A DNA stretch of 64,000 nucleotides from a virus, in IMG/VR virus record IMGVR_UViG_3300020442_002247, positions 1-64,000 of that record; one strand, written 5' to 3'. This document shows positions 1 to 64,000 of the stretch, piece after piece. The notes under the pieces were generated by a model. The model searched no databases. It saw only the letters and a program-made list of their open reading frames with translations, and had not been told where the DNA came from. The position numbers and the translations under genes were made by a program. Within the stretch, counting starts at the first letter, position 1; each line of letters opens with the position of its first letter.

Positions 1-651
1 CTCAGATATTTTACTAATAAGCTCGTACGCGGTTTACGAATCCCTAGTTCATACTTACCAACCGGGGCTGATGACAGCAATGCTCAATACAATGATGGTA
101 GAGTAGGAACTGCATTCATACAAGAATTAAGGTTTAACACATATTGTGAAAGATTACAAAATTTATTAGTTGAAGAATTTGATCAAGAATTTAAACGCTA
201 TCTTTTAGAAAAAGGTATTAACATTGACACAGCAATGTTTGATATTAAATTTATGCCACCTCAGAACTTTGCGGCATACAGACAAACAGAACTTGATAAT
301 CAGCGTATTGGATCGTTTGCACAGATACAAGCAGTACCATTTATGTCAAATCGTTTTGCACTTAAACGCTTCTTAGGATTGTCAGATGAAGATGTAGCAG
401 AAAATGAAAGACTGTGGCGTGAAGAAAATGATGAAACTATGCAACCACCAGCTGGTGATGCCGCAGGCGAAATGAGAAGTGTTGGCATTAGCAGTGCAGG
501 AATTTCAGCAGATATATCAGGTGCTGAAGATCAGGCAAGTGTAGAAGAAGGTGGAGCAGAAGGTGCACCAGCAGAAGGTTCACCACCAGACACAGCAACA
601 GGAGATGCAGGAGCAGTACCGCAAGGTGCAACTGAAACGCCTCCAGCATAA
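1..651 (+). CDS. 20: Portal protein gp20, C-terminal part
   Basis: The frame is open from base 1, so the gene starts before the window; 216 residues are visible. It is the C-terminal end of the T4-type portal, the dodecameric ring at the capsid vertex through which DNA is packaged and to which the neck binds. The visible start (YFTNKLVRGLRIP, then a GRVGTAFIQELRF stretch) matches the conserved T4 gp20 region that runs from the NKLxRxLxxP helix to the inner wing and crown. The last 80 residues are low complexity, rich in Ala, Gly, Glu and Pro, and look disordered; T4 lacks such a long acidic tail. It is followed 9 bases later by a small gene and then the prohead core/protease/capsid genes, the T4 order 20-(67-68)-21-22-23. 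Identification is by family resemblance and synteny. Confidence 0.93.
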   Translation, partial: LRYFTNKLVRGLRIPSSYLPTGADDSNAQYNDGRVGTAFIQELRFNTYCERLQNLLVEEFDQEFKRYLLEKGINIDTAMFDIKFMPPQNFAAYRQTELDNQRIGSFAQIQAVPFMSNRFALKRFLGLSDEDVAENERLWREENDETMQPPAGDAAGEMRSVGISSAGISADISGAEDQASVEEGGAEGAPAEGSPPDTATGDAGAVPQGATETPPA

Positions 652-654
652 ATA
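647..654 (+). promoter_or_regulatory. Possible T4-type late promoter box CATAAATA
   Basis: CATAAATA lies across the portal stop codon, 5 bases before the ATG at 660. If it works like the T4 late -10 element, transcription would start at or next to that ATG and give a leaderless message. The 660 gene has no Shine-Dalgarno sequence, which fits. It could also be a chance AT-rich match. Confidence 0.35.
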
Positions 655-659
655 TACAT

Positions 660-908
660 ATGATACTGAGAGAACTATTTTATTACGATAAAGAAACACT
701 TGAACCTGTACAAAATGACAGGTACGAACCTCAGTATGACGATTCAATAGTTGATTTAGATGATACCCGGCAAACACGATTGACATTACGTCAAATAAAT
801 CGTGCCAGAAAGGCTAGCGAACTACATACTAAAGAAAAGGCCAATGAGCTTGACTTAGTAAGACAAATGTACGGAATCGCGGCACAAGCTCAGGCGGCCG
901 GAGTATGA
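660..908 (+). CDS. Small head-module protein, function unknown
   Basis: 82 residues, beginning MILRELFYYD, with a basic middle (LTLRQINRARKASE) likely to form a helix and a hydrophobic Ala/Gly C-terminus. It sits where T4 carries the small prohead core gene 67, between portal and protease, so a role in the prohead core or scaffold is plausible by position. I do not see convincing similarity to T4 gp67, which is strongly acidic. No Shine-Dalgarno precedes the ATG; a late-promoter-like box ends 5 bases upstream, so the gene may be read from a leaderless message or by coupling to gene 20. The next gene starts at a TTG 4 bases after its stop. Confidence 0.6.
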   Translation: MILRELFYYDKETLEPVQNDRYEPQYDDSIVDLDDTRQTRLTLRQINRARKASELHTKEKANELDLVRQMYGIAAQAQAAGV

Positions 909-911
909 TAA

Positions 912-1628
912 TTGGCCAAAATAGATAAGACACAATATTCCAAAGAACAATGGAAAATAGTCAGAGAAGAACGTAGGCGATCAAAAGCCAAAAACAATCC
1001 TCCTGAAGAAATAAAAACACCTCCATTAGAAAAACAAAACAATGATGTTGCTTTTGTGATAGGCAATGGAATCTCAAGAGAAGGTATAGAATTAGAAGCA
1101 TTAAGTAAAATAGGCAAGGTATATGCTTGTAATGCAGTTTACAGAACTTTTAGTCCGGACTATTTGGTAGCTGTAGACGTTAAAATGATATTAGAAATTA
1201 ATAAACACAAGTATCAATATCATAACGAAGTTTGGACTAATCCTAATAAAGCCTATAATGCTATGAAACATCTGAATTTTTTTCAACCTAGCAAAGGTTG
1301 GAGTTCAGGACCAACAGCATTATGGCTAGCATCTACACATGGCTATAGTAGAATATACATTTTGGGATTTGACTACAGAGGTTTGGAAAACGGAGCAAAA
1401 TTTAATAATTTGTATGCTGATACTCCTAATTACAAAAAATCAGAAGATGGCGCTACATTTTTCGGAAATTGGTTACGTCAAACCAAAGCTGTAATTCAAG
1501 AAAATCCACAAATAGATTTTGTACGGGTAATAGCACAAGATAACTACTGTCCTCAAGAACTAAATACCTTTAGCAATTACAAAATACTTGTAAAACAGGA
1601 ATTTAAACAGATTTTCGAACTTTCTTAG
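912..1628 (+). CDS. Putative glycosyltransferase-like / DUF115-type protein in the head module
   Basis: 238 residues from a TTG codon. This start is chosen because a GGAG motif lies about 8 bases upstream and it follows directly on the previous stop. Residues 1-42 are basic and probably disordered. From about residue 46 there is a nucleotide-binding-like VIGNGISREG, then YACNAVYR, a Pro-Asp-Tyr-Leu-Val-Ala-Val-Asp segment, SSGPTALWLA and IYILGFDYRG. This order (glycine loop, CN-x-x-YR, SGPxAxxLA, LGFDY) resembles sialyltransferase-like and MptE/DUF115 folds that bind nucleotide-activated sugars or pterins. The exact reaction cannot be told. It is not a T4 capsid gene, so its place between portal and prohead protease is odd. 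A hairpin overlaps its stop codon. Confidence 0.6.
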   Translation: MAKIDKTQYSKEQWKIVREERRRSKAKNNPPEEIKTPPLEKQNNDVAFVIGNGISREGIELEALSKIGKVYACNAVYRTFSPDYLVAVDVKMILEINKHKYQYHNEVWTNPNKAYNAMKHLNFFQPSKGWSSGPTALWLASTHGYSRIYILGFDYRGLENGAKFNNLYADTPNYKKSEDGATFFGNWLRQTKAVIQENPQIDFVRVIAQDNYCPQELNTFSNYKILVKQEFKQIFELS

Positions 1629-1655
1629 CAATTTTTTCCAAAATTGCGGATTTTT
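1628..1655 (+). terminator. Weak intrinsic terminator after the glycosyltransferase-like gene
   Basis: An 8-bp AT-rich stem, GCAATTTT with AAAATTGC (1628-1647) around a TTCC loop, is followed by GGATTTTT. The stem overlaps the TAG stop codon. The low G+C makes it weak, so it may only attenuate read-through into the prohead core gene. Confidence 0.4.
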
Positions 1656-1686
1656 CGCCTATTATAGCATAGTTTTTCCCAAAAAG

Positions 1687-1694
1687 TGTAAATA
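1687..1694 (+). promoter_or_regulatory. Possible late promoter box TGTAAATA
   Basis: TGTAAATA followed by an AT-rich stretch, 55 bases before the prohead core start. It differs from the window's (G/C)ATAAATA consensus at one base. It is the only candidate in the 120-base gap before the prohead core, gp21, gp22 and gp23 genes. Confidence 0.35.
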
Positions 1695-1748
1695 TATTAT
1701 ATGACAGCCTTACCGAATAGGTAAATTTAACATTTATAGGAGATGAAA

Positions 1749-2738
1749 ATGGCAGACAATAAATTCCAAGAAATGCTTGAGCATCTTGTTAACGAAGATC
1801 GCGAAAAAGCAGAAGAAATCTTCCACGATATTGTGGTAGAAAAATCCAGAAAGATTTACGAAAATCTTCTAGCAGACGAAATGAAAGAAGATGACGAGGA
1901 AAACGTAGACGAAGCATCTAAAGATGATGAAGTTGACGAAGCGTCTAAAGACGACAAGGAAGTAGATGAAGCATCTAAAGACGATGACGAAGCAGTAGAC
2001 GAAGCTTCCAAAGACGATAAAGATGAAGACGTTAAAGAAGACTTTGATCTTGATGAATTCGAAGTAGAACCAGCAGTTGAAGGCGGAGACGACATGGACA
2101 TGATGGGTGGAGATCCAGCTGACGACATGGAAGGCGACATGGAAATGCCAGGTGAAGAAGGCGACATGGATGCTGAGCCAGAAGGTGATACTGAAGAAAG
2201 AGTTGCAAACCTCGAGGACGAGTTAGAAGATCTTAAAGCAGAGTTCGAAGAGTTACTAGCTGATAAAGAAGGCGGTGACGAAGACATGGGCGATGAAGAA
2301 GATATGGGCGACGAAGAAGGTGAAGAAGCTGAAGAAGAAGCATTTGAGCCTGCTGAAGAAGTAGTTGCTACAGAAGAAACTGACGATGAAGTAGAAGAAG
2401 ATTCTAACAAATCGGCGGCGGAGCAGATGAGAGAATATGTCGAAAAAGTTGCGGCACCGTCAAACAATGACACTGCTGACAATAAAAAGTCAACAGTTGC
2501 TAGTAAAAACGACATGGGAGGCACTGCTTCAAACTTGGCACAAGGTGGAGAAGGCGAATCAAAAGGAACAGCTGGTGGATTAGCAAATCCAAGCACTAAA
2601 GAAGATAGTGCAGGAAATGTAAACGTACCAGGTGGAAAAGCTGGTAAGTCTATGAAATCTATGCCAAAAGGCCACGGATCTGAGAAAAAAGGTGCTGGCG
2701 AAACAGCTGACAATAAAAAACCAGTTATTGGCGGCTAA
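1749..2738 (+). CDS. Acidic prohead core (scaffold) protein, T4 gp67/gp68-like
   Basis: 329 residues. There are two in-frame ATGs, at 1743 and 1749; the AGGAG motif touches the first and is 6 bases from the second, so 1749 (MADNKFQEML) is preferred. Residues 1-45 form a mixed-charge helix (EHLVNEDREKAEEIF) that resembles the N-terminus of T4-type prohead core proteins. The middle is extremely acidic: four copies of a DEASKDD motif (about residues 50-95), then Asp/Glu/Met/Gly-rich sequence and a coiled-coil-like LEDELEDLKAEFEELL. The last 90 residues are Gly/Ser/Lys-rich. Such proteins fill the prohead with gp22, are cleaved by gp21 and leave before DNA packaging. The position just before gp21 supports this; the exact T4 equivalent (67 or 68) is uncertain. 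Confidence 0.7.
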   Translation: MADNKFQEMLEHLVNEDREKAEEIFHDIVVEKSRKIYENLLADEMKEDDEENVDEASKDDEVDEASKDDKEVDEASKDDDEAVDEASKDDKDEDVKEDFDLDEFEVEPAVEGGDDMDMMGGDPADDMEGDMEMPGEEGDMDAEPEGDTEERVANLEDELEDLKAEFEELLADKEGGDEDMGDEEDMGDEEGEEAEEEAFEPAEEVVATEETDDEVEEDSNKSAAEQMREYVEKVAAPSNNDTADNKKSTVASKNDMGGTASNLAQGGEGESKGTAGGLANPSTKEDSAGNVNVPGGKAGKSMKSMPKGHGSEKKGAGETADNKKPVIGG

Positions 2739-2747
2739 TTGTAAGGA

Positions 2748-3380
2748 ATGAGGAAATTGAACTTTCTTAGGGAACATTTGACTTTTGACCAGGCGAAAGT
2801 AGTCGTCGAGAATGCCAACGAAGGAAAAGACTTGTATATGAAGGGCATTTGTATACAAGGCGGAGTACGCAATGCAAATCAGCGTGTGTATCCTGTAAAT
2901 GAAATTGGCAGGGCTGTCAAAACTCTCAATGACCAAATCCAAGGCGGGTACAGTGTTCTTGGTGAAGTTGATCATCCAGAAGGACTTACAGTAAACTTAG
3001 ACCGTGTATCACACATGATCACAGAAATGTGGATGGATGATGCAAACGGTTACGGAAAACTTAAAATTTTACCGACTCCGATGGGACAACTAGTTAAAAC
3101 AATGCTTGAAAGCGGAGTTAAACTAGGTGTTTCATCGAGAGGTTCTGGTAACGTTTCAGAAGACGGATCCGGTCAAGTATCGGATTTTGAAATAATTACA
3201 GTGGATGTGGTAGCACAACCAAGTGCTCCAGGAGCATATCCTACACCGATATATGAGCATTTAATGAATGCACGTGGAGGCTACAAGGCATACGAACTAG
3301 CACAGGCTACAAAAAATGATAATAAGGCACAAAAATACTTAAAAGAATCGTTGGTTAATTTGATCAACCGACTCCAATAA
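2748..3380 (+). CDS. 21: Prohead maturation protease gp21
   Basis: 210 residues. T4-type prohead protease (serine peptidase family S77), which degrades the core and trims the capsid and scaffold proteins inside the prohead. The likely catalytic His76 is in GEVDHP and the nucleophile Ser in GVSSRGSG (residues 127-134), both signatures of the family; FEIITVDVVAQPSAPGA (about 147-163) is the usual following block. The length matches T4 gp21 (about 212). TAAGGA almost abuts the ATG at 2748, so a TTG at 2757 (reading NFLREHL next) is an alternative start. Followed after 13 bases by gp22, in the T4 order 21-22-23. Confidence 0.95.
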   Translation: MRKLNFLREHLTFDQAKVVVENANEGKDLYMKGICIQGGVRNANQRVYPVNEIGRAVKTLNDQIQGGYSVLGEVDHPEGLTVNLDRVSHMITEMWMDDANGYGKLKILPTPMGQLVKTMLESGVKLGVSSRGSGNVSEDGSGQVSDFEIITVDVVAQPSAPGAYPTPIYEHLMNARGGYKAYELAQATKNDNKAQKYLKESLVNLINRLQ

Positions 3381-3393
3381 AAGGAGAATAATA

Positions 3394-4485
3394 ATGTTGG
3401 ATGCACTAAAAACTTTGTTCGAAAATGATGTAGTTTCCGCAGAAGTGCGTCAAGAAATCGAAGAAGCGTGGGAAGCAAAGATTAAGGAAAACAAACTTGC
3501 TGTAACCGCTGAACTTCGTGAAGAGTTTGCTCAAAAGTACGAACATGACAAAAACGTTATGGTCGAAGCAGTTGATAAGATGGTTACGGATCGTTTAGAG
3601 TCAGAAATGGCTGAATTAAATGAAGACCGTAAGCAACTAGCAGAAGCAAAAGCAAAATATGCTGTAGCTATGCGTGAAAATGCAACTATGCTGAAAACTT
3701 TTGTAGCGGATGCTTTAGCTAAAGAAGTTAAAGAATTACACGAAGACCAAAAAGGCATGGCGAGTAAATTCAAAATGCTTGAAGATTTCGTTGTAGACTC
3801 ACTTGCAAAAGAAATTGCAGAGTTCCAAACAGATAAAAAAGACCTAGCAGAAACTAAAGTTAGACTCGTTAGAGAAGCTAAGGGACATTTTGAGAAGTTG
3901 AAATCCAAGTTCATTGAAAAAAGTGCAGACAAAGTATCTGGCATTGTTGACAAAGTTCTTAATCAAGAAATTCGTCAGCTTAAAGAAGATATCGAAACTG
4001 CAAGAAAGAATGATTTTGGACGTAGATTGTTCGAAGCATTTGCTGTCGAGTACGGCAACAGCTATTTAAATGAGAAGAGCGAAACAGCAAAACTCATGCA
4101 AGTAGTAGAATTAAAGGATAAGCAACTAGCTGAAGCAAAAAATGCTATCAAAGAAAAAGAAGTTTTAGCGGAGTCTAAAGACGCTGAAATTGCTAAGATG
4201 GCTGACTCAGCAAAGAGAAATCAAATAGTTGCAGAGTTAACAGGTCCTTTGAGCAAAGATCAAAAAGAGATTATGATCGATTTACTGGAAAGTGTCAAAA
4301 CTGACAGATTAAAATCTGCGTTTGACAAGTACCTACCGGCAGTTATAGACGGTAAAACTCCAGAGAAGAAGGCAATTATTACAGAAGGCAAAGAAGTAAC
4401 AGGCAATAGAGAAGAAACACATGATAGTGACAATGCAAGACAGTCGAATGTTATTGACATTCAAAGACTTGCAGGATTAAAATAA
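3394..4485 (+). CDS. 22: Prohead core scaffolding protein gp22
   Basis: 363 residues, almost entirely charged helix with heptad-like spacing (Lys/Glu/Ala/Leu-rich, long coiled coils across residues 30-290), as expected for the main scaffold of the T4 prohead. It begins MLDALKTLFENDVVS and ends in a short ordered tail (VIDIQRLAGLK). AAGGAG precedes the ATG by 7-8 bases. Its place between gp21 and gp23 is the T4 order. gp22 assembles on the portal, shapes the head and is later cut by gp21 into peptides. It is longer than T4 gp22 (about 269 aa). The assignment rests on synteny, composition and the conserved C-terminal segment. Confidence 0.9.
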   Translation: MLDALKTLFENDVVSAEVRQEIEEAWEAKIKENKLAVTAELREEFAQKYEHDKNVMVEAVDKMVTDRLESEMAELNEDRKQLAEAKAKYAVAMRENATMLKTFVADALAKEVKELHEDQKGMASKFKMLEDFVVDSLAKEIAEFQTDKKDLAETKVRLVREAKGHFEKLKSKFIEKSADKVSGIVDKVLNQEIRQLKEDIETARKNDFGRRLFEAFAVEYGNSYLNEKSETAKLMQVVELKDKQLAEAKNAIKEKEVLAESKDAEIAKMADSAKRNQIVAELTGPLSKDQKEIMIDLLESVKTDRLKSAFDKYLPAVIDGKTPEKKAIITEGKEVTGNREETHDSDNARQSNVIDIQRLAGLK

Positions 4486-4496
4486 GGAGAAACCAA

Positions 4497-5678
4497 ATGT
4501 CAGAACTATTAGAAAGTCGCTGGCAGGATACGAAAACTGCACTTCTTGAAGGCCTTCAAGGCACCAAGAAAGCCGTTATGGGTACGACTCTAGAAAATAC
4601 TCGCAAGTATTTGTCAGAGGCGGCTACAAGCGGTGCAACTTCTGCCGGTAATGTTGCAACTCTTAACAGAGTTATTCTACCAGTTATCAGACGTGTTATG
4701 CCAACAGTTATTGCAAACGAAATTGTTGGTGTTCAACCAATGACTGGTCCAGTGGGTCAAATCCACACACTTAGAGTTCGCTATGCGGACACTAATGATG
4801 CTACAGGTACAGCTAACGATGTTGTAGCTGGCGATGAAGCACTTTCACCGTTTAAAATTGGCCAAGCCTATTCAGGTGATGGAACTGCAGGTAAAGCATC
4901 TGCTACTGCGGGATTAGAAGGTTCAGCTGGAAACAGACTAAGCATTCAAATCTTAAAGCAAACAGTCGAAGCAAAAACCAGAAAGCTATCAGCTCGCTGG
5001 ACTTTTGAAGCGGCTCAGGATGCACAATCACAGCACGGAATTGATGTAGAAGCTGAAATTATGGCGGCTTTAGCACAAGAAATTACTGCTGAGATTGACC
5101 AAGAAGTTCTTACTAGCTTACGTACATTAGCAGGTTCAGCCGCTGAAACTTATGATCAAGCGGCAGTTTCAGGTACAGCTACTTTCGTTGGTGACGAACA
5201 TGCGGCATTAGCAGTTCAAATCAACAGAGTTGCAAACTTGATTGCTCAGCGTACAAGAAGAGGTGCAGGTAACTATGCAGTTGTTAGCCCATTTGCGTTA
5301 ACAATTCTACAATCTGCTACAACTTCTGCGTTTGCTAGAACAACAGAAGGTGCTTTTGAAGCTCCAACAAACACTAAATTCGTAGGTACATTGAACAATG
5401 CAATGAGAGTTTATGTAGACTCTTATGCAGGTGACGGTACAGGCGTACTTGTTGGTTACAAAGGCTCAAGTGAATCTGATGCGGCGGCATTTTACTGCCC
5501 ATACATTCCGTTGATGTCAAGCGGTGTTGTGTTAGATCCAAGTTCATTCGAACCAGTCGTTTCATTTATGACACGTTACGGTTACGTTGAGCTTTCAAAC
5601 ACAGCTTCATCTCTTGGTAACGCGGCAGATTATGTTGGCTTAGTAGATATTACTAACGGCAACGTATCTTTCAGCTAA
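4497..5678 (+). CDS. 23: Major capsid protein gp23
   Basis: 393 residues. T4-type major head protein with the HK97 fold; hexamers form the capsid. The N-terminal 65 residues form the helical delta domain normally removed by gp21. The family blocks LNRVILPVIRRVMP, IVGVQPMTGPVGQIHTLR and the C-terminal YCPYIPLMSSGVVLDPSSF are plain. It is shorter than T4 gp23 (521 aa), as in many marine T4-like viruses, with the T4 insertion domain largely missing. TAAGGAG lies 7 bases before the ATG. A strong intrinsic terminator follows 22 bases after the stop, so this ends the head operon. Confidence 0.97.
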   Translation: MSELLESRWQDTKTALLEGLQGTKKAVMGTTLENTRKYLSEAATSGATSAGNVATLNRVILPVIRRVMPTVIANEIVGVQPMTGPVGQIHTLRVRYADTNDATGTANDVVAGDEALSPFKIGQAYSGDGTAGKASATAGLEGSAGNRLSIQILKQTVEAKTRKLSARWTFEAAQDAQSQHGIDVEAEIMAALAQEITAEIDQEVLTSLRTLAGSAAETYDQAAVSGTATFVGDEHAALAVQINRVANLIAQRTRRGAGNYAVVSPFALTILQSATTSAFARTTEGAFEAPTNTKFVGTLNNAMRVYVDSYAGDGTGVLVGYKGSSESDAAAFYCPYIPLMSSGVVLDPSSFEPVVSFMTRYGYVELSNTASSLGNAADYVGLVDITNGNVSFS

Positions 5679-5700
5679 TATCATTAGATACTAGATTTAA

Positions 5701-5727
5701 AATAGGCCCTTCGGGGCCTATTTTTTT
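5701..5727 (+). terminator. Strong Rho-independent terminator after gp23
   Basis: A perfect 9-bp stem, AATAGGCCC (5701-5709) with GGGCCTATT (5714-5722), closed by a TTCG tetraloop and followed by a run of T to 5727. It ends the gp20-gp23 transcription unit. The next late promoter box starts 3 bases later. Confidence 0.95.
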
Positions 5728-5729
5728 GA

Positions 5730-5736
5730 CTAAATA
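5730..5736 (+). promoter_or_regulatory. Late promoter box CTAAATA before the riboswitch
   Basis: CTAAATA immediately after the gp23 terminator. A T4-type late start would fall near 5742, a few bases before the predicted aptamer stem at 5747, so the RNA would begin almost exactly with the riboswitch. This spacing favours a real promoter. Confidence 0.6.
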
Positions 5737-5744
5737 ATAGTACA

Positions 5745-5796
5745 ATCGTTCATCCTGGAAGGGGACGGAAGTAGCACAAGCGAAGGAACGCACTTT
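5745..5796 (+). promoter_or_regulatory. Glutamine riboswitch (glnA / Downstream-peptide type)
   Basis: The stretch matches the conserved signature of the glutamine aptamer class as I know it. CGTTCA opens P1, a CC..GG element follows, then GGACGGAAGTAG, then CGAAGGAACGC. CGTTC (5747-5751) pairs with GAACG (5786-5790). These conserved blocks define the glnA and Downstream-peptide motifs, which bind L-glutamine and are known from cyanobacteria, their phages and marine metagenomes. In cyanobacteria this class controls a glutamine synthetase inactivating factor. Here it lies between a late promoter box and a ribosome site (GGGAG, 5807-5811) for a 37-codon basic peptide, followed by iscU. This placement before a short peptide is the arrangement that gave the Downstream-peptide motif its name. 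Recognition was by eye; a covariance-model score would settle it. Confidence 0.85.
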
Positions 5797-5818
5797 AACT
5801 GTAAAAGGGAGAAGTGTT

Positions 5819-5932
5819 ATGGATATTTTCACTTTTTGGTGCTTCAAAAGAATACTCAGACAGCATCGTATAAAAAAGATTCAATATATATTGAGACGAA
5901 AATCTTATGGCTTATTCAAAGGAAGTTATTGA
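5819..5932 (+). CDS. 37-residue basic riboswitch-controlled peptide
   Basis: ATG at 5819 with GGGAG 7 bases upstream encodes 37 residues starting MDIFTFWCF and ending in SYGLFKGSY. It has ten Lys/Arg and one Asp, so the net charge is about +9, with an aromatic hydrophobic start. It directly follows the glutamine riboswitch and overlaps the start of iscU by 26 bases in another frame, so it may couple iscU translation. In cyanobacteria, small basic proteins under this riboswitch inactivate glutamine synthetase through Arg residues. A similar role is possible by context and charge, but no sequence match to IF7/IF17 is visible. It could also be only a leader peptide. Confidence 0.6.
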   Translation: MDIFTFWCFKRILRQHRIKKIQYILRRKSYGLFKGSY

Positions 5933-6314
5933 TCATTATGAAAGACCACGTAATGTTGGTTCTCTGGACAGTAGCGATGATAGTGTTGGCACTGGTATTG
6001 TTGGTGCTCCAGAATGCGGTGATGTAATGAAACTGCAAATTAAAGTTGATGACAATAAAATAGTTGACTGTAAATTTAAAACTTTTGGTTGTGGTTCTGC
6101 TATTGCTAGTTCTTCTTTGGCTAGTGAATGGATTTTAAATAAAACCATTACAGAAGCAGAAAAAATACAAAATACAGACATTGTAGAAGAACTTAGTTTA
6201 CCTCCTGTAAAAATACACTGTTCTGTACTAGCAGAAGATGCAATTAAAACCGCCATAGGTGATTACAAACAAAAACAACATCAACGTCTTACTGACATTA
6301 GAGGCGGAATGTGA
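5907..6314 (+). CDS. iscU: Fe-S cluster assembly scaffold IscU
   Basis: 135 residues and near the usual 128 of bacterial IscU, with strong resemblance along the whole length. It starts MAYSKEVIDHYERPRNVGS, with GAPECGDVMKLQIKV, TFGCGSAIASSSLASEW and ELSLPPVKIHCSVLAEDAIK. All cluster ligands are present: Cys37, Asp39, Cys62, His104 and Cys105. The LPPVK motif (98-102), which HscA (Hsp66) reads to release the cluster, is intact, so it can probably use the host Isc machinery. IscU receives sulfur from IscS and builds [2Fe-2S]/[4Fe-4S] clusters. It lies behind a glutamine riboswitch and overlaps a basic peptide gene. There is no clear own Shine-Dalgarno, so translation is likely coupled. It is a metabolic gene taken from a proteobacterium-like host; cyanobacteria normally use Suf/Nfu instead. 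Confidence 0.95.
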   Translation: MAYSKEVIDHYERPRNVGSLDSSDDSVGTGIVGAPECGDVMKLQIKVDDNKIVDCKFKTFGCGSAIASSSLASEWILNKTITEAEKIQNTDIVEELSLPPVKIHCSVLAEDAIKTAIGDYKQKQHQRLTDIRGGM

Positions 6315-6400
6315 AAACTCGTGACTTTGTTTTAGAAACAATATATGAGAAGAAAACAGACAAAGGAACAGTTTGGTTAGTAAAAATTAAAAAAAAATAA
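6311..6400 (+). CDS. Possible 29-codon ORF overlapping the iscU stop
   Basis: GTG at 6311 overlaps the iscU stop (GTGA arrangement) and opens 29 codons, starting MKTRDFVLETIYEKK and ending in Lys-rich sequence before TAA. AGAGGCGG lies just upstream and could serve as ribosome site. It is short and has no recognisable family. It may simply be a chance ORF in the iscU-ncRNA gap, though the stop/start overlap is like that of genuine phage genes. Confidence 0.35.
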   Translation: MKTRDFVLETIYEKKTDKGTVWLVKIKKK

Positions 6401-6419
6401 CATTTTGGTTAAAATAAGG

Positions 6420-6448
6420 TTGACTTTTATTTTAGGATATGCTATATT
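6420..6448 (+). promoter_or_regulatory. Sigma70-type promoter for the ncRNA
   Basis: TTGACT (-35, 6420-6425) and TATATT (-10, 6443-6448) with an exact 17-base spacer. A start about 7 bases later (near 6455) coincides with the left arm of the ncRNA closing stem. It is a host-RNA-polymerase promoter, unlike the late boxes around it. Confidence 0.85.
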
Positions 6449-6452
6449 AGTA

Positions 6453-6714
6453 AAATAAGCAACAAGAGAGTAATTAACTCTTGTTTATTAGTGCATCGAA
6501 GAGGCGTTTACCAGAGCGTCGAAGATGGCTGTTTAGGGGTGGTACCCAGGCTTGGTAGTAGAAATACGCTGAGTCACATCGCTCTACCGAGCGGAAACAG
6601 GCTCCCTGGATTTGAGAATGGCATCTCGGTCGAGGGGTTGGAGGTGTAACCTAGTCCTTCCTAATATTGCTTATTTCTTTAAAAGGTGTACAAGTTTACT
6701 TGTATGCCTTTTTT
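6453..6714 (+). ncRNA. Structured non-coding RNA of unknown class
   Basis: About 225-260 nt with no credible ORF. A sigma70 promoter starts it and an intrinsic terminator ends it. A 10-bp closing stem AAATAAGCAA (6453-6462) / TTGCTTATTT (6667-6676) encloses the body. An 8-bp hairpin AACAAGAG/CTCTTGTT (6461-6468/6478-6485) competes with the last two closing-stem bases. A central 9-bp stem GCTTGGTAG (6550-6558) / CTACCGAGC (6584-6592, one G-U) is nested in CCAGG (6546-6550) / CCTGG (6605-6609). A small GAGA/TCTC hairpin lies at 6614-6627. Local G+C is well above the neighbours, as in folded RNAs. I checked by eye for tmRNA (no tag ORF or TTC arm), RNase P, SRP RNA, lysine and cobalamin riboswitches and group I/II intron cores, and none fits. 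It appears to be a stand-alone phage RNA gene. Confidence 0.8.
6682..6714 (+). terminator. Intrinsic terminator of the ncRNA
   Basis: AAAGGTGTACAAG (6682-6694) pairs with CTTGTATGCCTTT (6699-6711) over a TTTA loop with two G-U pairs; the 3' T run extends to 6714. It begins only 6 bases after the ncRNA closing stem. Confidence 0.85.
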
Positions 6715-6721
6715 CATTTGT

Positions 6722-6729
6722 GATAAATA
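6722..6729 (+). promoter_or_regulatory. Late promoter box GATAAATA
   Basis: GATAAATACTTA, a full match to the window's late consensus, 8 bases after the ncRNA terminator. It would start a leader of about 90 bases in front of the first MGRPINK gene. Confidence 0.65.
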
Positions 6730-6735
6730 CTTACG

Positions 6736-6820
6736 TCAGATAGCGAAGCCATTAAGGTGGACTTATGCTGTACCCACAGCGTAGCGGCTAGAACCCGCAT
6801 CGGACTTCTATAAAGGAGAA
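6736..6820 (+). promoter_or_regulatory. Structured 5' leader of the first MGRPINK gene
   Basis: The leader is G+C-richer than its surroundings and holds several possible pairings: GCTGT/ACAGC around ACCC (about 6768-6782), a longer-range GTGG with CCAC, and GCGG with CCGC around CTAGAAC, followed by CCG/CGG. An RBS (AAAGGAG) follows. It may be a translational control element or just a stable leader. I could not match it to a known riboswitch. Confidence 0.4.
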
Positions 6821-6825
6821 AACAA

Positions 6826-7287
6826 ATGGGAAGACCTATTAATAAAAGATATTTCGGAGTAGCAGGCACAGGTCCTACTGCGTCTGGAAACGAGATCAAA
6901 GTAAATTTTCACAACGGCTCGGGTGTCAAAGAAGGTTACATCGTTAAGCAACTAGGATCCAAAAAATTCCGTGTTGAAGAGATTGAGACAGCTGGAACAT
7001 TTGATTGCACATTGAAAACAGGTGTTTTACCTGCGGCTTTATCTTCAGGTGAGATGTCAATTTCAGTACAAGGCGTTGATTCAGAAACATATGGCGTAAG
7101 CAAAATAGCTGGACGTAAAGTAACTGTAGCTCAACCAAGTGCTACAGGTTCAAACGCTCTAGACGGTACATCTATTAAATGGGCTCTTACAGGAGCCGCG
7201 GCTACTGGATTAGTTAGAATGGAAGAAGCTGGTGATGATAACACATTGTCTGGTACAGACGATGACGATTTCACTGAGGACGCTTAA
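6826..7287 (+). CDS. MGRPINK-type virion protein 1, probable capsid or tail decoration
   Basis: 153 residues, Gly/Thr/Ser-rich and probably beta-strand, ending in an acidic DDDDFTED tail. It shares its first seven residues (MGRPINK) with the next gene, after which the two diverge, so they are likely paralogues or carry a common assembly signal. AAAGGAG precedes the ATG by 8 bases. It lies after the capsid module, between a late promoter and the fibre genes, so a structural, decoration-type role is likely. No T4 counterpart is recognised and the exact place in the virion is unknown. Confidence 0.6.
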   Translation: MGRPINKRYFGVAGTGPTASGNEIKVNFHNGSGVKEGYIVKQLGSKKFRVEEIETAGTFDCTLKTGVLPAALSSGEMSISVQGVDSETYGVSKIAGRKVTVAQPSATGSNALDGTSIKWALTGAAATGLVRMEEAGDDNTLSGTDDDDFTEDA

Positions 7288-7302
7288 GGTAGGAGTTAAT
7301 TT

Positions 7303-7734
7303 ATGGGTAGGCCGATTAACAAAGATAAGATTGGATTTGGTGCAGGACGCATCAAAGTCACTCGACACTTTTTCACCGGCGGTTCTGAAGCTACTACAGC
7401 GGCACACATTCATAGACAAGCTGGCGATAACAAGTTTGTAATTAGATTAGATTCTAACGCAACAGGTGTGTTTACACCTGCTACTCACGTAGATGATGAA
7501 CTAATGACACTTGTAAATAAAGCCAATGGTACATTAGTTGCAGGAGAATTTAAAATTGATGCAACAGGATCTGATTCAACAGTTTATCAAGTTACAAAAC
7601 TTAGAAACAGAACTGTACAGCTTGAAGGTGGAGGTACAGAACAAACTGCTATTTACGGAATAGGAGTTGATGCAAGTGATAAGGAAGGTTCGGCACCTAA
7701 TAATACGTTAAGTGTTAACTTACCTACGCAATAA
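7303..7734 (+). CDS. MGRPINK-type virion protein 2
   Basis: 143 residues beginning MGRPINKDKIGFGAGRIKV. The composition is beta-rich, with Thr, Gly, Asp and Val; a segment near residues 35-60 (HIHRQAGDNKFVIRLD) is followed by alternating strands and a disordered C-terminus (SAPNNTLSVNLPTQ). It starts 15 bases after its paralogue, with TAGGAG 8-9 bases before ATG, so the two form one unit. Same inferred role: an abundant small virion protein made late. A G+C-rich hairpin follows the stop. Confidence 0.6.
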   Translation: MGRPINKDKIGFGAGRIKVTRHFFTGGSEATTAAHIHRQAGDNKFVIRLDSNATGVFTPATHVDDELMTLVNKANGTLVAGEFKIDATGSDSTVYQVTKLRNRTVQLEGGGTEQTAIYGIGVDASDKEGSAPNNTLSVNLPTQ

Positions 7735-7744
7735 ATTTTATATT

Positions 7745-7764
7745 GTAGGGGTGAAAGCCCCTAC
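7745..7764 (+). terminator. Hairpin after the MGRPINK pair
   Basis: A perfect 7-bp stem GTAGGGG/CCCCTAC with a TGAAAG loop. There is no T run after it (ATTTAAAGG follows), so it more likely stabilises the 3' end of the upstream message or causes pausing than terminates fully. Confidence 0.45.
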
Positions 7765-7780
7765 ATTTAAAGGATTATAA

Positions 7781-8821
7781 ATGTCAAAAGTACTAAAAGT
7801 TGAAAATGGAAATTATACAGTAAAGGTTGAAGCCGGCGGTAACATAATTCTTGATACTGCTAGGGGAACCAATACTGGTAATCCTGCTTTACCTGCTGGC
7901 ACTGTGATTGTAAGAGGTAGTCTTGAAGTTGAAGGTAGTACAACTACTGTTGAATCTAACGATACATTACTCAATGACAATATTATTACATTAAACAACG
8001 GTGAAACAGGTGCTGGTATTTCTGCTAGTAAAGGCTACAGTTCGGGATTAGAAGTTGATAGAGGATCTCTTGCAAAAGGTAGATTTATTTGGGACGATCA
8101 GATAGCTTGGACACTAGGAGGCGATAGCGGAACAGGTACTTGGAAAATTGAAGATTCAACAAGCAAATTACTACCTTTAAAAACAAAAGGTATTGTTTCT
8201 GACGGTACATTATACATAAGCACGGGTAATCAAGTAATAAGTGTAACTGGCACAAGTGACTATGAAACAGGAATATTCACTTACACCGGAAGTAACATTG
8301 TTGACAGTGGTAGCGGTGTTGTAATAGATGACGACAACGTTCCTAATACTAAAGCTGTAGTTGATTATGTGGCATTTGCTATTCAAAACGTTGTTCAGCC
8401 TAAAATTGAAGAAAACGACACAGTTGTAGAAACACACGATTTTCAAACAACAGGAACACCGAGTAGAGTAGATATTTCTATAGACAATAATGTTACAACT
8501 CAATTTTTTGCAGATAGAGTAGACTTTGACGGTATTAGACTTATAGGTACTAAGATAACAACAAACACAAGTAATGCTGATATGACAATAGAAGCACCTG
8601 GAGGCGGTGCAGTTATTGTAAATGACACATTACAAATTACAGAAACGCCAGGAGTAGACGACCCGGGTGTCACTGACCCAACTGCACCAACAGAAGGTAT
8701 AAAACTTTACAGTAAAACCGAAGCTGGCGGACGTACAGGCTTATTCTTTGTAAATAAAAGCAGTAGAAGAAGTGAAATAATAAGTAACGAAAGATCACTT
8801 GCATATAGCATGATCTTTTAA
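7781..8821 (+). CDS. Fibre/structural protein with SNxxLEL-type repeat
   Basis: 346 residues. The N-terminal half (GNIILDTARG, TVIVRGSLEVEG, then NDTLLNDNIITLNNGE) is a beta-rich block typical of marine T4-like fibre proteins. A module near residues 250-275 (RLIGTKITTNTSNADM) is the same type repeated many times in the two large fibres downstream. It ends in LFFVNKSSRRSEIISNERS and a hydrophobic YSMIF terminus. AAAGGATT precedes the ATG. The next gene follows by 11 bases. It is probably part of the tail-fibre or baseplate-attached apparatus; no catalytic motif is seen. Confidence 0.65.
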   Translation: MSKVLKVENGNYTVKVEAGGNIILDTARGTNTGNPALPAGTVIVRGSLEVEGSTTTVESNDTLLNDNIITLNNGETGAGISASKGYSSGLEVDRGSLAKGRFIWDDQIAWTLGGDSGTGTWKIEDSTSKLLPLKTKGIVSDGTLYISTGNQVISVTGTSDYETGIFTYTGSNIVDSGSGVVIDDDNVPNTKAVVDYVAFAIQNVVQPKIEENDTVVETHDFQTTGTPSRVDISIDNNVTTQFFADRVDFDGIRLIGTKITTNTSNADMTIEAPGGGAVIVNDTLQITETPGVDDPGVTDPTAPTEGIKLYSKTEAGGRTGLFFVNKSSRRSEIISNERSLAYSMIF

Positions 8822-8832
8822 AAGGATAGAAA

Positions 8833-9165
8833 ATGGCAATAGTAAATAGAAGACTTACAACTACACAATTAGATGCAATAACAGTACCTTCTGGCAAAAC
8901 GTATGCAATTACAAATGTACTTGTTTGTAATAACACTACAACAGATTGTAACTTTGATATGCATTTAATACCAAGTGGCGATCCATTAGATAATAATGTA
9001 ACAAGGGTAATTAACGGTTTGGTGTTACCAGGAAGTGAAACTTTTACATTTGACACTGAAAGAATTATTTTAGAAGTTGGTGATAAATTATCTTTTGTAG
9101 CGGCACCTGACGCAGGTAGTGGAAATACTAATTTAAGTGTTACAATAAGTTATTTGGAAGTGTAA
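8833..9165 (+). CDS. Small beta-sandwich-like structural protein (110-aa family, copy 1)
   Basis: 110 residues; alternating strands with ITNVLVCNNTT near residue 30 and a C-terminal LSVTISYLEV. It is one of three proteins of about 110 aa in the window (others at 17292 and 33033). They share layout: an N-terminal TT...IYTVP/ITVP segment, a conserved xVxVCN or similar strand, a LxxGDKLSF/GKKIVAY segment and a last VxVxxxE strand. Each sits right beside a long fibre gene, suggesting a subunit or chaperone partner of fibres. The stop overlaps the next start by one base (TAATG). Confidence 0.55.
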   Translation: MAIVNRRLTTTQLDAITVPSGKTYAITNVLVCNNTTTDCNFDMHLIPSGDPLDNNVTRVINGLVLPGSETFTFDTERIILEVGDKLSFVAAPDAGSGNTNLSVTISYLEV

Positions 9166-9986
9166 TGAGATTTATAAAACAGCAAACTACTAATCGTAGG
9201 AACCTCGCAGGTTTAGGGTTAAAACTAGATATCAATAACCATGCTGTGGTTGATACTACTTCTACTATGCTAATTGCTAAAGGTACAACAGCACAAAGAC
9301 CATCTTCACCAGTTAATGGTTACATAAGATATAATACTACAACAAATGAATTTGAAGGATATCAAAACGGTGCTTGGAGAAAATTTAAATTCAAAGAACC
9401 AAATCCAATCGGTATTACACAACAAAATTTAGGCAGTGGCGATGCTGTAGAAACTATATTTGGTCCTCTAGATAGTGGTGATTCAGATTTTCCTACACCA
9501 GCGGCGGCACAAAATGCTATTGTATTAGTAGAAAATGTATTTCAAGTTGCTAGTACAAACTATTCAATAGTTCAAAACCCAGGAGGCACAAACACTATTG
9601 CGGCATTTGACAGCATAGACGGATCTACAGGACATCCTACAATTACAACAGCTACTAACCATGGATTTAGTCAGTTTGATTTAGTTGCTGTATCAGGTGT
9701 TGAAGTTACTTCTCCTGGAGAAGGTGACGCATTAGAAAACATGAACACAGCAGATGATAGTTCAAGCCCTAGCACATTTAGGGTTGAGGCAGTACCAGCT
9801 TTAAACAAACTTGTATTAGGAGTTGATGTTGCAGGTGGTACTATTGCCCAATACACTGCAAACAGTGGTAAAATTTACAAATCAGGTTCAGTAACAGGAC
9901 CGTATCTTCCAGGATACTATATTCAATTTACATCCGCTCCTCCATTAGACAAACCAGTAACAGTACTACACAACTTTGACAAATAG
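9165..9986 (+). CDS. Fibre protein with GTTAQR module
   Basis: 273 residues. Around residues 43-75 it carries KGTTAQRP, then GYIRYNTTTNEFEGYQNGAW, a module found in at least seven other proteins of the window. The remainder is beta-rich with a FQVASTNYSIV segment and a final YYIQFTSAPPLDKPVTVLHNF, which looks like the end domain of phage fibres. It is coupled to the previous gene by a one-base overlap. A late promoter box follows the stop, before the 1111-aa fibre. Confidence 0.65.
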   Translation: MRFIKQQTTNRRNLAGLGLKLDINNHAVVDTTSTMLIAKGTTAQRPSSPVNGYIRYNTTTNEFEGYQNGAWRKFKFKEPNPIGITQQNLGSGDAVETIFGPLDSGDSDFPTPAAAQNAIVLVENVFQVASTNYSIVQNPGGTNTIAAFDSIDGSTGHPTITTATNHGFSQFDLVAVSGVEVTSPGEGDALENMNTADDSSSPSTFRVEAVPALNKLVLGVDVAGGTIAQYTANSGKIYKSGSVTGPYLPGYYIQFTSAPPLDKPVTVLHNFDK

Positions 9987-9991
9987 TTCCT

Positions 9992-9999
9992 GATAAATA
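9992..9999 (+). promoter_or_regulatory. Late promoter box GATAAATA
   Basis: GATAAATATTGT, 18 bases before the TTG start of the 1111-aa fibre gene, with CAGGAG between. The short leader keeps the ribosome site in the transcript. Confidence 0.65.
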
Positions 10000-10017
10000 T
10001 TGTACAGGAGATAAACT

Positions 10018-13000
10018 TTGGCACAGCTTGGTAGAATATCAGGACCATTATTACAAGAAAATTTAGAAAGACAAGGCGTTGATCTAAAATTTAGGAACGA
10101 CTTAAATTCTACACCTTTATTATATCTTGATGTTAACACAAAACAAGTAGCTGTAAATTATAACGGAACTCCTTTAGCAGATTTATATTTAAACAGCCCT
10201 ATTGAGACAGTAAATTTAGCTGTTACAAGCGGAACTGCAACTATAGGTAATTTTACACTTGGCGGTGATACAATACAATTAAGTTCTGGCAACATGACAT
10301 TAGATGCTGTGCAGAATATTAATTTAAGCGGCCTTGGTACAGATAACCTATTGTTAGATGATGCATATATAGGCACAAGAACCACTGATACAGATGTAAT
10401 ACTTGACCCATCTGGTACTGGTACAGTTGAATTTTACGCTAATACAACAGTAGATGGTAATATACATGCAACACAGAATATTACAGCAGACGGAAACTTA
10501 GTATTAGGTAGTGGAAGTGAAGATAATATTGCACTAAACGCAGATATAACAAATGATATATTACCTGATCAAACAGATCAATTTGCTATAGGCTCTGCTG
10601 GTAAGAAATTTTCACAACTATATTCCCCATTACTTAATGGTGAAGTTATAAACGCTGGAACTTTATCAGTAAGCACACTTTCTGATTTAGGAGCACCAAC
10701 AGGAAATGTATACTATGTAGCACAAAACGGAGATGATACTAACAGAGGAGATCATCCTCAAGGCCCATTTAAAACAATAAAAAGGGCATTAGATTTTGCA
10801 GACGGAAGTAGTGGAGGTCCTGTAACAATTTATGTTTTACCAGGAGGATATGAAGAAGTAACACCACTAGTTGTACCAGCAAACACAACTATTTGTGGAC
10901 TTGATATGCGTAATACAATTATACGTCCTGAAAGTGCATATCAAAGTAATGATATTTTCCATGTTACAGGCGAAGTTACAATTCAAAATTTAACTTTGAA
11001 AGATTTTTATTATGATAGTGGAAATGATAAAGGTTATGCATTTAGATTTGCACCTAATGCTGTAATCAATACTAGATCACCTTACATACAAAACTGTACA
11101 GTAATTACCCAAGGAACTGCAACTAGTGCAAGTGACCCAAGAGGTTTCGACAGCGGAGATGCAGGTAAAGGAGCATTAGTTGACGGTTTATCTGTAACCA
11201 CTACTAGTGAAGAAGCAAGTATGTTATTCCACAGTGTAACATTAATTACTCCTGGAGTAGATGCACTTACTATGACTAATGGTGTAAGAGTAGAGTGGTT
11301 AAATTGTTTTACATATTTTGCAAATAGAGGAATATATGTTACAAATGGAACAGGACGAACCGATAATAGAGACGGAAGCACAGTTGTCTACGGCGGCGAA
11401 CTAAGAAGTATTGCAAGTGCTAACGTGTATGGAAATAAAGGAATAGAAGGTGACGGTGATAGTGTACTTTGTTATCTAATTAATCACAATCTTGCATACA
11501 TAGGTGTAGGCAAACGAGTTGATAACGATGAATCAAGAGCAATACAAGCAAACGAAGTTATAAAATCTAATAGTGCAAAAATATTTTTCCAAACACAAGA
11601 TCATACTGGTGACTTTAGGGTAGGAGATAATTTTGCAATAGATTTTGAGACTGGATCTACTTCATTGAATTTAGCCGCGGCTAGTTTTGCAAATTACAAT
11701 TCTTTGATTATAGAAGATGCCAGTGGCATAACGCAAATATACGCAGATAGATTAGAAGTTGGAGATTTTATTTTAAGTGGCAATACAATACAAACTAGAA
11801 ATTTAGATTTGACTTTAGATAGTTATGCTACTAACAATAAAATTAAATTTTTAGCAAATACGAATCTAGAACAAGACCTTAATTTACAAGATGGTATAAC
11901 AATTTCAGGAAATTTTACATATGTAGGAGAACAAGTAGGTAACCAATTAGTGCTAGGAGCAAATATCGGAAGTGACGTGAATCCATCTACAACTGGTACT
12001 TTCAATTTAGGTGATAGCACAGATAGATGGCGTAGAATTAGTGCAAGTGAAATAAACGTTAGTGATATAAAATTAGAAACCAATGTAATTACAACTACAG
12101 TTTCTAATGCTGATTTAGAATTTAGAGCTAGTGGTACAGGAAAAATATTATTAGCAAATAATAATCTAGAAGTTACAAATGACATAACAGCAAACGGCAC
12201 TACAAATATAAACAATTTAAATGTATCAGGAAACTTAACTTTTTCTGGAGCAGTTGATTTTACACAACCTTTTACAACAGAAGACATCAATGTTGAAAGA
12301 CTTAGCGTACCTGGATATGATTCACAGTTTGAAGATATAAAAATACAAACTAATTTTCTAACAACAACCCAAAGTAATAGTAATTTAGAATTACGTGCAT
12401 CTGGTTCTGGAATAATTGATATTGATAACTTAACAGTAGCTAACAACACTACAGTATCAGGAACATTTACTGTGTCTGACAGTAATAATTTTACAACTGT
12501 AAATTCAGAATTCGACACAGGTGATATTAAAATTTATCAAAATGTAATAGAAACAACAAATTCTAATAGTGATCTAGAACTTAGGTCTTATACAGGTAGG
12601 ATCAAAACTGCTGATGTATTTTTTGAAAATCCTACTACAATAAGCACAGCTTCTAATAATTTAACATTAGGTGGAGCAATTATTGACATGAGTTCGGCTA
12701 ACAAGTACTTGCTATTGCCTAAAGGAACAACGGCACAAAGAGATAGCAATTTAGGATCTTTAAGATACAATACAGATAATAATGCAATTGAAGGATATTC
12801 AACAGCATATCTGCATACTAGGGGTGTGTTTAGTGAAGATAGAGCGGCTAGCGTTACAGCCCATGATACTAATGATACTTTAATTTTTAGAACTAATAAT
12901 ACTACACAAGGAACTTTAGATGCTACAAAATTAACTATGCACAATCTTACTGCTAATCAAATTAGTATTGATGGTAACAGTATTGTTGCAGAAAATAGTA

Positions 13001-13353
13001 ATAGCGATTTAGAAATAGTAGCAACAGGAAACGCAAATGTATTTTTTGAAGATTTTGAAATACAAGGCAATAATATTATACAAGTTAACACTAATAGTGG
13101 TACTACAATAAGTGCATCTGGACCAAACGGTTTGACACAATTTGGCGGTACTAATGGAGTGCAAATTCCTGTAGGAACTACAGCTGAACGTCCTGGAACT
13201 GCTGGCACAGGACAATTAAGATGGAATACAACCACAAACGAACTAGAAGCATATTCAGGCACATCTTGGGGTATAGCGTCTGGTGTACCACAAAATGTTT
13301 CACAGCAATTCGTTGATGATACCAACTTTGAAAACAGCTTAATCTTTGGATAA
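10018..13353 (+). CDS. Large fibre protein with beta-helix and SNxxLELRASG repeats
   Basis: 1111 residues from a TTG start; CAGGAG lies 7 bases upstream and the N-terminus (AQLGRISGPLLQENL) matches the next fibre. Residues 1-220 are repeat-rich. At about 230-500 is a pectate-lyase-like right-handed beta-helix (YYVAQNGDDTNRGDHPQGP, then VEWLNCFTYFANRGIY). Around 525-545 is a GDFRVGDNFAID block shared by four fibres. Residues 560-1000 hold several copies of a module reading DIKLxTNxITTTxSNxxLEL and RASGTGKI. Two GTTAQR/GTTAER modules lie near 900 and 1060. These features are typical of trimeric side fibres of marine T4-like viruses. Attachment to host surface glycans is the likely task; no active-site residues are identified. 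Confidence 0.75.
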   Translation: MAQLGRISGPLLQENLERQGVDLKFRNDLNSTPLLYLDVNTKQVAVNYNGTPLADLYLNSPIETVNLAVTSGTATIGNFTLGGDTIQLSSGNMTLDAVQNINLSGLGTDNLLLDDAYIGTRTTDTDVILDPSGTGTVEFYANTTVDGNIHATQNITADGNLVLGSGSEDNIALNADITNDILPDQTDQFAIGSAGKKFSQLYSPLLNGEVINAGTLSVSTLSDLGAPTGNVYYVAQNGDDTNRGDHPQGPFKTIKRALDFADGSSGGPVTIYVLPGGYEEVTPLVVPANTTICGLDMRNTIIRPESAYQSNDIFHVTGEVTIQNLTLKDFYYDSGNDKGYAFRFAPNAVINTRSPYIQNCTVITQGTATSASDPRGFDSGDAGKGALVDGLSVTTTSEEASMLFHSVTLITPGVDALTMTNGVRVEWLNCFTYFANRGIYVTNGTGRTDNRDGSTVVYGGELRSIASANVYGNKGIEGDGDSVLCYLINHNLAYIGVGKRVDNDESRAIQANEVIKSNSAKIFFQTQDHTGDFRVGDNFAIDFETGSTSLNLAAASFANYNSLIIEDASGITQIYADRLEVGDFILSGNTIQTRNLDLTLDSYATNNKIKFLANTNLEQDLNLQDGITISGNFTYVGEQVGNQLVLGANIGSDVNPSTTGTFNLGDSTDRWRRISASEINVSDIKLETNVITTTVSNADLEFRASGTGKILLANNNLEVTNDITANGTTNINNLNVSGNLTFSGAVDFTQPFTTEDINVERLSVPGYDSQFEDIKIQTNFLTTTQSNSNLELRASGSGIIDIDNLTVANNTTVSGTFTVSDSNNFTTVNSEFDTGDIKIYQNVIETTNSNSDLELRSYTGRIKTADVFFENPTTISTASNNLTLGGAIIDMSSANKYLLLPKGTTAQRDSNLGSLRYNTDNNAIEGYSTAYLHTRGVFSEDRAASVTAHDTNDTLIFRTNNTTQGTLDATKLTMHNLTANQISIDGNSIVAENSNSDLEIVATGNANVFFEDFEIQGNNIIQVNTNSGTTISASGPNGLTQFGGTNGVQIPVGTTAERPGTAGTGQLRWNTTTNELEAYSGTSWGIASGVPQNVSQQFVDDTNFENSLIFG

Positions 13354-13375
13354 CCAACCCTTAATACTGCATTTC

Positions 13376-13383
13376 GATAAATA
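13376..13383 (+). promoter_or_regulatory. Late promoter box GATAAATA
   Basis: CGATAAATAATACT, 103 bases before the preferred start of the 1266-aa fibre gene. The long leader contains a hairpin. Confidence 0.65.
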
Positions 13384-13397
13384 ATACTGTACGTAGA

Positions 13398-13436
13398 GTC
13401 GACCAAACTCTGAGTACAAAAAATACTGTGGTCAAC
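13398..13436 (+). promoter_or_regulatory. Leader hairpin before the 1266-aa fibre gene
   Basis: GTCGACCA (13398-13405) pairs with TGGTCAAC (13429-13436) apart from one mismatch. AGTA/TACT can pair inside around an A-rich loop. It lies just after the late promoter and may protect the 5' end of the message. Confidence 0.35.
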
Positions 13437-13485
13437 CCGCAATGTAATGTGGTTGGAGGGACAGGATCCCCGTATAGGAGAAGAG

Positions 13486-16400
13486 ATGGCAGTTGGTCGC
13501 ATATCAGGTCCGCTCTTAAAGTCAAACCTTGTGAGAAACGGGGTTAACCTGGCTTTTGAGACAGACTTACTTTATTTAGACGTCAATAATAACCGAGTTG
13601 GTATTAAGACTGCTAATCCCCAGGCCGAATTAGATGTAAACGGCACTATACGTACAACAAACCTTAATGTAACAACTGGAACAGCAGAATTTGGTGATAT
13701 TAATATATCCGGCAGTACTATTAGTTCTGACTCTACTTTCTTAAATTTAGGAACTTTAGATAATATAGTTTACAACAAGGTTGCATTAATAGATGATTTA
13801 AAATTAGAAAACAATACTGTAAGTACCACTGTTAGTAATGCAAATTTAGAATTTAGACCAAACGGAACAGGCAGTGTAAATGTACAAAGTAACTTAAATG
13901 TTACTGGAAATATACATGCTACTGGAAATATTAGTGCAGATGGAGATATAGTATTAGGTGATGCTGATACTGATAGCATTACTTTTAATGCTGATGTTAA
14001 CAGTAATATTGTACCAGATCAAGATAATACTTTTCAATTAGGTACACCTGCAAAAAGATGGAAAGATGTATATGTTGCAAACTTTAATGCAGATGCTATC
14101 ACTACAACGTCACTTACAACAGGCGGAGTTGATTTACTTTTAAAACAAGGCAATATAATTTATGTTGCAGAAAACGGTAATGATACTAATGACGGTGATC
14201 ATCCACAAGATCCTTATGCAAGTCTTACTAAAGCACTAAGCGTAGCAACAGCTGGTGATACAATACATATATTTCCAGGAACTTATACAGAAGCATTTCC
14301 ATTAACAGTGCCTGCAGGAGTAACAGTTAAAGGTCACACATTAAGAAGTGTAATTATAAAACCTACAACAGCAACAGAAACAAAAGATGCATTTAAATTA
14401 AACGGTGAAGTAACCATAGAAGATTTGACTGTAATGGATTTTTATAGTGGCTACAGCCGATACACAGTTACAGCTGGTGGAGGTTCAAGTGGTAGTGTTA
14501 CTGTTAACATAGGTGTTGCACCTCAAGCCCATACATATGTCAGTGGTGGTAAAATTAACAATACAAGTTTCAGTAGTGAAGTAAATGTAACTGGAGCAAC
14601 TTATACTCACGGTACTGGAGAACTAGTAGTAACATATTCGGGTACTGTACCAACATCAGGGCAAGACTTGATGTTAAAAGATTTAGTTTTTTCTTGTGCA
14701 AGTGGAGGAAATCACACTTACCCAAATAACGGATATGCATTTAAGTTTGCAACTGATTACAGTGTTACTTCAAGATCTCCGTATATAAGAAATGTTTCAG
14801 TAATTACAAAAGGTAGAACAATTACTGCTAGTGATCCAAGAGGGTTTGCTAGTGGCGATGCTGGTAAAGGAGCGTATATAGACGGTGCATATGCGGCTAC
14901 TGGTTCTAAAGAAGCTAGTGCATTATTTCATAGTGTAACATTTATCACACCGGGCGTAGACGGACTTACTTGTACTAACGGAGTAAGAATAGAATGGTTA
15001 AATTGTTTTACCTATTTTGCAAATCGCAGTATATATGCGTATGATAGCACACAAGGAAAATATTCAGACGGTAAAACAAGAATTAGATTAGGCGGAATAT
15101 CAGGTACATTTGCCGCAGGAAACACAGTAACATTTACATCAACTGACGGAAGCACAACAGTAAACATGACTGTTGAAAGTGTTGAGAATGATGTATTAGT
15201 TGTAGACGGTAGAAACACAAGCCTTGTTGATTTTGACTCAACACCACAAAGTATTTCAAATGGCAGTGGCGCAACAGCAACAAGTATATTAAGCAATAAT
15301 CTAAAAGACTTTGGAGCTGAAATTAGGACCATAGCCAGTGCATCTGTTTATGGTAATCAAGGATTAGTCGGCGACGGCCCGGGTGTTCTTGTGTATGCAA
15401 TTGGACACAATTTAGCTTATATAGGAACAGGAAAAGAAACAACAAACGATCCTAGTGGTGTTACTCAAGCTAATGAAATTATAGAATCCAATGATGCAAA
15501 AATTAGATTTAGTAGTGTTGATCACAAAGGCGACTTCAGGGTAGGAAATTTATTCCATGTTGAACAAGACACTGGTACTGTAAATTTTTCTGCAAATGAA
15601 CTTAATATAAATCTTACAGAAGGTGCAACATTTACTGACGGATCTAACACAACTTTTATAAATGGATCTAGAGTAGATACAGGAAATTTAAGACTAACAG
15701 GTAATACTTTATCATCTACAAGTGGTGATTTGAATATAGATAGTGCTTCTAATTTAATTGTATTAAAAGATGATGTAGATTTAGACGGATCATTGAATGT
15801 AGCCGGCGATGCATTTATTGGTGGAAACATAACTTTAGGTGATGCTTCAAGTGTAAACATAACCATTGTTGCAAGAATAAATTCAGATTTAATTCCAAGC
15901 ACAACAGATACTTTTAACTTAGGATCCGATGCACTACAATGGAAAAATTTATATGTTAATGAAGTTGATGTTGATGATATTTTAATAGACACAAACTTTA
16001 TTACTACTACAGCATCTAACGCAGATTTAGAATTACGTGCAAATGGCACTGGTAAGATTTTAATACCTTCCAATAATTTACAAATTGATAATAATCTAAC
16101 TGTAAATGGCACAAGTAATCTTGGTACAACAAATATCACAGGTACAACATCTGTAAGTGGAGCAATAAGTTCAACAGGCAGTTTTACAGCATCAGGTATT
16201 TTAACAGCAAATAACAAACTTATTGTAACTAGTGATGCAGAATTTGAAGATATCAAAATTAGCGGAAATCAAATTACAACTACTAATAGTAATTCTAATT
16301 TAGAGCTAAGAGCAAATGGTAGTGGTATAGTAAGTATACCTAGTAATAATCTAACAGTCAGTAATAATCTTGTTGCAAACGGAACAATCACAGCAAACGC

Positions 16401-17286
16401 TTTAGATGTTGCAAATATTAATGCAACTACTTTCAATACAGATAATATACAAATTACTCAAAATTATATTACAACGACTGATAGTAGCAGTGATTTAGAT
16501 TTAAGAGCAAGTGGGTCAGGAGCAATTAAATTAGAAGGACTTACTGTAAATGATACTACAATATCTTCAGCTACTAATATTACATTTAATCCGGGATCAG
16601 AATTATTAGTTATCGATAGCACAGGCGGATTACGATTACCAATCGGCACAACAGCCCAAAGAGACAATTCAGCCGGATCAGGACAGCTAAGATATAACAC
16701 AGATTTAAATAGATTTGAAGGTTACGACGGTAGTAATTGGTTTAATTTAGCTGGAGTAGAAGATTTAGATGGCAATACTAAAATTACAGCTGAAACTAGC
16801 CCAGGAGCAAATGACAATGTAATTACTTTTAAAATAGCAGGAAGCGACATTGCAACTTTGACTAATACTAAATTTACAGTACCACAACTACAAGTAGATA
16901 ATATCAATATAGACGGTAATGTGATAAGTACTAGTACTAACACAGATTTGCAATTTTCTGCAAATGGAACAGGCGCTGTTAAATTTGAAAATTTTGCATT
17001 TAGTGGAAGTACTATAACAAATACTGTAACTGATGCTGTAACAGTTTTTCAAAATTCAGGTACAGGATATGTTAGTTTTAGTGGTACTTACGGAATTGTT
17101 CTTCCGGTTGGTAACACTAGTGCAAGAGGAGCAGTAGCTCAAGGTTTAATACGGTATAATACCGATGACGAAAGGGTTGAATTATATGATGGGTCGCAAT
17201 GGTTAAGTGTTGCAGGTAGTGCAGGAGGCATTACATTTGCAGAAGCTAAAGATTTTTCCATTGAAGCGGCACTAATAGTTGGATAG
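13486..17286 (+). CDS. Large fibre protein, paralogue of the 10018 gene
   Basis: 1266 residues from the ATG at 13486, preferred over an in-frame ATG at 13447 because AGGAG precedes it and the product then begins MAVGRISGPLLKSNL, aligned with its paralogue. There is an N-terminal repeat block with ISADGDIVLG and NIVPDQDNTFQLG; a beta-helix from roughly residue 225 (IIYVAENGNDTNDGDHPQ) to about 650; a GDFRVGNLFHVEQDTG block; then five copies of the SNxxLELRANGxG module and two GTTAQR-like modules. Two extra segments interrupt the beta-helix (about residues 325-400 and 520-600), one resembling the thrice-repeated domain of the 2994-aa giant. It ends in FSIEAALIVG. Likely a trimeric tail-fibre component. 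Confidence 0.75.
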   Translation: MAVGRISGPLLKSNLVRNGVNLAFETDLLYLDVNNNRVGIKTANPQAELDVNGTIRTTNLNVTTGTAEFGDINISGSTISSDSTFLNLGTLDNIVYNKVALIDDLKLENNTVSTTVSNANLEFRPNGTGSVNVQSNLNVTGNIHATGNISADGDIVLGDADTDSITFNADVNSNIVPDQDNTFQLGTPAKRWKDVYVANFNADAITTTSLTTGGVDLLLKQGNIIYVAENGNDTNDGDHPQDPYASLTKALSVATAGDTIHIFPGTYTEAFPLTVPAGVTVKGHTLRSVIIKPTTATETKDAFKLNGEVTIEDLTVMDFYSGYSRYTVTAGGGSSGSVTVNIGVAPQAHTYVSGGKINNTSFSSEVNVTGATYTHGTGELVVTYSGTVPTSGQDLMLKDLVFSCASGGNHTYPNNGYAFKFATDYSVTSRSPYIRNVSVITKGRTITASDPRGFASGDAGKGAYIDGAYAATGSKEASALFHSVTFITPGVDGLTCTNGVRIEWLNCFTYFANRSIYAYDSTQGKYSDGKTRIRLGGISGTFAAGNTVTFTSTDGSTTVNMTVESVENDVLVVDGRNTSLVDFDSTPQSISNGSGATATSILSNNLKDFGAEIRTIASASVYGNQGLVGDGPGVLVYAIGHNLAYIGTGKETTNDPSGVTQANEIIESNDAKIRFSSVDHKGDFRVGNLFHVEQDTGTVNFSANELNINLTEGATFTDGSNTTFINGSRVDTGNLRLTGNTLSSTSGDLNIDSASNLIVLKDDVDLDGSLNVAGDAFIGGNITLGDASSVNITIVARINSDLIPSTTDTFNLGSDALQWKNLYVNEVDVDDILIDTNFITTTASNADLELRANGTGKILIPSNNLQIDNNLTVNGTSNLGTTNITGTTSVSGAISSTGSFTASGILTANNKLIVTSDAEFEDIKISGNQITTTNSNSNLELRANGSGIVSIPSNNLTVSNNLVANGTITANALDVANINATTFNTDNIQITQNYITTTDSSSDLDLRASGSGAIKLEGLTVNDTTISSATNITFNPGSELLVIDSTGGLRLPIGTTAQRDNSAGSGQLRYNTDLNRFEGYDGSNWFNLAGVEDLDGNTKITAETSPGANDNVITFKIAGSDIATLTNTKFTVPQLQVDNINIDGNVISTSTNTDLQFSANGTGAVKFENFAFSGSTITNTVTDAVTVFQNSGTGYVSFSGTYGIVLPVGNTSARGAVAQGLIRYNTDDERVELYDGSQWLSVAGSAGGITFAEAKDFSIEAALIVG

Positions 17287-17291
17287 AAAAT

Positions 17292-17621
17292 ATGGCAGTA
17301 CTTGTAAAAAATAAAGTTACAAAAACAATAGGCACAGTGCCGGTTATAATTGATGAAACTGATTCTTCTAAAAGACATACAATTTTAGGATTAAGTTTTA
17401 CAAACTTAACCAATCAATATGTTTATGTTAGTGTGCTTTTAAATGACGATACTTCTGTTGAAGGATACTACTTAAAGGATAGTATTTTACCAGCAGGTTC
17501 TAGTTTGAGAGCAGTTTCAACAGGTGAAAAATTAATTTTGGCACCAAATAACACTTTAAAAGCAGTAGCAAGTGTCGATGACTCTGTTGATGTCATCGTA
17601 AGCTACGTGGAGACTTCATAA
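17292..17621 (+). CDS. Small beta-sandwich-like structural protein (110-aa family, copy 2)
   Basis: 109 residues. Same layout as the 8833 and 33033 products: strand-rich, with HTILGLSFTNLTNQYVYVSVLL in the first half split by turns, GEKLILAPNN, and a last DVIVSYVETS. It begins 5 bases after the large fibre stop and overlaps the next gene by one base (TAATG), so all three are translated from one message. The repeated pairing with fibre genes points to a fibre-associated subunit. No known domain was recognised. Confidence 0.55.
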   Translation: MAVLVKNKVTKTIGTVPVIIDETDSSKRHTILGLSFTNLTNQYVYVSVLLNDDTSVEGYYLKDSILPAGSSLRAVSTGEKLILAPNNTLKAVASVDDSVDVIVSYVETS

Positions 17622-17998
17622 TGTCATATTACATAGGAACAAGTCCAACAGACGTAATTGGAAGTTTTATTAAAAGATATTTTTACGGTATGCGTAGAAA
17701 TGATGACGGCGAATTATTTTTGATAGTTGCAGACCAACTTGCAGGAAATCAAGATTCTGTTACTATAAACGAATTAGGAGTAGCAGAGGATAATTTTTTA
17801 GATTTTGAAGAAGGTATTGATTTCTTAGACGGAATAGACGCAAATCATAACATTGTATATAAAAATTTAAGATATCAACAAATTAGATGGGATGACAGAT
17901 CATTAGTTTACTATGTAGAACCAGACACAGGACAATTTGTGCAAAGAGTTACAGAAACTTATGTTTATCCGGACGGAATTTCGGGGACAGGATATTAA
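17621..17998 (+). CDS. Conserved-looking structural protein of the fibre cluster
   Basis: 125 residues, acidic, beginning MSYYIGTSPTDVIGSFIKRYFYGMRR. Later it has EEGIDFLDGIDANHN and RWDDRSLVYYVEPDTGQF. The sequence is compact with many aromatics and reads like a folded alpha/beta domain, not a repeat protein. It lies between a small fibre-linked protein and the first giant fibre, 9 bases upstream of the latter, so a connector or assembly role in the fibre/baseplate complex is likely from context alone. Confidence 0.5.
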   Translation: MSYYIGTSPTDVIGSFIKRYFYGMRRNDDGELFLIVADQLAGNQDSVTINELGVAEDNFLDFEEGIDFLDGIDANHNIVYKNLRYQQIRWDDRSLVYYVEPDTGQFVQRVTETYVYPDGISGTGY

Positions 17999-18007
17999 GG
18001 AAAACAA

Positions 18008-21000
18008 ATGGCAGAATTTAAACTAGATAGATTTAAGTATAGTTGGAAAGGTGAGTGGACCACTGGAACTGATTATAAAAGAGATGACATAGTTAGAGTA
18101 GGTGGTAAGTCATATGTTTGTATTGTAACACATATTGCGGCGGCAAACTTTTATGTTGATTTGTTGTATACTGTACCAGGTTCTAATCCTCCTGTTCCTG
18201 ATCCTAAATGGGTAGTGATGACCAGTGGGTCATCTTTTGTAGGTAATTGGACTGTAGGCAATGCATACAATTTAGGAGACATAGTATTTAAAGATGGTAC
18301 ATTATGGAAATGCACAGGGAATGTAGCAAGTGCAACAACTTGGGCCACAGATGAAAGCAACTTTGAATTATTTTCAGCACACATTAAATTTATGGGTGCA
18401 TGGACAACAGGAACAGACTACGGTAAAGGTGCACTGGTTAGATATAACGGAATAGTATATAAATGTATTACATCACATACTTCACAAGCGGCATTAGAAG
18501 ATGATCAAGCAAGTTGGGAAGTATTTTTTGAAGGTGTAGAATTTGTAGGTGATTACGCAGGTGCAACAAAATACAATGTAAATGATCTAGTAAGATATGG
18601 CGGATCAATTTATAGATGTACAGTAGGTCATACATCAAGTTCATTAAATCCAGATGTAATGGACTTAACAAAATTCACAGTTGAGTATCCAGGTTACCAA
18701 TGGGAAAAAGATTGGGATTATCAAAAATATTATCAAACAGGTGATGTAGTAAGACAAAGTGGTTATGTATATTACTGTGTAAACAGCAATGTAGATAGTG
18801 AACCGAGTGTAACAGATAGTACAAACAACTGGTTAGTACTTGCTTATGGTTATTACTTTAAGGGTGATTGGTCACCAACAGGATTTTATAGACCAGGCGA
18901 TGTTGTAAGTAGAGGCGGAGATCTTTATGTAGCAAAAACACAGATATCAGGCGGGGGACAAGAAGAAAGCACATTAGACTATGTTAATAGTGACTATTGG
19001 GACGTACTTGCAAAGAGTCAGTCTTGGTCTAAAGAAAACAATATAATTTATTACAGAGTTTCTATTGGACCAGTAAATGATCAGTTAGATAGTCAAACTG
19101 GAGATCACAGATTTGTAATTGATGGTTCATACAAACCAGCATTGGTTTTTGAAAAAGGTGCAACATATGTATTTGACCAAAGTGATCCTACAAATGCATA
19201 TTATCCTAACACAAACTTTGGCGAAATAAACAATGTTCATCCTTTAAACTTTAGTTCAAATAGTGCTAACGGACCATTGACAGACGGCGGAAACTATTAC
19301 ACAACTCATGTACATTATTATCTTGACAATGTAATGGTAACTAGAGAAACTTACAATACTTTAGCTGATTTCTTAGCGGCAACTTATAGACGTGTTGAGA
19401 TAATGGTTCATGCTGATACTCCAACACAACTTTATTATTTCTGTGACAAACATTTATACATGGGTAACTCTGTTACTGTTATTGCAGGAAAAACAGGAGA
19501 ATGGCAATTAGGAAAAGAATACAGAGTAAATGAAGTAGTATATCACTTAGGAAACGCATACAAAAATAATACACAACACATATCAGATAACAATAACTAT
19601 CCAGGAGATAATGGTAGTGGTTATGTGTATTGGGATCTACTTGTACAAGCTGGTCAACCAGCAGGTATGAACACCAGAGGAGATTTATTAACTTTTAATC
19701 TTAACAGAAGAGAACAAGATGACGGAAGTAGTTTTGGAAACACAAATGTTCCTATTGGACGTAAAGAACAATTATTATCAGTAGACAGCAATGATACAGT
19801 GTTTTGGAGAGATTACATACACAATGCAGATGTAGTTTATGTTGATACTAACGGTGTTGATGATGCAGAGAATGGTTATGGATTATCTTATTACAAACCA
19901 TTCAAGACTGTTAGATATGCTTTAGAATTTGTGGAAGATAATTTTGATCCATTAACTCCTGTTAAAGTTGCTGTGGCGACAGGTAGATATACTGAAATAT
20001 GTCCAATGAGTATACCGGCAGGTTGTGTAGTAATGGGTGATGAACTTAGGTCTACTACTATTGAAGCTAACCAACCTTTAACAGCATATGCTAATGACAC
20101 TGACAAAGCTCAATCTTATTTTGATTATTTAAGTACAATAATTTTCGATGTATTGAATAACAATCCTATTGTTTCAAAACCAGGTAATACTTTTACACAA
20201 AATTTAAACGCGGCACCAGCAGTTGGTACAGGTGTTACACCTACTATAGTTAACCTAACCACTGATATAATGCAGTACATAAATTTTTATGTAAACAGCA
20301 CTGGATTAGATGTAACTGTAACAGGAACTAATACACTGAATACTAATACAAATTTTATTAACGGTGCAAACATATTACTAGCAAACAAAAAATTCCTTGC
20401 TAAAGATATGATAGAACATGTCAAATCAACATTTCCAGCTTATGTATTTGAAGAAGACAGAATGATGCATGATATTTTAGCATTCTTAAGAGGTATAGCT
20501 TATGATATGAAATATCCTGGAAACTATAAGTCAATTTTAGCGGCTAGAAGATATTCAAATGCGGCTACAGGATCACAACTTGAAGATATGTTTTGGTGTA
20601 GAGATGTAACAGGCGTTAGAAACTGTACACTTGAAGGACTAAAAGGTACATTAAATCCTCCAGGTGTTTATGAATTATATCAAAGACCAACAGGAAAATC
20701 TTTCTGTAGCTTGGATCCAGGATGGGGACCAGCAGATAATAGAACTTGGATTAACACTAGATCACCTTACTTACAAGGTGTAACTAACATAGGTACTTCA
20801 TGTATAGGTAAAAAAGTAGATGGTGCATTACACAACGGTGGAAATAAATCCATGGTTTCTAATGACTTTACACAAGTTATCAGTGACGGTGTTGGTGCAT
20901 GGGTACTAAACAACGGTAGAGCTGAACTTGTATCAGTGTTTACATACTATTGTGCAGTTGGATACCTTGCAGATCAAGGAGGAATAATTCGTGCAACAAA

Positions 21001-23986
21001 CGGTAACAACTCCTATGGAAAATATGGTGCAGTTGCAGATGGAATTGATGCATCAGAAGTTCCACAGACTGCAACAGTTGATAATAGAAACAATGAAGCA
21101 CAAGTAAGATCAGTTTTTGCAGGTACATTTAGTGATGAGATATTTGCATTTGAATATCAAAATGCAGGACAAGAATATACAAATGCCAATGCAACAATTA
21201 CAGGAGCTGGTGCTAATGCAAGTGTAGAATTTACAGATTTTAGAGATAATGCACTGTTTGAAGCAAGAATAGTAAACCCACCAGATAGTGGAGCCGCAGG
21301 TGGATTAGGTTATTCCAAATATGGTAATAATGCACAATCTGGAAACACAACAAGTATTCAATTAGCAACAGCAGAAAGTTTTGCAGAAGCAGATATTTTA
21401 GGATTAAGAATAATAATTACAGCAGGTGACGGTACAGGACAATATGGTTATGTAACAGGTTATACTCCTGCAACTAGACAATGCACAGTATCAAAAGAAA
21501 CAACAGGTCAGCCAGGTTGGGATCACGTATTACCAGGAAAACCAATTGCAAGTTCTTTAACTACAAATACACAATATGTATTAGAACCAAGAATAACCTT
21601 TAGTAGTCCAGGATTTGCAGATACATCAGCAAGTTTACCAGGAACTAACAATATTGTAGATGCAACTTATGGCGAAACAACTCTAACATTTACAGATGTT
21701 GAAGGGACATTAGGTAGTGGAACTACAGACGATCAGGTTACACCAGCGCCGGCTAAATTTAATATTACAAAATCAGGCAAAAATTACGCTGTAACAGTAT
21801 CTGATGCTGGTGCAGGTTATGCTTTAGAAGATACAATTACTATTGCTGGAACAGATTTAGGAGGTGCTTCTCCTGCTAATGATTTAACTATAATTGTAAA
21901 AGGAATAACAGACGATAGTACAAATGCAATTACATCCATTTATTCAAGTGGTAAAGGTGTTGCAGGAAAATTTGTTGTATTCAATGATGCAAATAATGTA
22001 TATACAAGTGATGACGGAGTAAATTGGTCAGGATCTACTGTAAGTGCATCAGGAAGTTGGAAAAGACTTATAAGCGGAGGCAATAGATTTGTTGCAATTA
22101 GATTTGCACAAGGTGATGCATACAGTTCTAACAACGGAACGGTATGGACACAGAGAACAATGCCAGAAAGTGCAAACTGGTCAGACATAGCTTACGGTGG
22201 CGGCAAGTTTGTTGTAGTAGCTGAAGGATCAAACACAGTAGCCTACAGTGCCACAGGTGAGTCCTGGTCTAGTGCAACAATGCCGGCAGATGATGACAGT
22301 ACATTTACTCAATGGCAAGGTGTTGCATATGGAAACGGAAAATTTGTTGCAATAGGTTCTAATAGAGAAGCCGCATACAGTAGTGACGGTTTAACTTGGA
22401 CTCGAGTAAACAATGCTTTACCTGTAGGTGATTTTTATAACTGGGTAGGTGGACTTACTTTTGGAAAAGGAAAATTCCTTGCTATTGCAAATACAGGAGA
22501 TGTAGTTTACAGTTTTGACGGGCAAACTTGGTATAACGATACAATGCCAACTCAAGATGGTTCAACACAAATGAATTGGAAGTCATGTAAGTATGAACAA
22601 GGAATGTTTTTTGCTACTTGTGACACAGGTAATCAAGTTATAGGTAACGATGCTACAACAGGCGAAACTACTTTTACATGTACAAGTGAAGACGGTGTAC
22701 ACTGGACTGGCAGAAACTTGTCAGCACAGAAATCTTGGGTCACAAGTGCTCATGGAAATCCAAATGGTGTACCTATACATTTATTACTTGCTGGAGGTGC
22801 TGGAGCAGATGCTGTAGCAATTTTAGACACAGGTTGTACAGCAAAAGGTAGAGCAGATTTAAGTAGTGCAGGTAAATTTAACGCAATTAAAATTTGGGAT
22901 CCGGGTAGTGGTTATTCTACTGCTCCTACATTAACAGTAACAGATCCTAAAACTTCTAGTTTAACATTACTGTTGTTCACTACTCAACGCTTAGGTGATG
23001 GAGTATTAGGACAACCTAGTTTTGTAAATAGCGGAATAGGATATAGATCTGCAACAACAACTGTAGCAGTAAGCGGAGATGGATTTGCAGATATTATTCC
23101 TGGAGATGTAACAAGTGGTTCACAATTTGTAACATTACAAGGCGTAACAACTGTTCCAGGACCAGGAGCTCAGTTACTGTTTAGTACTATTCCTGATACT
23201 ACTACAGCAGATCCAGATGATTTGAAAATTTTTAACGCTGTAGTAATTACGGATTTAGGAGATGATGGTTCTGGATTAAACAAGAAAAGAATACGTTGTC
23301 AGATAAGTCCAAACTTAGAGATTGAAGATGATCTACAACATGACACAGCATTAACAATCAGAGAACGTTACAGTCAATGTAGAATTTCAGGACATGACTT
23401 TTTAGATATAGGCACAGGAAACTTTGAAACAACAAATTATCCAGATATCTATGCTGGAGGTGCGTTTTTTGTAGCGTCACCAGAAAATGAAGTACTAGAA
23501 CAAAACGGTGGTAGAGTGTTTTACACATCTACAGACCAAAGTGGTAATTTTAGAGCAGGCGAATTATTTGCAGTTGAACAGGCAACAGGTATTGTTACAA
23601 TTAGTGCTCAATTCTTTGACCTAGATGGTTTAAGTGAATTAGCATTAGGTGGTGTTAGATTAGGAGGTTCTGGAGCAGTAATTAAAGAATTCTCAACAGA
23701 TCCTTTCTTCTCAGAAGATAGTAATAATGTTATACCAACACAAAGAGCTATTGCTACTTTCTTAGCAAATAGACTTAGTGTAGGTGGATCCGATCTTGAA
23801 ACTAACCAAATTATTGCTGGTAGAATAAGGATTGGTGGTCCACAAAACGTTATTAACACAACTATAGACACAGAAATTACTGTACCAACACTAACTACTT
23901 TTGAAGGAGCAAGTACAAGTATTGCAGGATCTATTGTACAACAAATGATGTTTTTGAGACAACCATTTGATTCAGGAATGCAATAA
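18008..23986 (+). CDS. Giant fibre 1: CBM-like repeats, cupredoxin, beta-helix, propeller
   Basis: 1992 residues. Residues 5-335 hold six repeats of the form GxWTxGTxYxxxDIVxxGGxxYxC, like carbohydrate-binding module 5/12 repeats, with a seventh near 495-550. Between them is a cupredoxin-like domain with all type 1 copper ligands in place: His411, Cys479, His482, Met485. A pectate-lyase-like beta-helix follows (VDTNGVDDAENGYG, about 615 onward), with the NTRSPYLQGV and DGALHNGG blocks near 910-950. A kelch/BNR-like propeller has SSDGLTW and YGNGKFVAIG repeats (nt 21960-22760). The C-terminal block GNFRAGELFAVEQATG then EFSTDPFFSEDS is shared with giant 2. It is probably a long multidomain adhesin of the tail. 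AAGGAAAAC precedes the ATG. Confidence 0.75.
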   Translation: MAEFKLDRFKYSWKGEWTTGTDYKRDDIVRVGGKSYVCIVTHIAAANFYVDLLYTVPGSNPPVPDPKWVVMTSGSSFVGNWTVGNAYNLGDIVFKDGTLWKCTGNVASATTWATDESNFELFSAHIKFMGAWTTGTDYGKGALVRYNGIVYKCITSHTSQAALEDDQASWEVFFEGVEFVGDYAGATKYNVNDLVRYGGSIYRCTVGHTSSSLNPDVMDLTKFTVEYPGYQWEKDWDYQKYYQTGDVVRQSGYVYYCVNSNVDSEPSVTDSTNNWLVLAYGYYFKGDWSPTGFYRPGDVVSRGGDLYVAKTQISGGGQEESTLDYVNSDYWDVLAKSQSWSKENNIIYYRVSIGPVNDQLDSQTGDHRFVIDGSYKPALVFEKGATYVFDQSDPTNAYYPNTNFGEINNVHPLNFSSNSANGPLTDGGNYYTTHVHYYLDNVMVTRETYNTLADFLAATYRRVEIMVHADTPTQLYYFCDKHLYMGNSVTVIAGKTGEWQLGKEYRVNEVVYHLGNAYKNNTQHISDNNNYPGDNGSGYVYWDLLVQAGQPAGMNTRGDLLTFNLNRREQDDGSSFGNTNVPIGRKEQLLSVDSNDTVFWRDYIHNADVVYVDTNGVDDAENGYGLSYYKPFKTVRYALEFVEDNFDPLTPVKVAVATGRYTEICPMSIPAGCVVMGDELRSTTIEANQPLTAYANDTDKAQSYFDYLSTIIFDVLNNNPIVSKPGNTFTQNLNAAPAVGTGVTPTIVNLTTDIMQYINFYVNSTGLDVTVTGTNTLNTNTNFINGANILLANKKFLAKDMIEHVKSTFPAYVFEEDRMMHDILAFLRGIAYDMKYPGNYKSILAARRYSNAATGSQLEDMFWCRDVTGVRNCTLEGLKGTLNPPGVYELYQRPTGKSFCSLDPGWGPADNRTWINTRSPYLQGVTNIGTSCIGKKVDGALHNGGNKSMVSNDFTQVISDGVGAWVLNNGRAELVSVFTYYCAVGYLADQGGIIRATNGNNSYGKYGAVADGIDASEVPQTATVDNRNNEAQVRSVFAGTFSDEIFAFEYQNAGQEYTNANATITGAGANASVEFTDFRDNALFEARIVNPPDSGAAGGLGYSKYGNNAQSGNTTSIQLATAESFAEADILGLRIIITAGDGTGQYGYVTGYTPATRQCTVSKETTGQPGWDHVLPGKPIASSLTTNTQYVLEPRITFSSPGFADTSASLPGTNNIVDATYGETTLTFTDVEGTLGSGTTDDQVTPAPAKFNITKSGKNYAVTVSDAGAGYALEDTITIAGTDLGGASPANDLTIIVKGITDDSTNAITSIYSSGKGVAGKFVVFNDANNVYTSDDGVNWSGSTVSASGSWKRLISGGNRFVAIRFAQGDAYSSNNGTVWTQRTMPESANWSDIAYGGGKFVVVAEGSNTVAYSATGESWSSATMPADDDSTFTQWQGVAYGNGKFVAIGSNREAAYSSDGLTWTRVNNALPVGDFYNWVGGLTFGKGKFLAIANTGDVVYSFDGQTWYNDTMPTQDGSTQMNWKSCKYEQGMFFATCDTGNQVIGNDATTGETTFTCTSEDGVHWTGRNLSAQKSWVTSAHGNPNGVPIHLLLAGGAGADAVAILDTGCTAKGRADLSSAGKFNAIKIWDPGSGYSTAPTLTVTDPKTSSLTLLLFTTQRLGDGVLGQPSFVNSGIGYRSATTTVAVSGDGFADIIPGDVTSGSQFVTLQGVTTVPGPGAQLLFSTIPDTTTADPDDLKIFNAVVITDLGDDGSGLNKKRIRCQISPNLEIEDDLQHDTALTIRERYSQCRISGHDFLDIGTGNFETTNYPDIYAGGAFFVASPENEVLEQNGGRVFYTSTDQSGNFRAGELFAVEQATGIVTISAQFFDLDGLSELALGGVRLGGSGAVIKEFSTDPFFSEDSNNVIPTQRAIATFLANRLSVGGSDLETNQIIAGRIRIGGPQNVINTTIDTEITVPTLTTFEGASTSIAGSIVQQMMFLRQPFDSGMQ

Positions 23987-24007
23987 AGTACTAAGAGAAA
24001 CATATAT

Positions 24008-24015
24008 GATAAATA
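24008..24015 (+). promoter_or_regulatory. Late promoter box GATAAATA
   Basis: GATAAATATTAT, 20 bases before the start of giant fibre 2, with a CGGAG ribosome site between. Confidence 0.65.
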
Positions 24016-24035
24016 TTATAACGGAGTTAACTTAA

Positions 24036-27000
24036 ATGGCAGAGTTTAAACTAGGTAGAATTAGATTTGTATGGAAGAATAATTGGGCTTCCTCAACAAC
24101 CTATTACAAAGATGACGTTATCGCATATGGCGGTAAGATGTACCTTTGTGTGATAGGACACACCAGTGCGGCGGACTTTTTTACAGATTTAGATGTAAGT
24201 CCTTCAAAATGGAATTTAGTAAGTGATGGTCAAACATGGAAAGGTGATTGGACAACAGGCACCTATTATGTGTATAATGATATAGTTGCTTATGGTGCTA
24301 GACTGTATATCTGCCAGACAGTTCACACATCAGCCGCTGATTCAACACAAGGACTTGAAGCTGACATAGATAAGTGGCAAATATTTGCCGAAGGTTTAGA
24401 TTGGAAAGGTGACTGGACTACTAGTACACGTTATATAATTAATGATGTTGTAAAGTACGGCGGACAGGTTTATGTTTGTAACGAAGTACACACTTCAAAT
24501 TCTACAGCTAATGGAGGATTAGAACAAGATCAATCCAAATGGGATTATTTAAATAAAGGTGTAGAATACAAAGGCGAGTGGACTGGCTCAGCTGACAACG
24601 TACCAGGAACTAGATATAAAGTAAATGATATTGTACGTTATGGTGCGGCTCTTTGGATTTGTACAACTCATCATACTTCAACAGCAAGATTTTCAACTGA
24701 CGTTGCAAATTGGGATCAATTTGTAAGAGGTTTTCAGTTCGAAGCAGATTGGGATTTTAATAAAACATATCAACCAGGTGACGTTGTAAGATATGGTGGT
24801 AATCAATATATTGCAAAAACTAATAATTACGAAAAAAATCCTTTCACGCAAAATGCAGACTGGGATTTATTTTCAGAAGGAATAAAATTTTTACAAGAGT
24901 GGGGATCAGATTCTACCGCATATGAATATAAGCCAGGTGAATTAGTTACACACGGTGCATACACATATATTTGCACAGCTGATCATTCTAATCAAGAACC
25001 TCCTAACGCAAGTTACTGGAAAAGATTACATACTGGATTACGCTGGAGAGGACAATGGTTAGATGACCAACAATACTTACTAGGCGATGTTGCTAGATAC
25101 GGTGACAACTCATATGTTTGTATTAACGGACATTTATCAGAAGGTGACGACGGATCTTCAGGAGCTGGAGCTGGAGCTGGAAATAGTAGACCAGACCAAG
25201 ATACAAGTGGTACTTATTGGAATATAATTGCAGTTGGTTCAGAACAAAGTGTGCTTACTACCAAAGGCGATATGGTTTATTATGCAGACAACGGACCTGC
25301 AAGATTACCAATAGGTAAAAATGGACAAGTACTTCAAGTTAGTGCAGATAACATTCCAGAATGGGCATATTTAGGAAATGCAGATGACGTTTATTTTGTT
25401 GCAGAACATGGTGTTGACAGCCCTGCACCAACTTATGGAAAAACTATTGATAGACCTTTTAGAAGTATAAGATATGCGGCTGAGCAAATTGAAAAAGGTG
25501 CAAGAAATCCTAATGCCGGAAGATTATTAAACCTCAACAGACAGTTTGTACAAAAAGAAATTTTAGAATGGATACAATATCAAGTTACTAATACTATATC
25601 TCCTTTTACAGGATCATTTGTCTTTAATACAGAAAAGTGTGAAAGAGATATGGGACTTATTGTAGATGCTATAGTTCATGATATCACACACGGCGGAAAT
25701 GTTAAGTCAAGAGAAGCGGCTCTATCTTATGTAAATGATACAGCTGGATCTCCATACTTAACACAAAAAGACGAAACAGTAGCAGGTATTAATTATGGCG
25801 TAACAGTAATGCAAAATGTACTTGCACAAACTGCTCCAGGAACTAATTATCAAACAGCAAACGGCGACAACAGTTCAGCCGTAGTTGCACAATATTTTGA
25901 AACTGGAATAACAGCAGAAACAGGAATAGCTAATGAAGTACAGCAATTAGCAAAAATAATTACAGACGCAATTACAGCTGGTGTAGCAACTAATATTCCT
26001 AATAGACTTATTAGAAATACTTTAATTAAAGTTTCAACTGGAAAGTATTATGAAATATTACCTATCATAGTACCAGCAGAATGTTGTGTTATGGGAGATG
26101 AACTTCGTTCTGTAGAAGTACAGCCTAGAAAAAATACAAATGCAATAGTAAATAATCCTGTCAATTTTACACCTTCAGCAGTAGTTTATACTCCTACTAC
26201 AGGTGAAATGGTTATTACTATAGGTAATCACAGTATACAAGTAGATCAAAAAATTACTATTGCACCAAATAGTTTAACTTTTACTTGTGCTCAAGATAGT
26301 AATGCTACAAATCATACATATCCTAGAGCAGGTGATCCTGCATACAATACTGAACTAACAGTTTCAGCAGTAACTGATACAACTATTACTGTAAATGTTG
26401 GTGTTAGTTCTAATACTACTGTGCATACTTTTGTAAATGCTTCACAAAATGCAATTACATACGGGTCATACACATCAGGATTAACAAATATCAAAGACAG
26501 CATCTATAGTTTTACAGCTTTACGTAGAATGGAAGATGTTGTTGGAAGAGTTATTAGAGGAACTACTGTAGCAAAAACAGCAGGGGCAACTGGTACTCAA
26601 TCTTCAAACTTTCCATTAGGTGAAAAAGATCAAGAAACTGCAGGTAGACAATTATCAAGAATTATTAGAAGAAATGTTGATCATGGACTAGGACAAAAAC
26701 TAGAACAAGAACTTGCAGGCTTAGATGCAATTCACGATATTAATTACGGATATGCTAGAAATTTAATTATAGAAAATAAAAAGTTTGCACAAGAAGAAGT
26801 TATTGGATATATTACAGAAAACTATCCTACACTAAAGTATAGCAAAACTAAGTGCAGACAAGACGTAGGATATATTATAGATGCAATAGCATATGATTTA
26901 ACCTATCAAGGAAATTGGCAAACTACAAATGCTGGTCTAGCTTACTACAGTGGTAGAACAGGAACTCTACAATTAGATCCTTCACAAACTACACAAACAG

Positions 27001-30000
27001 TGGCAGCATATGGATATTTAAAAACAATTCTTCAAGCTATTGCACAAGATAATTTAAATGCTCCAACTAAGCAATCTAATGTATCTCAAGTAAGAGGTAC
27101 AGCAGGTAGTTCAGCCGCGGCAACAGCAGTTGGTGGTTATATCGATGGAATTATTACAATTATCAATAGCGGAGCATCTTATGAACCTACTATTACATAT
27201 CCAACAATAGGCGCATCAGTTGATGTAGGGTTAACACAAGCTTCAGATAAACTTGTTTCTGCTAAAGAACACATTGGTGAAAAAGCAGTTGATTTTATCA
27301 GCAAAAACTTTGGCACATACAAATACGACAGTGCTAAATGTAGAAGAGATTTAGGCAAGATTATTACTGATACATCATATGATATTGCAATGGGTACAAA
27401 TTTTAATGCTGTATACACAGGTATCGCATACAAAAGAGGTAATAATCAATATAACAACAATGTACAAAGAACACAAACAGTTGGTTCTATAAGACATGCT
27501 AGAGATTTACTTAAAACATCTGTAACTACAGACGGTTCAAGTGCATCAGGTTCAAGTAATGCTTCTACAAGAATTAGCACAGCATATGATGAAGTAGTTG
27601 ATATTATTGAAAACGCTCCATTAGGAAATGCAATTCCAGGAGCAACAGCAGTAGATGCATTGAGCTTACCATCTCCAGCTGGCGTTGCACAAGATAAAGT
27701 AGATGCTAAAAACTTATTACAATCAAACAAAGCGTTTATTGCGGCAGATGTAAATGCTTATGTTGCTGTAAATTATCCTTCACACTCGCATGATGCGGCA
27801 AAATGCACACGTGATACAGGATACTTTGTTGACGCTTTATCATATGATATACTATACGGTGGTAATCAAGCAACAATGAGAGTTGCTGATAGTTTTATTG
27901 ATGATGATTTAGTTTATGTTTACGGTGTAGATGGAAGTGCAACTGCAATTACAAAAGCGGCATATACGCACATGAAGTCTATTGTAGACGATATTGTTAC
28001 AGAAACTTCTATAACTAAACAAACAGGAAACAGTGAAACACAAGTAACCAGTGGAAATCCAGCAACAGGCACAGAAGGTACTGCAATTCAAAATAATGTA
28101 GATCTTGTGTTAGACGTTTTAACACCAAGAACTCCTGCCGCTGGTACTACTTATGATCCAGTATCGGGTGATTTAGTAGTAAACATCGGTGCTCATAACC
28201 TAGAAGTAGGTGGCGAAGTTAGAATTGCAGACGGAGCTATTAGATTTACTTGTGGACTTGATAGTAATGCAACTAATCATGACTATCCACGCTCAACAGA
28301 TCCAGCTTCCAGTAAGAGATTAACTATTCTTGCAGAAACAGCAAATACAATTACAGTAAACGTAGGACCATCACAAAACACTTCAACTCATGTGTTTGTA
28401 AGTGGTGTTGCAAATAGTGTGCTTGTGTTATTGCCAAAAGTAATTACATATCCAGATATTACTTGGGCTGATGCTGAATACAAAACTGCACACAGCGATA
28501 TTTTAAGTGATAAAAATGATGTTATAAAATCTACAATACAGTACATTCAAGATACTTACAGTGGTTTCAAATATAACCATGCTAAGTGTACAAGAGATTT
28601 AGGATACATCATTGATGCGGCAAGATATGATTGGATGTTAGGTACTAACTTTGCAAGTATGATTGCGGCTTATTCATACTTGAGAGAACCAAGCAAAAAA
28701 GTACTTGGAGATCAAAAAGACTTTACACTTGCGGCTCTAGAATTTGAAAGAATACAGTGTAAGAAAAATGTAAACTTTAATCTTGTAGCACAGTCTGGTA
28801 TTGATATGACTTTTGATTGGTTAAAAGATATCATATTTGGTGGAAGCTGTGAAGGTAATAATAGAACTACAGATATATTCAATAACCACAGTGCATCAAG
28901 ACAGTTAGAATTAAACAAACCATTTATTGTTGATGAACTACAATCATATGTTGAAGAATACTTTAAAGGAAAAATTGATAAAATTGATTCGTCAAAAGTA
29001 TTCACCACAGTATACAATACATTTACTCCAACAAATGCAGTATACACTCCTACAACAGGTCAAATGGTTATTACAATTGGTTCACACACATTAACAACTG
29101 GACAGTTGGTTAGAATAGAACCTAACGGTATAACATTTACTTGTGCTCAAGATAATAATGGAACAAATCACAGTTATCCAAGAGCATCTGATCCAAGTTA
29201 TAAAGATGCATTACCAATTATTTCATTTGATGCAACTACTATTACAGTTAATGTTGGAATATCTTCTTATACTGGAACACATACTTTTGTAAGTGCATTG
29301 ACTGGTGCAGTAAAACATGGCGGTACTTACTGGTTAAGTCAAAATCAAGAAATTAAATTCCAAGGTGGAGAAGATAGCACATTATCAATTGAAGATACAG
29401 GATTAGAAGAATCATCAACTTATTTTGTAAAAGATATTTTAAGTCCATCAACATTTACTATTAGTGCTACTAAAGGTGGTGCTCAATTAACCACAATGAG
29501 TGAAAGCGAAACAGGTAAAAACTTTGGATTTAAAAAAGCGTATGGCTATGAAAAAACAGCATGTACACGTGATGTAAATGCATACTTAGATGCTGTTAAA
29601 TGGGATATGTTATGGGCTAAAGAATTTGTTAGAGAATACACAGACGGTGTAAGATTAGTATTACCAGCAATGTATAAATCAAAATATGCGGCTAGATACT
29701 ACATCAATGCTGTTAACGGTTCTCAAGAAGAAGACATGTACTACTTTAGAAATGGTACAGGTTTAAGATTACAGTCAGTAAAAGGTTTAAGTGGAGACTT
29801 AGGTCCTGCAAATGCTAATGGAACAAGTAGACCAACAGCAGGTGCATATGCATCGCTTGATCCAGGATGGGGACCAGATGATGAGCGTGTTTGGATTACT
29901 GCACGTTCACCATATGTACAAAATGTTACAACATTTGGTGATGCCGCAACTGGACAACGAATAGATGGTGCATTACACAACGGAGGCAACGACTCAATTG

Positions 30001-33000
30001 TTTCCAATGACTTTACACAAGTTATCAGTGACGGTATTGGCGCACATATTCTTAACAATGGTAGAGCAGAACTTGTTTCTGTGTTCAGTTACTATGCACA
30101 CATAGGATACTTGGCTGAAAGTGGCGGAAGAATTAGAGCTACAAATGGTAATAACTCATACGGTGATTTTGGATCCGTAGCAGAAGGAGTTGATCCAGAT
30201 GAAGTAGCAGTGACAGCAATAGTTGATAACCAAGATCAATACAAAGCTGTGATTGATAATGTTGTTGTTGACAACAATCAGGTATTAGCTTTTGAATATG
30301 GACATGCAGGAAATGATTATACTGAAGCAAGTATGAGTATTTTTGGACCAGGCTCAGGAGAAGCTATTGAAGAAGATGAATTCAGAGACGATGGTGTTAA
30401 TCAGGTTAGACTTCTTAACATAGATGATTCTAGTGGAGCAATTGGTGGCAGTGGGTTCCAGCTTGTATCAAATACTGCACAAAGTGGTAATGCAACAAGT
30501 ATTACACTAGCGGCAACAGACGGAAATAGTTCAACAGCTTATCCTGGTATGAAACTTTACATTACTGGAGGTAATGGAGTAGGTCAGTATGGTATCATTG
30601 ATACATATAATTCAGGATCAAAAGTTGCAACAATCAAAAAAGATTCAGATGCATCAGCTGGATTCGATCATATTGTAGCAGGAACAGCTATAGTAAGTCC
30701 AGACTCAACTAGTGTATATCAAATTGAACCAGCAATTAAATTTACAGGACCTACAGATAGCAACTCAGCACACACTTTAAGCTCATCTAATAATTGGTCA
30801 GATGTTAGATGGATGGAAACTGGTGCTAATTTTACAGCAGTATCAACAACTACAACAAGTGTTGCAGGTTCAGGTGCTACATTTAACGTAGAAAAAGTTG
30901 GAAGTAAATATTTTGTTACTTTATCAAGCGGTGGACAGGACTACACTAGATTAGATACATTAACTGTACTAGGTACAAATGTAGGCGGATCTACTACTAC
31001 ACATGATATTACTATAACTGCAACAACAGTAAATGCAACTACAGGTGCTATTGAAGCATTTGATTTTACAGGCAATGCAAATGGTGGTGTTTATATTGCA
31101 CTACCTGGAACTAACGGTGCAACAGCAGGATCAACAAGCACAAATGGTACTACATGGACAGCTGAAACATTGCCAAGTCCAGGCGGTAGTGCATTTTGGC
31201 ATAGAAGTGCAGACGGTTATTTAGACGATGGATCATCGACATTTAGAACTTCACAAATGGTTATTGTTGCAACTCAAAGTAACAATGTTGCTTACACAAC
31301 AGATGGCACTACATGGTCAACAGCTACTCTACCTAGCATGACTGCAGGAAGTAAAAAATACGTAGCATTCGCAGACCTAGGAGCAGGCTTTACAAGGTTT
31401 GTTGTTATTAACGAAGTTGATGACGATGTTTGTTATTCAGATGATGGTGGGGCAAACTGGACATTTGTTAGCGGAGCATTACCTGCGGCAGGATTTGAAC
31501 ATTTAACTAGAGGTGCAGGAAAATTTGTTGCAATTAAAAGCGGAGCGGCATGTTATTCAACAGATGGTATAACATGGTCAAGTGCATCAGGTGCACCGGC
31601 TTCAGAAACATTTGTTGACATGGCTTATGGTAACAATAGATTTATTGCTATTGCTTCAACTTCTAATGCATTAAGTTATAGTTTAGATGGCGGAGATAAT
31701 TGGACAGCTGGTACATTACCAGCAGTAGCATCACCAACAGCATATAAGAGAATTGCATACGGACAGGGAATGTTTGTTGCAACTCAAACTTCATCAAACT
31801 CAGCAGTTTGTAAATCAGAAGAAGGTTTAATTTGGTCGCAATACTCAGTTACAGCTGATCCTGGTACTCCAAGCGGACATAATGCAATAGCATTTGGTAA
31901 TCCGGATAGAGCAGGACAGTTTGTGTTTATATCAAACGGTGCTTCTAAAAACCATATTATTAAATCCGTAATAGGTTGTACAGCTAGAGGCAGAGCTAGT
32001 GTTGCAAGTGAAAAAATATTCAAAATTAGAATTGTAGAACCAGGATCAGGATATGGATCAGCACCAACAATGACTGTTACAGATCCAGGAAATATTAATG
32101 ATATCAACTTTACAGTTAGAACAAACAAAGGTGTATTAGCTAATCCTTCCTTTGTAACACGCGGTACAGGATTTACACAAGCATCAGCTGATGTAAACAC
32201 TATCGGCAGTGATGGTAGAGCAGACTTTTTACAAGATGGACAGTATATTGCTGTAAGAAGATTAAGTGCAAAACCAGTAGACGGATCAAATGTAGTTTTT
32301 GACAGTATACCAAACAAAGTATTTAAACTAGTTGGCACTGTAAGTTTTGTAGGTAGTCAAGATGGATCTTATACATCATTCCTACAAGTAAGTCCACAAA
32401 TGGCAAACGAAGATGCAGTTCCAGATGGTGATCCAGTTACTATAAGAATTAGATATTCACAAGTCAGATTAACTGGGCATGACTTCCTTGATATTGGTAC
32501 AGGCGGATTTACATCAACTAATTATCCAGGAACACCAACAGTAGCTCCTGATCAAACCAAAGAAACAAAAGGTCTAAATGGAGGTAGAGTATTCTTTACA
32601 ACTACAGACCAAGATGGTAACTTTAGAGTTGGTGACTTGTTCAGTATTGAACAGTCAACAGGTGTTGCAACATTGGATGCTGAATCATTTAATATTGCAG
32701 GATTGCAAGAACTTACACTTGGAGAAGTTACACTAGGTGGTAACTCTGCAAGTATTACAGAATTTAGTACAGATCCGTTCTTCACAGCAAATTCAGATAC
32801 TATTGTTCCTACTCAGAGAGCAATCAAAGCATATATTGAGGCACAAATTGGAGGCGGTGGTGCTTCTCTTAACGTTAACAGTGTAACAGCAGGTGATATC
32901 TTCGTAGGATCAAATGTTATACAGAACGTTGCAGGAGGAGTGATAAATATTCAAGCAAGGATTAATTTCCAAGGCGGAGTTACAGGATTACCTGTAGCTT

Positions 33001-33020
33001 ACAATTACTTTTTAAGATAG
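24036..33020 (+). CDS. Giant fibre 2 (2994 aa), paralogue of giant 1
   Basis: The largest gene of the window. Residues 5-370 carry seven CBM5/12-like repeats (WKGDWTTGTYY type, each ending CxxxHTS). A beta-helix opening (VYFVAEHGVDSPAPTYG, near 450) is expanded by about 1450 extra residues. These hold five clear and at least one degenerate copies of a helical KCxRDxGxxxDAxxYDxxxGxN motif (near nt 25629, 26848, 27333, 27798, 28581, 29555). Three copies of a beta domain containing TFTCAQDxNxTNHxYPRA lie at nt 26160-26460, 28145-28440 and 29040-29320. Then come DGALHNGGNDS, a propeller with YSTDGITWSSA-type repeats (nt 31080-31860) and the shared end GNFRVGDLFSIEQ to EFSTDPFFTAN. It lacks giant 1's cupredoxin. 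Likely a very long host-contact fibre. Confidence 0.75.
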   Translation: MAEFKLGRIRFVWKNNWASSTTYYKDDVIAYGGKMYLCVIGHTSAADFFTDLDVSPSKWNLVSDGQTWKGDWTTGTYYVYNDIVAYGARLYICQTVHTSAADSTQGLEADIDKWQIFAEGLDWKGDWTTSTRYIINDVVKYGGQVYVCNEVHTSNSTANGGLEQDQSKWDYLNKGVEYKGEWTGSADNVPGTRYKVNDIVRYGAALWICTTHHTSTARFSTDVANWDQFVRGFQFEADWDFNKTYQPGDVVRYGGNQYIAKTNNYEKNPFTQNADWDLFSEGIKFLQEWGSDSTAYEYKPGELVTHGAYTYICTADHSNQEPPNASYWKRLHTGLRWRGQWLDDQQYLLGDVARYGDNSYVCINGHLSEGDDGSSGAGAGAGNSRPDQDTSGTYWNIIAVGSEQSVLTTKGDMVYYADNGPARLPIGKNGQVLQVSADNIPEWAYLGNADDVYFVAEHGVDSPAPTYGKTIDRPFRSIRYAAEQIEKGARNPNAGRLLNLNRQFVQKEILEWIQYQVTNTISPFTGSFVFNTEKCERDMGLIVDAIVHDITHGGNVKSREAALSYVNDTAGSPYLTQKDETVAGINYGVTVMQNVLAQTAPGTNYQTANGDNSSAVVAQYFETGITAETGIANEVQQLAKIITDAITAGVATNIPNRLIRNTLIKVSTGKYYEILPIIVPAECCVMGDELRSVEVQPRKNTNAIVNNPVNFTPSAVVYTPTTGEMVITIGNHSIQVDQKITIAPNSLTFTCAQDSNATNHTYPRAGDPAYNTELTVSAVTDTTITVNVGVSSNTTVHTFVNASQNAITYGSYTSGLTNIKDSIYSFTALRRMEDVVGRVIRGTTVAKTAGATGTQSSNFPLGEKDQETAGRQLSRIIRRNVDHGLGQKLEQELAGLDAIHDINYGYARNLIIENKKFAQEEVIGYITENYPTLKYSKTKCRQDVGYIIDAIAYDLTYQGNWQTTNAGLAYYSGRTGTLQLDPSQTTQTVAAYGYLKTILQAIAQDNLNAPTKQSNVSQVRGTAGSSAAATAVGGYIDGIITIINSGASYEPTITYPTIGASVDVGLTQASDKLVSAKEHIGEKAVDFISKNFGTYKYDSAKCRRDLGKIITDTSYDIAMGTNFNAVYTGIAYKRGNNQYNNNVQRTQTVGSIRHARDLLKTSVTTDGSSASGSSNASTRISTAYDEVVDIIENAPLGNAIPGATAVDALSLPSPAGVAQDKVDAKNLLQSNKAFIAADVNAYVAVNYPSHSHDAAKCTRDTGYFVDALSYDILYGGNQATMRVADSFIDDDLVYVYGVDGSATAITKAAYTHMKSIVDDIVTETSITKQTGNSETQVTSGNPATGTEGTAIQNNVDLVLDVLTPRTPAAGTTYDPVSGDLVVNIGAHNLEVGGEVRIADGAIRFTCGLDSNATNHDYPRSTDPASSKRLTILAETANTITVNVGPSQNTSTHVFVSGVANSVLVLLPKVITYPDITWADAEYKTAHSDILSDKNDVIKSTIQYIQDTYSGFKYNHAKCTRDLGYIIDAARYDWMLGTNFASMIAAYSYLREPSKKVLGDQKDFTLAALEFERIQCKKNVNFNLVAQSGIDMTFDWLKDIIFGGSCEGNNRTTDIFNNHSASRQLELNKPFIVDELQSYVEEYFKGKIDKIDSSKVFTTVYNTFTPTNAVYTPTTGQMVITIGSHTLTTGQLVRIEPNGITFTCAQDNNGTNHSYPRASDPSYKDALPIISFDATTITVNVGISSYTGTHTFVSALTGAVKHGGTYWLSQNQEIKFQGGEDSTLSIEDTGLEESSTYFVKDILSPSTFTISATKGGAQLTTMSESETGKNFGFKKAYGYEKTACTRDVNAYLDAVKWDMLWAKEFVREYTDGVRLVLPAMYKSKYAARYYINAVNGSQEEDMYYFRNGTGLRLQSVKGLSGDLGPANANGTSRPTAGAYASLDPGWGPDDERVWITARSPYVQNVTTFGDAATGQRIDGALHNGGNDSIVSNDFTQVISDGIGAHILNNGRAELVSVFSYYAHIGYLAESGGRIRATNGNNSYGDFGSVAEGVDPDEVAVTAIVDNQDQYKAVIDNVVVDNNQVLAFEYGHAGNDYTEASMSIFGPGSGEAIEEDEFRDDGVNQVRLLNIDDSSGAIGGSGFQLVSNTAQSGNATSITLAATDGNSSTAYPGMKLYITGGNGVGQYGIIDTYNSGSKVATIKKDSDASAGFDHIVAGTAIVSPDSTSVYQIEPAIKFTGPTDSNSAHTLSSSNNWSDVRWMETGANFTAVSTTTTSVAGSGATFNVEKVGSKYFVTLSSGGQDYTRLDTLTVLGTNVGGSTTTHDITITATTVNATTGAIEAFDFTGNANGGVYIALPGTNGATAGSTSTNGTTWTAETLPSPGGSAFWHRSADGYLDDGSSTFRTSQMVIVATQSNNVAYTTDGTTWSTATLPSMTAGSKKYVAFADLGAGFTRFVVINEVDDDVCYSDDGGANWTFVSGALPAAGFEHLTRGAGKFVAIKSGAACYSTDGITWSSASGAPASETFVDMAYGNNRFIAIASTSNALSYSLDGGDNWTAGTLPAVASPTAYKRIAYGQGMFVATQTSSNSAVCKSEEGLIWSQYSVTADPGTPSGHNAIAFGNPDRAGQFVFISNGASKNHIIKSVIGCTARGRASVASEKIFKIRIVEPGSGYGSAPTMTVTDPGNINDINFTVRTNKGVLANPSFVTRGTGFTQASADVNTIGSDGRADFLQDGQYIAVRRLSAKPVDGSNVVFDSIPNKVFKLVGTVSFVGSQDGSYTSFLQVSPQMANEDAVPDGDPVTIRIRYSQVRLTGHDFLDIGTGGFTSTNYPGTPTVAPDQTKETKGLNGGRVFFTTTDQDGNFRVGDLFSIEQSTGVATLDAESFNIAGLQELTLGEVTLGGNSASITEFSTDPFFTANSDTIVPTQRAIKAYIEAQIGGGGASLNVNSVTAGDIFVGSNVIQNVAGGVINIQARINFQGGVTGLPVAYNYFLR
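26160..29320 (+). repeat. Three copies of a beta domain inside giant fibre 2
   Basis: Copies at 26160-26460, 28145-28440 and 29040-29320 encode the order YTPTTGxMVITIG, TFTCAQDxNxTNH, a YPRAxDP turn, TITVNVG and a THTFVS strand. They are dispersed, not tandem, and separated by helical Cys-Arg-Asp repeats. Copies 1 and 3 are closest. Confidence 0.7.
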
Positions 33021-33032
33021 GAGAGTGTAAAA

Positions 33033-33359
33033 ATGGCAACAGGAAGATTAGGCGTAGCGGATTTAAGTGCAACTACTAATACAACAATTTACACAGTACC
33101 TACTGATAATTTTGCAGTAGTTACAGTAAACGTTTGTAATAGAAATTCGACATCATCGAATATAAGAGTAGCAATGGCCGCAACAGATTCGCCGGCAAAT
33201 ACAGAGTTCGTTGAATACGACACTGAACTGGTTGGTCATGGTGTTTTAGAAAAAACCGGTATGGTAATGGACGCAGGTAAAAAAATTGTAGCTTATTCAA
33301 GTCAAGCTAATGTGTCTGTTGTTGTGCATGGAATAGAAACATCTACAGCAACCACATAA
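33033..33359 (+). CDS. Small beta-sandwich-like structural protein (110-aa family, copy 3)
   Basis: 108 residues. Starts MATGRLGVADLSATTNTTIYTVP and continues with VVTVNVCNRNSTSSNIRVAMA, then GKKIVAYSSQANVSVVVHGIE. The VCN strand and last hydrophobic strand align with the 8833 product (VLVCNNTT, VTISYLE). It begins 12 bases after giant fibre 2 with TAGGAG upstream. Probably a fibre-associated subunit like the other two; no catalytic residues. Confidence 0.55.
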   Translation: MATGRLGVADLSATTNTTIYTVPTDNFAVVTVNVCNRNSTSSNIRVAMAATDSPANTEFVEYDTELVGHGVLEKTGMVMDAGKKIVAYSSQANVSVVVHGIETSTATT

Positions 33360-33369
33360 GGAAAGCAAA

Positions 33370-34311
33370 ATGGCAAGAAAAATTACAACACGAGTAACTG
33401 GAGCACCTTTATTAGGAAGTCTATTTACTACAACTAATACTGTAAAAACACTAGCAACTGACGAAAATCTATTGTTAGATCCTAATGGTGCAGGTTTAGT
33501 AAACGTAATAGGCTATTTAAAAACTAGCGGACCAGCTAGTGGTCTTCAATTAGAAGATGGCGATGCTTCAAACAAAGTTACTATTTCAGTTCCGGATTTA
33601 AGCTCCGATTACACTCTCACTCTTCCTACAACTGATGGTGACTCTAGTCAAGTTTTGCAAACAAATGGTAGTGGAACATTATCCTGGGCAGACCTAGGAG
33701 TTTCTATTACAGACGATACTACAACTAATGCTACTAGATATGTGCATTTTTCTAGTGCAACCTCTGGAAATGTAAGTACTCTAAACGCTTCTAGTACAAA
33801 ATTACGTTTTAATCCAAGTACTGGTTCTTTATTTTCAGGAGTAGTTACAGGAGGAACAGCGGCAAGTAATAACTTAGTATTAAGAAGCACAAGCGATGGT
33901 ACAAAAGGACAAGTATATTTAGACGAAGCTACAGCAAGTTCGAGTACAACTAGTGGAGCTCTAAGGCTAGCAGGTGGTGCAGGTATTGCAGGAAGTGTAT
34001 ATGTAGGCGGTACTTTGAGTGCGTCTAATATTACTGAAACATCAAGTATAGCATTAAAAACAAATGTTACACCTATTGAGTCTGCACTAGATAAATTAAC
34101 ACAACTTGTTGGTGTAACCTATGATAGAAAAGACGGCTCAACAAAAAATGAAGCAGGTTTAATTGCTGAAGAAGTCCATAAAGTTTTACCTAATCTAGTT
34201 ACTTATAGAGACGGAAAACCTGAAGGAATCAACTATACAAAAATTAGTGCATACATCATCGAAGCAATTAAGGAAATCAAAGAAGAAGTAAGAAACTTGA
34301 AGGGGTTCTAA
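33370..34311 (+). CDS. Fibre protein with C-terminal S74 intramolecular chaperone
   Basis: 313 residues. The N-terminal 215 are strand-rich shaft sequence (DENLLLDPNGAGLVNVIGYL, then SSDYTLTLPTTDGDSSQVL). The C-terminal 95 residues form a Peptidase_S74 (endosialidase-type) chaperone: SSIALKTNVTPIESALDKL, then GLIAEEVHKVLPNLVTY, then YTKISAYIIEAIKEI. This domain trimerises fibre chains and then cuts itself off. The expected catalytic pair fits Ser225 and Lys230 (consensus SDxRLKxNI). It is the only gene in this cluster with this domain. AAGGAAAGC precedes the ATG; the next gene starts after 3 bases. Confidence 0.85.
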   Translation: MARKITTRVTGAPLLGSLFTTTNTVKTLATDENLLLDPNGAGLVNVIGYLKTSGPASGLQLEDGDASNKVTISVPDLSSDYTLTLPTTDGDSSQVLQTNGSGTLSWADLGVSITDDTTTNATRYVHFSSATSGNVSTLNASSTKLRFNPSTGSLFSGVVTGGTAASNNLVLRSTSDGTKGQVYLDEATASSSTTSGALRLAGGAGIAGSVYVGGTLSASNITETSSIALKTNVTPIESALDKLTQLVGVTYDRKDGSTKNEAGLIAEEVHKVLPNLVTYRDGKPEGINYTKISAYIIEAIKEIKEEVRNLKGF

Positions 34312-34314
34312 AAT

Positions 34315-35184
34315 ATGGCAACATTGAAGAACACTTCAGTTTCACAACAATTAACGTTACCCTCAGGTACAACAGCACAACGACCTGTAAACCCACCTAA
34401 CGGATCTATTAGATATAATTCTACAGAAAAATTCGCAGAAATTTATATGAATCGTGCTTGGAAACCTCTAGACGGTGCAGGCGCATTACCAAGAAATGGT
34501 TTACAAGTAGAACTCAGTTATGATGATCCTAACAGTTGGCCTGGTAGCGGTACTAATTGGCTGGACACAAGTGGCAACAACAATGATTTTAGAATAGGAA
34601 CTAATGTTCCTGATTCAGGTCAACAAGCAATGAACTTTAGCACAAATGATCGATTAGCAATATACAAAACCAACAGTACAGATGTTCCAAACATGATAGC
34701 TAATGGCGGTGCAACCTATGTAGTTGTAACAAGAATTTTAAATAGTACATCACAGTGGAGAACACTTACAAGAGGATGGAGTAATGATCATCATGTGATT
34801 ATAGAAAGTGGTGCTTGGCGTATGGGTATGTATGACAACAACAGTGCTGGTTTTATGACCAACGGTTATGATCAAAGAAATCTTTGGACATATCCTGATG
34901 CGTACGGTGCATTTGTTTGGCGTTGGAGTGATTCAGACCAACCTACATACTGTTTTAATCATCAACTTGCGGCAGGCGGATTATACACAGCAAGTTTTAA
35001 TAATTCTAATGGCAGATATAATAATAGTTTTCATTGTATTGGTGGACACCATGCTTCGAATAACCAAACATCAGGTGATCAACCATGGGGTTGGATAAAA
35101 TATTTTGCGGCATACAATAGAAGATTTGACGATCCTGAAGTTGAACAAGCAATTACACTATTAAGGTATAGGTATAATATTTAA
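34315..35184 (+). CDS. Fibre-tip protein with LamG/concanavalin-like lectin domain
   Basis: 289 residues. Residues 1-60 carry the shared fibre module (LPSGTTAQRPVNPPNGSIRYN, then YMNRAWKPL). From about residue 65 there is a concanavalin A/LamG-like domain: LSYDDPNSWPGSGTNWLDTS then GNNNDF is the usual opening strand and turn, and YNRRFDDPEVEQAITLLRYRY is the usual closing. These domains bind sugars or act as spacers in phage adhesins. Several surface aromatic and His residues (GWSNDHHVIIE, GGHHASN) may contact ligand. It lies at the end of the fibre cluster with other adhesin-like genes, so a receptor-binding role is likely. Confidence 0.7.
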   Translation: MATLKNTSVSQQLTLPSGTTAQRPVNPPNGSIRYNSTEKFAEIYMNRAWKPLDGAGALPRNGLQVELSYDDPNSWPGSGTNWLDTSGNNNDFRIGTNVPDSGQQAMNFSTNDRLAIYKTNSTDVPNMIANGGATYVVVTRILNSTSQWRTLTRGWSNDHHVIIESGAWRMGMYDNNSAGFMTNGYDQRNLWTYPDAYGAFVWRWSDSDQPTYCFNHQLAAGGLYTASFNNSNGRYNNSFHCIGGHHASNNQTSGDQPWGWIKYFAAYNRRFDDPEVEQAITLLRYRYNI

Positions 35185-35193
35185 GGAAAGAAA

Positions 35194-37155
35194 ATGGCAG
35201 TACTACGTTCTACAGTAATTAATGATACAGGGTATTTAAGTTTACCAAGCGGAACTACCGCTCAAAGATTAGGTGAAACTAACACTACTTTGGTTTACTT
35301 TACATCCGTAGGTGCTACAACATGGACTGTCCCTGCTAATATTGACACAGTTGAAGTGTTAGTAGTTGGTGGAGGCGGCGGTGGTGGTAACGACATGGGC
35401 GGCGGTGGAGGCGGCGGTGGCGTTGTCTATGAAGCGGCTTATGATGTCACACCAGGAGAAACAATTAACATTACAATAGGACAAGGTGGCTCAGGAGCAC
35501 CATCAGGAACAAGCGGGCCAGCAGGATCTAATGGATCCAATTCAACTTTCGCAGGATCAAGCGGTACAATTACTGCATACGGTGGCGGTGGTGGAGCGTC
35601 GGATCATGATAGTTCAAGTTATCCTGCAGGATCAGGAGCATCAGGCGGTGGTGCCGCTGGAGGCGGAATGGGTCCAAGCGGTGGATCAAGTGGTTTTGCA
35701 CAAGGCGGTGGCGGCGGCTACGGCGGTGGAGCTAGGGGTGTAAGTCTTTATCCAGATCAAGGAAATGATGGTTCTTGGGGTACAGGACATTGGTACCCAG
35801 GTGGTGGTGGTGGAGCTGGAGGCGAAGGCCAAAGTTATCCAAGACCACACGGCGGACCAGGAGTTCCAAACAATATAACAGGCACTGTTCTTTATTGGGG
35901 CGGTGGCGGAGGTGGCTCGGGCTACTCAAGCACTGGTGGCGATGGCGGCATCGGTGGAGGTGGCGGTGGAGCTGTCAATACCACATACGGCGGATTAGGT
36001 TATAACAACGGCGGTAATGGTGGTGGTGGTGGAACCAACACATGGGCTCAGAGACCTGGCGGTAATGGTGGTGCCAATACTGGTGGTGGTGGAGGTGGTG
36101 GATCACACTATAACTCCAACAACTATGGTGGTACAGGTGGCTCAGGAATTGTTATTGTCAAGTATGGAACAAATCCTGGAGATGATAATGCTGGCGCAGG
36201 TTCAATGCGTGTCAACAGTGAAACAGGATCCGCAGAATATCTTAGTGCAACTGGCTTATGGCAAAGTATGGCTATTCCTTTCAAAGAAAGAACAATCATT
36301 ACAACAGCCTACATGTTAGGCGGTTACAAAAGCTCAGCCGCATGGAATAACGTAAACAGAACACAAGCAAGTACAGATGTTACAGTAAACCTAGGTGACG
36401 GTTCCCTTGAAAGATCATTTAATTACCAATGGGGAGGTAATGGAAGAGACATTGCTTATGTGTTTGGTGCAGGTAACGGACACGCTATTAATTCAAACTA
36501 TATTATTGGTTATAACATGCGTACAGAACAACAATATAGCGGTTTCTCAAGTAGGACTATGTCATATAATGGTCTGAACAAGGGTGGTATATTTAGAGAA
36601 CATTATGAATGTTATATCACTGGCGGTGGAAGTTCTAATATAGAACATTTTAATTTTATTACAGAAACTATTGATCAAAACATTGGTGGCGGTTGGAGTT
36701 CGACAAGACAATGGGGTATGAGTTGGGAAAACGAAGGCATATTTTATTGGGCTAACGACAGTCGTTGGTATAACATGATTACTCGAACTACACAAACAAG
36801 TTGGAGTGGACAACCTTCAAACCATGATCAACAAAAATCTCAATGCAGTAAACTCAATTACGGTTGGGCAGGTAACGAAGGATCATGGAATGGTGGCTAT
36901 AATATGCGTAAAACTAACTTTATTACAAGACAAGCAAACATTAGTAGACATGGTAAGCCAAGAGGAAACTGTGGAGAAGAAAACTTTTCTATGGGGCAAG
37001 ACTGGTGTTACATGTTAGGTAACTATGACGGCGCTCAAAACAATGGCTCGTGGAAATGGTATTATTACACAGATACAGGACCAAATCTAGGTAACTCTGG
37101 CCAGCCTAAAGGAAAAGGTGGTTCTAGTTCTGGAACATGTGCATGGAGAGATTAA
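35194..37155 (+). CDS. Polyglycine adhesin-like fibre-tip protein
   Basis: 653 residues. A short shared head (SLPSGTTAQRLGET) is followed by TWTVPANIDTVEVLVVGGGGGGG and a Gly-rich region to about residue 325, with many runs of 4-8 Gly, separated by loops with Ser, Asn, Tyr and Trp. This pattern is like the polyglycine-II sandwich of T4-like tip adhesins (S16 gp38 type), where loops contact the receptor, and like Gly-rich domains of bacterial surface proteins. Residues about 360-653 form a second domain (RTIITTAYMLGGYKSS, then NMRTEQ, ending GTCAWRD) that is paralogous to most of the next gene. Base composition changes sharply to G-rich across 35365-36170. Probably the main receptor-binding protein. 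Confidence 0.7.
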   Translation: MAVLRSTVINDTGYLSLPSGTTAQRLGETNTTLVYFTSVGATTWTVPANIDTVEVLVVGGGGGGGNDMGGGGGGGGVVYEAAYDVTPGETINITIGQGGSGAPSGTSGPAGSNGSNSTFAGSSGTITAYGGGGGASDHDSSSYPAGSGASGGGAAGGGMGPSGGSSGFAQGGGGGYGGGARGVSLYPDQGNDGSWGTGHWYPGGGGGAGGEGQSYPRPHGGPGVPNNITGTVLYWGGGGGGSGYSSTGGDGGIGGGGGGAVNTTYGGLGYNNGGNGGGGGTNTWAQRPGGNGGANTGGGGGGGSHYNSNNYGGTGGSGIVIVKYGTNPGDDNAGAGSMRVNSETGSAEYLSATGLWQSMAIPFKERTIITTAYMLGGYKSSAAWNNVNRTQASTDVTVNLGDGSLERSFNYQWGGNGRDIAYVFGAGNGHAINSNYIIGYNMRTEQQYSGFSSRTMSYNGLNKGGIFREHYECYITGGGSSNIEHFNFITETIDQNIGGGWSSTRQWGMSWENEGIFYWANDSRWYNMITRTTQTSWSGQPSNHDQQKSQCSKLNYGWAGNEGSWNGGYNMRKTNFITRQANISRHGKPRGNCGEENFSMGQDWCYMLGNYDGAQNNGSWKWYYYTDTGPNLGNSGQPKGKGGSSSGTCAWRD

Positions 37156-38196
37156 ATGGCAACACTTAAAAATACATCAATTAACGATACCGGTCATTTA
37201 ACCATACCGGGGCAAGGGTCAAATACAGCTGGCAGTATAAGATTTAATACAGTAGACAATAGACCTGAAACTTTTTTACCAGAAGTTGCTGGTGGAGTTT
37301 GGACAAGCCAAGCATTACCGTATCTATCAAGGCAGATTATTACTACAGGTTATATTCATGCAGGATATGCAAGTAGTGTGGTTTTTAATAATACAAATAG
37401 AACCACTATTGCAACTGATACAACAATCGACTTAACAGGAGCAGGACAAACCCAAGAATTAGGACATAATTACAAAGCAAGTTTTTGGAGTAGAGATACA
37501 AATTATACAATAGGTGGGTATTCAGGTTCTCACTGTGGTGCATCAAGCACTAATATTGCTTTTAATATGCGTACTGAACAAAGTCTTACAACTGGGTATA
37601 GTCGAAATATTCCTTGGAACACAAATAATCCAGCGTGTCTGCAACATGAATACTTTAAAGGTTGGACAAGTATGGGCGGAACAAGTAATGTATATGAATG
37701 GACCTTTGCAAACGAGACACTGAATACAAGCTCGATAGGATCTAATCCAAATGCAGGTGGTTGGGGAACTAGTCACGAACATTACGGAGTTTGGATTGGT
37801 TCAGGAGAAGGATATAGATTTAATTTTGCTACTAGACAAAATCAAGGTGGCAGAAGTTTAAGAGTACAAGGAGATAAACATCAACATACTCTTACATTTA
37901 AACATGCATATCATATTGCAGGTAGAGAGGGTAATCCTAGCTCTAACTGGCGTGAAACTAACATGATTACAGATGCTACACAAAATGCAATCGGTTCAAA
38001 ACCAGCTTATAGTGGAGAAGAAAACACAATTACAGGACAAGACTGGGGATATGGCTTGGGCTGGTATCAAGGATCACACGTTAATACCACATACAAGTTT
38101 ACCTATGCAACTAGAGCCGGAATCAATACAGGCTCGTCTACACGACCAAAAGGTGTAGCAGGACAAAGTTCAGCAACGATGTCATGGAGAGACTAA
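37156..38196 (+). CDS. Fibre-tip protein, paralogue of the polyglycine protein without the Gly domain
   Basis: 346 residues, starting immediately after the previous stop. A short head (GHLTIPGQGSNTAGSIRFNTVD) leads into a domain that matches the C-terminal half of the preceding protein: RQIITTGYIHAGYASSVVFNN, then NTNRT, AFNMRTEQSLTTGYS and a terminal SSATMSWRD. It looks like a duplication in which one copy gained or lost the polyglycine insert. His, Trp and Gly are frequent, suggesting a repeated beta-propeller-like fold (GGYSGSHC, GEGYRFNFATRQNQGG). Likely a host-contact or fibre-cap protein. Confidence 0.6.
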   Translation: MATLKNTSINDTGHLTIPGQGSNTAGSIRFNTVDNRPETFLPEVAGGVWTSQALPYLSRQIITTGYIHAGYASSVVFNNTNRTTIATDTTIDLTGAGQTQELGHNYKASFWSRDTNYTIGGYSGSHCGASSTNIAFNMRTEQSLTTGYSRNIPWNTNNPACLQHEYFKGWTSMGGTSNVYEWTFANETLNTSSIGSNPNAGGWGTSHEHYGVWIGSGEGYRFNFATRQNQGGRSLRVQGDKHQHTLTFKHAYHIAGREGNPSSNWRETNMITDATQNAIGSKPAYSGEENTITGQDWGYGLGWYQGSHVNTTYKFTYATRAGINTGSSTRPKGVAGQSSATMSWRD

Positions 38197-38200
38197 CCTT

Positions 38201-38208
38201 GGTAAATA
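38201..38208 (+). promoter_or_regulatory. Possible late promoter box GGTAAATA
   Basis: GGTAAATATTTC, 24 bases before the 38232 gene and followed by an AGGAG ribosome site. It deviates from the consensus at one base. Confidence 0.4.
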
Positions 38209-38231
38209 TTTCATAGTTTAGGAGATAATAT

Positions 38232-39185
38232 ATGTCAAAAGATGAAACTTTACCACAGGAAAACAATTTAGATAGACTTACGCAATACAACTCACAAAGA
38301 TACAACAGTGAAGTTCAAACTGATGTAAGCATGTTACCTGAAAAAGATCAAGCAGTAATTAAAACTGCGTTAAACAAAGAATGGACTAATCCTAGATATA
38401 AACTAAGATGGTTTGTTGGTCAAGCCCAGATTACCCCATTTGCAAAAATGCGTCAATATCTAATGGAGATTAAATCCAAAGAAGAATCCATTGAAAATAT
38501 GGAATATGAAATCGCAAAACTAGAAGTAGAATATGATAGATTTAAAAGACTAAGTGATCAAGCAAATGATGATTTAGATAGAAGATTATATGATGTTGAG
38601 AAATGGAATGCAGAACGTAATGTGTACATGAGTAAAAGACGTTTACAAGATTGGTACTTAGAAAGACAAACACTCATAGATCTTTATAATGAATTCATGG
38701 CAAGTGACGAAGCATACCTACCTGACGGAAGCGGTCGTACATATATGGATATTTTAAATACCAAAGAAGAAGACGTATATGAAGCAGAGTATTGGACAAA
38801 CAGATTAGCAAAACAAGCCGCAACAGACATGCTGTTTTACGGAAGAATTAATGGCGGAAATATGGATGCTATTTTAATGATGCCTCCGGAGCAACAGGCA
38901 GAAACTTTAGCATTGACAGTTAATTATAGTACAAAACTAAAAAGTTACCAAACACAATTAGAACACACTGCTAATGAACAATTAAAATTGGGTGATAAAA
39001 CTTGGGATGATTTGAAATCCTTAGCAGAACCAGGAGGTATTGAAAATAAAAAACTAGTTGAAGAAAAAACATCTGAACCTAATGGCAAGACTGTACATAA
39101 CTTTGATGACAATACTTCAAAACAGATAAATAATAGTGAGCAACAAAAAGACGGAGACTTATTAGATAATGTATATCCTGTATGA
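38232..39185 (+). CDS. Coiled-coil protein, function unknown
   Basis: 317 residues. The N-terminus is polar and disordered. Around 45-70 is NKEWTNPRYKLRWFVGQAQITP. Residues 75-155 form a long charged coiled coil (IENMEYEIAKLEVEYDRFKRL region), then a helical domain (EAEYWTNRLAKQAATDMLFYGRI, then MMPPEQQAETLALTV). The C-terminus is rich in Asn, Lys and Glu. AGGAG precedes the ATG by 8 bases. It sits at the end of the fibre cluster and overlaps the next gene by 17 bases. The coiled coil and position would fit an assembly factor or a virion protein; no family was recognised. Confidence 0.65.
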   Translation: MSKDETLPQENNLDRLTQYNSQRYNSEVQTDVSMLPEKDQAVIKTALNKEWTNPRYKLRWFVGQAQITPFAKMRQYLMEIKSKEESIENMEYEIAKLEVEYDRFKRLSDQANDDLDRRLYDVEKWNAERNVYMSKRRLQDWYLERQTLIDLYNEFMASDEAYLPDGSGRTYMDILNTKEEDVYEAEYWTNRLAKQAATDMLFYGRINGGNMDAILMMPPEQQAETLALTVNYSTKLKSYQTQLEHTANEQLKLGDKTWDDLKSLAEPGGIENKKLVEEKTSEPNGKTVHNFDDNTSKQINNSEQQKDGDLLDNVYPV

Positions 39186-39762
39186 AGCAATAGCAAGTGA
39201 TGATCCAAGGTTAACTTCTAATATTCAGAAGAAAAATGATGCATGGCACTATGAAATAGCTTGGGTAGAACCATCAACTATTGAAGCAAATCCTATTAAA
39301 TGGCTACGCTACAGAGAGATTACCACACATGAAGCAGAAACACCTAGGTTTTTCAATGCACTAGACGATGAAGTGCCAGTAATGGTTATCAAATCTAATG
39401 TAGCTGATTTGATAGAACCAACTAGTTTTAGTGATCCCGAGTATGAAAAGCAGATGTATAAACTTACTCAAAATGACAAAGATAATACAGTAAGTTTAAT
39501 GAAAAAAATCATGAAATTGCACACTGATAATCATGTTGATGATGAAGTAACAAGAAACAAACTTTACACAGCAATAGATGCTTGTAATACACTTACTGAG
39601 ACTCAGATGTGCTTTGCTACTTATTTTGAATGGGAATGTGCTTATACTGCAACTAGAGATAAAATACAGGAATTTGGTGTAGATTGGAGCATTCCTGCAC
39701 CAAGAGGTGATAATCCGGAAGATACTAATTTCGTTGTTCCAACTGATAATCCCCCTAGCTAA
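39169..39762 (+). CDS. Unknown protein overlapping the coiled-coil gene
   Basis: 197 residues. Begins MYILYEAIASDDPR and contains KWLRYREITTHEAETPRFFNA, a helical middle (SLMKKIMKLHTDNHVDDEVTRN) and a conserved-looking TETQMCFATYFEWECAY. The tail is Pro/Asn-rich and disordered. The first ATG is inside the previous gene; GGAG lies 12 bases before it, so translation is probably coupled. No domain recognised; acidic and soluble, with no signal peptide or membrane segment. Confidence 0.6.
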   Translation: MYILYEAIASDDPRLTSNIQKKNDAWHYEIAWVEPSTIEANPIKWLRYREITTHEAETPRFFNALDDEVPVMVIKSNVADLIEPTSFSDPEYEKQMYKLTQNDKDNTVSLMKKIMKLHTDNHVDDEVTRNKLYTAIDACNTLTETQMCFATYFEWECAYTATRDKIQEFGVDWSIPAPRGDNPEDTNFVVPTDNPPS

Positions 39763-39770
39763 AAATCACT

Positions 39771-39799
39771 TTACTTTTTACTAAAAAAATGTTATAATA
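39771..39799 (+). promoter_or_regulatory. Sigma70-type promoter before the U32/oxygenase/halogenase operon
   Basis: TTTACT and TATAAT separated by exactly 17 bases, about 25 bases before the ATG at 39824. The -10 is a perfect consensus. It implies expression by host RNA polymerase, perhaps earlier than the flanking structural genes. Confidence 0.75.
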
Positions 39800-39823
39800 A
39801 GTACACTATACTTCTGGTGAATT

Positions 39824-41497
39824 ATGAGAAAAATTTTTAGTGTACCGTTAAATCCAAAATTAAATCCTGAGCAATATAAAACATATTGCAAATTTCTGCT
39901 TGAACATAAAGATTATATCAAAGACATTTATTTTACATCACGTATACCTCCTTTTATGCAGGATGCTATGGGCGATGTATTTGTATATAAAGAAGATTAT
40001 GACTATGCCATAGATCAAGCACTTAACATACAAAATACTATAGGCATTCCAGTAAGTGCAACTTTTAATAATATCAAAGTACCTCCAACACAGAAAAATT
40101 TAGATATCTTTATCAAACATTTTAAACCTTTGTACGATAAAGGTATAAGAATTGCAACAATACCGCACACACATTGGATGGGTACCGGCCAAATTAAAAA
40201 AGCATTTCCTGAATTATACGTTAAAAATACAATTTTAAGAGATGTAAGAACTGCCGCAGAAATTGTAAATTTAGCTAAAAGAGGTTTTGATTATATTAAC
40301 TTAGATAGAGATTTAATGCGTGATAGAGATACTCTTCTAAGAATAAAAACAGCTAAAGAATGGATTAAAGAAAATCTAGGAAAAGAAATTCACATTAGTT
40401 TACTAGCAAATGAAGGCTGTTTAGGAAACTGTCCTATGATGGTAGAACATTTTGAATTCAACAATTCAAGAGAAGGTTACGCTCCACAATATTTCAACGA
40501 TCCTATTAGCAGAGTGAGCTGTCCAAAGTGGGACGTAGACGATCCTAGTGTACATTTAAAAACTGCAAATATACCTCCATGGAAAGAAGACTGGGACGAG
40601 TTTATAGACGAGTTAGGTATAGATGTATTTAAAATGCATGGCAGAGAAGCACCTAGTAGACTTTTTGAAACACTAGAAATAATAAAACGTTATGCAAAAA
40701 ATGACGAAATATTAATTGATCATTTTAATGATTACTTAGAAGATAATAATCTTAAAGAAAAACCTATTAACGCTTGGCGTAAAAAAATTAAAAATTGCAA
40801 GTTTGATTGTTGGGAATGTCATTATTGTGATGATATATTTAGAGTAAAATCAGAAATAGAACACACGCCATTAGTAAAACATGTTGCACAATCTCTTTTA
40901 GATTCCGGCGTACCAAGTGTAAAAAATAAAGTATCAGGGTTAACAAGTACAAGAGTCAAAAGTTTAATGAATAGTTTTGCTTCAAAAATAGAAAATTATA
41001 TGGAAGTTGGTGTCGGCAATGGCTCTATTTTTTGTAGTGTTTTAGAAAATAATAAATTAAATGCTGTAGGCATTGATAACTTTGAATTACAGATGCAACC
41101 AGGAAGAAAAGATATTTCAACTTTGCCTGGATCTAGCTTTTTTACTTTAGAACAAAATATAAATCAATGGCAAGGTGATAATCAAGTTGAAATTATTAAC
41201 CAAGATATGTTTACAGTTGATACAAGTAAATTTAAAGGTAAAATTAATATGTGGTTTTATGATGGCCCGCATGACATAGAAAGTACTAAAAGAGCAGTTG
41301 AACATTATAGTAAATGTTTTGCAGACGAATGTCTACTAGTGTTTGATGATGCTAATTGGGATGGAGTTGTAGAAGGTGCAAGGCAAGGAATTAATTCTAT
41401 TAATAGACTAGTAAGTTATGAAAAAATACTTTTAAATGAACAAGAAGATGCAAGTGCTTGGTGGAACGGCTTGTATATTGTGGTGTTAAACGTATGA
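39824..41497 (+). CDS. U32-peptidase-like / SAM methyltransferase fusion
   Basis: 557 residues. Residues 1-340 resemble the TIM-barrel U32 family (YhbU/UbiU/UbiV type): an early VPLNPKLNPEQYK, DIYFTSRIPPF, a barrel strand KRGFDYINLDRDL, NEGCLGNCPMM (Cys199, Cys203), SCPKWD (Cys233) and DVFKMHGREAP, which corresponds to the family's LKIEGR signature. A second Cys group (325, 329, 332, 335) follows. UbiU/UbiV members bind a [4Fe-4S] cluster through four Cys and hydroxylate ubiquinone precursors without oxygen. Residues 345-557 are a class I methyltransferase (YMEVGVGNGSIF, then MWFYDGPHDIES and LVFDDANWDG). I know of no common protein with this fusion. Its last codons overlap the next gene (ATGA), and oxygenase and halogenase genes follow. 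The substrate is unknown. Confidence 0.75.
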   Translation: MRKIFSVPLNPKLNPEQYKTYCKFLLEHKDYIKDIYFTSRIPPFMQDAMGDVFVYKEDYDYAIDQALNIQNTIGIPVSATFNNIKVPPTQKNLDIFIKHFKPLYDKGIRIATIPHTHWMGTGQIKKAFPELYVKNTILRDVRTAAEIVNLAKRGFDYINLDRDLMRDRDTLLRIKTAKEWIKENLGKEIHISLLANEGCLGNCPMMVEHFEFNNSREGYAPQYFNDPISRVSCPKWDVDDPSVHLKTANIPPWKEDWDEFIDELGIDVFKMHGREAPSRLFETLEIIKRYAKNDEILIDHFNDYLEDNNLKEKPINAWRKKIKNCKFDCWECHYCDDIFRVKSEIEHTPLVKHVAQSLLDSGVPSVKNKVSGLTSTRVKSLMNSFASKIENYMEVGVGNGSIFCSVLENNKLNAVGIDNFELQMQPGRKDISTLPGSSFFTLEQNINQWQGDNQVEIINQDMFTVDTSKFKGKINMWFYDGPHDIESTKRAVEHYSKCFADECLLVFDDANWDGVVEGARQGINSINRLVSYEKILLNEQEDASAWWNGLYIVVLNV

Positions 41498-42120
41498 GGA
41501 CTAGTATAAATGATATCTTTAGTGTGCCTATATACCAATCTCCTTTTGGACATGTAGAAATAATCAGGGAGGAAATTAATAAAGCGATAGAACAATCAGA
41601 TTTTAAAAATGAATGGCAACCTGATAATGATACTGCAACAACTACATATGTACCTAATAAAGAAACAAATGTAATTGAAAAATTTAATATGTCCATTTTT
41701 AAAAAAGGCTTAATGTATCATTGTTATGAATATTTAAAACAAACACAGCAACCTTTTATTGATAATACTTTACAAGTAGATGCATCATGGATAAACATAT
41801 TTTCTACAAAAGAGTTAATAGGTTACCATGAACACGGCTATCAACCTAATATGATAAGCGGTGTGTACTATCATGAAGCACCTGAAAACTGTGGAGATAT
41901 TATTTTTAAAAGTAGTAATCCCTATACTGTTAGCTTTCCCCACCCATCGCCTTTGTATAATAACTTATTTAAAATTAAAGCAGTACAAGGAAATATACTA
42001 TTGTTTCCTAGCTGGATTCTACACAAAGTAGAACCTAATAAATCGAAAAATCAGAGATCATCTTTGTCTTTTAATGTAACATTTGATTATACATACTATA
42101 GTAGGAATGAAAATGAATAA
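41494..42120 (+). CDS. Fe(II)/2-oxoglutarate oxygenase, TIGR02466-like (copy 1)
   Basis: 208 residues from the ATG that overlaps the previous stop (ATGA), preferred over an upstream in-frame ATG at 41458 that would lie inside the methyltransferase. Starts MRTSINDIFSVPIYQSPF. The double-stranded beta-helix core shows YHEHGYQPNMISGVYYH with the first metal ligands, GDIIFKSS, and LFPSWILHKVEPNKSKNQR, with the distal His and the Arg that holds 2-oxoglutarate. Such enzymes hydroxylate a protein side chain or small molecule using O2. The stop lies inside the next gene's start region, so the genes are co-translated. The substrate is not predictable. Confidence 0.8.
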   Translation: MRTSINDIFSVPIYQSPFGHVEIIREEINKAIEQSDFKNEWQPDNDTATTTYVPNKETNVIEKFNMSIFKKGLMYHCYEYLKQTQQPFIDNTLQVDASWINIFSTKELIGYHEHGYQPNMISGVYYHEAPENCGDIIFKSSNPYTVSFPHPSPLYNNLFKIKAVQGNILLFPSWILHKVEPNKSKNQRSSLSFNVTFDYTYYSRNENE

Positions 42121-43645
42121 AAAAATAGAAAATATTATAATTTTTGGCGGAGGTACTAGTGGTTGGTTGACAGCTTCTTATCTACAAGCTAATTTAAGAT
42201 TACCAACAAAAATTACTCTTATAGAAGATGCAAGTGCTGGCCCAATCGGTGTTGGTGAAGGTACACAACCGTTAACAGCCCAATTTTTATATGCTTGTGG
42301 ATTAGATCCTAAACAATGGATGAAACCAAGTAATGCTAGTTTTAAATTTGGTGTTGAACTTACTGGTTGGAATGAAGATCCTTATTTTGTTGATAATGAT
42401 AGTGTAAACAATTATATGCCAACTACAGGAATTTTTACAAGCGATTACTTTATAGGAAAGCCGTATAAAGAATTTGCTAAATGGTATCCTGCTTATAGAT
42501 TAGCCAAAGCAAACAAAAGTCCAAAGATGACTGAACTTTTAGATCATAACTATAATCAAGGTTTAGATGGGTACGGTGCAGTGCATTTTGGTGCTTATGA
42601 TATTATTACTGCTTTAAAAGAACTGTTAGGAGACAAAATAGAATATGTAGATACAAAAATTTCTAGTGCTGAAACAGATGAAAACGGAATAACAAAATTA
42701 ATTGACGCAGAAGGAAAAGAATATTCTGCAGATTTATACTTAGATTGTTCCGGCTTTAAAAGTCAATTACTAGAAAAAACATTAGGATCAGAATTTATTG
42801 ATTATAAAAAAGAAGGTTGGTTGTTAAATGATAGTGCAGTAGCTATACCTACACAATATAAAAATCCAGAAGAAGAATGTCATCCTTATACAAAAGCAAC
42901 TACAATGACATGCGGTTGGAGATGGACTATTCCTACGTATGCACGAATAGGTAACGGTTATGTATATGATAGTGATTTTATTTCTCCAGAAGATGCTGAA
43001 AAAGAATTAAGAGAAGCAATAGGAGATTTTGAAACTCCAGCAAAACATTTACAGATGAAATGTGGTACACACAAAGAAATTGCATTAAAAAACGTGTGCG
43101 GGATTGGTCTAGCTGGCGGATTTGTTGAACCATTAGAAGCAACTGGTATAACATTTACAACTGGTGTAGTAAAATCTTTATGCGAGTTACTAAATGTTTT
43201 TGGATCAAATTGGAATCAACAAGTTACAGATAACTTAAACCAAGGTTGGTACGAAATGTGTATAGAAATATTAACATTTGTGTGGTCTCATTATTATTTT
43301 AGTCAAAAATCAGATACTCCTTATTGGAAAAAAATAAGAGAAAAAACTCCAACTGAATTGCCAAGTGATGGGCAATTTATGTTAAATCAATATTTTCCGG
43401 AACTAAAAAGATTTTTGTTCTTCAGTAAACAAAGTATGTTTAGCTCACAGCAATGGTTTAGCATGTTACATGCTGGCGGAGCATATAAAACTTTTGAAGG
43501 TACATTTGGTCATAGCGGAAAAGTTGAAGAATATATAGAAGACTTTTTAAAGCAACAAACTGCTAGAGTAGATAATGTTATTAAAAAGTTTCCAAATCAA
43601 TATACATTTTTAAAGGATTGGTATGAAGGATGGACAGTAGATTAA
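42113..43645 (+). CDS. Flavin-dependent tryptophan-halogenase-like enzyme (copy 1)
   Basis: 510 residues from the ATG at 42113; GTAGGA is 6 bases upstream, better spaced than for the ATG at 42107. It has the FAD fold GGGTSGW (12-18), IGVGEGTQP, and the family's catalytic lysine position in NASFKFG (Lys78). WRWTIP (269-274) matches the WxWxIP signature that separates halogenases from monooxygenases, and FVEPLEATGI gives Glu342, matching the Glu that works with the Lys. Length is typical (PrnA/RebH about 530). These enzymes make HOCl/HOBr at FADH2 and pass it to the Lys to halogenate tryptophan or related aromatics. FADH2 must come from a separate reductase, not seen here. The real substrate may be a peptide or other aromatic. 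Confidence 0.85.
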   Translation: MNKKIENIIIFGGGTSGWLTASYLQANLRLPTKITLIEDASAGPIGVGEGTQPLTAQFLYACGLDPKQWMKPSNASFKFGVELTGWNEDPYFVDNDSVNNYMPTTGIFTSDYFIGKPYKEFAKWYPAYRLAKANKSPKMTELLDHNYNQGLDGYGAVHFGAYDIITALKELLGDKIEYVDTKISSAETDENGITKLIDAEGKEYSADLYLDCSGFKSQLLEKTLGSEFIDYKKEGWLLNDSAVAIPTQYKNPEEECHPYTKATTMTCGWRWTIPTYARIGNGYVYDSDFISPEDAEKELREAIGDFETPAKHLQMKCGTHKEIALKNVCGIGLAGGFVEPLEATGITFTTGVVKSLCELLNVFGSNWNQQVTDNLNQGWYEMCIEILTFVWSHYYFSQKSDTPYWKKIREKTPTELPSDGQFMLNQYFPELKRFLFFSKQSMFSSQQWFSMLHAGGAYKTFEGTFGHSGKVEEYIEDFLKQQTARVDNVIKKFPNQYTFLKDWYEGWTVD

Positions 43646-44211
43646 GTTTATTTCACTCAGATTTATTTTTACGTAGAGATATAGGTACCAAAGATCAAAT
43701 AGATGATTTACGGAGACAAATATTAGAAACTAAAAATACCGAAGGTACAGCACTTACAGAAAATAATCCAAATTGCTGGAGGTCTAATGCTAATTATCAA
43801 AATTTAGATTGGCTAATGAAGGCAACACAAGAACTAACAATGCGAGCCGCTGAATATTATTTTGAAATGGACGAATTTTTTAAAGGGTATGTTACACAAA
43901 AAAGAATCAATATAAATTATTGGACAAATGTTAACGATCCTGGAGGAGGAAATGTACTTCATACACATGAAAAAGATTGCTTTGCGGCTGTATACTATTT
44001 AGATGCAGAAGATACCGGACTTATACATTTTAGTAATCCGGCTAATGTTCTTAATCAATGCAATAGACAATCTCCTTTTACTAGATCTATGTCTTTACCA
44101 CCAGAAGATAACAGTTTGATATTATGGCCTGCGTGGATTCCACACGAAGTTGAAGTAAATCAATCTAACAAACAAAGGATAAATCTTGCATTTAGCATAA
44201 TGGTATCGTAA
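43630..44211 (+). CDS. Fe(II)/2-oxoglutarate oxygenase, TIGR02466-like (copy 2)
   Basis: 193 residues; overlaps the end of the halogenase by 16 bases, with AAGGA next to its ATG. Core motifs are HTHEKDCFAAVYYLD (first metal ligands), a strand GLIHFSNP, and LWPAWIPHEVEVNQSNKQRIN with the distal His and the 2-oxoglutarate-binding Arg. It has the same fold type as the 41494 product (SLFHSDLFLRRD versus DIFSVPIYQS at the start), so the two are distant paralogues in one operon. It ends one base into the next ATG (TAATG). A hydroxylase with unknown substrate. Confidence 0.8.
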   Translation: MDSRLSLFHSDLFLRRDIGTKDQIDDLRRQILETKNTEGTALTENNPNCWRSNANYQNLDWLMKATQELTMRAAEYYFEMDEFFKGYVTQKRININYWTNVNDPGGGNVLHTHEKDCFAAVYYLDAEDTGLIHFSNPANVLNQCNRQSPFTRSMSLPPEDNSLILWPAWIPHEVEVNQSNKQRINLAFSIMVS

Positions 44212-44942
44212 TGAAAAATAAAATAGAATTTTTTTCTAAAGTAACTGGTGTAGCAGAAGCATTTCCTATAATACAATCAAAAGATTTTCATACTAAATGG
44301 ATGAAAACCTGTATGGCTGATTATAAAACTAAGAAGAATACACTACAACCAAGTCATATACAAATGTGTCCTGGAATATTTGAATTATACAAATATGGAT
44401 TTATGGTTCCGTTATGGCATGATACTGTGATCAAAGCATTTTCAGATAGAGAAGATTTTGATTATGTAATACCAAGTCAATACCTTAATGAATTACGTGG
44501 AGGAGATGCAGTTGGCACACATCCATATGAAGTAACAAAATTCTTACCAAAAAGACATTACAGTAAACATGCAGTAGTGAAAATGAATAGTCCTTGGCAT
44601 ATTGTTGCTCCTCCGGGAGTAAAATTTTTAGTATTACCTATTCCTTATCCGGATACATATGAATTAGAACATACTATGGGTATTTTAGACCCAGCCGTAA
44701 GTACAGAGTTGAACTTTCAATTTTACTTAAATATTAACCAAGGAGAAATTATGCTTAAGGCTGGTACACCTATGATGTATCTTGTGCCTATTACAGAGCA
44801 TGATTACAGTTATGAAGTAAGAGATATGAATGACCATGACAAAGCATGGTTAGAGAAACGTGAATATTTTATGATTTTTGGATTTAAATTTAACAAACAA
44901 AAGCTAAAAGAAACATTCACTAAACATTTTTACAGGAGATAA
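44211..44942 (+). CDS. Unknown beta-rich protein, paralogue of the 45365 gene
   Basis: 243 residues. A similar order of motifs occurs in the gene two places downstream: CPGIFELYKYGF/CPGMISLNNTGW, a WHDTVI/WQDIII strand, VVKMNSPWHIVAPPG/VVKVQSPWIVYVPKG, PIPYPD (identical), and AGTPMMYLVPI/AGTPLCQYILV. The motif spacing suggests a single beta-rich, perhaps cupin-like, domain, but no metal-ligand set is obvious. A name cannot be given. The operon position among oxygenases and a halogenase suggests it acts on or binds the same substrate. Confidence 0.7.
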   Translation: MKNKIEFFSKVTGVAEAFPIIQSKDFHTKWMKTCMADYKTKKNTLQPSHIQMCPGIFELYKYGFMVPLWHDTVIKAFSDREDFDYVIPSQYLNELRGGDAVGTHPYEVTKFLPKRHYSKHAVVKMNSPWHIVAPPGVKFLVLPIPYPDTYELEHTMGILDPAVSTELNFQFYLNINQGEIMLKAGTPMMYLVPITEHDYSYEVRDMNDHDKAWLEKREYFMIFGFKFNKQKLKETFTKHFYRR

Positions 44943-44943
44943 A

Positions 44944-45405
44944 ATGCCATTATCGGAAACACAGAGCCAAGAATGGATTCATGTAGAACAAATACTACGT
45001 GAACCTACTAATGCATATACAGCAAGAAAAATACAAAAAGATAGAATTAGAGTTAGAGATTTTTTGAGTACATTCTTAAATAATAGAGAACTTGTATTGA
45101 CTTGGGAAGATGACGATGGAAAAGATGTTACAAGAATAGCTACTCTTTTTTATGTGCAAGAAGAAGAAGGTGATTTTCCTGAAATGCCAATCACTAAAGA
45201 AATTATACATGGCGAAGAAGTTGAACAAATCCAACATGTAAAATTCTACACAATGCCTGATTTAAAAGGCTATGTTGTTCATGTAGATAAAATAAAAGGT
45301 TGGTATACTCATAATAGAGGACTAGACCAAATAATGAACACAGCAAATAGACAAGGTAAAAAATATGTTAGATCGCCTGAAGAAGATTCTCAAACCACAG
45401 AGTAA
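44944..45405 (+). CDS. Unknown 153-aa protein in the oxygenase operon
   Basis: 153 residues. The N-terminus is helical (QSQEWIHVEQILREP, KIQKDRIRVRDFLSTFL), then a beta-rich part (LVLTWEDDDGKDVTRIATLFY, HVKFYTMPDLKGYVVHVDKIKGW) and a polar tail. CAGGAG precedes the ATG by 7 bases. It lies between the two paralogous unknowns and overlaps the second by 41 bases. No family is recognised. Confidence 0.65.
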   Translation: MPLSETQSQEWIHVEQILREPTNAYTARKIQKDRIRVRDFLSTFLNNRELVLTWEDDDGKDVTRIATLFYVQEEEGDFPEMPITKEIIHGEEVEQIQHVKFYTMPDLKGYVVHVDKIKGWYTHNRGLDQIMNTANRQGKKYVRSPEEDSQTTE

Positions 45406-46147
45406 AGTAGAATTTGTAAGTTTATTACCAGAAGTCACAGAAATAATGCCAATTATTCCTGCATCAAAACAACAGTATAATTGGGTAAAAAAAGCATACG
45501 AAAATTATAAAAATTCTGACTATAAAGGTAAAAACAATAGTAGCGACAGGTTTACTCATGTGATGAGGTGTCCAGGCATGATAAGCCTGAATAATACTGG
45601 CTGGATACAAAGATCATGGCAAGATATAATTATTGAAACTAACGGAGATGGCAAAACATTTCAGTGGCGTACTCCTATAAATCAAAAAAATATAGACTGT
45701 GATCATGGCTGGAAGTGGGATTACATCAGTTATCATTCTGAAGATAATTATGGCGTCTATAATACTGATAAGAAAAACATACAATCTGTTGTAAAAGTTC
45801 AAAGTCCTTGGATTGTATATGTACCTAAAGGATATTCTCTACTGTGTATGCCTATTCCTTATCCAGATAACCATGACTTTACAAGTTGTATAGGGTTCCT
45901 AGAGGATGCCGATAAAGGACCTAATTTTTTGAATGTACAAATGTTTTGGCATGTTTTTGACGGCACAACCAAGATTCCTGCAGGCACTCCGTTGTGTCAA
46001 TACATATTAGTAAAGAAAGATAAAGTTGACTCAGTAGTAAGAAGATATGAGAAGAAAGATATAGATAATTTAAGATTAAGGGCACACTTGATAGACAGTA
46101 AGTTTGTACCAAATTACAATGATCTTAAAAAAGTAAGGTGGAACTAA
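45365..46147 (+). CDS. Unknown beta-rich protein, paralogue of the 44211 gene
   Basis: 260 residues; the ATG is 41 bases inside the previous gene, so its translation is probably coupled. It shares the motif series CPG..., VVK-x-x-SPW, PIPYPD and AGTP with the 44211 product in the same order. Added Trp-rich segments (DHGWKWDYISYH) lie in the middle. A duplication kept in one operon suggests two related binding steps or a heterodimer. The last bases overlap the next start (TAATG). Confidence 0.7.
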   Translation: MLDRLKKILKPQSKVEFVSLLPEVTEIMPIIPASKQQYNWVKKAYENYKNSDYKGKNNSSDRFTHVMRCPGMISLNNTGWIQRSWQDIIIETNGDGKTFQWRTPINQKNIDCDHGWKWDYISYHSEDNYGVYNTDKKNIQSVVKVQSPWIVYVPKGYSLLCMPIPYPDNHDFTSCIGFLEDADKGPNFLNVQMFWHVFDGTTKIPAGTPLCQYILVKKDKVDSVVRRYEKKDIDNLRLRAHLIDSKFVPNYNDLKKVRWN

Positions 46148-46725
46148 TGGAAGATTTTATATATGAAAAACCAAATGCACTTAATAGAAAAGAATGTGCT
46201 GACGTTATTGAATATTTCGAAACAATGCGGAAACAAGGACTTGTAATTAATAGACAAGCAATGGGTGACGGTCTAGCACACCATAAAAAAGACGAATCAA
46301 TCTTTTTATTAGAGCCTGACACATTAAGATTAGAAAAAACAGCACCAACATCTGTTATGTTGATAGAAAAAATTAAAGATGCTTATGCCGAATATGTAAA
46401 TGAATACAGCTTACTTAACCAATCTGCACCACACGGAATTTACAGTGTTAAATTACAAAGGACAGAACCGGGTGGAGGATTTATGAGTTGGCATTATGAA
46501 AATGATGGAAGATTAGCTTCTAATAGATTTGTAGTTTTCTCAATATATTTAAATGATGTTAGCGAGGGCGGCGAAACAGAATTCTTATATCAACGTAAAA
46601 GATTTAAACCTGAGCAAGGAAAACTACTACTATGGCCAGCAGCATTTACCCACACACATAGAGGAAATCCTCCTCTAAATGAGGTTAAATACATTGCAAC
46701 AGGATGGATAGAATACTTTGAATGA
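46147..46725 (+). CDS. Prolyl-4-hydroxylase-like Fe(II)/2-oxoglutarate oxygenase
   Basis: 192 residues from the ATG at 46147 (TAATG overlap; AAGGTGG upstream), preferred over an in-frame GTG at 46138. Family P4Hc features are seen: YSVKLQRTEPGGGFMSWHYE with a His-x-Glu metal pair, FVVFSIYLNDVSEGGETEF, and GKLLLWPAAFTHTHRGNPP, with the distal His, then Lys as 2-oxoglutarate ligand in VKYIATGW. The His-x-Glu in place of His-x-Asp is a variant I have seen in phage members. It likely hydroxylates a proline or other residue in a protein or peptide. It is the third 2-oxoglutarate oxygenase in this operon and overlaps the J-domain gene by 4 bases. Confidence 0.85.
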   Translation: MEDFIYEKPNALNRKECADVIEYFETMRKQGLVINRQAMGDGLAHHKKDESIFLLEPDTLRLEKTAPTSVMLIEKIKDAYAEYVNEYSLLNQSAPHGIYSVKLQRTEPGGGFMSWHYENDGRLASNRFVVFSIYLNDVSEGGETEFLYQRKRFKPEQGKLLLWPAAFTHTHRGNPPLNEVKYIATGWIEYFE

Positions 46726-46970
46726 ACGAGTACAAGATATTAAATATATCACCAAAAGCTACCGATCAACAAATTAAAACTAAATTTAAAAAACTGTGTC
46801 AAATACACCACCCAGACAAAGGTGGTAATTCAGATAAATTTAGAATAATAGTTGATGCCTACAATAGTCTCTGCATAAAACGTAAAATGTCTACTATGAG
46901 TTTTGACGAAAGTGGCGATCAGTTTTTTAACAGATATTTTGGCAATAGTAAACCACCTTATAGGAGATAA
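46722..46970 (+). CDS. Small J-domain (DnaJ-like) protein
   Basis: 82 residues. Residues 3-58 are a J domain: YKILNISPKATDQQIKTKFK, the His-Pro-Asp tripeptide at 30-32 followed by KGG, then FRIIVDAYNSL. There is no zinc finger or client domain, only a short tail. J proteins stimulate the ATPase of Hsp70, so this one could recruit host DnaK (or HscA) for folding fibre proteins or for the enzymes beside it. ATGA overlap with the oxygenase gene; the next gene starts 2 bases after its stop. Confidence 0.9.
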   Translation: MNEYKILNISPKATDQQIKTKFKKLCQIHHPDKGGNSDKFRIIVDAYNSLCIKRKMSTMSFDESGDQFFNRYFGNSKPPYRR

Positions 46971-46972
46971 CA

Positions 46973-47185
46973 ATGGGTGTTATTAAGATAGAAATATGTC
47001 CATATACACAAAAAGAAGGAACATTCCAAAATGAACAACATGGACGTATTTTGAAGTGGCAAAGGCAAAATATGTCAGTAAAACATGTGCTATCGCATGA
47101 TAAAAGAGAGTTGTTATTTCACGAAGAAAAATATTACAAAAAATTTCAGGACACTTGGTCTTACTACTACAGAAGAATATATTAG
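46973..47185 (+). CDS. Small basic protein, unknown
   Basis: 70 residues beginning MGVIKIEICPYTQKEG; rich in Lys, Arg, His, Gln and Tyr, with HGRILKWQRQNMS and an aromatic end (TWSYYYRRIY). AGGAG precedes the ATG by 7 bases. It is the last gene of the oxygenase operon before a late promoter box. Basic, possibly nucleic-acid binding, but nothing specific is seen. Confidence 0.55.
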   Translation: MGVIKIEICPYTQKEGTFQNEQHGRILKWQRQNMSVKHVLSHDKRELLFHEEKYYKKFQDTWSYYYRRIY

Positions 47186-47193
47186 CATAAATA
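47186..47193 (+). promoter_or_regulatory. Late promoter box CATAAATA
   Basis: CATAAATATGTATAG, 20 bases before the ATG of the cupredoxin-bearing structural gene at 47213, with GGAG in the leader. It marks a return from the host-type promoter operon to late structural genes. Confidence 0.6.
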
Positions 47194-47212
47194 TGTATAG
47201 TTGGAGACTTAG

Positions 47213-48526
47213 ATGAGTAGAAGTGCTATATTTGATCGAATTAGAATTATACCAAGACCTGACGATTTTCTCGATAGAAACGTAGGAAGTAGTGGTGAAA
47301 TCTTCTTTGATAAACAAGCAAATACATTACGTTTGTATAACGGAAAAGCTACGGGTGGTTTTTCAATACTTACAGCAGGAAATTTTACTCAACAAATAGC
47401 AAATACCGGCGTTGCAGTATTAGAAAAAACTGTTACTGTCGGTGTTGATTCTGTTGCAGGACAAGCTACAGGAGTTTTTTACATAGACGGTGTAGAGAAA
47501 CCTATATTACAGTTTGTAAGAGGATATACTTACGTATTTGATCAATCTGATGATTCAAATGCTAACTTTGGCGGACTATGGCATCCATTGATGTTTTCTA
47601 CTACACAAGATGGAGATCTAGTACCAGGTGGTCTTCACTATGACCAGATTACTGCTGACCATGGCATAGTTTACTTACTAGATGACGATCCTGTTTCAAT
47701 GAGGTACTATACAGACAATTTTAAAACTGCAACAACAAAAAAGATTTTAATTACTGTGCAAAGTAATGCACCTGATACACTATGGTATTGGTGTCACTTT
47801 CATACTGGTCAAGGTAACCAAATAAATATTTCTGATCCAGGAACTGGTACAGGTAGCGGTAGTTCTAGTATAGAAGTTTCTGACACAGTACCTTCAACTC
47901 CTTCTGCAGGAAATATTTGGTTTAATAGCACTACCGGAAAGTTATATGTATATGTTAATGACGGTGATAGTTCACAATGGGTGCAACCAGCATCAAGCAC
48001 TGTAGGCGATTACACACTTTTATCTAATAAACCAACAATACCAACGTCAATCACAGACCTTGGTATTACAGACGGCACGTCTGGACAAGTATTGCAAACA
48101 GACGGAGCTGGTACATTTTCTTTTACTACTGTAGCTACAGCAGGAATAATAGGAAGTTTTACTTTTACTGGTACTAACATTGATACAGACGATAGTAGTG
48201 GTATAACTATTACTCCACCGTTAACAGCAAATAGTGACTTAACTGTGCAAAATGATTTAAATGTAGTAAATGATGTGTTTGCTAAAAACTTTATTTCAAC
48301 AGGCACTGGTTCGCCAGAGTTTGATAGTGCTAGTAAAATTACATTTACAGCACCAGACGGTGTTGTAGTTAATTTAGGTGCATTAAGGTTAGCAAATTTT
48401 AATAATGCTCAAAGAGATGCATATTCAGCAGACAACGGTGATATGATATATAATACTCAAGACAACAAAATACAAGCGTATATAAATGGTGCGTGGAGAC
48501 GCATAGATGACTCGGCGATAGTATAA
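47213..48526 (+). CDS. Structural protein with cupredoxin-like domain, Gln in axial position
   Basis: 437 residues. The N-terminus is a short fibre-type head (GSSGEIFFDKQANTLRLYNG). Residues 75-210 form a cupredoxin-like domain: YVFDQSDDSNANFG, then LWHPLMF (His124) and WYWCHFHTGQG (Cys194, His197, Gln200). Spacing equals that in giant fibre 1, but Gln stands where Met is expected, as in stellacyanin-type copper sites. After a Gly/Ser linker come a repeat (SDTVPSTPSAGNIWFNSTTG), a fibre-like shaft and a GTTAQR-type module (NAQRDAYSADNGDMIYNTQ, then YINGAWRR). The stop overlaps the protease start (TAATG). Probably a tail or fibre component. Confidence 0.7.
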   Translation: MSRSAIFDRIRIIPRPDDFLDRNVGSSGEIFFDKQANTLRLYNGKATGGFSILTAGNFTQQIANTGVAVLEKTVTVGVDSVAGQATGVFYIDGVEKPILQFVRGYTYVFDQSDDSNANFGGLWHPLMFSTTQDGDLVPGGLHYDQITADHGIVYLLDDDPVSMRYYTDNFKTATTKKILITVQSNAPDTLWYWCHFHTGQGNQINISDPGTGTGSGSSSIEVSDTVPSTPSAGNIWFNSTTGKLYVYVNDGDSSQWVQPASSTVGDYTLLSNKPTIPTSITDLGITDGTSGQVLQTDGAGTFSFTTVATAGIIGSFTFTGTNIDTDDSSGITITPPLTANSDLTVQNDLNVVNDVFAKNFISTGTGSPEFDSASKITFTAPDGVVVNLGALRLANFNNAQRDAYSADNGDMIYNTQDNKIQAYINGAWRRIDDSAIV

Positions 48527-50088
48527 TGAGTGAAAAAGAATATACAGTAATTGTAAAAGCAGGTGTAAACTTAGAAGAAGTTGAAAATGATTTAACTGCT
48601 TCTTCGGGAGATTCTAGTTCTATACCTAATAGAAGTGTAGACATAGTTAATGCTAGACCCGGTAGTAGAAGAGCAACACACTTTGCATTAACTGATGAAG
48701 AAGCTAAGAATTTAGAAAACGATCCAAGAGTCGAAGCTGTAGAAATACCACCAGATCAAAGAGATGATATAAAGATAGGTTTTAACGCAACCCAAATTGC
48801 AAACTTTACAAAAGGAGGTAATCCAGATACTGATACTTCTAAAGTTAATTGGGGGTTAAAAAGAGCTAACATGCCTACAAATCTATATGCAAGTGGCACA
48901 ACAACAGACCAAAATTACGAATATGCTTTAGAAGGTGAAGGTGTTGATATTGTTATACAAGATAGCGGAGTACAATTTGATCATCCAGAATTTATTGACA
49001 ATTTAGGAAACAACAGATGTGTATCGTTTGATTGGTATTCAACTGGAGTATCAGGATCTTTAAATGCAAATTTTTATAGAGATTACGACGGGCACGGTAC
49101 GCACTGTGCAGGAATAGTTGCAGGTAAAACATATGGTTTTGCAAAAAAAGCTAGAATATTCAGTCAAAAACTATCAGGACTAGAAGGTGCAGGAGATGCT
49201 GGTACAGGTATGCCTATACTAGATAGTTTTGATGCAATTAGGTTATGGCATGCTAATAAACCTGTTCAACCTAATGGATACAAAAGACCAACAGTGGTAA
49301 ACATGAGTTGGGGCTATTTTAGTGAGGTAACAGGAAATCCTACAGGTGGCACATATAGAGGAACAAGCTGGACTTACGGTGTTGATTATACAACAAGAAC
49401 TGGGTTATGGGCAGGCACTGGCGTAGTTCCAGAATTGGCGGCACTGAGTGCTTCAAGAATGCCTAATCGTGTTACAGCAGTAGATGCTGAAGTCGAAGAT
49501 TTAATTGCAGGCGGAGTGCATGTTGTTATTGCCGCAGGAAATGATTTTTATAAAGGTGATTTATCTACAGGTACTGATTATAATAATTCAGTAGTATATG
49601 GAGGATTAACATATTTCTATCATAGAGGAAGTAGTCCACATAGTGATAATTCACTTATGGTTGGAAATATTGACACAGGAGTTCAAAATGATCAAGATAA
49701 AACATATCAAAGTTCAAGTAGAGGCCCAAGAGTAAATATATGGGCTCCAGGAACAAATATTTTTTCATGTGTAAGTACAACAAATGTTTATAGTGGACTT
49801 GACTACCCTTCAAATACTAATTTTAAGATAGCAAAATTAAATGGAACAAGTTTTGCGGCTCCTCAAGTAGCTGGTGTTTCAGCACTTATAGCTGGTGCTA
49901 ACCCACAGATTACTCCGGCTCAACTAAAGCAACAGATTACAGCAGATGCAAAAAATGTAATTTACGATACAGCTAGTGACAGTGATTATGACCAATTTGG
50001 AACAAGTCTACTAGGTGCAGATAACAAAATGTTGTTTAATAAATATGGTAGACAACCTTTTAAATTTAAAAATATAGGATTAGGATAG
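48526..50088 (+). CDS. Subtilisin-like serine protease (S8) in a structural gene cluster
   Basis: 520 residues. Residues 1-75 look like an I9-type propeptide (EYTVIVKAGVNLEE, RATHFALTDEEAKNL, DPRVEAVE). The catalytic triad is complete: Asp146 in QDSGV, His190 in DGHGTHCAG, Ser442 in NGTSFAAP; Asn339 in AAGND supplies the oxyanion hole. The SSSRGP block (396-401) is also as in subtilases. A C-terminal 60 residues (NKMLFNKYGRQPFKFKNIG) resemble the ends of phage structural proteins. It has no signal peptide. It lies between two cupredoxin-bearing structural genes, so it is probably either a virion enzyme or a processing protease for fibre proteins. One-base overlap upstream; the next gene follows after 12 bases. 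Confidence 0.95.
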   Translation: MSEKEYTVIVKAGVNLEEVENDLTASSGDSSSIPNRSVDIVNARPGSRRATHFALTDEEAKNLENDPRVEAVEIPPDQRDDIKIGFNATQIANFTKGGNPDTDTSKVNWGLKRANMPTNLYASGTTTDQNYEYALEGEGVDIVIQDSGVQFDHPEFIDNLGNNRCVSFDWYSTGVSGSLNANFYRDYDGHGTHCAGIVAGKTYGFAKKARIFSQKLSGLEGAGDAGTGMPILDSFDAIRLWHANKPVQPNGYKRPTVVNMSWGYFSEVTGNPTGGTYRGTSWTYGVDYTTRTGLWAGTGVVPELAALSASRMPNRVTAVDAEVEDLIAGGVHVVIAAGNDFYKGDLSTGTDYNNSVVYGGLTYFYHRGSSPHSDNSLMVGNIDTGVQNDQDKTYQSSSRGPRVNIWAPGTNIFSCVSTTNVYSGLDYPSNTNFKIAKLNGTSFAAPQVAGVSALIAGANPQITPAQLKQQITADAKNVIYDTASDSDYDQFGTSLLGADNKMLFNKYGRQPFKFKNIGLG

Positions 50089-50100
50089 AAGGAGTAACAT

Positions 50101-51711
50101 ATGGCAATAAATTTTCCAAATAGTCCTTCAGTAAGTGATACACATGTTGTAGGTGGCACAACATGGCAATGGGACGGCACAGCTTGGAATATTGTTGGCA
50201 ATTCAATTGAAGCAAACAAATTTACAAGTGTAACAGGTGATACAGGAAGTATTGTTGCAGATGCAACTGCTGATACATTTAAGGTAGCAGGTGGTACAGA
50301 TATTTCAACATCCATTACAGGGGATGTGCTAACAGTAAACTTTACTGGAGCATCTGGAGGCACTACACAAAATTTATTTGAAACATTTACAGCTGATCAA
50401 GGAAGCACTACTGCTAATACTATTACAGATACTTTGAGTATTGCTGGAGGCACAAATATATCTACTCTAATTGCAACAGATTCAGATATAGTGACTATTA
50501 ATATGGATTCATTTCCAATTAATTTTTTAAGTGATGTCGACACATCATCTAATCCACCTAATGTAGGACAAGTTTTAAAATGGGATGGAGCAAAGTGGGC
50601 ACCTGGTGCAGATGCAACTTCAGGAGGAGCAGGCACTGATGCAGATACACTTGATGGGTTTGATAGTCAATACTTCTTAAATTATAATAACTTGCAAAAT
50701 ACACCAGCTGTGTTAACATTATCAAGTTTGAGTGTTGGTGTAGAAAATACACCTGCAGGAAATGGTGCTATAAGTTATGACAATACAACTGGGCAATTTA
50801 AATTTACACCACCAACAGCCGCAGGCTTAGGAGCATTAACCGCGGAAGTTAACGACCTTTCATCAGCAGTTACATGGGCAAATGTACCAGATGCAAATAT
50901 TACACAAAGTTCAGTAACCCAACACCAAGCGGCATTAAGTATTACAGAAAGCCAAATAAGCGATTTACAAAGTTATTTGACATCTGTATCAGCAAGTGAT
51001 CTTAGTGCAATTAGTATAGACGCACTAAGTGATGTAGATACAACAACATCTGCACCTAGTAGCAATGATGTATTAGCTTGGGATGGAGCTAAATGGGCAC
51101 CTAGTTCAGCCGCAGGTGGAGGTGATGCTAACCAGAATGCATTTAGTAACATAGCCGTTGCAGGACAAAATACTATACAAGCAGATACCACTACTGATAC
51201 ACTTAATTTAATAGGGTCGGGCGGTATAAACATCACAACTAATGACAGTTCAGATACTGTTACAATAGGATTTACAGCAACTGGTTTAAACTTTAACACC
51301 TTACAAGATGCTAATAATGCTAGTTTAAATGTTGCATTAATTTATGAACCAGCAATAGCAATGCTTAGGGTATCAGCAGTAGGACAATCGGCCTACTTAT
51401 TCAATTCACATTATTCAGGAAACAATCCAACAATTTATGCACTTGCAGGTACTACTATTGCTTTTGATTTAAGTAGTGCAGGATCACATCCTTTTGAAAT
51501 ACAAGATCCAACATCAAATCCTTACAATGTAGGATTAGTATATGTTGACAGTTCCGGAGGCGTGCAAACAGGAAGTAATGCACAAGGTAAAGATAGTGGT
51601 GTTTTATATTGGCGTATTCCTGAGTCTATTAGTGGAAATTATAGATATCAATGCACAGCACACCCTGCTATGGTAGGTGCAATTACAATTAAAAGATTGT
51701 CAGTAATTTAA
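50101..51711 (+). CDS. Structural protein with repeats and C-terminal cupredoxin-like domain
   Basis: 536 residues. It opens with FPNSPSVSDTHVVGGTTWQWDGTAWNIV (split over about 28 residues), a motif of phage tail proteins. Two copies of LSDVDTSSNPPNVGQVLKWDG/LSDVDTTTSAPSSNDVLAWDG, each ending GAKWAP, lie near 140-165 and 308-332. The C-terminal 100 residues form a cupredoxin-like domain with His463 (SHPFEIQ), Cys518, His521 and Met524 (YQCTAHPAM), a complete type 1 copper set. AAGGAG precedes the ATG. The stop meets a minus-strand gene end-to-end with a 4-base overlap and no terminator. Probably a tail or fibre component. Confidence 0.7.
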   Translation: MAINFPNSPSVSDTHVVGGTTWQWDGTAWNIVGNSIEANKFTSVTGDTGSIVADATADTFKVAGGTDISTSITGDVLTVNFTGASGGTTQNLFETFTADQGSTTANTITDTLSIAGGTNISTLIATDSDIVTINMDSFPINFLSDVDTSSNPPNVGQVLKWDGAKWAPGADATSGGAGTDADTLDGFDSQYFLNYNNLQNTPAVLTLSSLSVGVENTPAGNGAISYDNTTGQFKFTPPTAAGLGALTAEVNDLSSAVTWANVPDANITQSSVTQHQAALSITESQISDLQSYLTSVSASDLSAISIDALSDVDTTTSAPSSNDVLAWDGAKWAPSSAAGGGDANQNAFSNIAVAGQNTIQADTTTDTLNLIGSGGINITTNDSSDTVTIGFTATGLNFNTLQDANNASLNVALIYEPAIAMLRVSAVGQSAYLFNSHYSGNNPTIYALAGTTIAFDLSSAGSHPFEIQDPTSNPYNVGLVYVDSSGGVQTGSNAQGKDSGVLYWRIPESISGNYRYQCTAHPAMVGAITIKRLSVI

Positions 51712-51971
51712 GTTTTAACAGATAACAGGCTTTGTACCTCAGATCTTAATCGTACAATTTTTTCTCTATCATCAGAAGCAAGATTAGGTCTAATAAATCC
51801 ACCCGCTCTAGAATCATGCTGTTGGTCTATTGATTCTGCTACACGCATTATTTCTTTGCATAATTTTAAAACTTTTTCTTGTATGTTTTTATTAGGTTGA
51901 GATCTAGCAGTTTTTTTGAAACCTTCTATTTCTACTCTAAGCGTACTAGCATGTGTTAATTTATTCAGCAC
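51708..51971 (-). CDS. Small helical protein, unknown
   Basis: 87 residues, almost all helix: MLNKLTHASTLRVEIEGFKK, then EKVLKLCKEIMRVAESIDQQHD and REKIVRLRSEVQSLL. Its start overlaps the cupin gene end by 11 bases. It is the last gene of the minus-strand operon that begins with gp14. No family recognised. A small DNA- or protein-binding helical protein is possible but unsupported. Confidence 0.6.
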   Translation of the reverse strand: MLNKLTHASTLRVEIEGFKKTARSQPNKNIQEKVLKLCKEIMRVAESIDQQHDSRAGGFIRPNLASDDREKIVRLRSEVQSLLSVKT

Positions 51972-52338
51972 TTTTATTCTCCGGATTTATTGGTTTTGCA
52001 GGTATAACAATATGTGTATCACTTCCTGCATTATTATTTACCTCAGAAACAGAGCTATTATCTACTAGAGCTTCTAAAGAACAAGGTATTAATGGAGGAG
52101 CATGAAATACACTACCTTCCTGCATTTCTTGATCATATATTTGTCCTGTAGATGTATCTATATATCTTAACTTAAATTTACCTGTATTAACAAAGTAATG
52201 TTTTTCTTTTTCTTTATGATAGTGTAAAGGAGTTTTATTTCCGGCTTTTTCAAATACTAATATTTTACCTTGGTAATTTGCTGTTGATGCCCAAAGTAAA
52301 TCATAACCGTAATCTGTTTTAATTGAATTGTTTGCCAT
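51961..52338 (-). CDS. Cupin-fold protein
   Basis: 125 residues. A single cupin domain: GKILVFEKAGNKTPLHYHKE has the first metal-binding His pair and EKHYFVNTGKFKLRY the Glu/His and following strand. EGSVFHAPPLIPCSLEAL is the second cupin box, with His-Ala-Pro-Pro and a Pro-Cys turn. Similar to small mannose-6-phosphate-isomerase-type cupins. It overlaps the end of the halogenase-like gene by 20 bases. It may bind or isomerise a small substrate for that flavoprotein; the reaction is unknown. Confidence 0.8.
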   Translation of the reverse strand: MANNSIKTDYGYDLLWASTANYQGKILVFEKAGNKTPLHYHKEKEKHYFVNTGKFKLRYIDTSTGQIYDQEMQEGSVFHAPPLIPCSLEALVDNSSVSEVNNNAGSDTHIVIPAKPINPENKSAE

Positions 52339-53530
52339 TGATTTTATTTTCCATGTTTAATCCTTTTATGTTTTGATACCAAGAATGTAATCCCCAAGTG
52401 CCATATTCTGTGTCATTACTACTAGATTTAAATTCTTTGTCTACTAATCGATTCATAATTTTACTTTTGCTTGATTTTACAGTATTGAAAAATTCAGCAA
52501 ATTCTGTATCATAAAACACTCTATTTTTATATAATTTATTTGCTTTGTGCTGTGCGTTTATCCAAAAATGAGTGTCGTATTTACTGCCTGCAAGGTAATG
52601 TAAATTTATCATATTTTCTACTTGTTTTAACTTCAATGTGTAGACATTGTTAATATAATCTAAAGAGTCGTTTACTCCTAACACATACCCTGCACAAAGT
52701 TTACTAACCATTATCATAGAACTAATAGAAGTAGCTTCTAATGGTTCCAAAAAGAAACTTGCGTTACCATTGTATCCTACACGTTCTTCAAAATTTGTAT
52801 TTCTATAATAATTTTTAAAACTAAAGGCATTTGTAGTTTCACTAGGTTGTAAATTAAATTCTTCAAAAATATTTTTTACATCTTCTTTTACTTCTTCTAA
52901 AGAATTTAATTTATTATTGTACATATATCCTATACTACATCTGTTTTGTAATGGTATTCCCCATACCCAACCATATGGTCTAGCAACAGTTAACGTATAA
53001 TCAAACTTTGGTTCTGGCCAAAAACATTGAGTAACATAAACACTGTTGACTGGTATGTATTCAGTTAGGTTATAATCTTCGTATGACTTAGGCTTGCCCG
53101 AACAATCTAGCACATAGTCACTGTCATTATTGTGTGTATCTTTATTACCTTGTATAATTTTTACATTAGGATAATTTTCTTTAATTTTTTGTTCTATAAA
53201 ATCCTGTAATTTTAATGCGTTGAAATGAATTGCAACATTAGGGGTCATAAATTTATGCGTATAATCACAACCTGTAGTGGTATATCCTATTTTTCTAATT
53301 CCATTTTTATAATTACCGTCAATGTTTTTTAGGTCCGGCCATCCAAATCCTAAACTTTCTCCTAACATGTTTACAACATCTAAGGTAGTGCCTTCTCCTA
53401 CAGCTTGTGGATTAATTTCAGGATCGTATATCCATTCTATTTCTAAATCATGATAGTTAGATATATTAGCAATATTTGCAACTGAAATACAACCTGCTGT
53501 GCCCTTGCCTATGACTGTAATCTTTTTCAT
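52319..53530 (-). CDS. Flavin-dependent tryptophan-halogenase-like enzyme (copy 2)
   Basis: 403 residues, shorter than the usual 500+. It keeps the family's marks: FAD loop GKGTAGC (8-14), VGEGTT (45-50), Lys80 in NGIRKIGY at the catalytic-Lys position, WVWGIP (188-193, the WxWxIP signature) and FLEPLEATSIS (Glu265). The C-terminal part is reduced. It is only distantly similar to the 42113 enzyme. It lies in the minus operon gp14-gp15-Nudix-halogenase-cupin, overlapping the genes on both sides. Halogenation activity is plausible since the key residues are present, but substrate and reductase are unknown. Confidence 0.8.
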   Translation of the reverse strand: MKKITVIGKGTAGCISVANIANISNYHDLEIEWIYDPEINPQAVGEGTTLDVVNMLGESLGFGWPDLKNIDGNYKNGIRKIGYTTTGCDYTHKFMTPNVAIHFNALKLQDFIEQKIKENYPNVKIIQGNKDTHNNDSDYVLDCSGKPKSYEDYNLTEYIPVNSVYVTQCFWPEPKFDYTLTVARPYGWVWGIPLQNRCSIGYMYNNKLNSLEEVKEDVKNIFEEFNLQPSETTNAFSFKNYYRNTNFEERVGYNGNASFFLEPLEATSISSMIMVSKLCAGYVLGVNDSLDYINNVYTLKLKQVENMINLHYLAGSKYDTHFWINAQHKANKLYKNRVFYDTEFAEFFNTVKSSKSKIMNRLVDKEFKSSSNDTEYGTWGLHSWYQNIKGLNMENKINGKQFN

Positions 53531-53955
53531 ACTAAATCAATTAATTTGAACACTGTTTCTAGTTTAGTTAAAATAACTTTATTTGAAAGTGTGTTTCTCA
53601 ATCCTTGGTGTAATGGTTTTGGCCATTTATTAAACGATACCCAAGCATAACCATTGTGTTCTATATTTAAAGTTGGTATAAACTCCTTTTCTATTACACA
53701 AAGGTATGTATGGAATTTAAATTTACTATCATTACTAATAAATGTTTCAAGAGGTATGGTTTTGATAATAGAAGTTTCGCCTATTTCTTCTTTTATTTCA
53801 CGTTGTAAGGCTGACCACGGTGTTTCTTTGTCTTCATTTGTACCACCAACAAGTCCCCATAGATCTTTCTGTTTGCCTTGCGTTCTATGTAGAAATAAAA
53901 AACGCTTTGATTTTTTGGCGTAGAATAATGCACCACTACAGATAATTTCTTTCAT
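53527..53955 (-). CDS. Nudix hydrolase
   Basis: 142 residues. The Nudix box is complete (residues 38-60): Gly38, five residues, Glu, seven residues, then REIKEEIG, the Mg-binding helix. The N-terminal strand (EIICSGALFYAKKSKRFLFL) and RTQGKQKDLWGLVGG are as in the NUDIX fold. It hydrolyses a nucleoside diphosphate linked to another group; substrate not predictable (T4 has the unrelated-position NudE). ATGA overlap with the halogenase gene downstream; 13 bases after gp15. Confidence 0.9.
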   Translation of the reverse strand: MKEIICSGALFYAKKSKRFLFLHRTQGKQKDLWGLVGGTNEDKETPWSALQREIKEEIGETSIIKTIPLETFISNDSKFKFHTYLCVIEKEFIPTLNIEHNGYAWVSFNKWPKPLHQGLRNTLSNKVILTKLETVFKLIDLV

Positions 53956-53968
53956 ATAACTAATTATC

Positions 53969-55432
53969 TTAGAATTTTATACGCCAGGTTCCTTGTGGAT
54001 ACTCACCTTCAAATGCAAGTAGCCATTCACCTTTTTCAAATTTGTATTGTATTCCTGTATTTAGATTTGTGGTATAGACTGTAGTATTAGCATTACTGCT
54101 AGAATCAAATACTATATGCCATTTAGACCCATCCCATTCTACTATGTCATTAGCTCCTGCAATAAAGTCTGTACCGTCTGCATTTTTCCATGCATCAGCA
54201 CCGTCAGTGTTAATAGCATCACCAATAGATTCGTCAAGTAACAGTATTCGTGTACCTGTGGTTTTTAAAGATAATGGATTTGTTTTAGAAGGATCAATTA
54301 TGAAATTTATCTTTGTATTGTCTCCTGTAGGTCCAGTTATAACTGTGTCTGTTGGTAATGTATCTGGATCCCAATTAACTGTAAGCATGTATTCGTTAAG
54401 AGGATTAATTGTAACAGTACCACTTATTTCATTAGTCAAATCAGAGCGTTTCAATCTTAGCTCTGTTATTCCTGATTGATATGTTTCCGTAAATGCCTCC
54501 ATCCAACCTGGCCATGCAATTTTTCCTTCCACACCATTTTCTACTAATTGTGCTGTATTGTTTAATACTAATAAATCGTAATTTTTATATGTTGTGGTTT
54601 GTAAACTAGTGGTTTGAGATTTTTCTTTATTTTGAACAAATTCATTTACAACATTTCCATTTTCATCTATAGACACCTTTGCTTTTGTAGTTGCTTCAGG
54701 TCGAGCAGTATCTGCAAATGCTAATTGTTCTGGCATAGATAAATGTAAATTAATTGTTCCTTTAGATTCGTCAAATATACTTGTAACGATATTAGTAACA
54801 ACGCCAAGTTTTTTAACTTTTGTAGGTGGTGAAATATAAATTGGTGAACTAAAACCTAATGTAGCTACATCTATTTCACTTTCTGTCCCCATTGGAATAC
54901 TTCTACTGCTAAAATTTACAGTTTCTAAATTTAAAACAGACAAACTGGTCCAATCAACATAGTTGTCTGTAGTCTGTATTTCTAAACTAGGATTGAACAG
55001 CATCATGATTTGTTCCATGATCTGTAATTTTTGATCTGTATTTGTTGACCAAACATCCACGTTCACTGTTAAATTATAAGGAGTGGGCATGAGTCTTTCA
55101 ACAGTATAATTTTTACCTTGAGTGTTTAAGTATTCTTTTCCTGTTTCATCATACGCTCTTTCTCTTAAATTTAATTTATTAACATAACTACTGTCTGCTA
55201 ATCTATTACGATCTAATTCCAAGCCAGTAATGTATACAGCCATCCTTGGTGCAGAAGGAATAGCATTTTCACTGTTTTTGTTTATAATAGAAGCTACCTG
55301 CCTAGTCATATCACCATACATAACAGGTACTTCTACAAGTTTTGCTTGATTATCTTTATAAGAAAAATTACTAAACAACCTTACAATTTGTGTAATATAT
55401 CTTCGTATTTGTCCATCATAAAAGTGTTGCAT
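53969..55432 (-). CDS. 15: Tail completion / sheath stabiliser protein gp15
   Basis: 487 residues. The N-terminal 200 match T4 gp15: FYDGQIRRYITQIVRLFSNF is the counterpart of T4's FYNSSFRRY...LFSN, followed by VEVPVMYGD, a PSAPRMAVYITGLELDRNR block and MPTPYNLTVNVDVWS. gp15 caps the tail tube and sheath and connects to the neck proteins gp13/gp14. T4 gp15 is 272 aa; here about 215 residues are added at the C-terminus with strands (NDIVEWDGSKWHIVF, then GIQYKFEKGEWLLAF). It starts 2 bases after gp14 in the same minus-strand operon. Confidence 0.85.
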   Translation of the reverse strand: MQHFYDGQIRRYITQIVRLFSNFSYKDNQAKLVEVPVMYGDMTRQVASIINKNSENAIPSAPRMAVYITGLELDRNRLADSSYVNKLNLRERAYDETGKEYLNTQGKNYTVERLMPTPYNLTVNVDVWSTNTDQKLQIMEQIMMLFNPSLEIQTTDNYVDWTSLSVLNLETVNFSSRSIPMGTESEIDVATLGFSSPIYISPPTKVKKLGVVTNIVTSIFDESKGTINLHLSMPEQLAFADTARPEATTKAKVSIDENGNVVNEFVQNKEKSQTTSLQTTTYKNYDLLVLNNTAQLVENGVEGKIAWPGWMEAFTETYQSGITELRLKRSDLTNEISGTVTINPLNEYMLTVNWDPDTLPTDTVITGPTGDNTKINFIIDPSKTNPLSLKTTGTRILLLDESIGDAINTDGADAWKNADGTDFIAGANDIVEWDGSKWHIVFDSSSNANTTVYTTNLNTGIQYKFEKGEWLLAFEGEYPQGTWRIKF

Positions 55433-55434
55433 GT

Positions 55435-56604
55435 TTAGTTATCCGTCTTAGGTCTTAGAGCTTTGCTCAAACTTTGTCTTTCTTGTACTGATTCATCTGC
55501 TATTGTATTTGTTTTTACATTATTAATGAAACTAGTTTTTTGTGTATTACGTGTATCGGTATTAGTCATTGTCATTCTGACTTTATCTTCCATCTTGACC
55601 CATCTACGGCCATCATATCTAAATAATCTATTAGGTAACATATCTGTCCTCAAAAAATAATCGCCTTCTACTTGTCCTGTTGGAAAACTTATACCATGTC
55701 CAAATGCTTCACCGTTTGGTGCAATACCATCTCCTAATAGATATCCGTCGTATCCTTTACGTTTAGGAGTTTGTGTAACTCTATCTGCAAGTTCATTTGC
55801 AGTACTAGCATCTAATTCACTAGTATCAGTTGTTACAATATCTATAGTGCCATCTTCTTTAGTTGCAACAGTGTATAAATGACTTGTTTCATATCCACTT
55901 TGTTTGGTGTCTGCTTCGGCTTGTTTTACAACAGCATCATTAATTTCTTTTTGTTTGTTGTAATTACTCATTAAATCTCTAAGAGTATCACCACCTGGAT
56001 TTTCTTCTTCAGCAGGTTTATCTAAAATATCTTTAAATTCCTGGCTATCTACTATTTGCTTTAGTTTTAATCTATAAAGATGTGGATACCAAGTAGGACT
56101 ATAACCTTCCGAAGCACGACTGACTTCTTCAACAACATAATATCTTTTCATAGAAGTTGTAAAATCGCCTAATGCGTATTCATCTCTTAAGTGTGGGAGT
56201 TCAATTACGTCTCCACTAATAAATTTTCTACCCAGAGTTTTCACTGAGTTATTAATATGTACAGTCATAAAAAGTGTATCATTAGCTAAGAATAATCCAA
56301 ACTGCGATAAATTAAAATCAATATCTTGCACATTATATACACCTCTTATAGTGTATATGTCTTGATCGTACTTTCTATCCCTGTTTTCTAAAAATAGTAA
56401 ATCCTGTATATTTGTTTCTTGAAATACATCATATTGAGGTTGATCAGCAGTTGCGTCTGCTGATGCTACTTGTTTAGGACCTAAATATTTGTGTACATGA
56501 ACGTCTGTTCCGCCCACAGTAAACATTTCATAGATACGGTCATCTATAAATTGATAATCTCGGCCCTTTTCTGGTTTGTATAAAGATAGTCTTGGCATAT
56601 ACAT
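55435..56604 (-). CDS. 14: Neck protein gp14
   Basis: 389 residues, starting MYMPRLSLYKPEKGRDYQF. There are two possible ATGs: 56604, which lies inside a late promoter box, and 56598, where transcription from that box would begin. Either way there is no ribosome site, so the message may be leaderless. Matches to T4 gp14 are in the N-terminal half: DIDFNLSQFGLFLANDTLF, then KFISGDVIELPHLRDEYALG. A long polar linker (residues 200-300) precedes a C-terminal block (YFLRTDMLPNRLFRYDGRRW). gp14 forms the collar with gp13 and joins head and tail. It is divergent from gp13, as the adjacent gene pair suggests, and longer than T4 gp14 (256 aa). Confidence 0.85.
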   Translation of the reverse strand: MYMPRLSLYKPEKGRDYQFIDDRIYEMFTVGGTDVHVHKYLGPKQVASADATADQPQYDVFQETNIQDLLFLENRDRKYDQDIYTIRGVYNVQDIDFNLSQFGLFLANDTLFMTVHINNSVKTLGRKFISGDVIELPHLRDEYALGDFTTSMKRYYVVEEVSRASEGYSPTWYPHLYRLKLKQIVDSQEFKDILDKPAEEENPGGDTLRDLMSNYNKQKEINDAVVKQAEADTKQSGYETSHLYTVATKEDGTIDIVTTDTSELDASTANELADRVTQTPKRKGYDGYLLGDGIAPNGEAFGHGISFPTGQVEGDYFLRTDMLPNRLFRYDGRRWVKMEDKVRMTMTNTDTRNTQKTSFINNVKTNTIADESVQERQSLSKALRPKTDN

Positions 56605-56611
56605 ATTTATC
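56604..56611 (-). promoter_or_regulatory. Late promoter box GATAAATA (minus strand) for gp14
   Basis: TATTTATC on the plus strand, which reads GATAAATA on minus. It ends at the first gp14 ATG; a start 6 bases on would be at the second ATG (56598). It lies 4 bases from an opposing plus-strand box, forming a back-to-back divergent late promoter pair. Confidence 0.7.
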
Positions 56612-56615
56612 GAAC

Positions 56616-56623
56616 GATAAATA
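56616..56623 (+). promoter_or_regulatory. Late promoter box GATAAATA for gp13
   Basis: GATAAATACTATGGAG, 17 bases before the gp13 ATG, with TGGAG as ribosome site. It is divergent from the minus-strand box at 56604-56611. Confidence 0.75.
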
Positions 56624-56640
56624 CTATGGAGAAATAGTTT

Positions 56641-57399
56641 ATGGCAACATTATCAACAAAGAAGCAAGAGATATTCGATTATGTCAATAATATGCTGGGC
56701 GGCGGCATGGTTGATGTTGAATTAGATCCAGCTCACTACGAAACTGCAATTACCAAAGCATTAACTAGATTTAGACAAAGGTCAGATAACTCTGTTGAAG
56801 AAGCATATTTCTTTATGCCAACTGTAATTGATCAAAACGAATATACTTTGCCAAATGAGATAATAGAAGTTAGACAAATTTTTAGAAGAAGCATAGGATC
56901 AAGATCAGGCGGTGGAGATGGTGGTACTTTATTTGAACCTTTCAATTTAGCATATACAAATACCTACTTGTTAGCTAGTTCTAACATGGGTGGTTTAGCA
57001 ACTTATAATATGTTTTCGCAGTATCAAGAACTTGTAGGAAGAATGTTTGGTTCTTTCATTGAATTTAAATGGAATACAGCAACAAAAAAATTAACTATTT
57101 TACAAAGATCAAGAACAGAAGAAACATTACTACTAATGTGCTACAACTATCGTCCAGACGATCAGCTATTAGATGACTACCTAGCAAAACAATGGATAAA
57201 AGATTATACACTAGCTACATGCAAATACATGCTAGGTGAAGCAAGAAGTAAATTTGCTACTATTGCAGGTCCACAAGGTGGTGGACAACTCAATGGTGAC
57301 ACTCTTAAAAATGAAGCGGCCGCTGAGATTGAAAAATTAGAACAAGAAGTAAGCACAGCTATTCCTGGTGGTATGGGATACGGCTTTACAATTGGCTAA
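56641..57399 (+). CDS. 13: Neck protein gp13
   Basis: 252 residues. T4-type gp13 features: the N-terminal helix QEIFDYVNNMLGGGMVDVEL, ALTRFRQRSDNSVEEAYFFM, and EYTLPNEIIEVRQIFRRSIG. Then FEPFNLAYTNTYLL, EFKWNTATKKLTILQRS and ATCKYMLGEARSKFATI. It forms the neck with gp14 and docks the tail on the portal. T4 gp13 is 309 aa; here it ends after a Gly-rich tail. Divergent from gp14. A methyltransferase gene begins inside its last codons. Confidence 0.93.
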   Translation: MATLSTKKQEIFDYVNNMLGGGMVDVELDPAHYETAITKALTRFRQRSDNSVEEAYFFMPTVIDQNEYTLPNEIIEVRQIFRRSIGSRSGGGDGGTLFEPFNLAYTNTYLLASSNMGGLATYNMFSQYQELVGRMFGSFIEFKWNTATKKLTILQRSRTEETLLLMCYNYRPDDQLLDDYLAKQWIKDYTLATCKYMLGEARSKFATIAGPQGGGQLNGDTLKNEAAAEIEKLEQEVSTAIPGGMGYGFTIG

Positions 57400-58036
57400 A
57401 ACTAAAAAATTTTTAAAATGTAAATATGCCAGTGAAGTACCTGGCTGGACATCAACATTACAACACTCACAGTATATAAAATTAATAGAACAATTACCTG
57501 ATAAACCAAAAATTTTAGAAATAGGTTGTGGTTATGGTAGGAGTACATGGGCTTGGTTAGATGTAATACCAAAAAATACAGATTATTATATTTTAGATAA
57601 TTTTAATTTAGATTTTAATGATAATTTTAAAACTGGATATACAGCATGGCGTCAATTTACCACACCAAAGCAAAATAGGAAATTTACACAAAGAGTACGA
57701 GATAATAAATTTACGCAAAGAGAAATATTTGATAGAATAATTACTCGACATGCAAAATATAATAATATTAAAGAAATATGGCATATGTCAGGCGATACTT
57801 GGGTAGAAAGTGAATTTTTTGACAAAGAATGGGATTTAGTGTACTTAGATGATGATCACAGCTACAGTGCAGTGAAAAAATGGTTAGAAATATTCTCTAA
57901 TGTGCCTATAGTTTGCGGCGATGACTATAATACTACTTGGCAAGGTGTGGTATCAGCTGTAGATGAATATACATATAAAACAAATTGTAGTTTACAAATT
58001 ATGCCTCATAATTTTTTTGTAATAAAAAATACTTGA
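57368..58036 (+). CDS. Class I SAM-dependent methyltransferase
   Basis: 222 residues from the ATG at 57368, which lies 32 bases inside gp13; a TTG at 57392 giving 214 residues (starting with AKTKKFLKCKYAS) is an equally likely start. Motif I ILEIGCGYGRSTWAW and a later YLDDDHSYSAVKKW, with VCGDDYN, identify a Methyltransf_24-like fold. Basic N-terminus and no target-recognition domain. The target (DNA, RNA, protein or small molecule) cannot be told. It resembles the C-terminal half of the U32 fusion only in fold. Confidence 0.8.
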   Translation: MVWDTALQLAKTKKFLKCKYASEVPGWTSTLQHSQYIKLIEQLPDKPKILEIGCGYGRSTWAWLDVIPKNTDYYILDNFNLDFNDNFKTGYTAWRQFTTPKQNRKFTQRVRDNKFTQREIFDRIITRHAKYNNIKEIWHMSGDTWVESEFFDKEWDLVYLDDDHSYSAVKKWLEIFSNVPIVCGDDYNTTWQGVVSAVDEYTYKTNCSLQIMPHNFFVIKNT

Positions 58037-58062
58037 CATTTTAGGAATAATCTCTTATACTA
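58034..58062 (+). promoter_or_regulatory. Sigma70-type promoter for the dNMP kinase
   Basis: TTGACA and TATACT with an exact 17-base spacer. The ATG at 58084 has AAGGA in the leader. This is a near-consensus host promoter, fitting expression of nucleotide metabolism before late transcription begins. Confidence 0.9.
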
Positions 58063-58083
58063 ATTACAGTATAAGGATTCATT

Positions 58084-58677
58084 ATGATTATTGGTATTTG
58101 TGGACTCATTGGAAGTGGCAAAGGTAGTGTCGCTGATATTCTTGTAGAAGAACACAATTTTAAAAAAATAAGTTTTGCAGACAAATTAAAAGATGGAGTT
58201 GCATCTGTGTTTAATTGGGATAGACAGATGTTAGAAGGAGATACTAATGACTCGAGAAAATGGCGAGAAGAAAAAGACGATTTTTGGTCAAAAGAAACTG
58301 GTGAAACAATTACACCGCGCCTTGTCCTTCAATTATTTGGTACTGATTGTATGCGTAGTGGTTTTTTTGATGGTATCTGGGTAAGCCTTGTAAAAAAACA
58401 TCTGTTAGAAAATCCTGATGCGAATTATGTAATACCAGATGTGAGATTTGAAAACGAAGCTAAAATGATACATGCATTAAATGGACACGTTTGGCAGGTT
58501 CGTAGAGGACCAGATCCTTTATGGTTTAGACTATATAAAGACTTAGGACAAGTTCCCGAAGATGTTCATAAGTCGGAATGGGCTTGGGCAAATATACAAA
58601 TGAGTGCAATATTAGCTAATGACGGCTCATTGGAAGACCTTAAAAGTCTGGTAAAAGATCTCCTTGTTTCCATTTAA
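58084..58677 (+). CDS. 1: Deoxynucleoside monophosphate kinase (T4 gp1-like)
   Basis: 197 residues. P-loop GLIGSGKGS (7-15), then the family's internal LQLFGTDCMR and YVIPDVRFENEA, and a closing NDGSLEDLKSLVKDLL that matches T4 gene 1 (NDGSLEELFSKI). T4 gp1 phosphorylates dTMP, dGMP and hydroxymethyl-dCMP to diphosphates for phage DNA synthesis. T4 gp1 is 241 aa; here the lid insert is shorter. It has its own host-type promoter and its end overlaps an opposing HNH gene by 38 bases. Confidence 0.85.
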   Translation: MIIGICGLIGSGKGSVADILVEEHNFKKISFADKLKDGVASVFNWDRQMLEGDTNDSRKWREEKDDFWSKETGETITPRLVLQLFGTDCMRSGFFDGIWVSLVKKHLLENPDANYVIPDVRFENEAKMIHALNGHVWQVRRGPDPLWFRLYKDLGQVPEDVHKSEWAWANIQMSAILANDGSLEDLKSLVKDLLVSI

Positions 58678-58975
58678 CTCCTTCTTTTTGTAATACTCTT
58701 TGGCAGTTTGCACAGATTGTTTTTAAGTTTCTATATGATGTGTTACGTAAAGAACCGTCTATATGATACACATTAAACTGCTCTAAATGTTTGCTTTTAA
58801 AACCGCATTTTTCACAGAGAGGTTTTTTATCATATCCTGCTTGTTCCCACAGGGGTATGCCGTGACCAATACCGTTCCTTAAACACTGTTCACATTTTTT
58901 TCTATAAAATGTTTTTCCGTTTTTCTTATAATTAACTGCGGCAGGTCTTTTACCACATACACATAAAGGTCTCAT
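58640..58975 (-). CDS. HNH-type zinc-binding protein (probable homing or nicking endonuclease)
   Basis: 111 residues. A Cys5-x-Cys7 and Cys28/Cys31 pair, Cys54/Cys57, then YHIDGSLRNTSYRNLKTICA with His71, Asn78 and Asn83, and Cys88/Cys91: an HNH-like fold with zinc ribbons. The arrangement is found in small free-standing HNH proteins of marine T4-like phages. It may be a mobile endonuclease inserted between gene 1 and gp18, on the opposite strand. The usual catalytic His-Asn-His is partly changed (His-Ile-Asp), so activity is uncertain. Confidence 0.75.
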   Translation of the reverse strand: MRPLCVCGKRPAAVNYKKNGKTFYRKKCEQCLRNGIGHGIPLWEQAGYDKKPLCEKCGFKSKHLEQFNVYHIDGSLRNTSYRNLKTICANCQRVLQKEGVKWKQGDLLPDF

Positions 58976-59043
58976 GTTGTATTTAGCTCACCTTTTCAAC
59001 CCCTTTTTGATATGTTTTATTACATATTTTTCCATTCAATTTG

Positions 59044-59050
59044 CTAAATA
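59044..59050 (+). promoter_or_regulatory. Late promoter box CTAAATA for gp18
   Basis: CTAAATACATG, 38 bases before the gp18 ATG. TAGGAG lies in the leader. The intergenic gap (58976-59087) holds nothing else recognisable. Confidence 0.65.
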
Positions 59051-59087
59051 CATGTAGAATGTACATATCCACGATAGGAGAAATAAA

Positions 59088-62000
59088 ATGGCAGGATTAG
59101 TATCACCAGGCGTACAGGTTAGCGTTGTTGATGAAAGTTTTTACACACCAGCTGAACCAGGTACCCTTCCAATGTTATTCGTCGCAACTGCGGCAAACAA
59201 ACAAAACGGTTCCGGCACAGGTATTGCACCGGGTACCCAAACAGCAAATGCAGGTAAACCTTACCTATTAACTTCGCAAAGAGATCTAGTAGATACTTTT
59301 GGCGATCCAGTTTTCAAAACAGACACAACCAACAATCCAATTCACGGTAGTGAACTTAACGAATATGGATTACAAGCGGCTTACTCATACTTGGGTATTG
59401 CTAACAGAGCTTATGTTGTAAGAGCAGATCTAGACGTAGGACAATTAGAAGCAAGTGCAACAGCACCCGCGGCAAATCCAACAGATGGAACATATTGGTT
59501 TGACACTAAGAATACACTATGGGGTATTCAAGAGTGGAATGGTGCTTCAGTATTAAGCGGCGGACAAAACTTTACTAATAAAGTTCCGATTGTAATTACA
59601 GATGAAACACAAACAAGCAATACAGGGTCATTAAGCACAAACGGATACACCGGCGTTATACCTGCCAGTACAGTCGGCGCCGTTGGTGATTATGCTGTAG
59701 TTGCAACTTCAACTTTAAATAGAATATACTACAGAAACACTTCAGGTACTTGGGTACTTGTAGGAAGTGATGCATGGACTAAGAGTTGGGCAACTGTAAA
59801 AGGTTCAACTTCTAATCCTTCATTTGCAGGCACTGCAAATATTACTATTAATGAAACTGCGGTTGCAGTTAATACTTCAGATACTGTAACAAATGTTGCA
59901 AGTACAATTAATGGACTTAGTATTCCTGGAGTTACAGCGGCGGCGGTAGATGGTAGATTAGAAATCTACAGTGATGGTAATTCATTATCTGAAGATTCAA
60001 CGCTAAGTGGTGAAATAATTATTGCAGGTGATTCGACTAGGTTAACAGAGCTAGGAATTACAGCAGGAACTTATTATCCACCTATTTGTCAAATTTCAAA
60101 ACACACAAGTATTCCAGAATGGAAAACAGGAGATACTTACACAAGACCTACAGGTAGTGTTTGGATGAAAACAACTACTCCTAACTTGGGTGCAAAATAC
60201 GTTGTTAAGAAATGGAATGACAGCACAGCATTATGGGAAACTTCAAATCCAAGCATATATGCATCTAATAACGAAGCTATCTTTAACATGGACAAAACAG
60301 GCGGCGGAGCAAACATGCTCACTGGCGATTTGTATGTATTAAGTAATGTAGCTGGAGATGTTAGACCATTAGCTACTTTTAAATTATATCGTAGAAATGG
60401 AATTGCACCTACAACAATTACAGGTGCAAAAATTATTGCTGGAAGTATTAGCAGTGGAACAGCTTCATTTACAGTACAAAGTACTGATAATTCACAACTT
60501 GCTTTTAATGCGGCTGTTACTGTTTCAGGTACATATACTGGAGCGGCTTCAGATGCAAATGTTTTAGCAGGCGCTATAAATGATGCAAATATTGAAAATG
60601 TAACTGCAACTGTAAATGCTCAAAACAAAGTTGTAATATCACATGCTTTAGGCGGAGAAATTAAATTTGTAGATACAAATAGTGTTCTTACAGAAGCTGG
60701 GTTTACACCATTTGTAGATGCAAACACAGGCACTCCAAACTTATCTTATGTACAAGGTACAGACAGTGGAACAAGTCCTTTACAATTACAAGCTAGCCTT
60801 TGGAAAGTTCTTTCTTATACTGCTAGTGATAGTGAAGTTACAGCAACAACAGCAGAAGGTACTTTATGGTACAATTCAACTGTTGATGAAGTAGACATCC
60901 TTGTACACAATGGAAGTGAATTTGTAGGTTATCTATATGACGGATCAAGCGGACAAGCCGCAACAGCAAGTCCTTACTATAATGTAGATGCTACAAAAGA
61001 AACAGATCCTGCAGGACCTATTGTAGGTGCAACAGCACCAACAACACAGAGTGATGGTACTGCATTGGTAACAGGTGATCTTTGGATTGATACTTCAGAC
61101 TTAGAAAACTATCCAAAACTTTACAAACATAATGCAGACAGAACTGATTTACCAGTTGCAAACAGATGGTTTGCTGTTGATACAACAGACCAAACAACTG
61201 AAAATGGTATTCTGTTTGCTGATGCAAGATACAACACACAAGGAGCTAACTCAAATACAGCTGGAGATATTGATGACTTGTTAGCAAGTGATTACATGGA
61301 TCCAGACGCTCCAGATCCTGCATTATATCCAAAAGGCATGTTGTTATGGAATACTAGAAGAAGTGGTTTCAATGTTAAAAAATACAGAAGAAACTACATT
61401 AACACAGCAACTGATAATACAAGATACAACGATCAATCAATGGCAAGTTATTTTGCAAATCGTTGGGTAACAGAATCAGCTAATCAACCAGATGGTTCTG
61501 GTAGCTTTGGTAGAAAAGCTCAGCGTAAAGTTGTTGTACAAGCACTTCAAGCACTAGTTAACAGTAATGAAGATATTAGAGATGACGAGTCAAGAATCTT
61601 TAACATGATGGCATGTCCTGGTTATCCAGAACTAATTGGCGAAATGAAATCACTTAACTTCGATAGAGGCTTAACAGCATTTATAGTTGGAGATTCACCG
61701 TTTAGATTAAAAGCCAATGCAACTGACATTAACAATTGGGCAACTAATGTTAACAATGCAGTGGAAGATAATGATAACGGTTTGGTTACAGCAGATCCAT
61801 ACTTGGCAGTATTTTATCCAAGTGGATTTACAAGTGATAACTTTGGTAAAAACGTTGTTGTACCACCAAGCCATATGATGCTTAGAACTATTGCACTTAG
61901 TGATCAAGTTTCTTTTCCATGGTTTGCACCAGCAGGCACAAGAAGAGGCGGTATATCAAATGCAAGTTCAACAGGATTTATTGATGCAGAAGGCGAATTT

Positions 62001-62450
62001 AAATCAGTAGCATTGAACGAAGGTTTGAGAGATACTTTATATGCAAATAATGTAAATCCAATTACGTTTATTACAGGTGCTGGTTTAGTAAACTTTGGTC
62101 AAAAAACAAGACAACTTACAGCAAGTGCTCTTGATAGAATCAATGTATCTAGATTGGTAATATATCTACGTAGCCAACTTAATGTTCTTGCAAAACCTTA
62201 CTTGTTTGAACCAAATGATAAAATTACAAGAGATGAAATAAAACAAGCGGCTGAAAGTTTATTATTAGAACTTGTAGGTCAAAGAGCACTTTATGATTTC
62301 TTAGTAGTTTGTGATGAATCAAACAATACACCTGCAAGAATTGATAGAAACGAGCTTTACTTAGATATTGCTGTTGAACCTGTTAAGGCAGTTGAGTTTA
62401 TTTACATTCCACTTAGACTTAAAAATACTGGAGAAATAGCAGGATTGTAA
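59088..62450 (+). CDS. 18: Tail sheath protein gp18, enlarged
   Basis: 1120 residues, far longer than T4 gp18 (659). The N-terminus (MAGLVSPGVQVSVVDES, then YLLTSQRDLVDTFGDP and NRAYVVRADLD) and the C-terminus (from about 765: KVVVQALQALVNSNEDIRDD, AVFYPSGF, FPWFAPAGTRRGGI, VNFGQKTRQL and VEFIYIPLRL) are the conserved sheath core that contracts. Residues about 130-760 form an extended middle: several DGTYWFDT/EGTLWYNS/GDLWIDTSD-type strands and two copies of a domain with TVTNVASTING/VLAGAIND. These likely project from the tail surface. Its task is to drive the tube through the cell envelope; the inserts could bind host glycans or stabilise the sheath. Confidence 0.95.
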   Translation: MAGLVSPGVQVSVVDESFYTPAEPGTLPMLFVATAANKQNGSGTGIAPGTQTANAGKPYLLTSQRDLVDTFGDPVFKTDTTNNPIHGSELNEYGLQAAYSYLGIANRAYVVRADLDVGQLEASATAPAANPTDGTYWFDTKNTLWGIQEWNGASVLSGGQNFTNKVPIVITDETQTSNTGSLSTNGYTGVIPASTVGAVGDYAVVATSTLNRIYYRNTSGTWVLVGSDAWTKSWATVKGSTSNPSFAGTANITINETAVAVNTSDTVTNVASTINGLSIPGVTAAAVDGRLEIYSDGNSLSEDSTLSGEIIIAGDSTRLTELGITAGTYYPPICQISKHTSIPEWKTGDTYTRPTGSVWMKTTTPNLGAKYVVKKWNDSTALWETSNPSIYASNNEAIFNMDKTGGGANMLTGDLYVLSNVAGDVRPLATFKLYRRNGIAPTTITGAKIIAGSISSGTASFTVQSTDNSQLAFNAAVTVSGTYTGAASDANVLAGAINDANIENVTATVNAQNKVVISHALGGEIKFVDTNSVLTEAGFTPFVDANTGTPNLSYVQGTDSGTSPLQLQASLWKVLSYTASDSEVTATTAEGTLWYNSTVDEVDILVHNGSEFVGYLYDGSSGQAATASPYYNVDATKETDPAGPIVGATAPTTQSDGTALVTGDLWIDTSDLENYPKLYKHNADRTDLPVANRWFAVDTTDQTTENGILFADARYNTQGANSNTAGDIDDLLASDYMDPDAPDPALYPKGMLLWNTRRSGFNVKKYRRNYINTATDNTRYNDQSMASYFANRWVTESANQPDGSGSFGRKAQRKVVVQALQALVNSNEDIRDDESRIFNMMACPGYPELIGEMKSLNFDRGLTAFIVGDSPFRLKANATDINNWATNVNNAVEDNDNGLVTADPYLAVFYPSGFTSDNFGKNVVVPPSHMMLRTIALSDQVSFPWFAPAGTRRGGISNASSTGFIDAEGEFKSVALNEGLRDTLYANNVNPITFITGAGLVNFGQKTRQLTASALDRINVSRLVIYLRSQLNVLAKPYLFEPNDKITRDEIKQAAESLLLELVGQRALYDFLVVCDESNNTPARIDRNELYLDIAVEPVKAVEFIYIPLRLKNTGEIAGL

Positions 62451-62454
62451 TTAT

Positions 62455-62462
62455 GATAAATA
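62455..62462 (+). promoter_or_regulatory. Late promoter box GATAAATA for gp19
   Basis: GATAAATAATAG, 23 bases before the gp19 ATG and overlapping no gene; AGGAG lies between. Confidence 0.65.
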
Positions 62463-62484
62463 ATAGTAGATTAGGAGCAATATA

Positions 62485-63111
62485 ATGGCGATATCAACAC
62501 TATCAAAAATGACAGTGCCTTTGGCAAGCGGAGATTCTGCTAGTAACCAAGGCTTGTTAATGCCTAAACTTCAGTATAGGTTTAGGGTGTCTTTAGAAAA
62601 TTTTGGTGTATCAACACCAACAACAGAACTTACAAAACAAGTTATAGATGTAACTCGTCCTAATGTTAGTTTTGATCAAATGACTATTGACATTTATAAT
62701 TCACGTGTATATTTGGCTGGTAAACATACTTGGGAACCAATTACAATTAATTTACGTGAAGATGTTAATAACAATGTACAAAAACTTACAGGCGAACAAT
62801 TACAGAAACAATTTGACTTTTATGAGCAATCAAGTGCGGCTTCCGGACAGGATTACAAATTTACAACTAGAATGGAAATTCTAGACGGTGGTAACGGAGT
62901 TAACACTCCAACTGTATTAGAAACATTTGAGTTGTATGGTTGCTACTTAGAAAGTGCAAATTATAATACTTTAGCATATGCAACATCAGAACCAGTTACA
63001 GTAACATTAGCTGTTAGATATGACAATGCTGTACAATCACCACAAGGTACAGGAATTGGTACTGCAATAGGCAGAACAGTGAACACGCTAGTAACAGGCG
63101 GTGGCGCTTAA
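62485..63111 (+). CDS. 19: Tail tube protein gp19
   Basis: 208 residues (T4 gp19: 163). The tube fold is apparent: YRFRVSLENFG, a strand TRPNVSFDQMTIDIYNSRVY, HTWEPITINLRED, and ETFELYGCYLESANYNTLAYA then VTVTLAVRYDNA. Hexamer rings stack to form the inner tube through which DNA passes. It directly follows the sheath gene as in T4 and is followed by a strong terminator. Confidence 0.95.
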   Translation: MAISTLSKMTVPLASGDSASNQGLLMPKLQYRFRVSLENFGVSTPTTELTKQVIDVTRPNVSFDQMTIDIYNSRVYLAGKHTWEPITINLREDVNNNVQKLTGEQLQKQFDFYEQSSAASGQDYKFTTRMEILDGGNGVNTPTVLETFELYGCYLESANYNTLAYATSEPVTVTLAVRYDNAVQSPQGTGIGTAIGRTVNTLVTGGGA

Positions 63112-63140
63112 TACTAACACTAAATCCTAATCTATTTCAT

Positions 63141-63173
63141 ATAGGGGTATTATTGCAATACCCCTATTCTTTT
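63141..63173 (+). terminator. Intrinsic terminator after gp19
   Basis: An 11-bp perfect stem ATAGGGGTATT (63141-63151) / AATACCCCTAT (63157-63167), an ATTGC loop, then TTCTTTT. It separates gp19 from the next late unit. Confidence 0.85.
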
Positions 63174-63195
63174 ATATACCCACTTAATAACAATC

Positions 63196-63203
63196 GATAA
63201 ATA
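63196..63203 (+). promoter_or_regulatory. Late promoter box GATAAATA
   Basis: CGATAAATACTAT, 21 bases before the ATG at 63224, followed by AGGAG. Nearly identical to the gp13 promoter (CGATAAATACTAT). Confidence 0.75.
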
Positions 63204-63223
63204 CTATACAGGAGCAAAAAGTA

Positions 63224-64000
63224 ATGGCAAGTTTTAACGGTTTTTTAGATAATTTAGGAGACGGCTTATTCAATCCTAAAGGCAATTTAGGAGATGCTAG
63301 ACATGCATCTAGAACTTTTGTTGAAGATAGTTTTAGACTTGCACCTAAAGTAAAATTTCTTTATCACGTAGCGTTTACATTTAGCCCTTCAGCGTTAAAA
63401 GCTATACCTACATTTGAAAACAGACATAAGTTAGAAGCAGGATTACTAGTAAAAGCCGCAGATTTACCAAAGTACTCAGCTGTAATAGATAGTAGAAAAA
63501 GCTATAATAGAATAAAAAATATTCAAACAAGTATTCAATATGATCCTGTAAACATTACTTTTCACGATGACAACTTAGGTATAAGCACAGCTTTATTAGA
63601 AGCCTATTATAGATATTACTATGCTGATGGTAATTATGGTGTATACCCTGTTGCATATAATAAGGTAGCAAATAGTACAAATTCGCAACCTGGTGATAAT
63701 ACATATTTAGGATCAGGCTACAATGGTTACCGTTATGGTTTAGACAACAACAGTTCAGAGCCATTTTTTACAAATATACAACTTAGTCAAATGACTAGAA
63801 AAACTTATACCACATACACATTAGTCAATCCAATTATAGAAAATTGGGGGCATGATTCTGTTGATGCTTCAGACGGCGGAGGTACAATGCAAAATCAAAT
63901 GACTGTAAGATACGAAGCTGTATGGTATGATAGAGGACCGGTAGAAGCTGGAGCAGATGGAAATCCAAAAGGTTTTGGATCAGTAGAACATTATGATAAA
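63224..64000 (+). CDS. Tail-tube-like structural protein (partial, 5' part)
   Basis: 259 residues are visible and the frame is open at the window end. Starts MASFNGFLDNLGDGLFNPKG, then FRLAPKVKFLYHVAFTFSP, KAADLPKYSAVIDSR, and QYDPVNITFHDDNLGIS followed by YRYYYADGNYG. Strands and spacing such as TFHDD and the VRYEAVWYDRG near the end resemble the gp19 tube fold, and a gene of this type often follows gp19 in marine T4-like phages as I remember them. It could be a tube-end or tube-initiation protein (the T4 gp54/gp48 role), or a second tube subunit. Confidence 0.75.
   Translation, partial: MASFNGFLDNLGDGLFNPKGNLGDARHASRTFVEDSFRLAPKVKFLYHVAFTFSPSALKAIPTFENRHKLEAGLLVKAADLPKYSAVIDSRKSYNRIKNIQTSIQYDPVNITFHDDNLGISTALLEAYYRYYYADGNYGVYPVAYNKVANSTNSQPGDNTYLGSGYNGYRYGLDNNSSEPFFTNIQLSQMTRKTYTTYTLVNPIIENWGHDSVDASDGGGTMQNQMTVRYEAVWYDRGPVEAGADGNPKGFGSVEHYDK

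Follow-up and report, generated by a model that had tools for sequence, protein, structure and literature searches.

By sequence comparison, the RNA encoded at positions 6453–6676 (plus strand) of the window, which comprises 64 kb out of a viral contig of 69.5 kb, is a manA RNA of a divergent branch only partly covered by Rfam, and it is probably expressed as an autonomous phage gene. The surroundings of the RNA in about 200 marine phage loci suggest that manA as such is a free-standing RNA gene. We read class membership, structure, the conservation of promoter and terminator, and the adjacency to tRNA genes directly from the sequences compared. manA has been a candidate riboswitch since 2010, when it was judged certainly cis-regulatory by its original authors (Weinberg et al. 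2010, PMC2864571), and it is still treated as cis-acting in a 2025 review.

A permissive Rfam scan matched the manA model (RF01745) to positions 6461–6670 of the plus strand over its full length (model positions 1–192). The score of 55.8 bits exceeds the cut-off of 55.2 by a narrow margin; the E value was 3.9e-15 in a family search over the contig, and a fast scan of the whole window with default filters missed the RNA. One close relative scored 60.0, while several relatives lay below the cut-off, at 44–55 bits. The scores were 184 for P-SSM4, 124 for S-SSM7, 97 for S-CREM1 and 90 for ACG-2014f; RB11-B, RN05-S and one viral contig followed with 82, 78 and 76, and Mosig, the window and further contigs with 64, 56 and 44–58, respectively. 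In the reciprocal direction, a model built from the window, 31 viral contigs and Mosig (R1) recovered the manA RNAs of S-SSM7, P-SSM4, S-CREM1 and RB11-B at full length when their loci were searched (E values from 3.5e-11 to 9.2e-7). The cyanophage copies were not listed when R1 was run with stricter filters over whole records, and the two branches must therefore be far apart. A blastn comparison of the region with 50,697 phage records yielded short chance-level pieces only, and a search with a cyanophage-type DNA pattern gave no match. RF01745 was absent from the whole records of S-RIM32, SynMITS9220M01, S-RSM4, Sf-CH3, S-SRM01, Bellamy, Sf-FS3, S-CAM1 and C48C1. An earlier, sequence-only reading of this DNA had held that the RNA matches no known large RNA that could be checked by eye and had named a significant Rfam match as what would speak against this; such a match was found, over the full length of RF01745, and the claim of an unidentified class therefore fails.

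Annotated small open reading frames overlap the manA RNA in P-SSM4 (PSSM4_169.1; L318, 1885–2058) and in S-SSM7 (SSSM7_180; L319, 1942–2073), and they are probably not genes. Strong manA RNAs also occur in two contigs of 188–189 kb, L321 (NZ_RMVE01000006.1) and L323 (QCLS01000003.1), which come from a Nonlabens and a Prochlorococcus assembly, respectively. The Nonlabens contig may be a phage genome that was carried along, since it also contains PhotoRC-II, an RNA known from cyanophages. Copies of manA from Photobacterium are described in the literature.

The 295-nt stretch that holds the RNA and its flanking signals folds more stably than all of its 200 shuffled versions (z = −3.74). We assessed covariation in 33 relatives less than 90% identical, in an alignment made without reference to structure. 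A structure of 60 pairs in 13 helices was paired in 96.3% of the cells, as compared with 79.8% in shuffles, and 45 of the 60 pairs showed compensatory changes. Sliding by 1–3 columns lowered the pairing to 31–51%, a control that is biased toward the helices since these had been read from the same alignment. Thus, the structure covaries, as had been proposed from the sequence, although only one of the two stems singled out at that time takes part. The 10-bp closing stem (6453–6462 with 6667–6676) is present; its inner five pairs (6456–6460/6669–6673) are kept in 92% of the cells, all with compensatory changes, whereas the outer and innermost pairs are less conserved (75% for all ten pairs). The other, a nested 9-bp stem (6550–6558/6584–6592), proved to be a string match only: it pairs in 70.4% of the cells against 67.5% after shuffling in the 33 relatives, and it is incompatible with the supported helices 6549–6554/6570–6575 and 6580–6582/6591–6593. 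The 5′ hairpin (6461–6485 on the plus strand; 6461–6468 with 6478–6485) varies in sequence but keeps its pairing, with compensatory changes in all eight pairs. In the hairpin GGG-GUGGUA-CCC (6536–6547, plus strand), the loop is the most conserved one in the family, and inspection by eye points to a possible loop-loop contact of GUGGUR (6539–6544) with the loop at 6583–6590, which reads UACC, AACC or CAC. We also considered whether the RNA could be coding; a 52-amino-acid frame at 6491–6649 is not conserved among the relatives, and no conserved reading frame was found when these were compared.

The RNA is flanked by signals of its own. A sigma70-type promoter, TTGACT-17-TATATT with an extended −10 element (TGC TATATT), lies at 6420–6448 of the plus strand and matches the consensus at 10 of 12 positions. 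A promoter scan alone performs at chance level (4 found, 4.9 expected); the call rises above chance because its position relative to the RNA is conserved: in 77 of 93 non-redundant relatives, 39–42 nt separate the end of the −10 element from one and the same GTGC in the RNA. The upstream stretches of these 93 gave an average best sigma70 match of 9.7 of 12, against 8.2 in shuffles. On the other side, an intrinsic terminator of 14 pairs occupies 6681–6712 (plus strand), and one is found within 75 nt past the RNA in 78 of 107 window-type loci and is missing in 29. Promoter and terminator had both been recognized in the sequence-only reading, and its proposal of a stand-alone RNA gene with host-type control among late genes gains support from the comparison of loci. 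In S-SSM7, a perfect TTGACA-17-TATAAT promoter stands directly upstream of manA; the same perfect promoter in P-SSM4 is followed by the RNA, a hairpin and a CATAAATATA motif, with no tRNA.

Between the RNA and the next gene lies the late-promoter-like motif GATAAATAC (6722–6730, plus strand). The late promoter of T4-like phages is TATAAATA, which is the basis of this reading, and the motif is biased in strand within the window, where nine plus-strand copies stand against a single minus-strand one; on these two grounds we regard NTAAATA-type motifs as late promoters. An NTAAATA motif occurs within 80 nt past the RNA in 57 of 81 window-type loci, where 7.7 would be expected, and it is found on the reverse strand once. 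In the window, it is followed after 23 nt by a freshwater-2 RNA (RF02980; 6745–6828, plus strand; 72.9 bits) that reaches as far as the start codon of the gene downstream, and from these two positions this RNA resembles a late-mRNA leader. The downstream gene (6826–7287, plus strand) encodes a protein of 153 amino acids (MGRPINK...) with no Pfam match, and we do not think that it is controlled by the manA RNA. Rfam types manA as Cis-reg, which implies placement in a 5′ UTR; the window RNA does not have this placement, as the terminator and the late-promoter motif separate it from the next gene.

Upstream of the RNA are a NifU-like gene (5907–6314), a glutamine riboswitch (glnA, RF01739; 5745–5794; 51.7 bits) between it and the capsid gene, and the capsid gene gp23 itself (4497–5678); small genes without assigned function also surround the RNA. 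The gp23 protein is nearest to those of jumbo T4-like phages, mostly with 60–72% identity; Phosso, Vibrio 2.275.O, PA5oct and 121Q, rather than cyanophages, are the closest, and the contig may belong to a large genome. R1 gave no match over five jumbo T4-like phages related by gp23, and no isolate other than the SAR11 phage Mosig EXVC030M has a close copy of the RNA. A tryptophan-halogenase-like protein (52319–53530, minus strand) and a subtilase-like protein (48526–50088, plus strand) are encoded in between structural genes of the window.

manA directly adjoins tRNA genes, at distances of 0–3 nt, in five of seven isolate lineages (S-CREM1, ACG-2014f, RB11-B, RN05-S and S-SSM7), counted by lineage because a site that relatives have in common is not independent. 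The RF01745 match in ACG-2014f covers 129989–130199, a tRNA-Arg ending at 129987 and a tRNA-Asn starting at 130201. In RB11-B (L288), manA extends from 1485 to 1695, between a tRNA-Arg that ends at 1484 and a tRNA-Thr that starts at 1697; RN05-S has a similar layout, and S-B05, S-B43 and S-H68 match the ACG-2014f RNA in the same way as RB11-B. In S-SSM7, manA ends at 151563 and a tRNA-Gly starts at 151564, and further viral contigs have tRNA-Asn, tRNA-Gly or tRNA-Thr as neighbours of manA. The authors of the S-CREM1 genome annotated manA between tRNA-Leu and tRNA-Asn, yet called it cis-regulatory. The window holds no tRNA or tmRNA, and its copy has no tRNA neighbour.

The canonical (P-SSM4-like) loci present a mixed picture. 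Among the 96 with enough flanking sequence, a promoter directly precedes the RNA in 80, a terminator by the rule used here follows it in 18, a tRNA is adjacent in 7, and the next open reading frame is on the same strand in 92. A late-promoter-like motif comes after the RNA in 30 of 105 canonical loci (7.2 expected). In Mosig, the RNA lies 24 nt before the rubrerythrin gene and runs into its leader without a terminator. A cis effect is possible in the canonical-type phages and in Mosig. A promoter ahead of the RNA is not enough to decide between an RNA gene and a riboswitch leader; what separates the two is the presence of terminators, late promoters and tRNA or convergent neighbours. It looks as though the Cis-reg label is wrong for the manA family rather than for its window member, with the canonical copies mixed. 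Directly after manA, many canonical loci (L339, L340, L349, L362 and others) carry a recurring segment, GACCTAAGATGCAACT...GGGCAGATGGTC, which could represent a further small RNA or else a leader.

These layouts leave some room for a dual use, in which manA, with one and the same binding activity, would be an autonomous RNA in some phages and would serve elsewhere as leader to the gene that follows. Both arrangements do exist, the RNA being closed off by a terminator or set in a tRNA array in one and leading into rubrerythrin, gp32-like or talC-like genes in the other; however, the leader layouts may reflect compact genomes, and no regulatory element common to the leaders was seen. We regard this combination as a minority possibility. 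A purely cis-regulatory riboswitch, which would sense a metabolite and control the terminator or downstream translation, appears unlikely to us. It accords with the published classification, with the same-strand gene after most canonical copies, with the position of the Mosig copy ahead of rubrerythrin and with the intrinsic terminator after the window RNA. Against it, the genes that follow window-type RNAs belong to many families, the nearest long open reading frame is convergent with the RNA in L175, L211, L232, L239 and L260, and a convergent tRNA-Asn follows the RNA in L190. The late-promoter motif cuts the RNA off from the next gene, and cyanophage copies sit inside tRNA arrays. Moreover, no antiterminator signal was detected among 46 different terminator sequences, the 5′ arms of which are no more complementary to the RNA than shuffled ones (6.96 versus 7.09), which argues against a switching terminator.

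An RNA class distinct from the known ones might be suspected from a score barely over the Rfam cut-off and from the relatives that fall under it (44–55 bits), but this is very improbable, being refuted by the full-length RF01745 match and the reciprocal R1 matches, and the scores form a ladder (184-124-97-90-82-78-76-64-56). Slighter still is the chance that the RNA is part of a tmRNA of the permuted or two-piece kind: related phages have permuted tmRNA genes, and in L214 the RNA core begins about 25 nt past the end of one, but the window has no tRNA-like domain or tag, Mosig has a tmRNA and a manA RNA 3 kb apart, and the L214 tmRNA is complete without the manA RNA. Like manA, the permuted tmRNA (RF04321) is a structured RNA gene found in related marine phages, in one case immediately ahead of the manA RNA; the latter differs in having neither a tRNA-like domain nor a tag frame. 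Permuted tmRNA genes were observed near a NifU-like gene at L021 599–899, L023 603–903, L032 3737–3950 and L214 7842–8167, and in Mosig at L284 2587–2925.

Returning to the autonomous RNA gene, we propose that a host-type RNA polymerase would start at about 6453–6455 and make a transcript of some 225–260 nt, which would adopt a closed multi-helix fold and stop at 6681–6712, while the downstream late gene would be served by its own late promoter (6722) and freshwater-2 leader. In cyanophages, the RNA sits in tRNA arrays, and since its ends match those of tRNAs, it is presumably released by tRNA-end processing. An abundant and stable RNA is suggested both by transcription of the host type and by processing like that of tRNAs; most likely, the RNA is stable, is produced early and works in trans. 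We found no paper giving transcript ends for manA and no transcriptome of such an infection, and a pelagiphage transcriptome paper is silent on non-coding RNA. As regards its role, we suggest only weakly that the RNA helps the phage to take over translation or RNA metabolism and, as weakly, that it would be the counterpart of T4 rnaC and rnaD by position and not by sequence.

The window RNA shares with manA RF01745 the full-length model match, the conserved GUGGU loop, the helix topology and the occurrence in marine T4-like phages; it differs as a branch at or below the cut-off, with an extra outer closing stem and the context of an autonomous gene instead of a 5′ leader. T4 rnaC and rnaD (species 1 and 2; 139 and 119 nt) are stable phage RNAs without assigned function that immediately follow tRNA-Arg within the tRNA cluster; manA has the same position in ACG-2014f and RB11-B. 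Neither R1 nor RF01745 found a sequence or structure match in the T4 cluster. On balance, we lean toward the view that the whole manA class has been misfiled: instead of a riboswitch, it would be, in marine T4-like phages, a free gene for a stable RNA that acts in trans, either transcribed early by way of a host-type promoter or excised from a tRNA array, and situated where T4 has its own stable RNAs. Should manA prove to be a free RNA, the hunt for its ligand and for the genes under its control has been misdirected. Phages of highly abundant marine bacteria would then produce a structured RNA, the partners of which can be searched for directly, and an isolate, Mosig EXVC030M, is available for tests; the link to tRNA arrays also reopens the question of what rnaC and rnaD do. 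The wcaG RNA (RF01761), another marine phage RNA filed as cis-regulatory, is smaller (about 98 nt) and of another family; it lies at L285 2246–2343, in the same S-CREM1 tRNA cluster as manA, and deserves the same re-examination.
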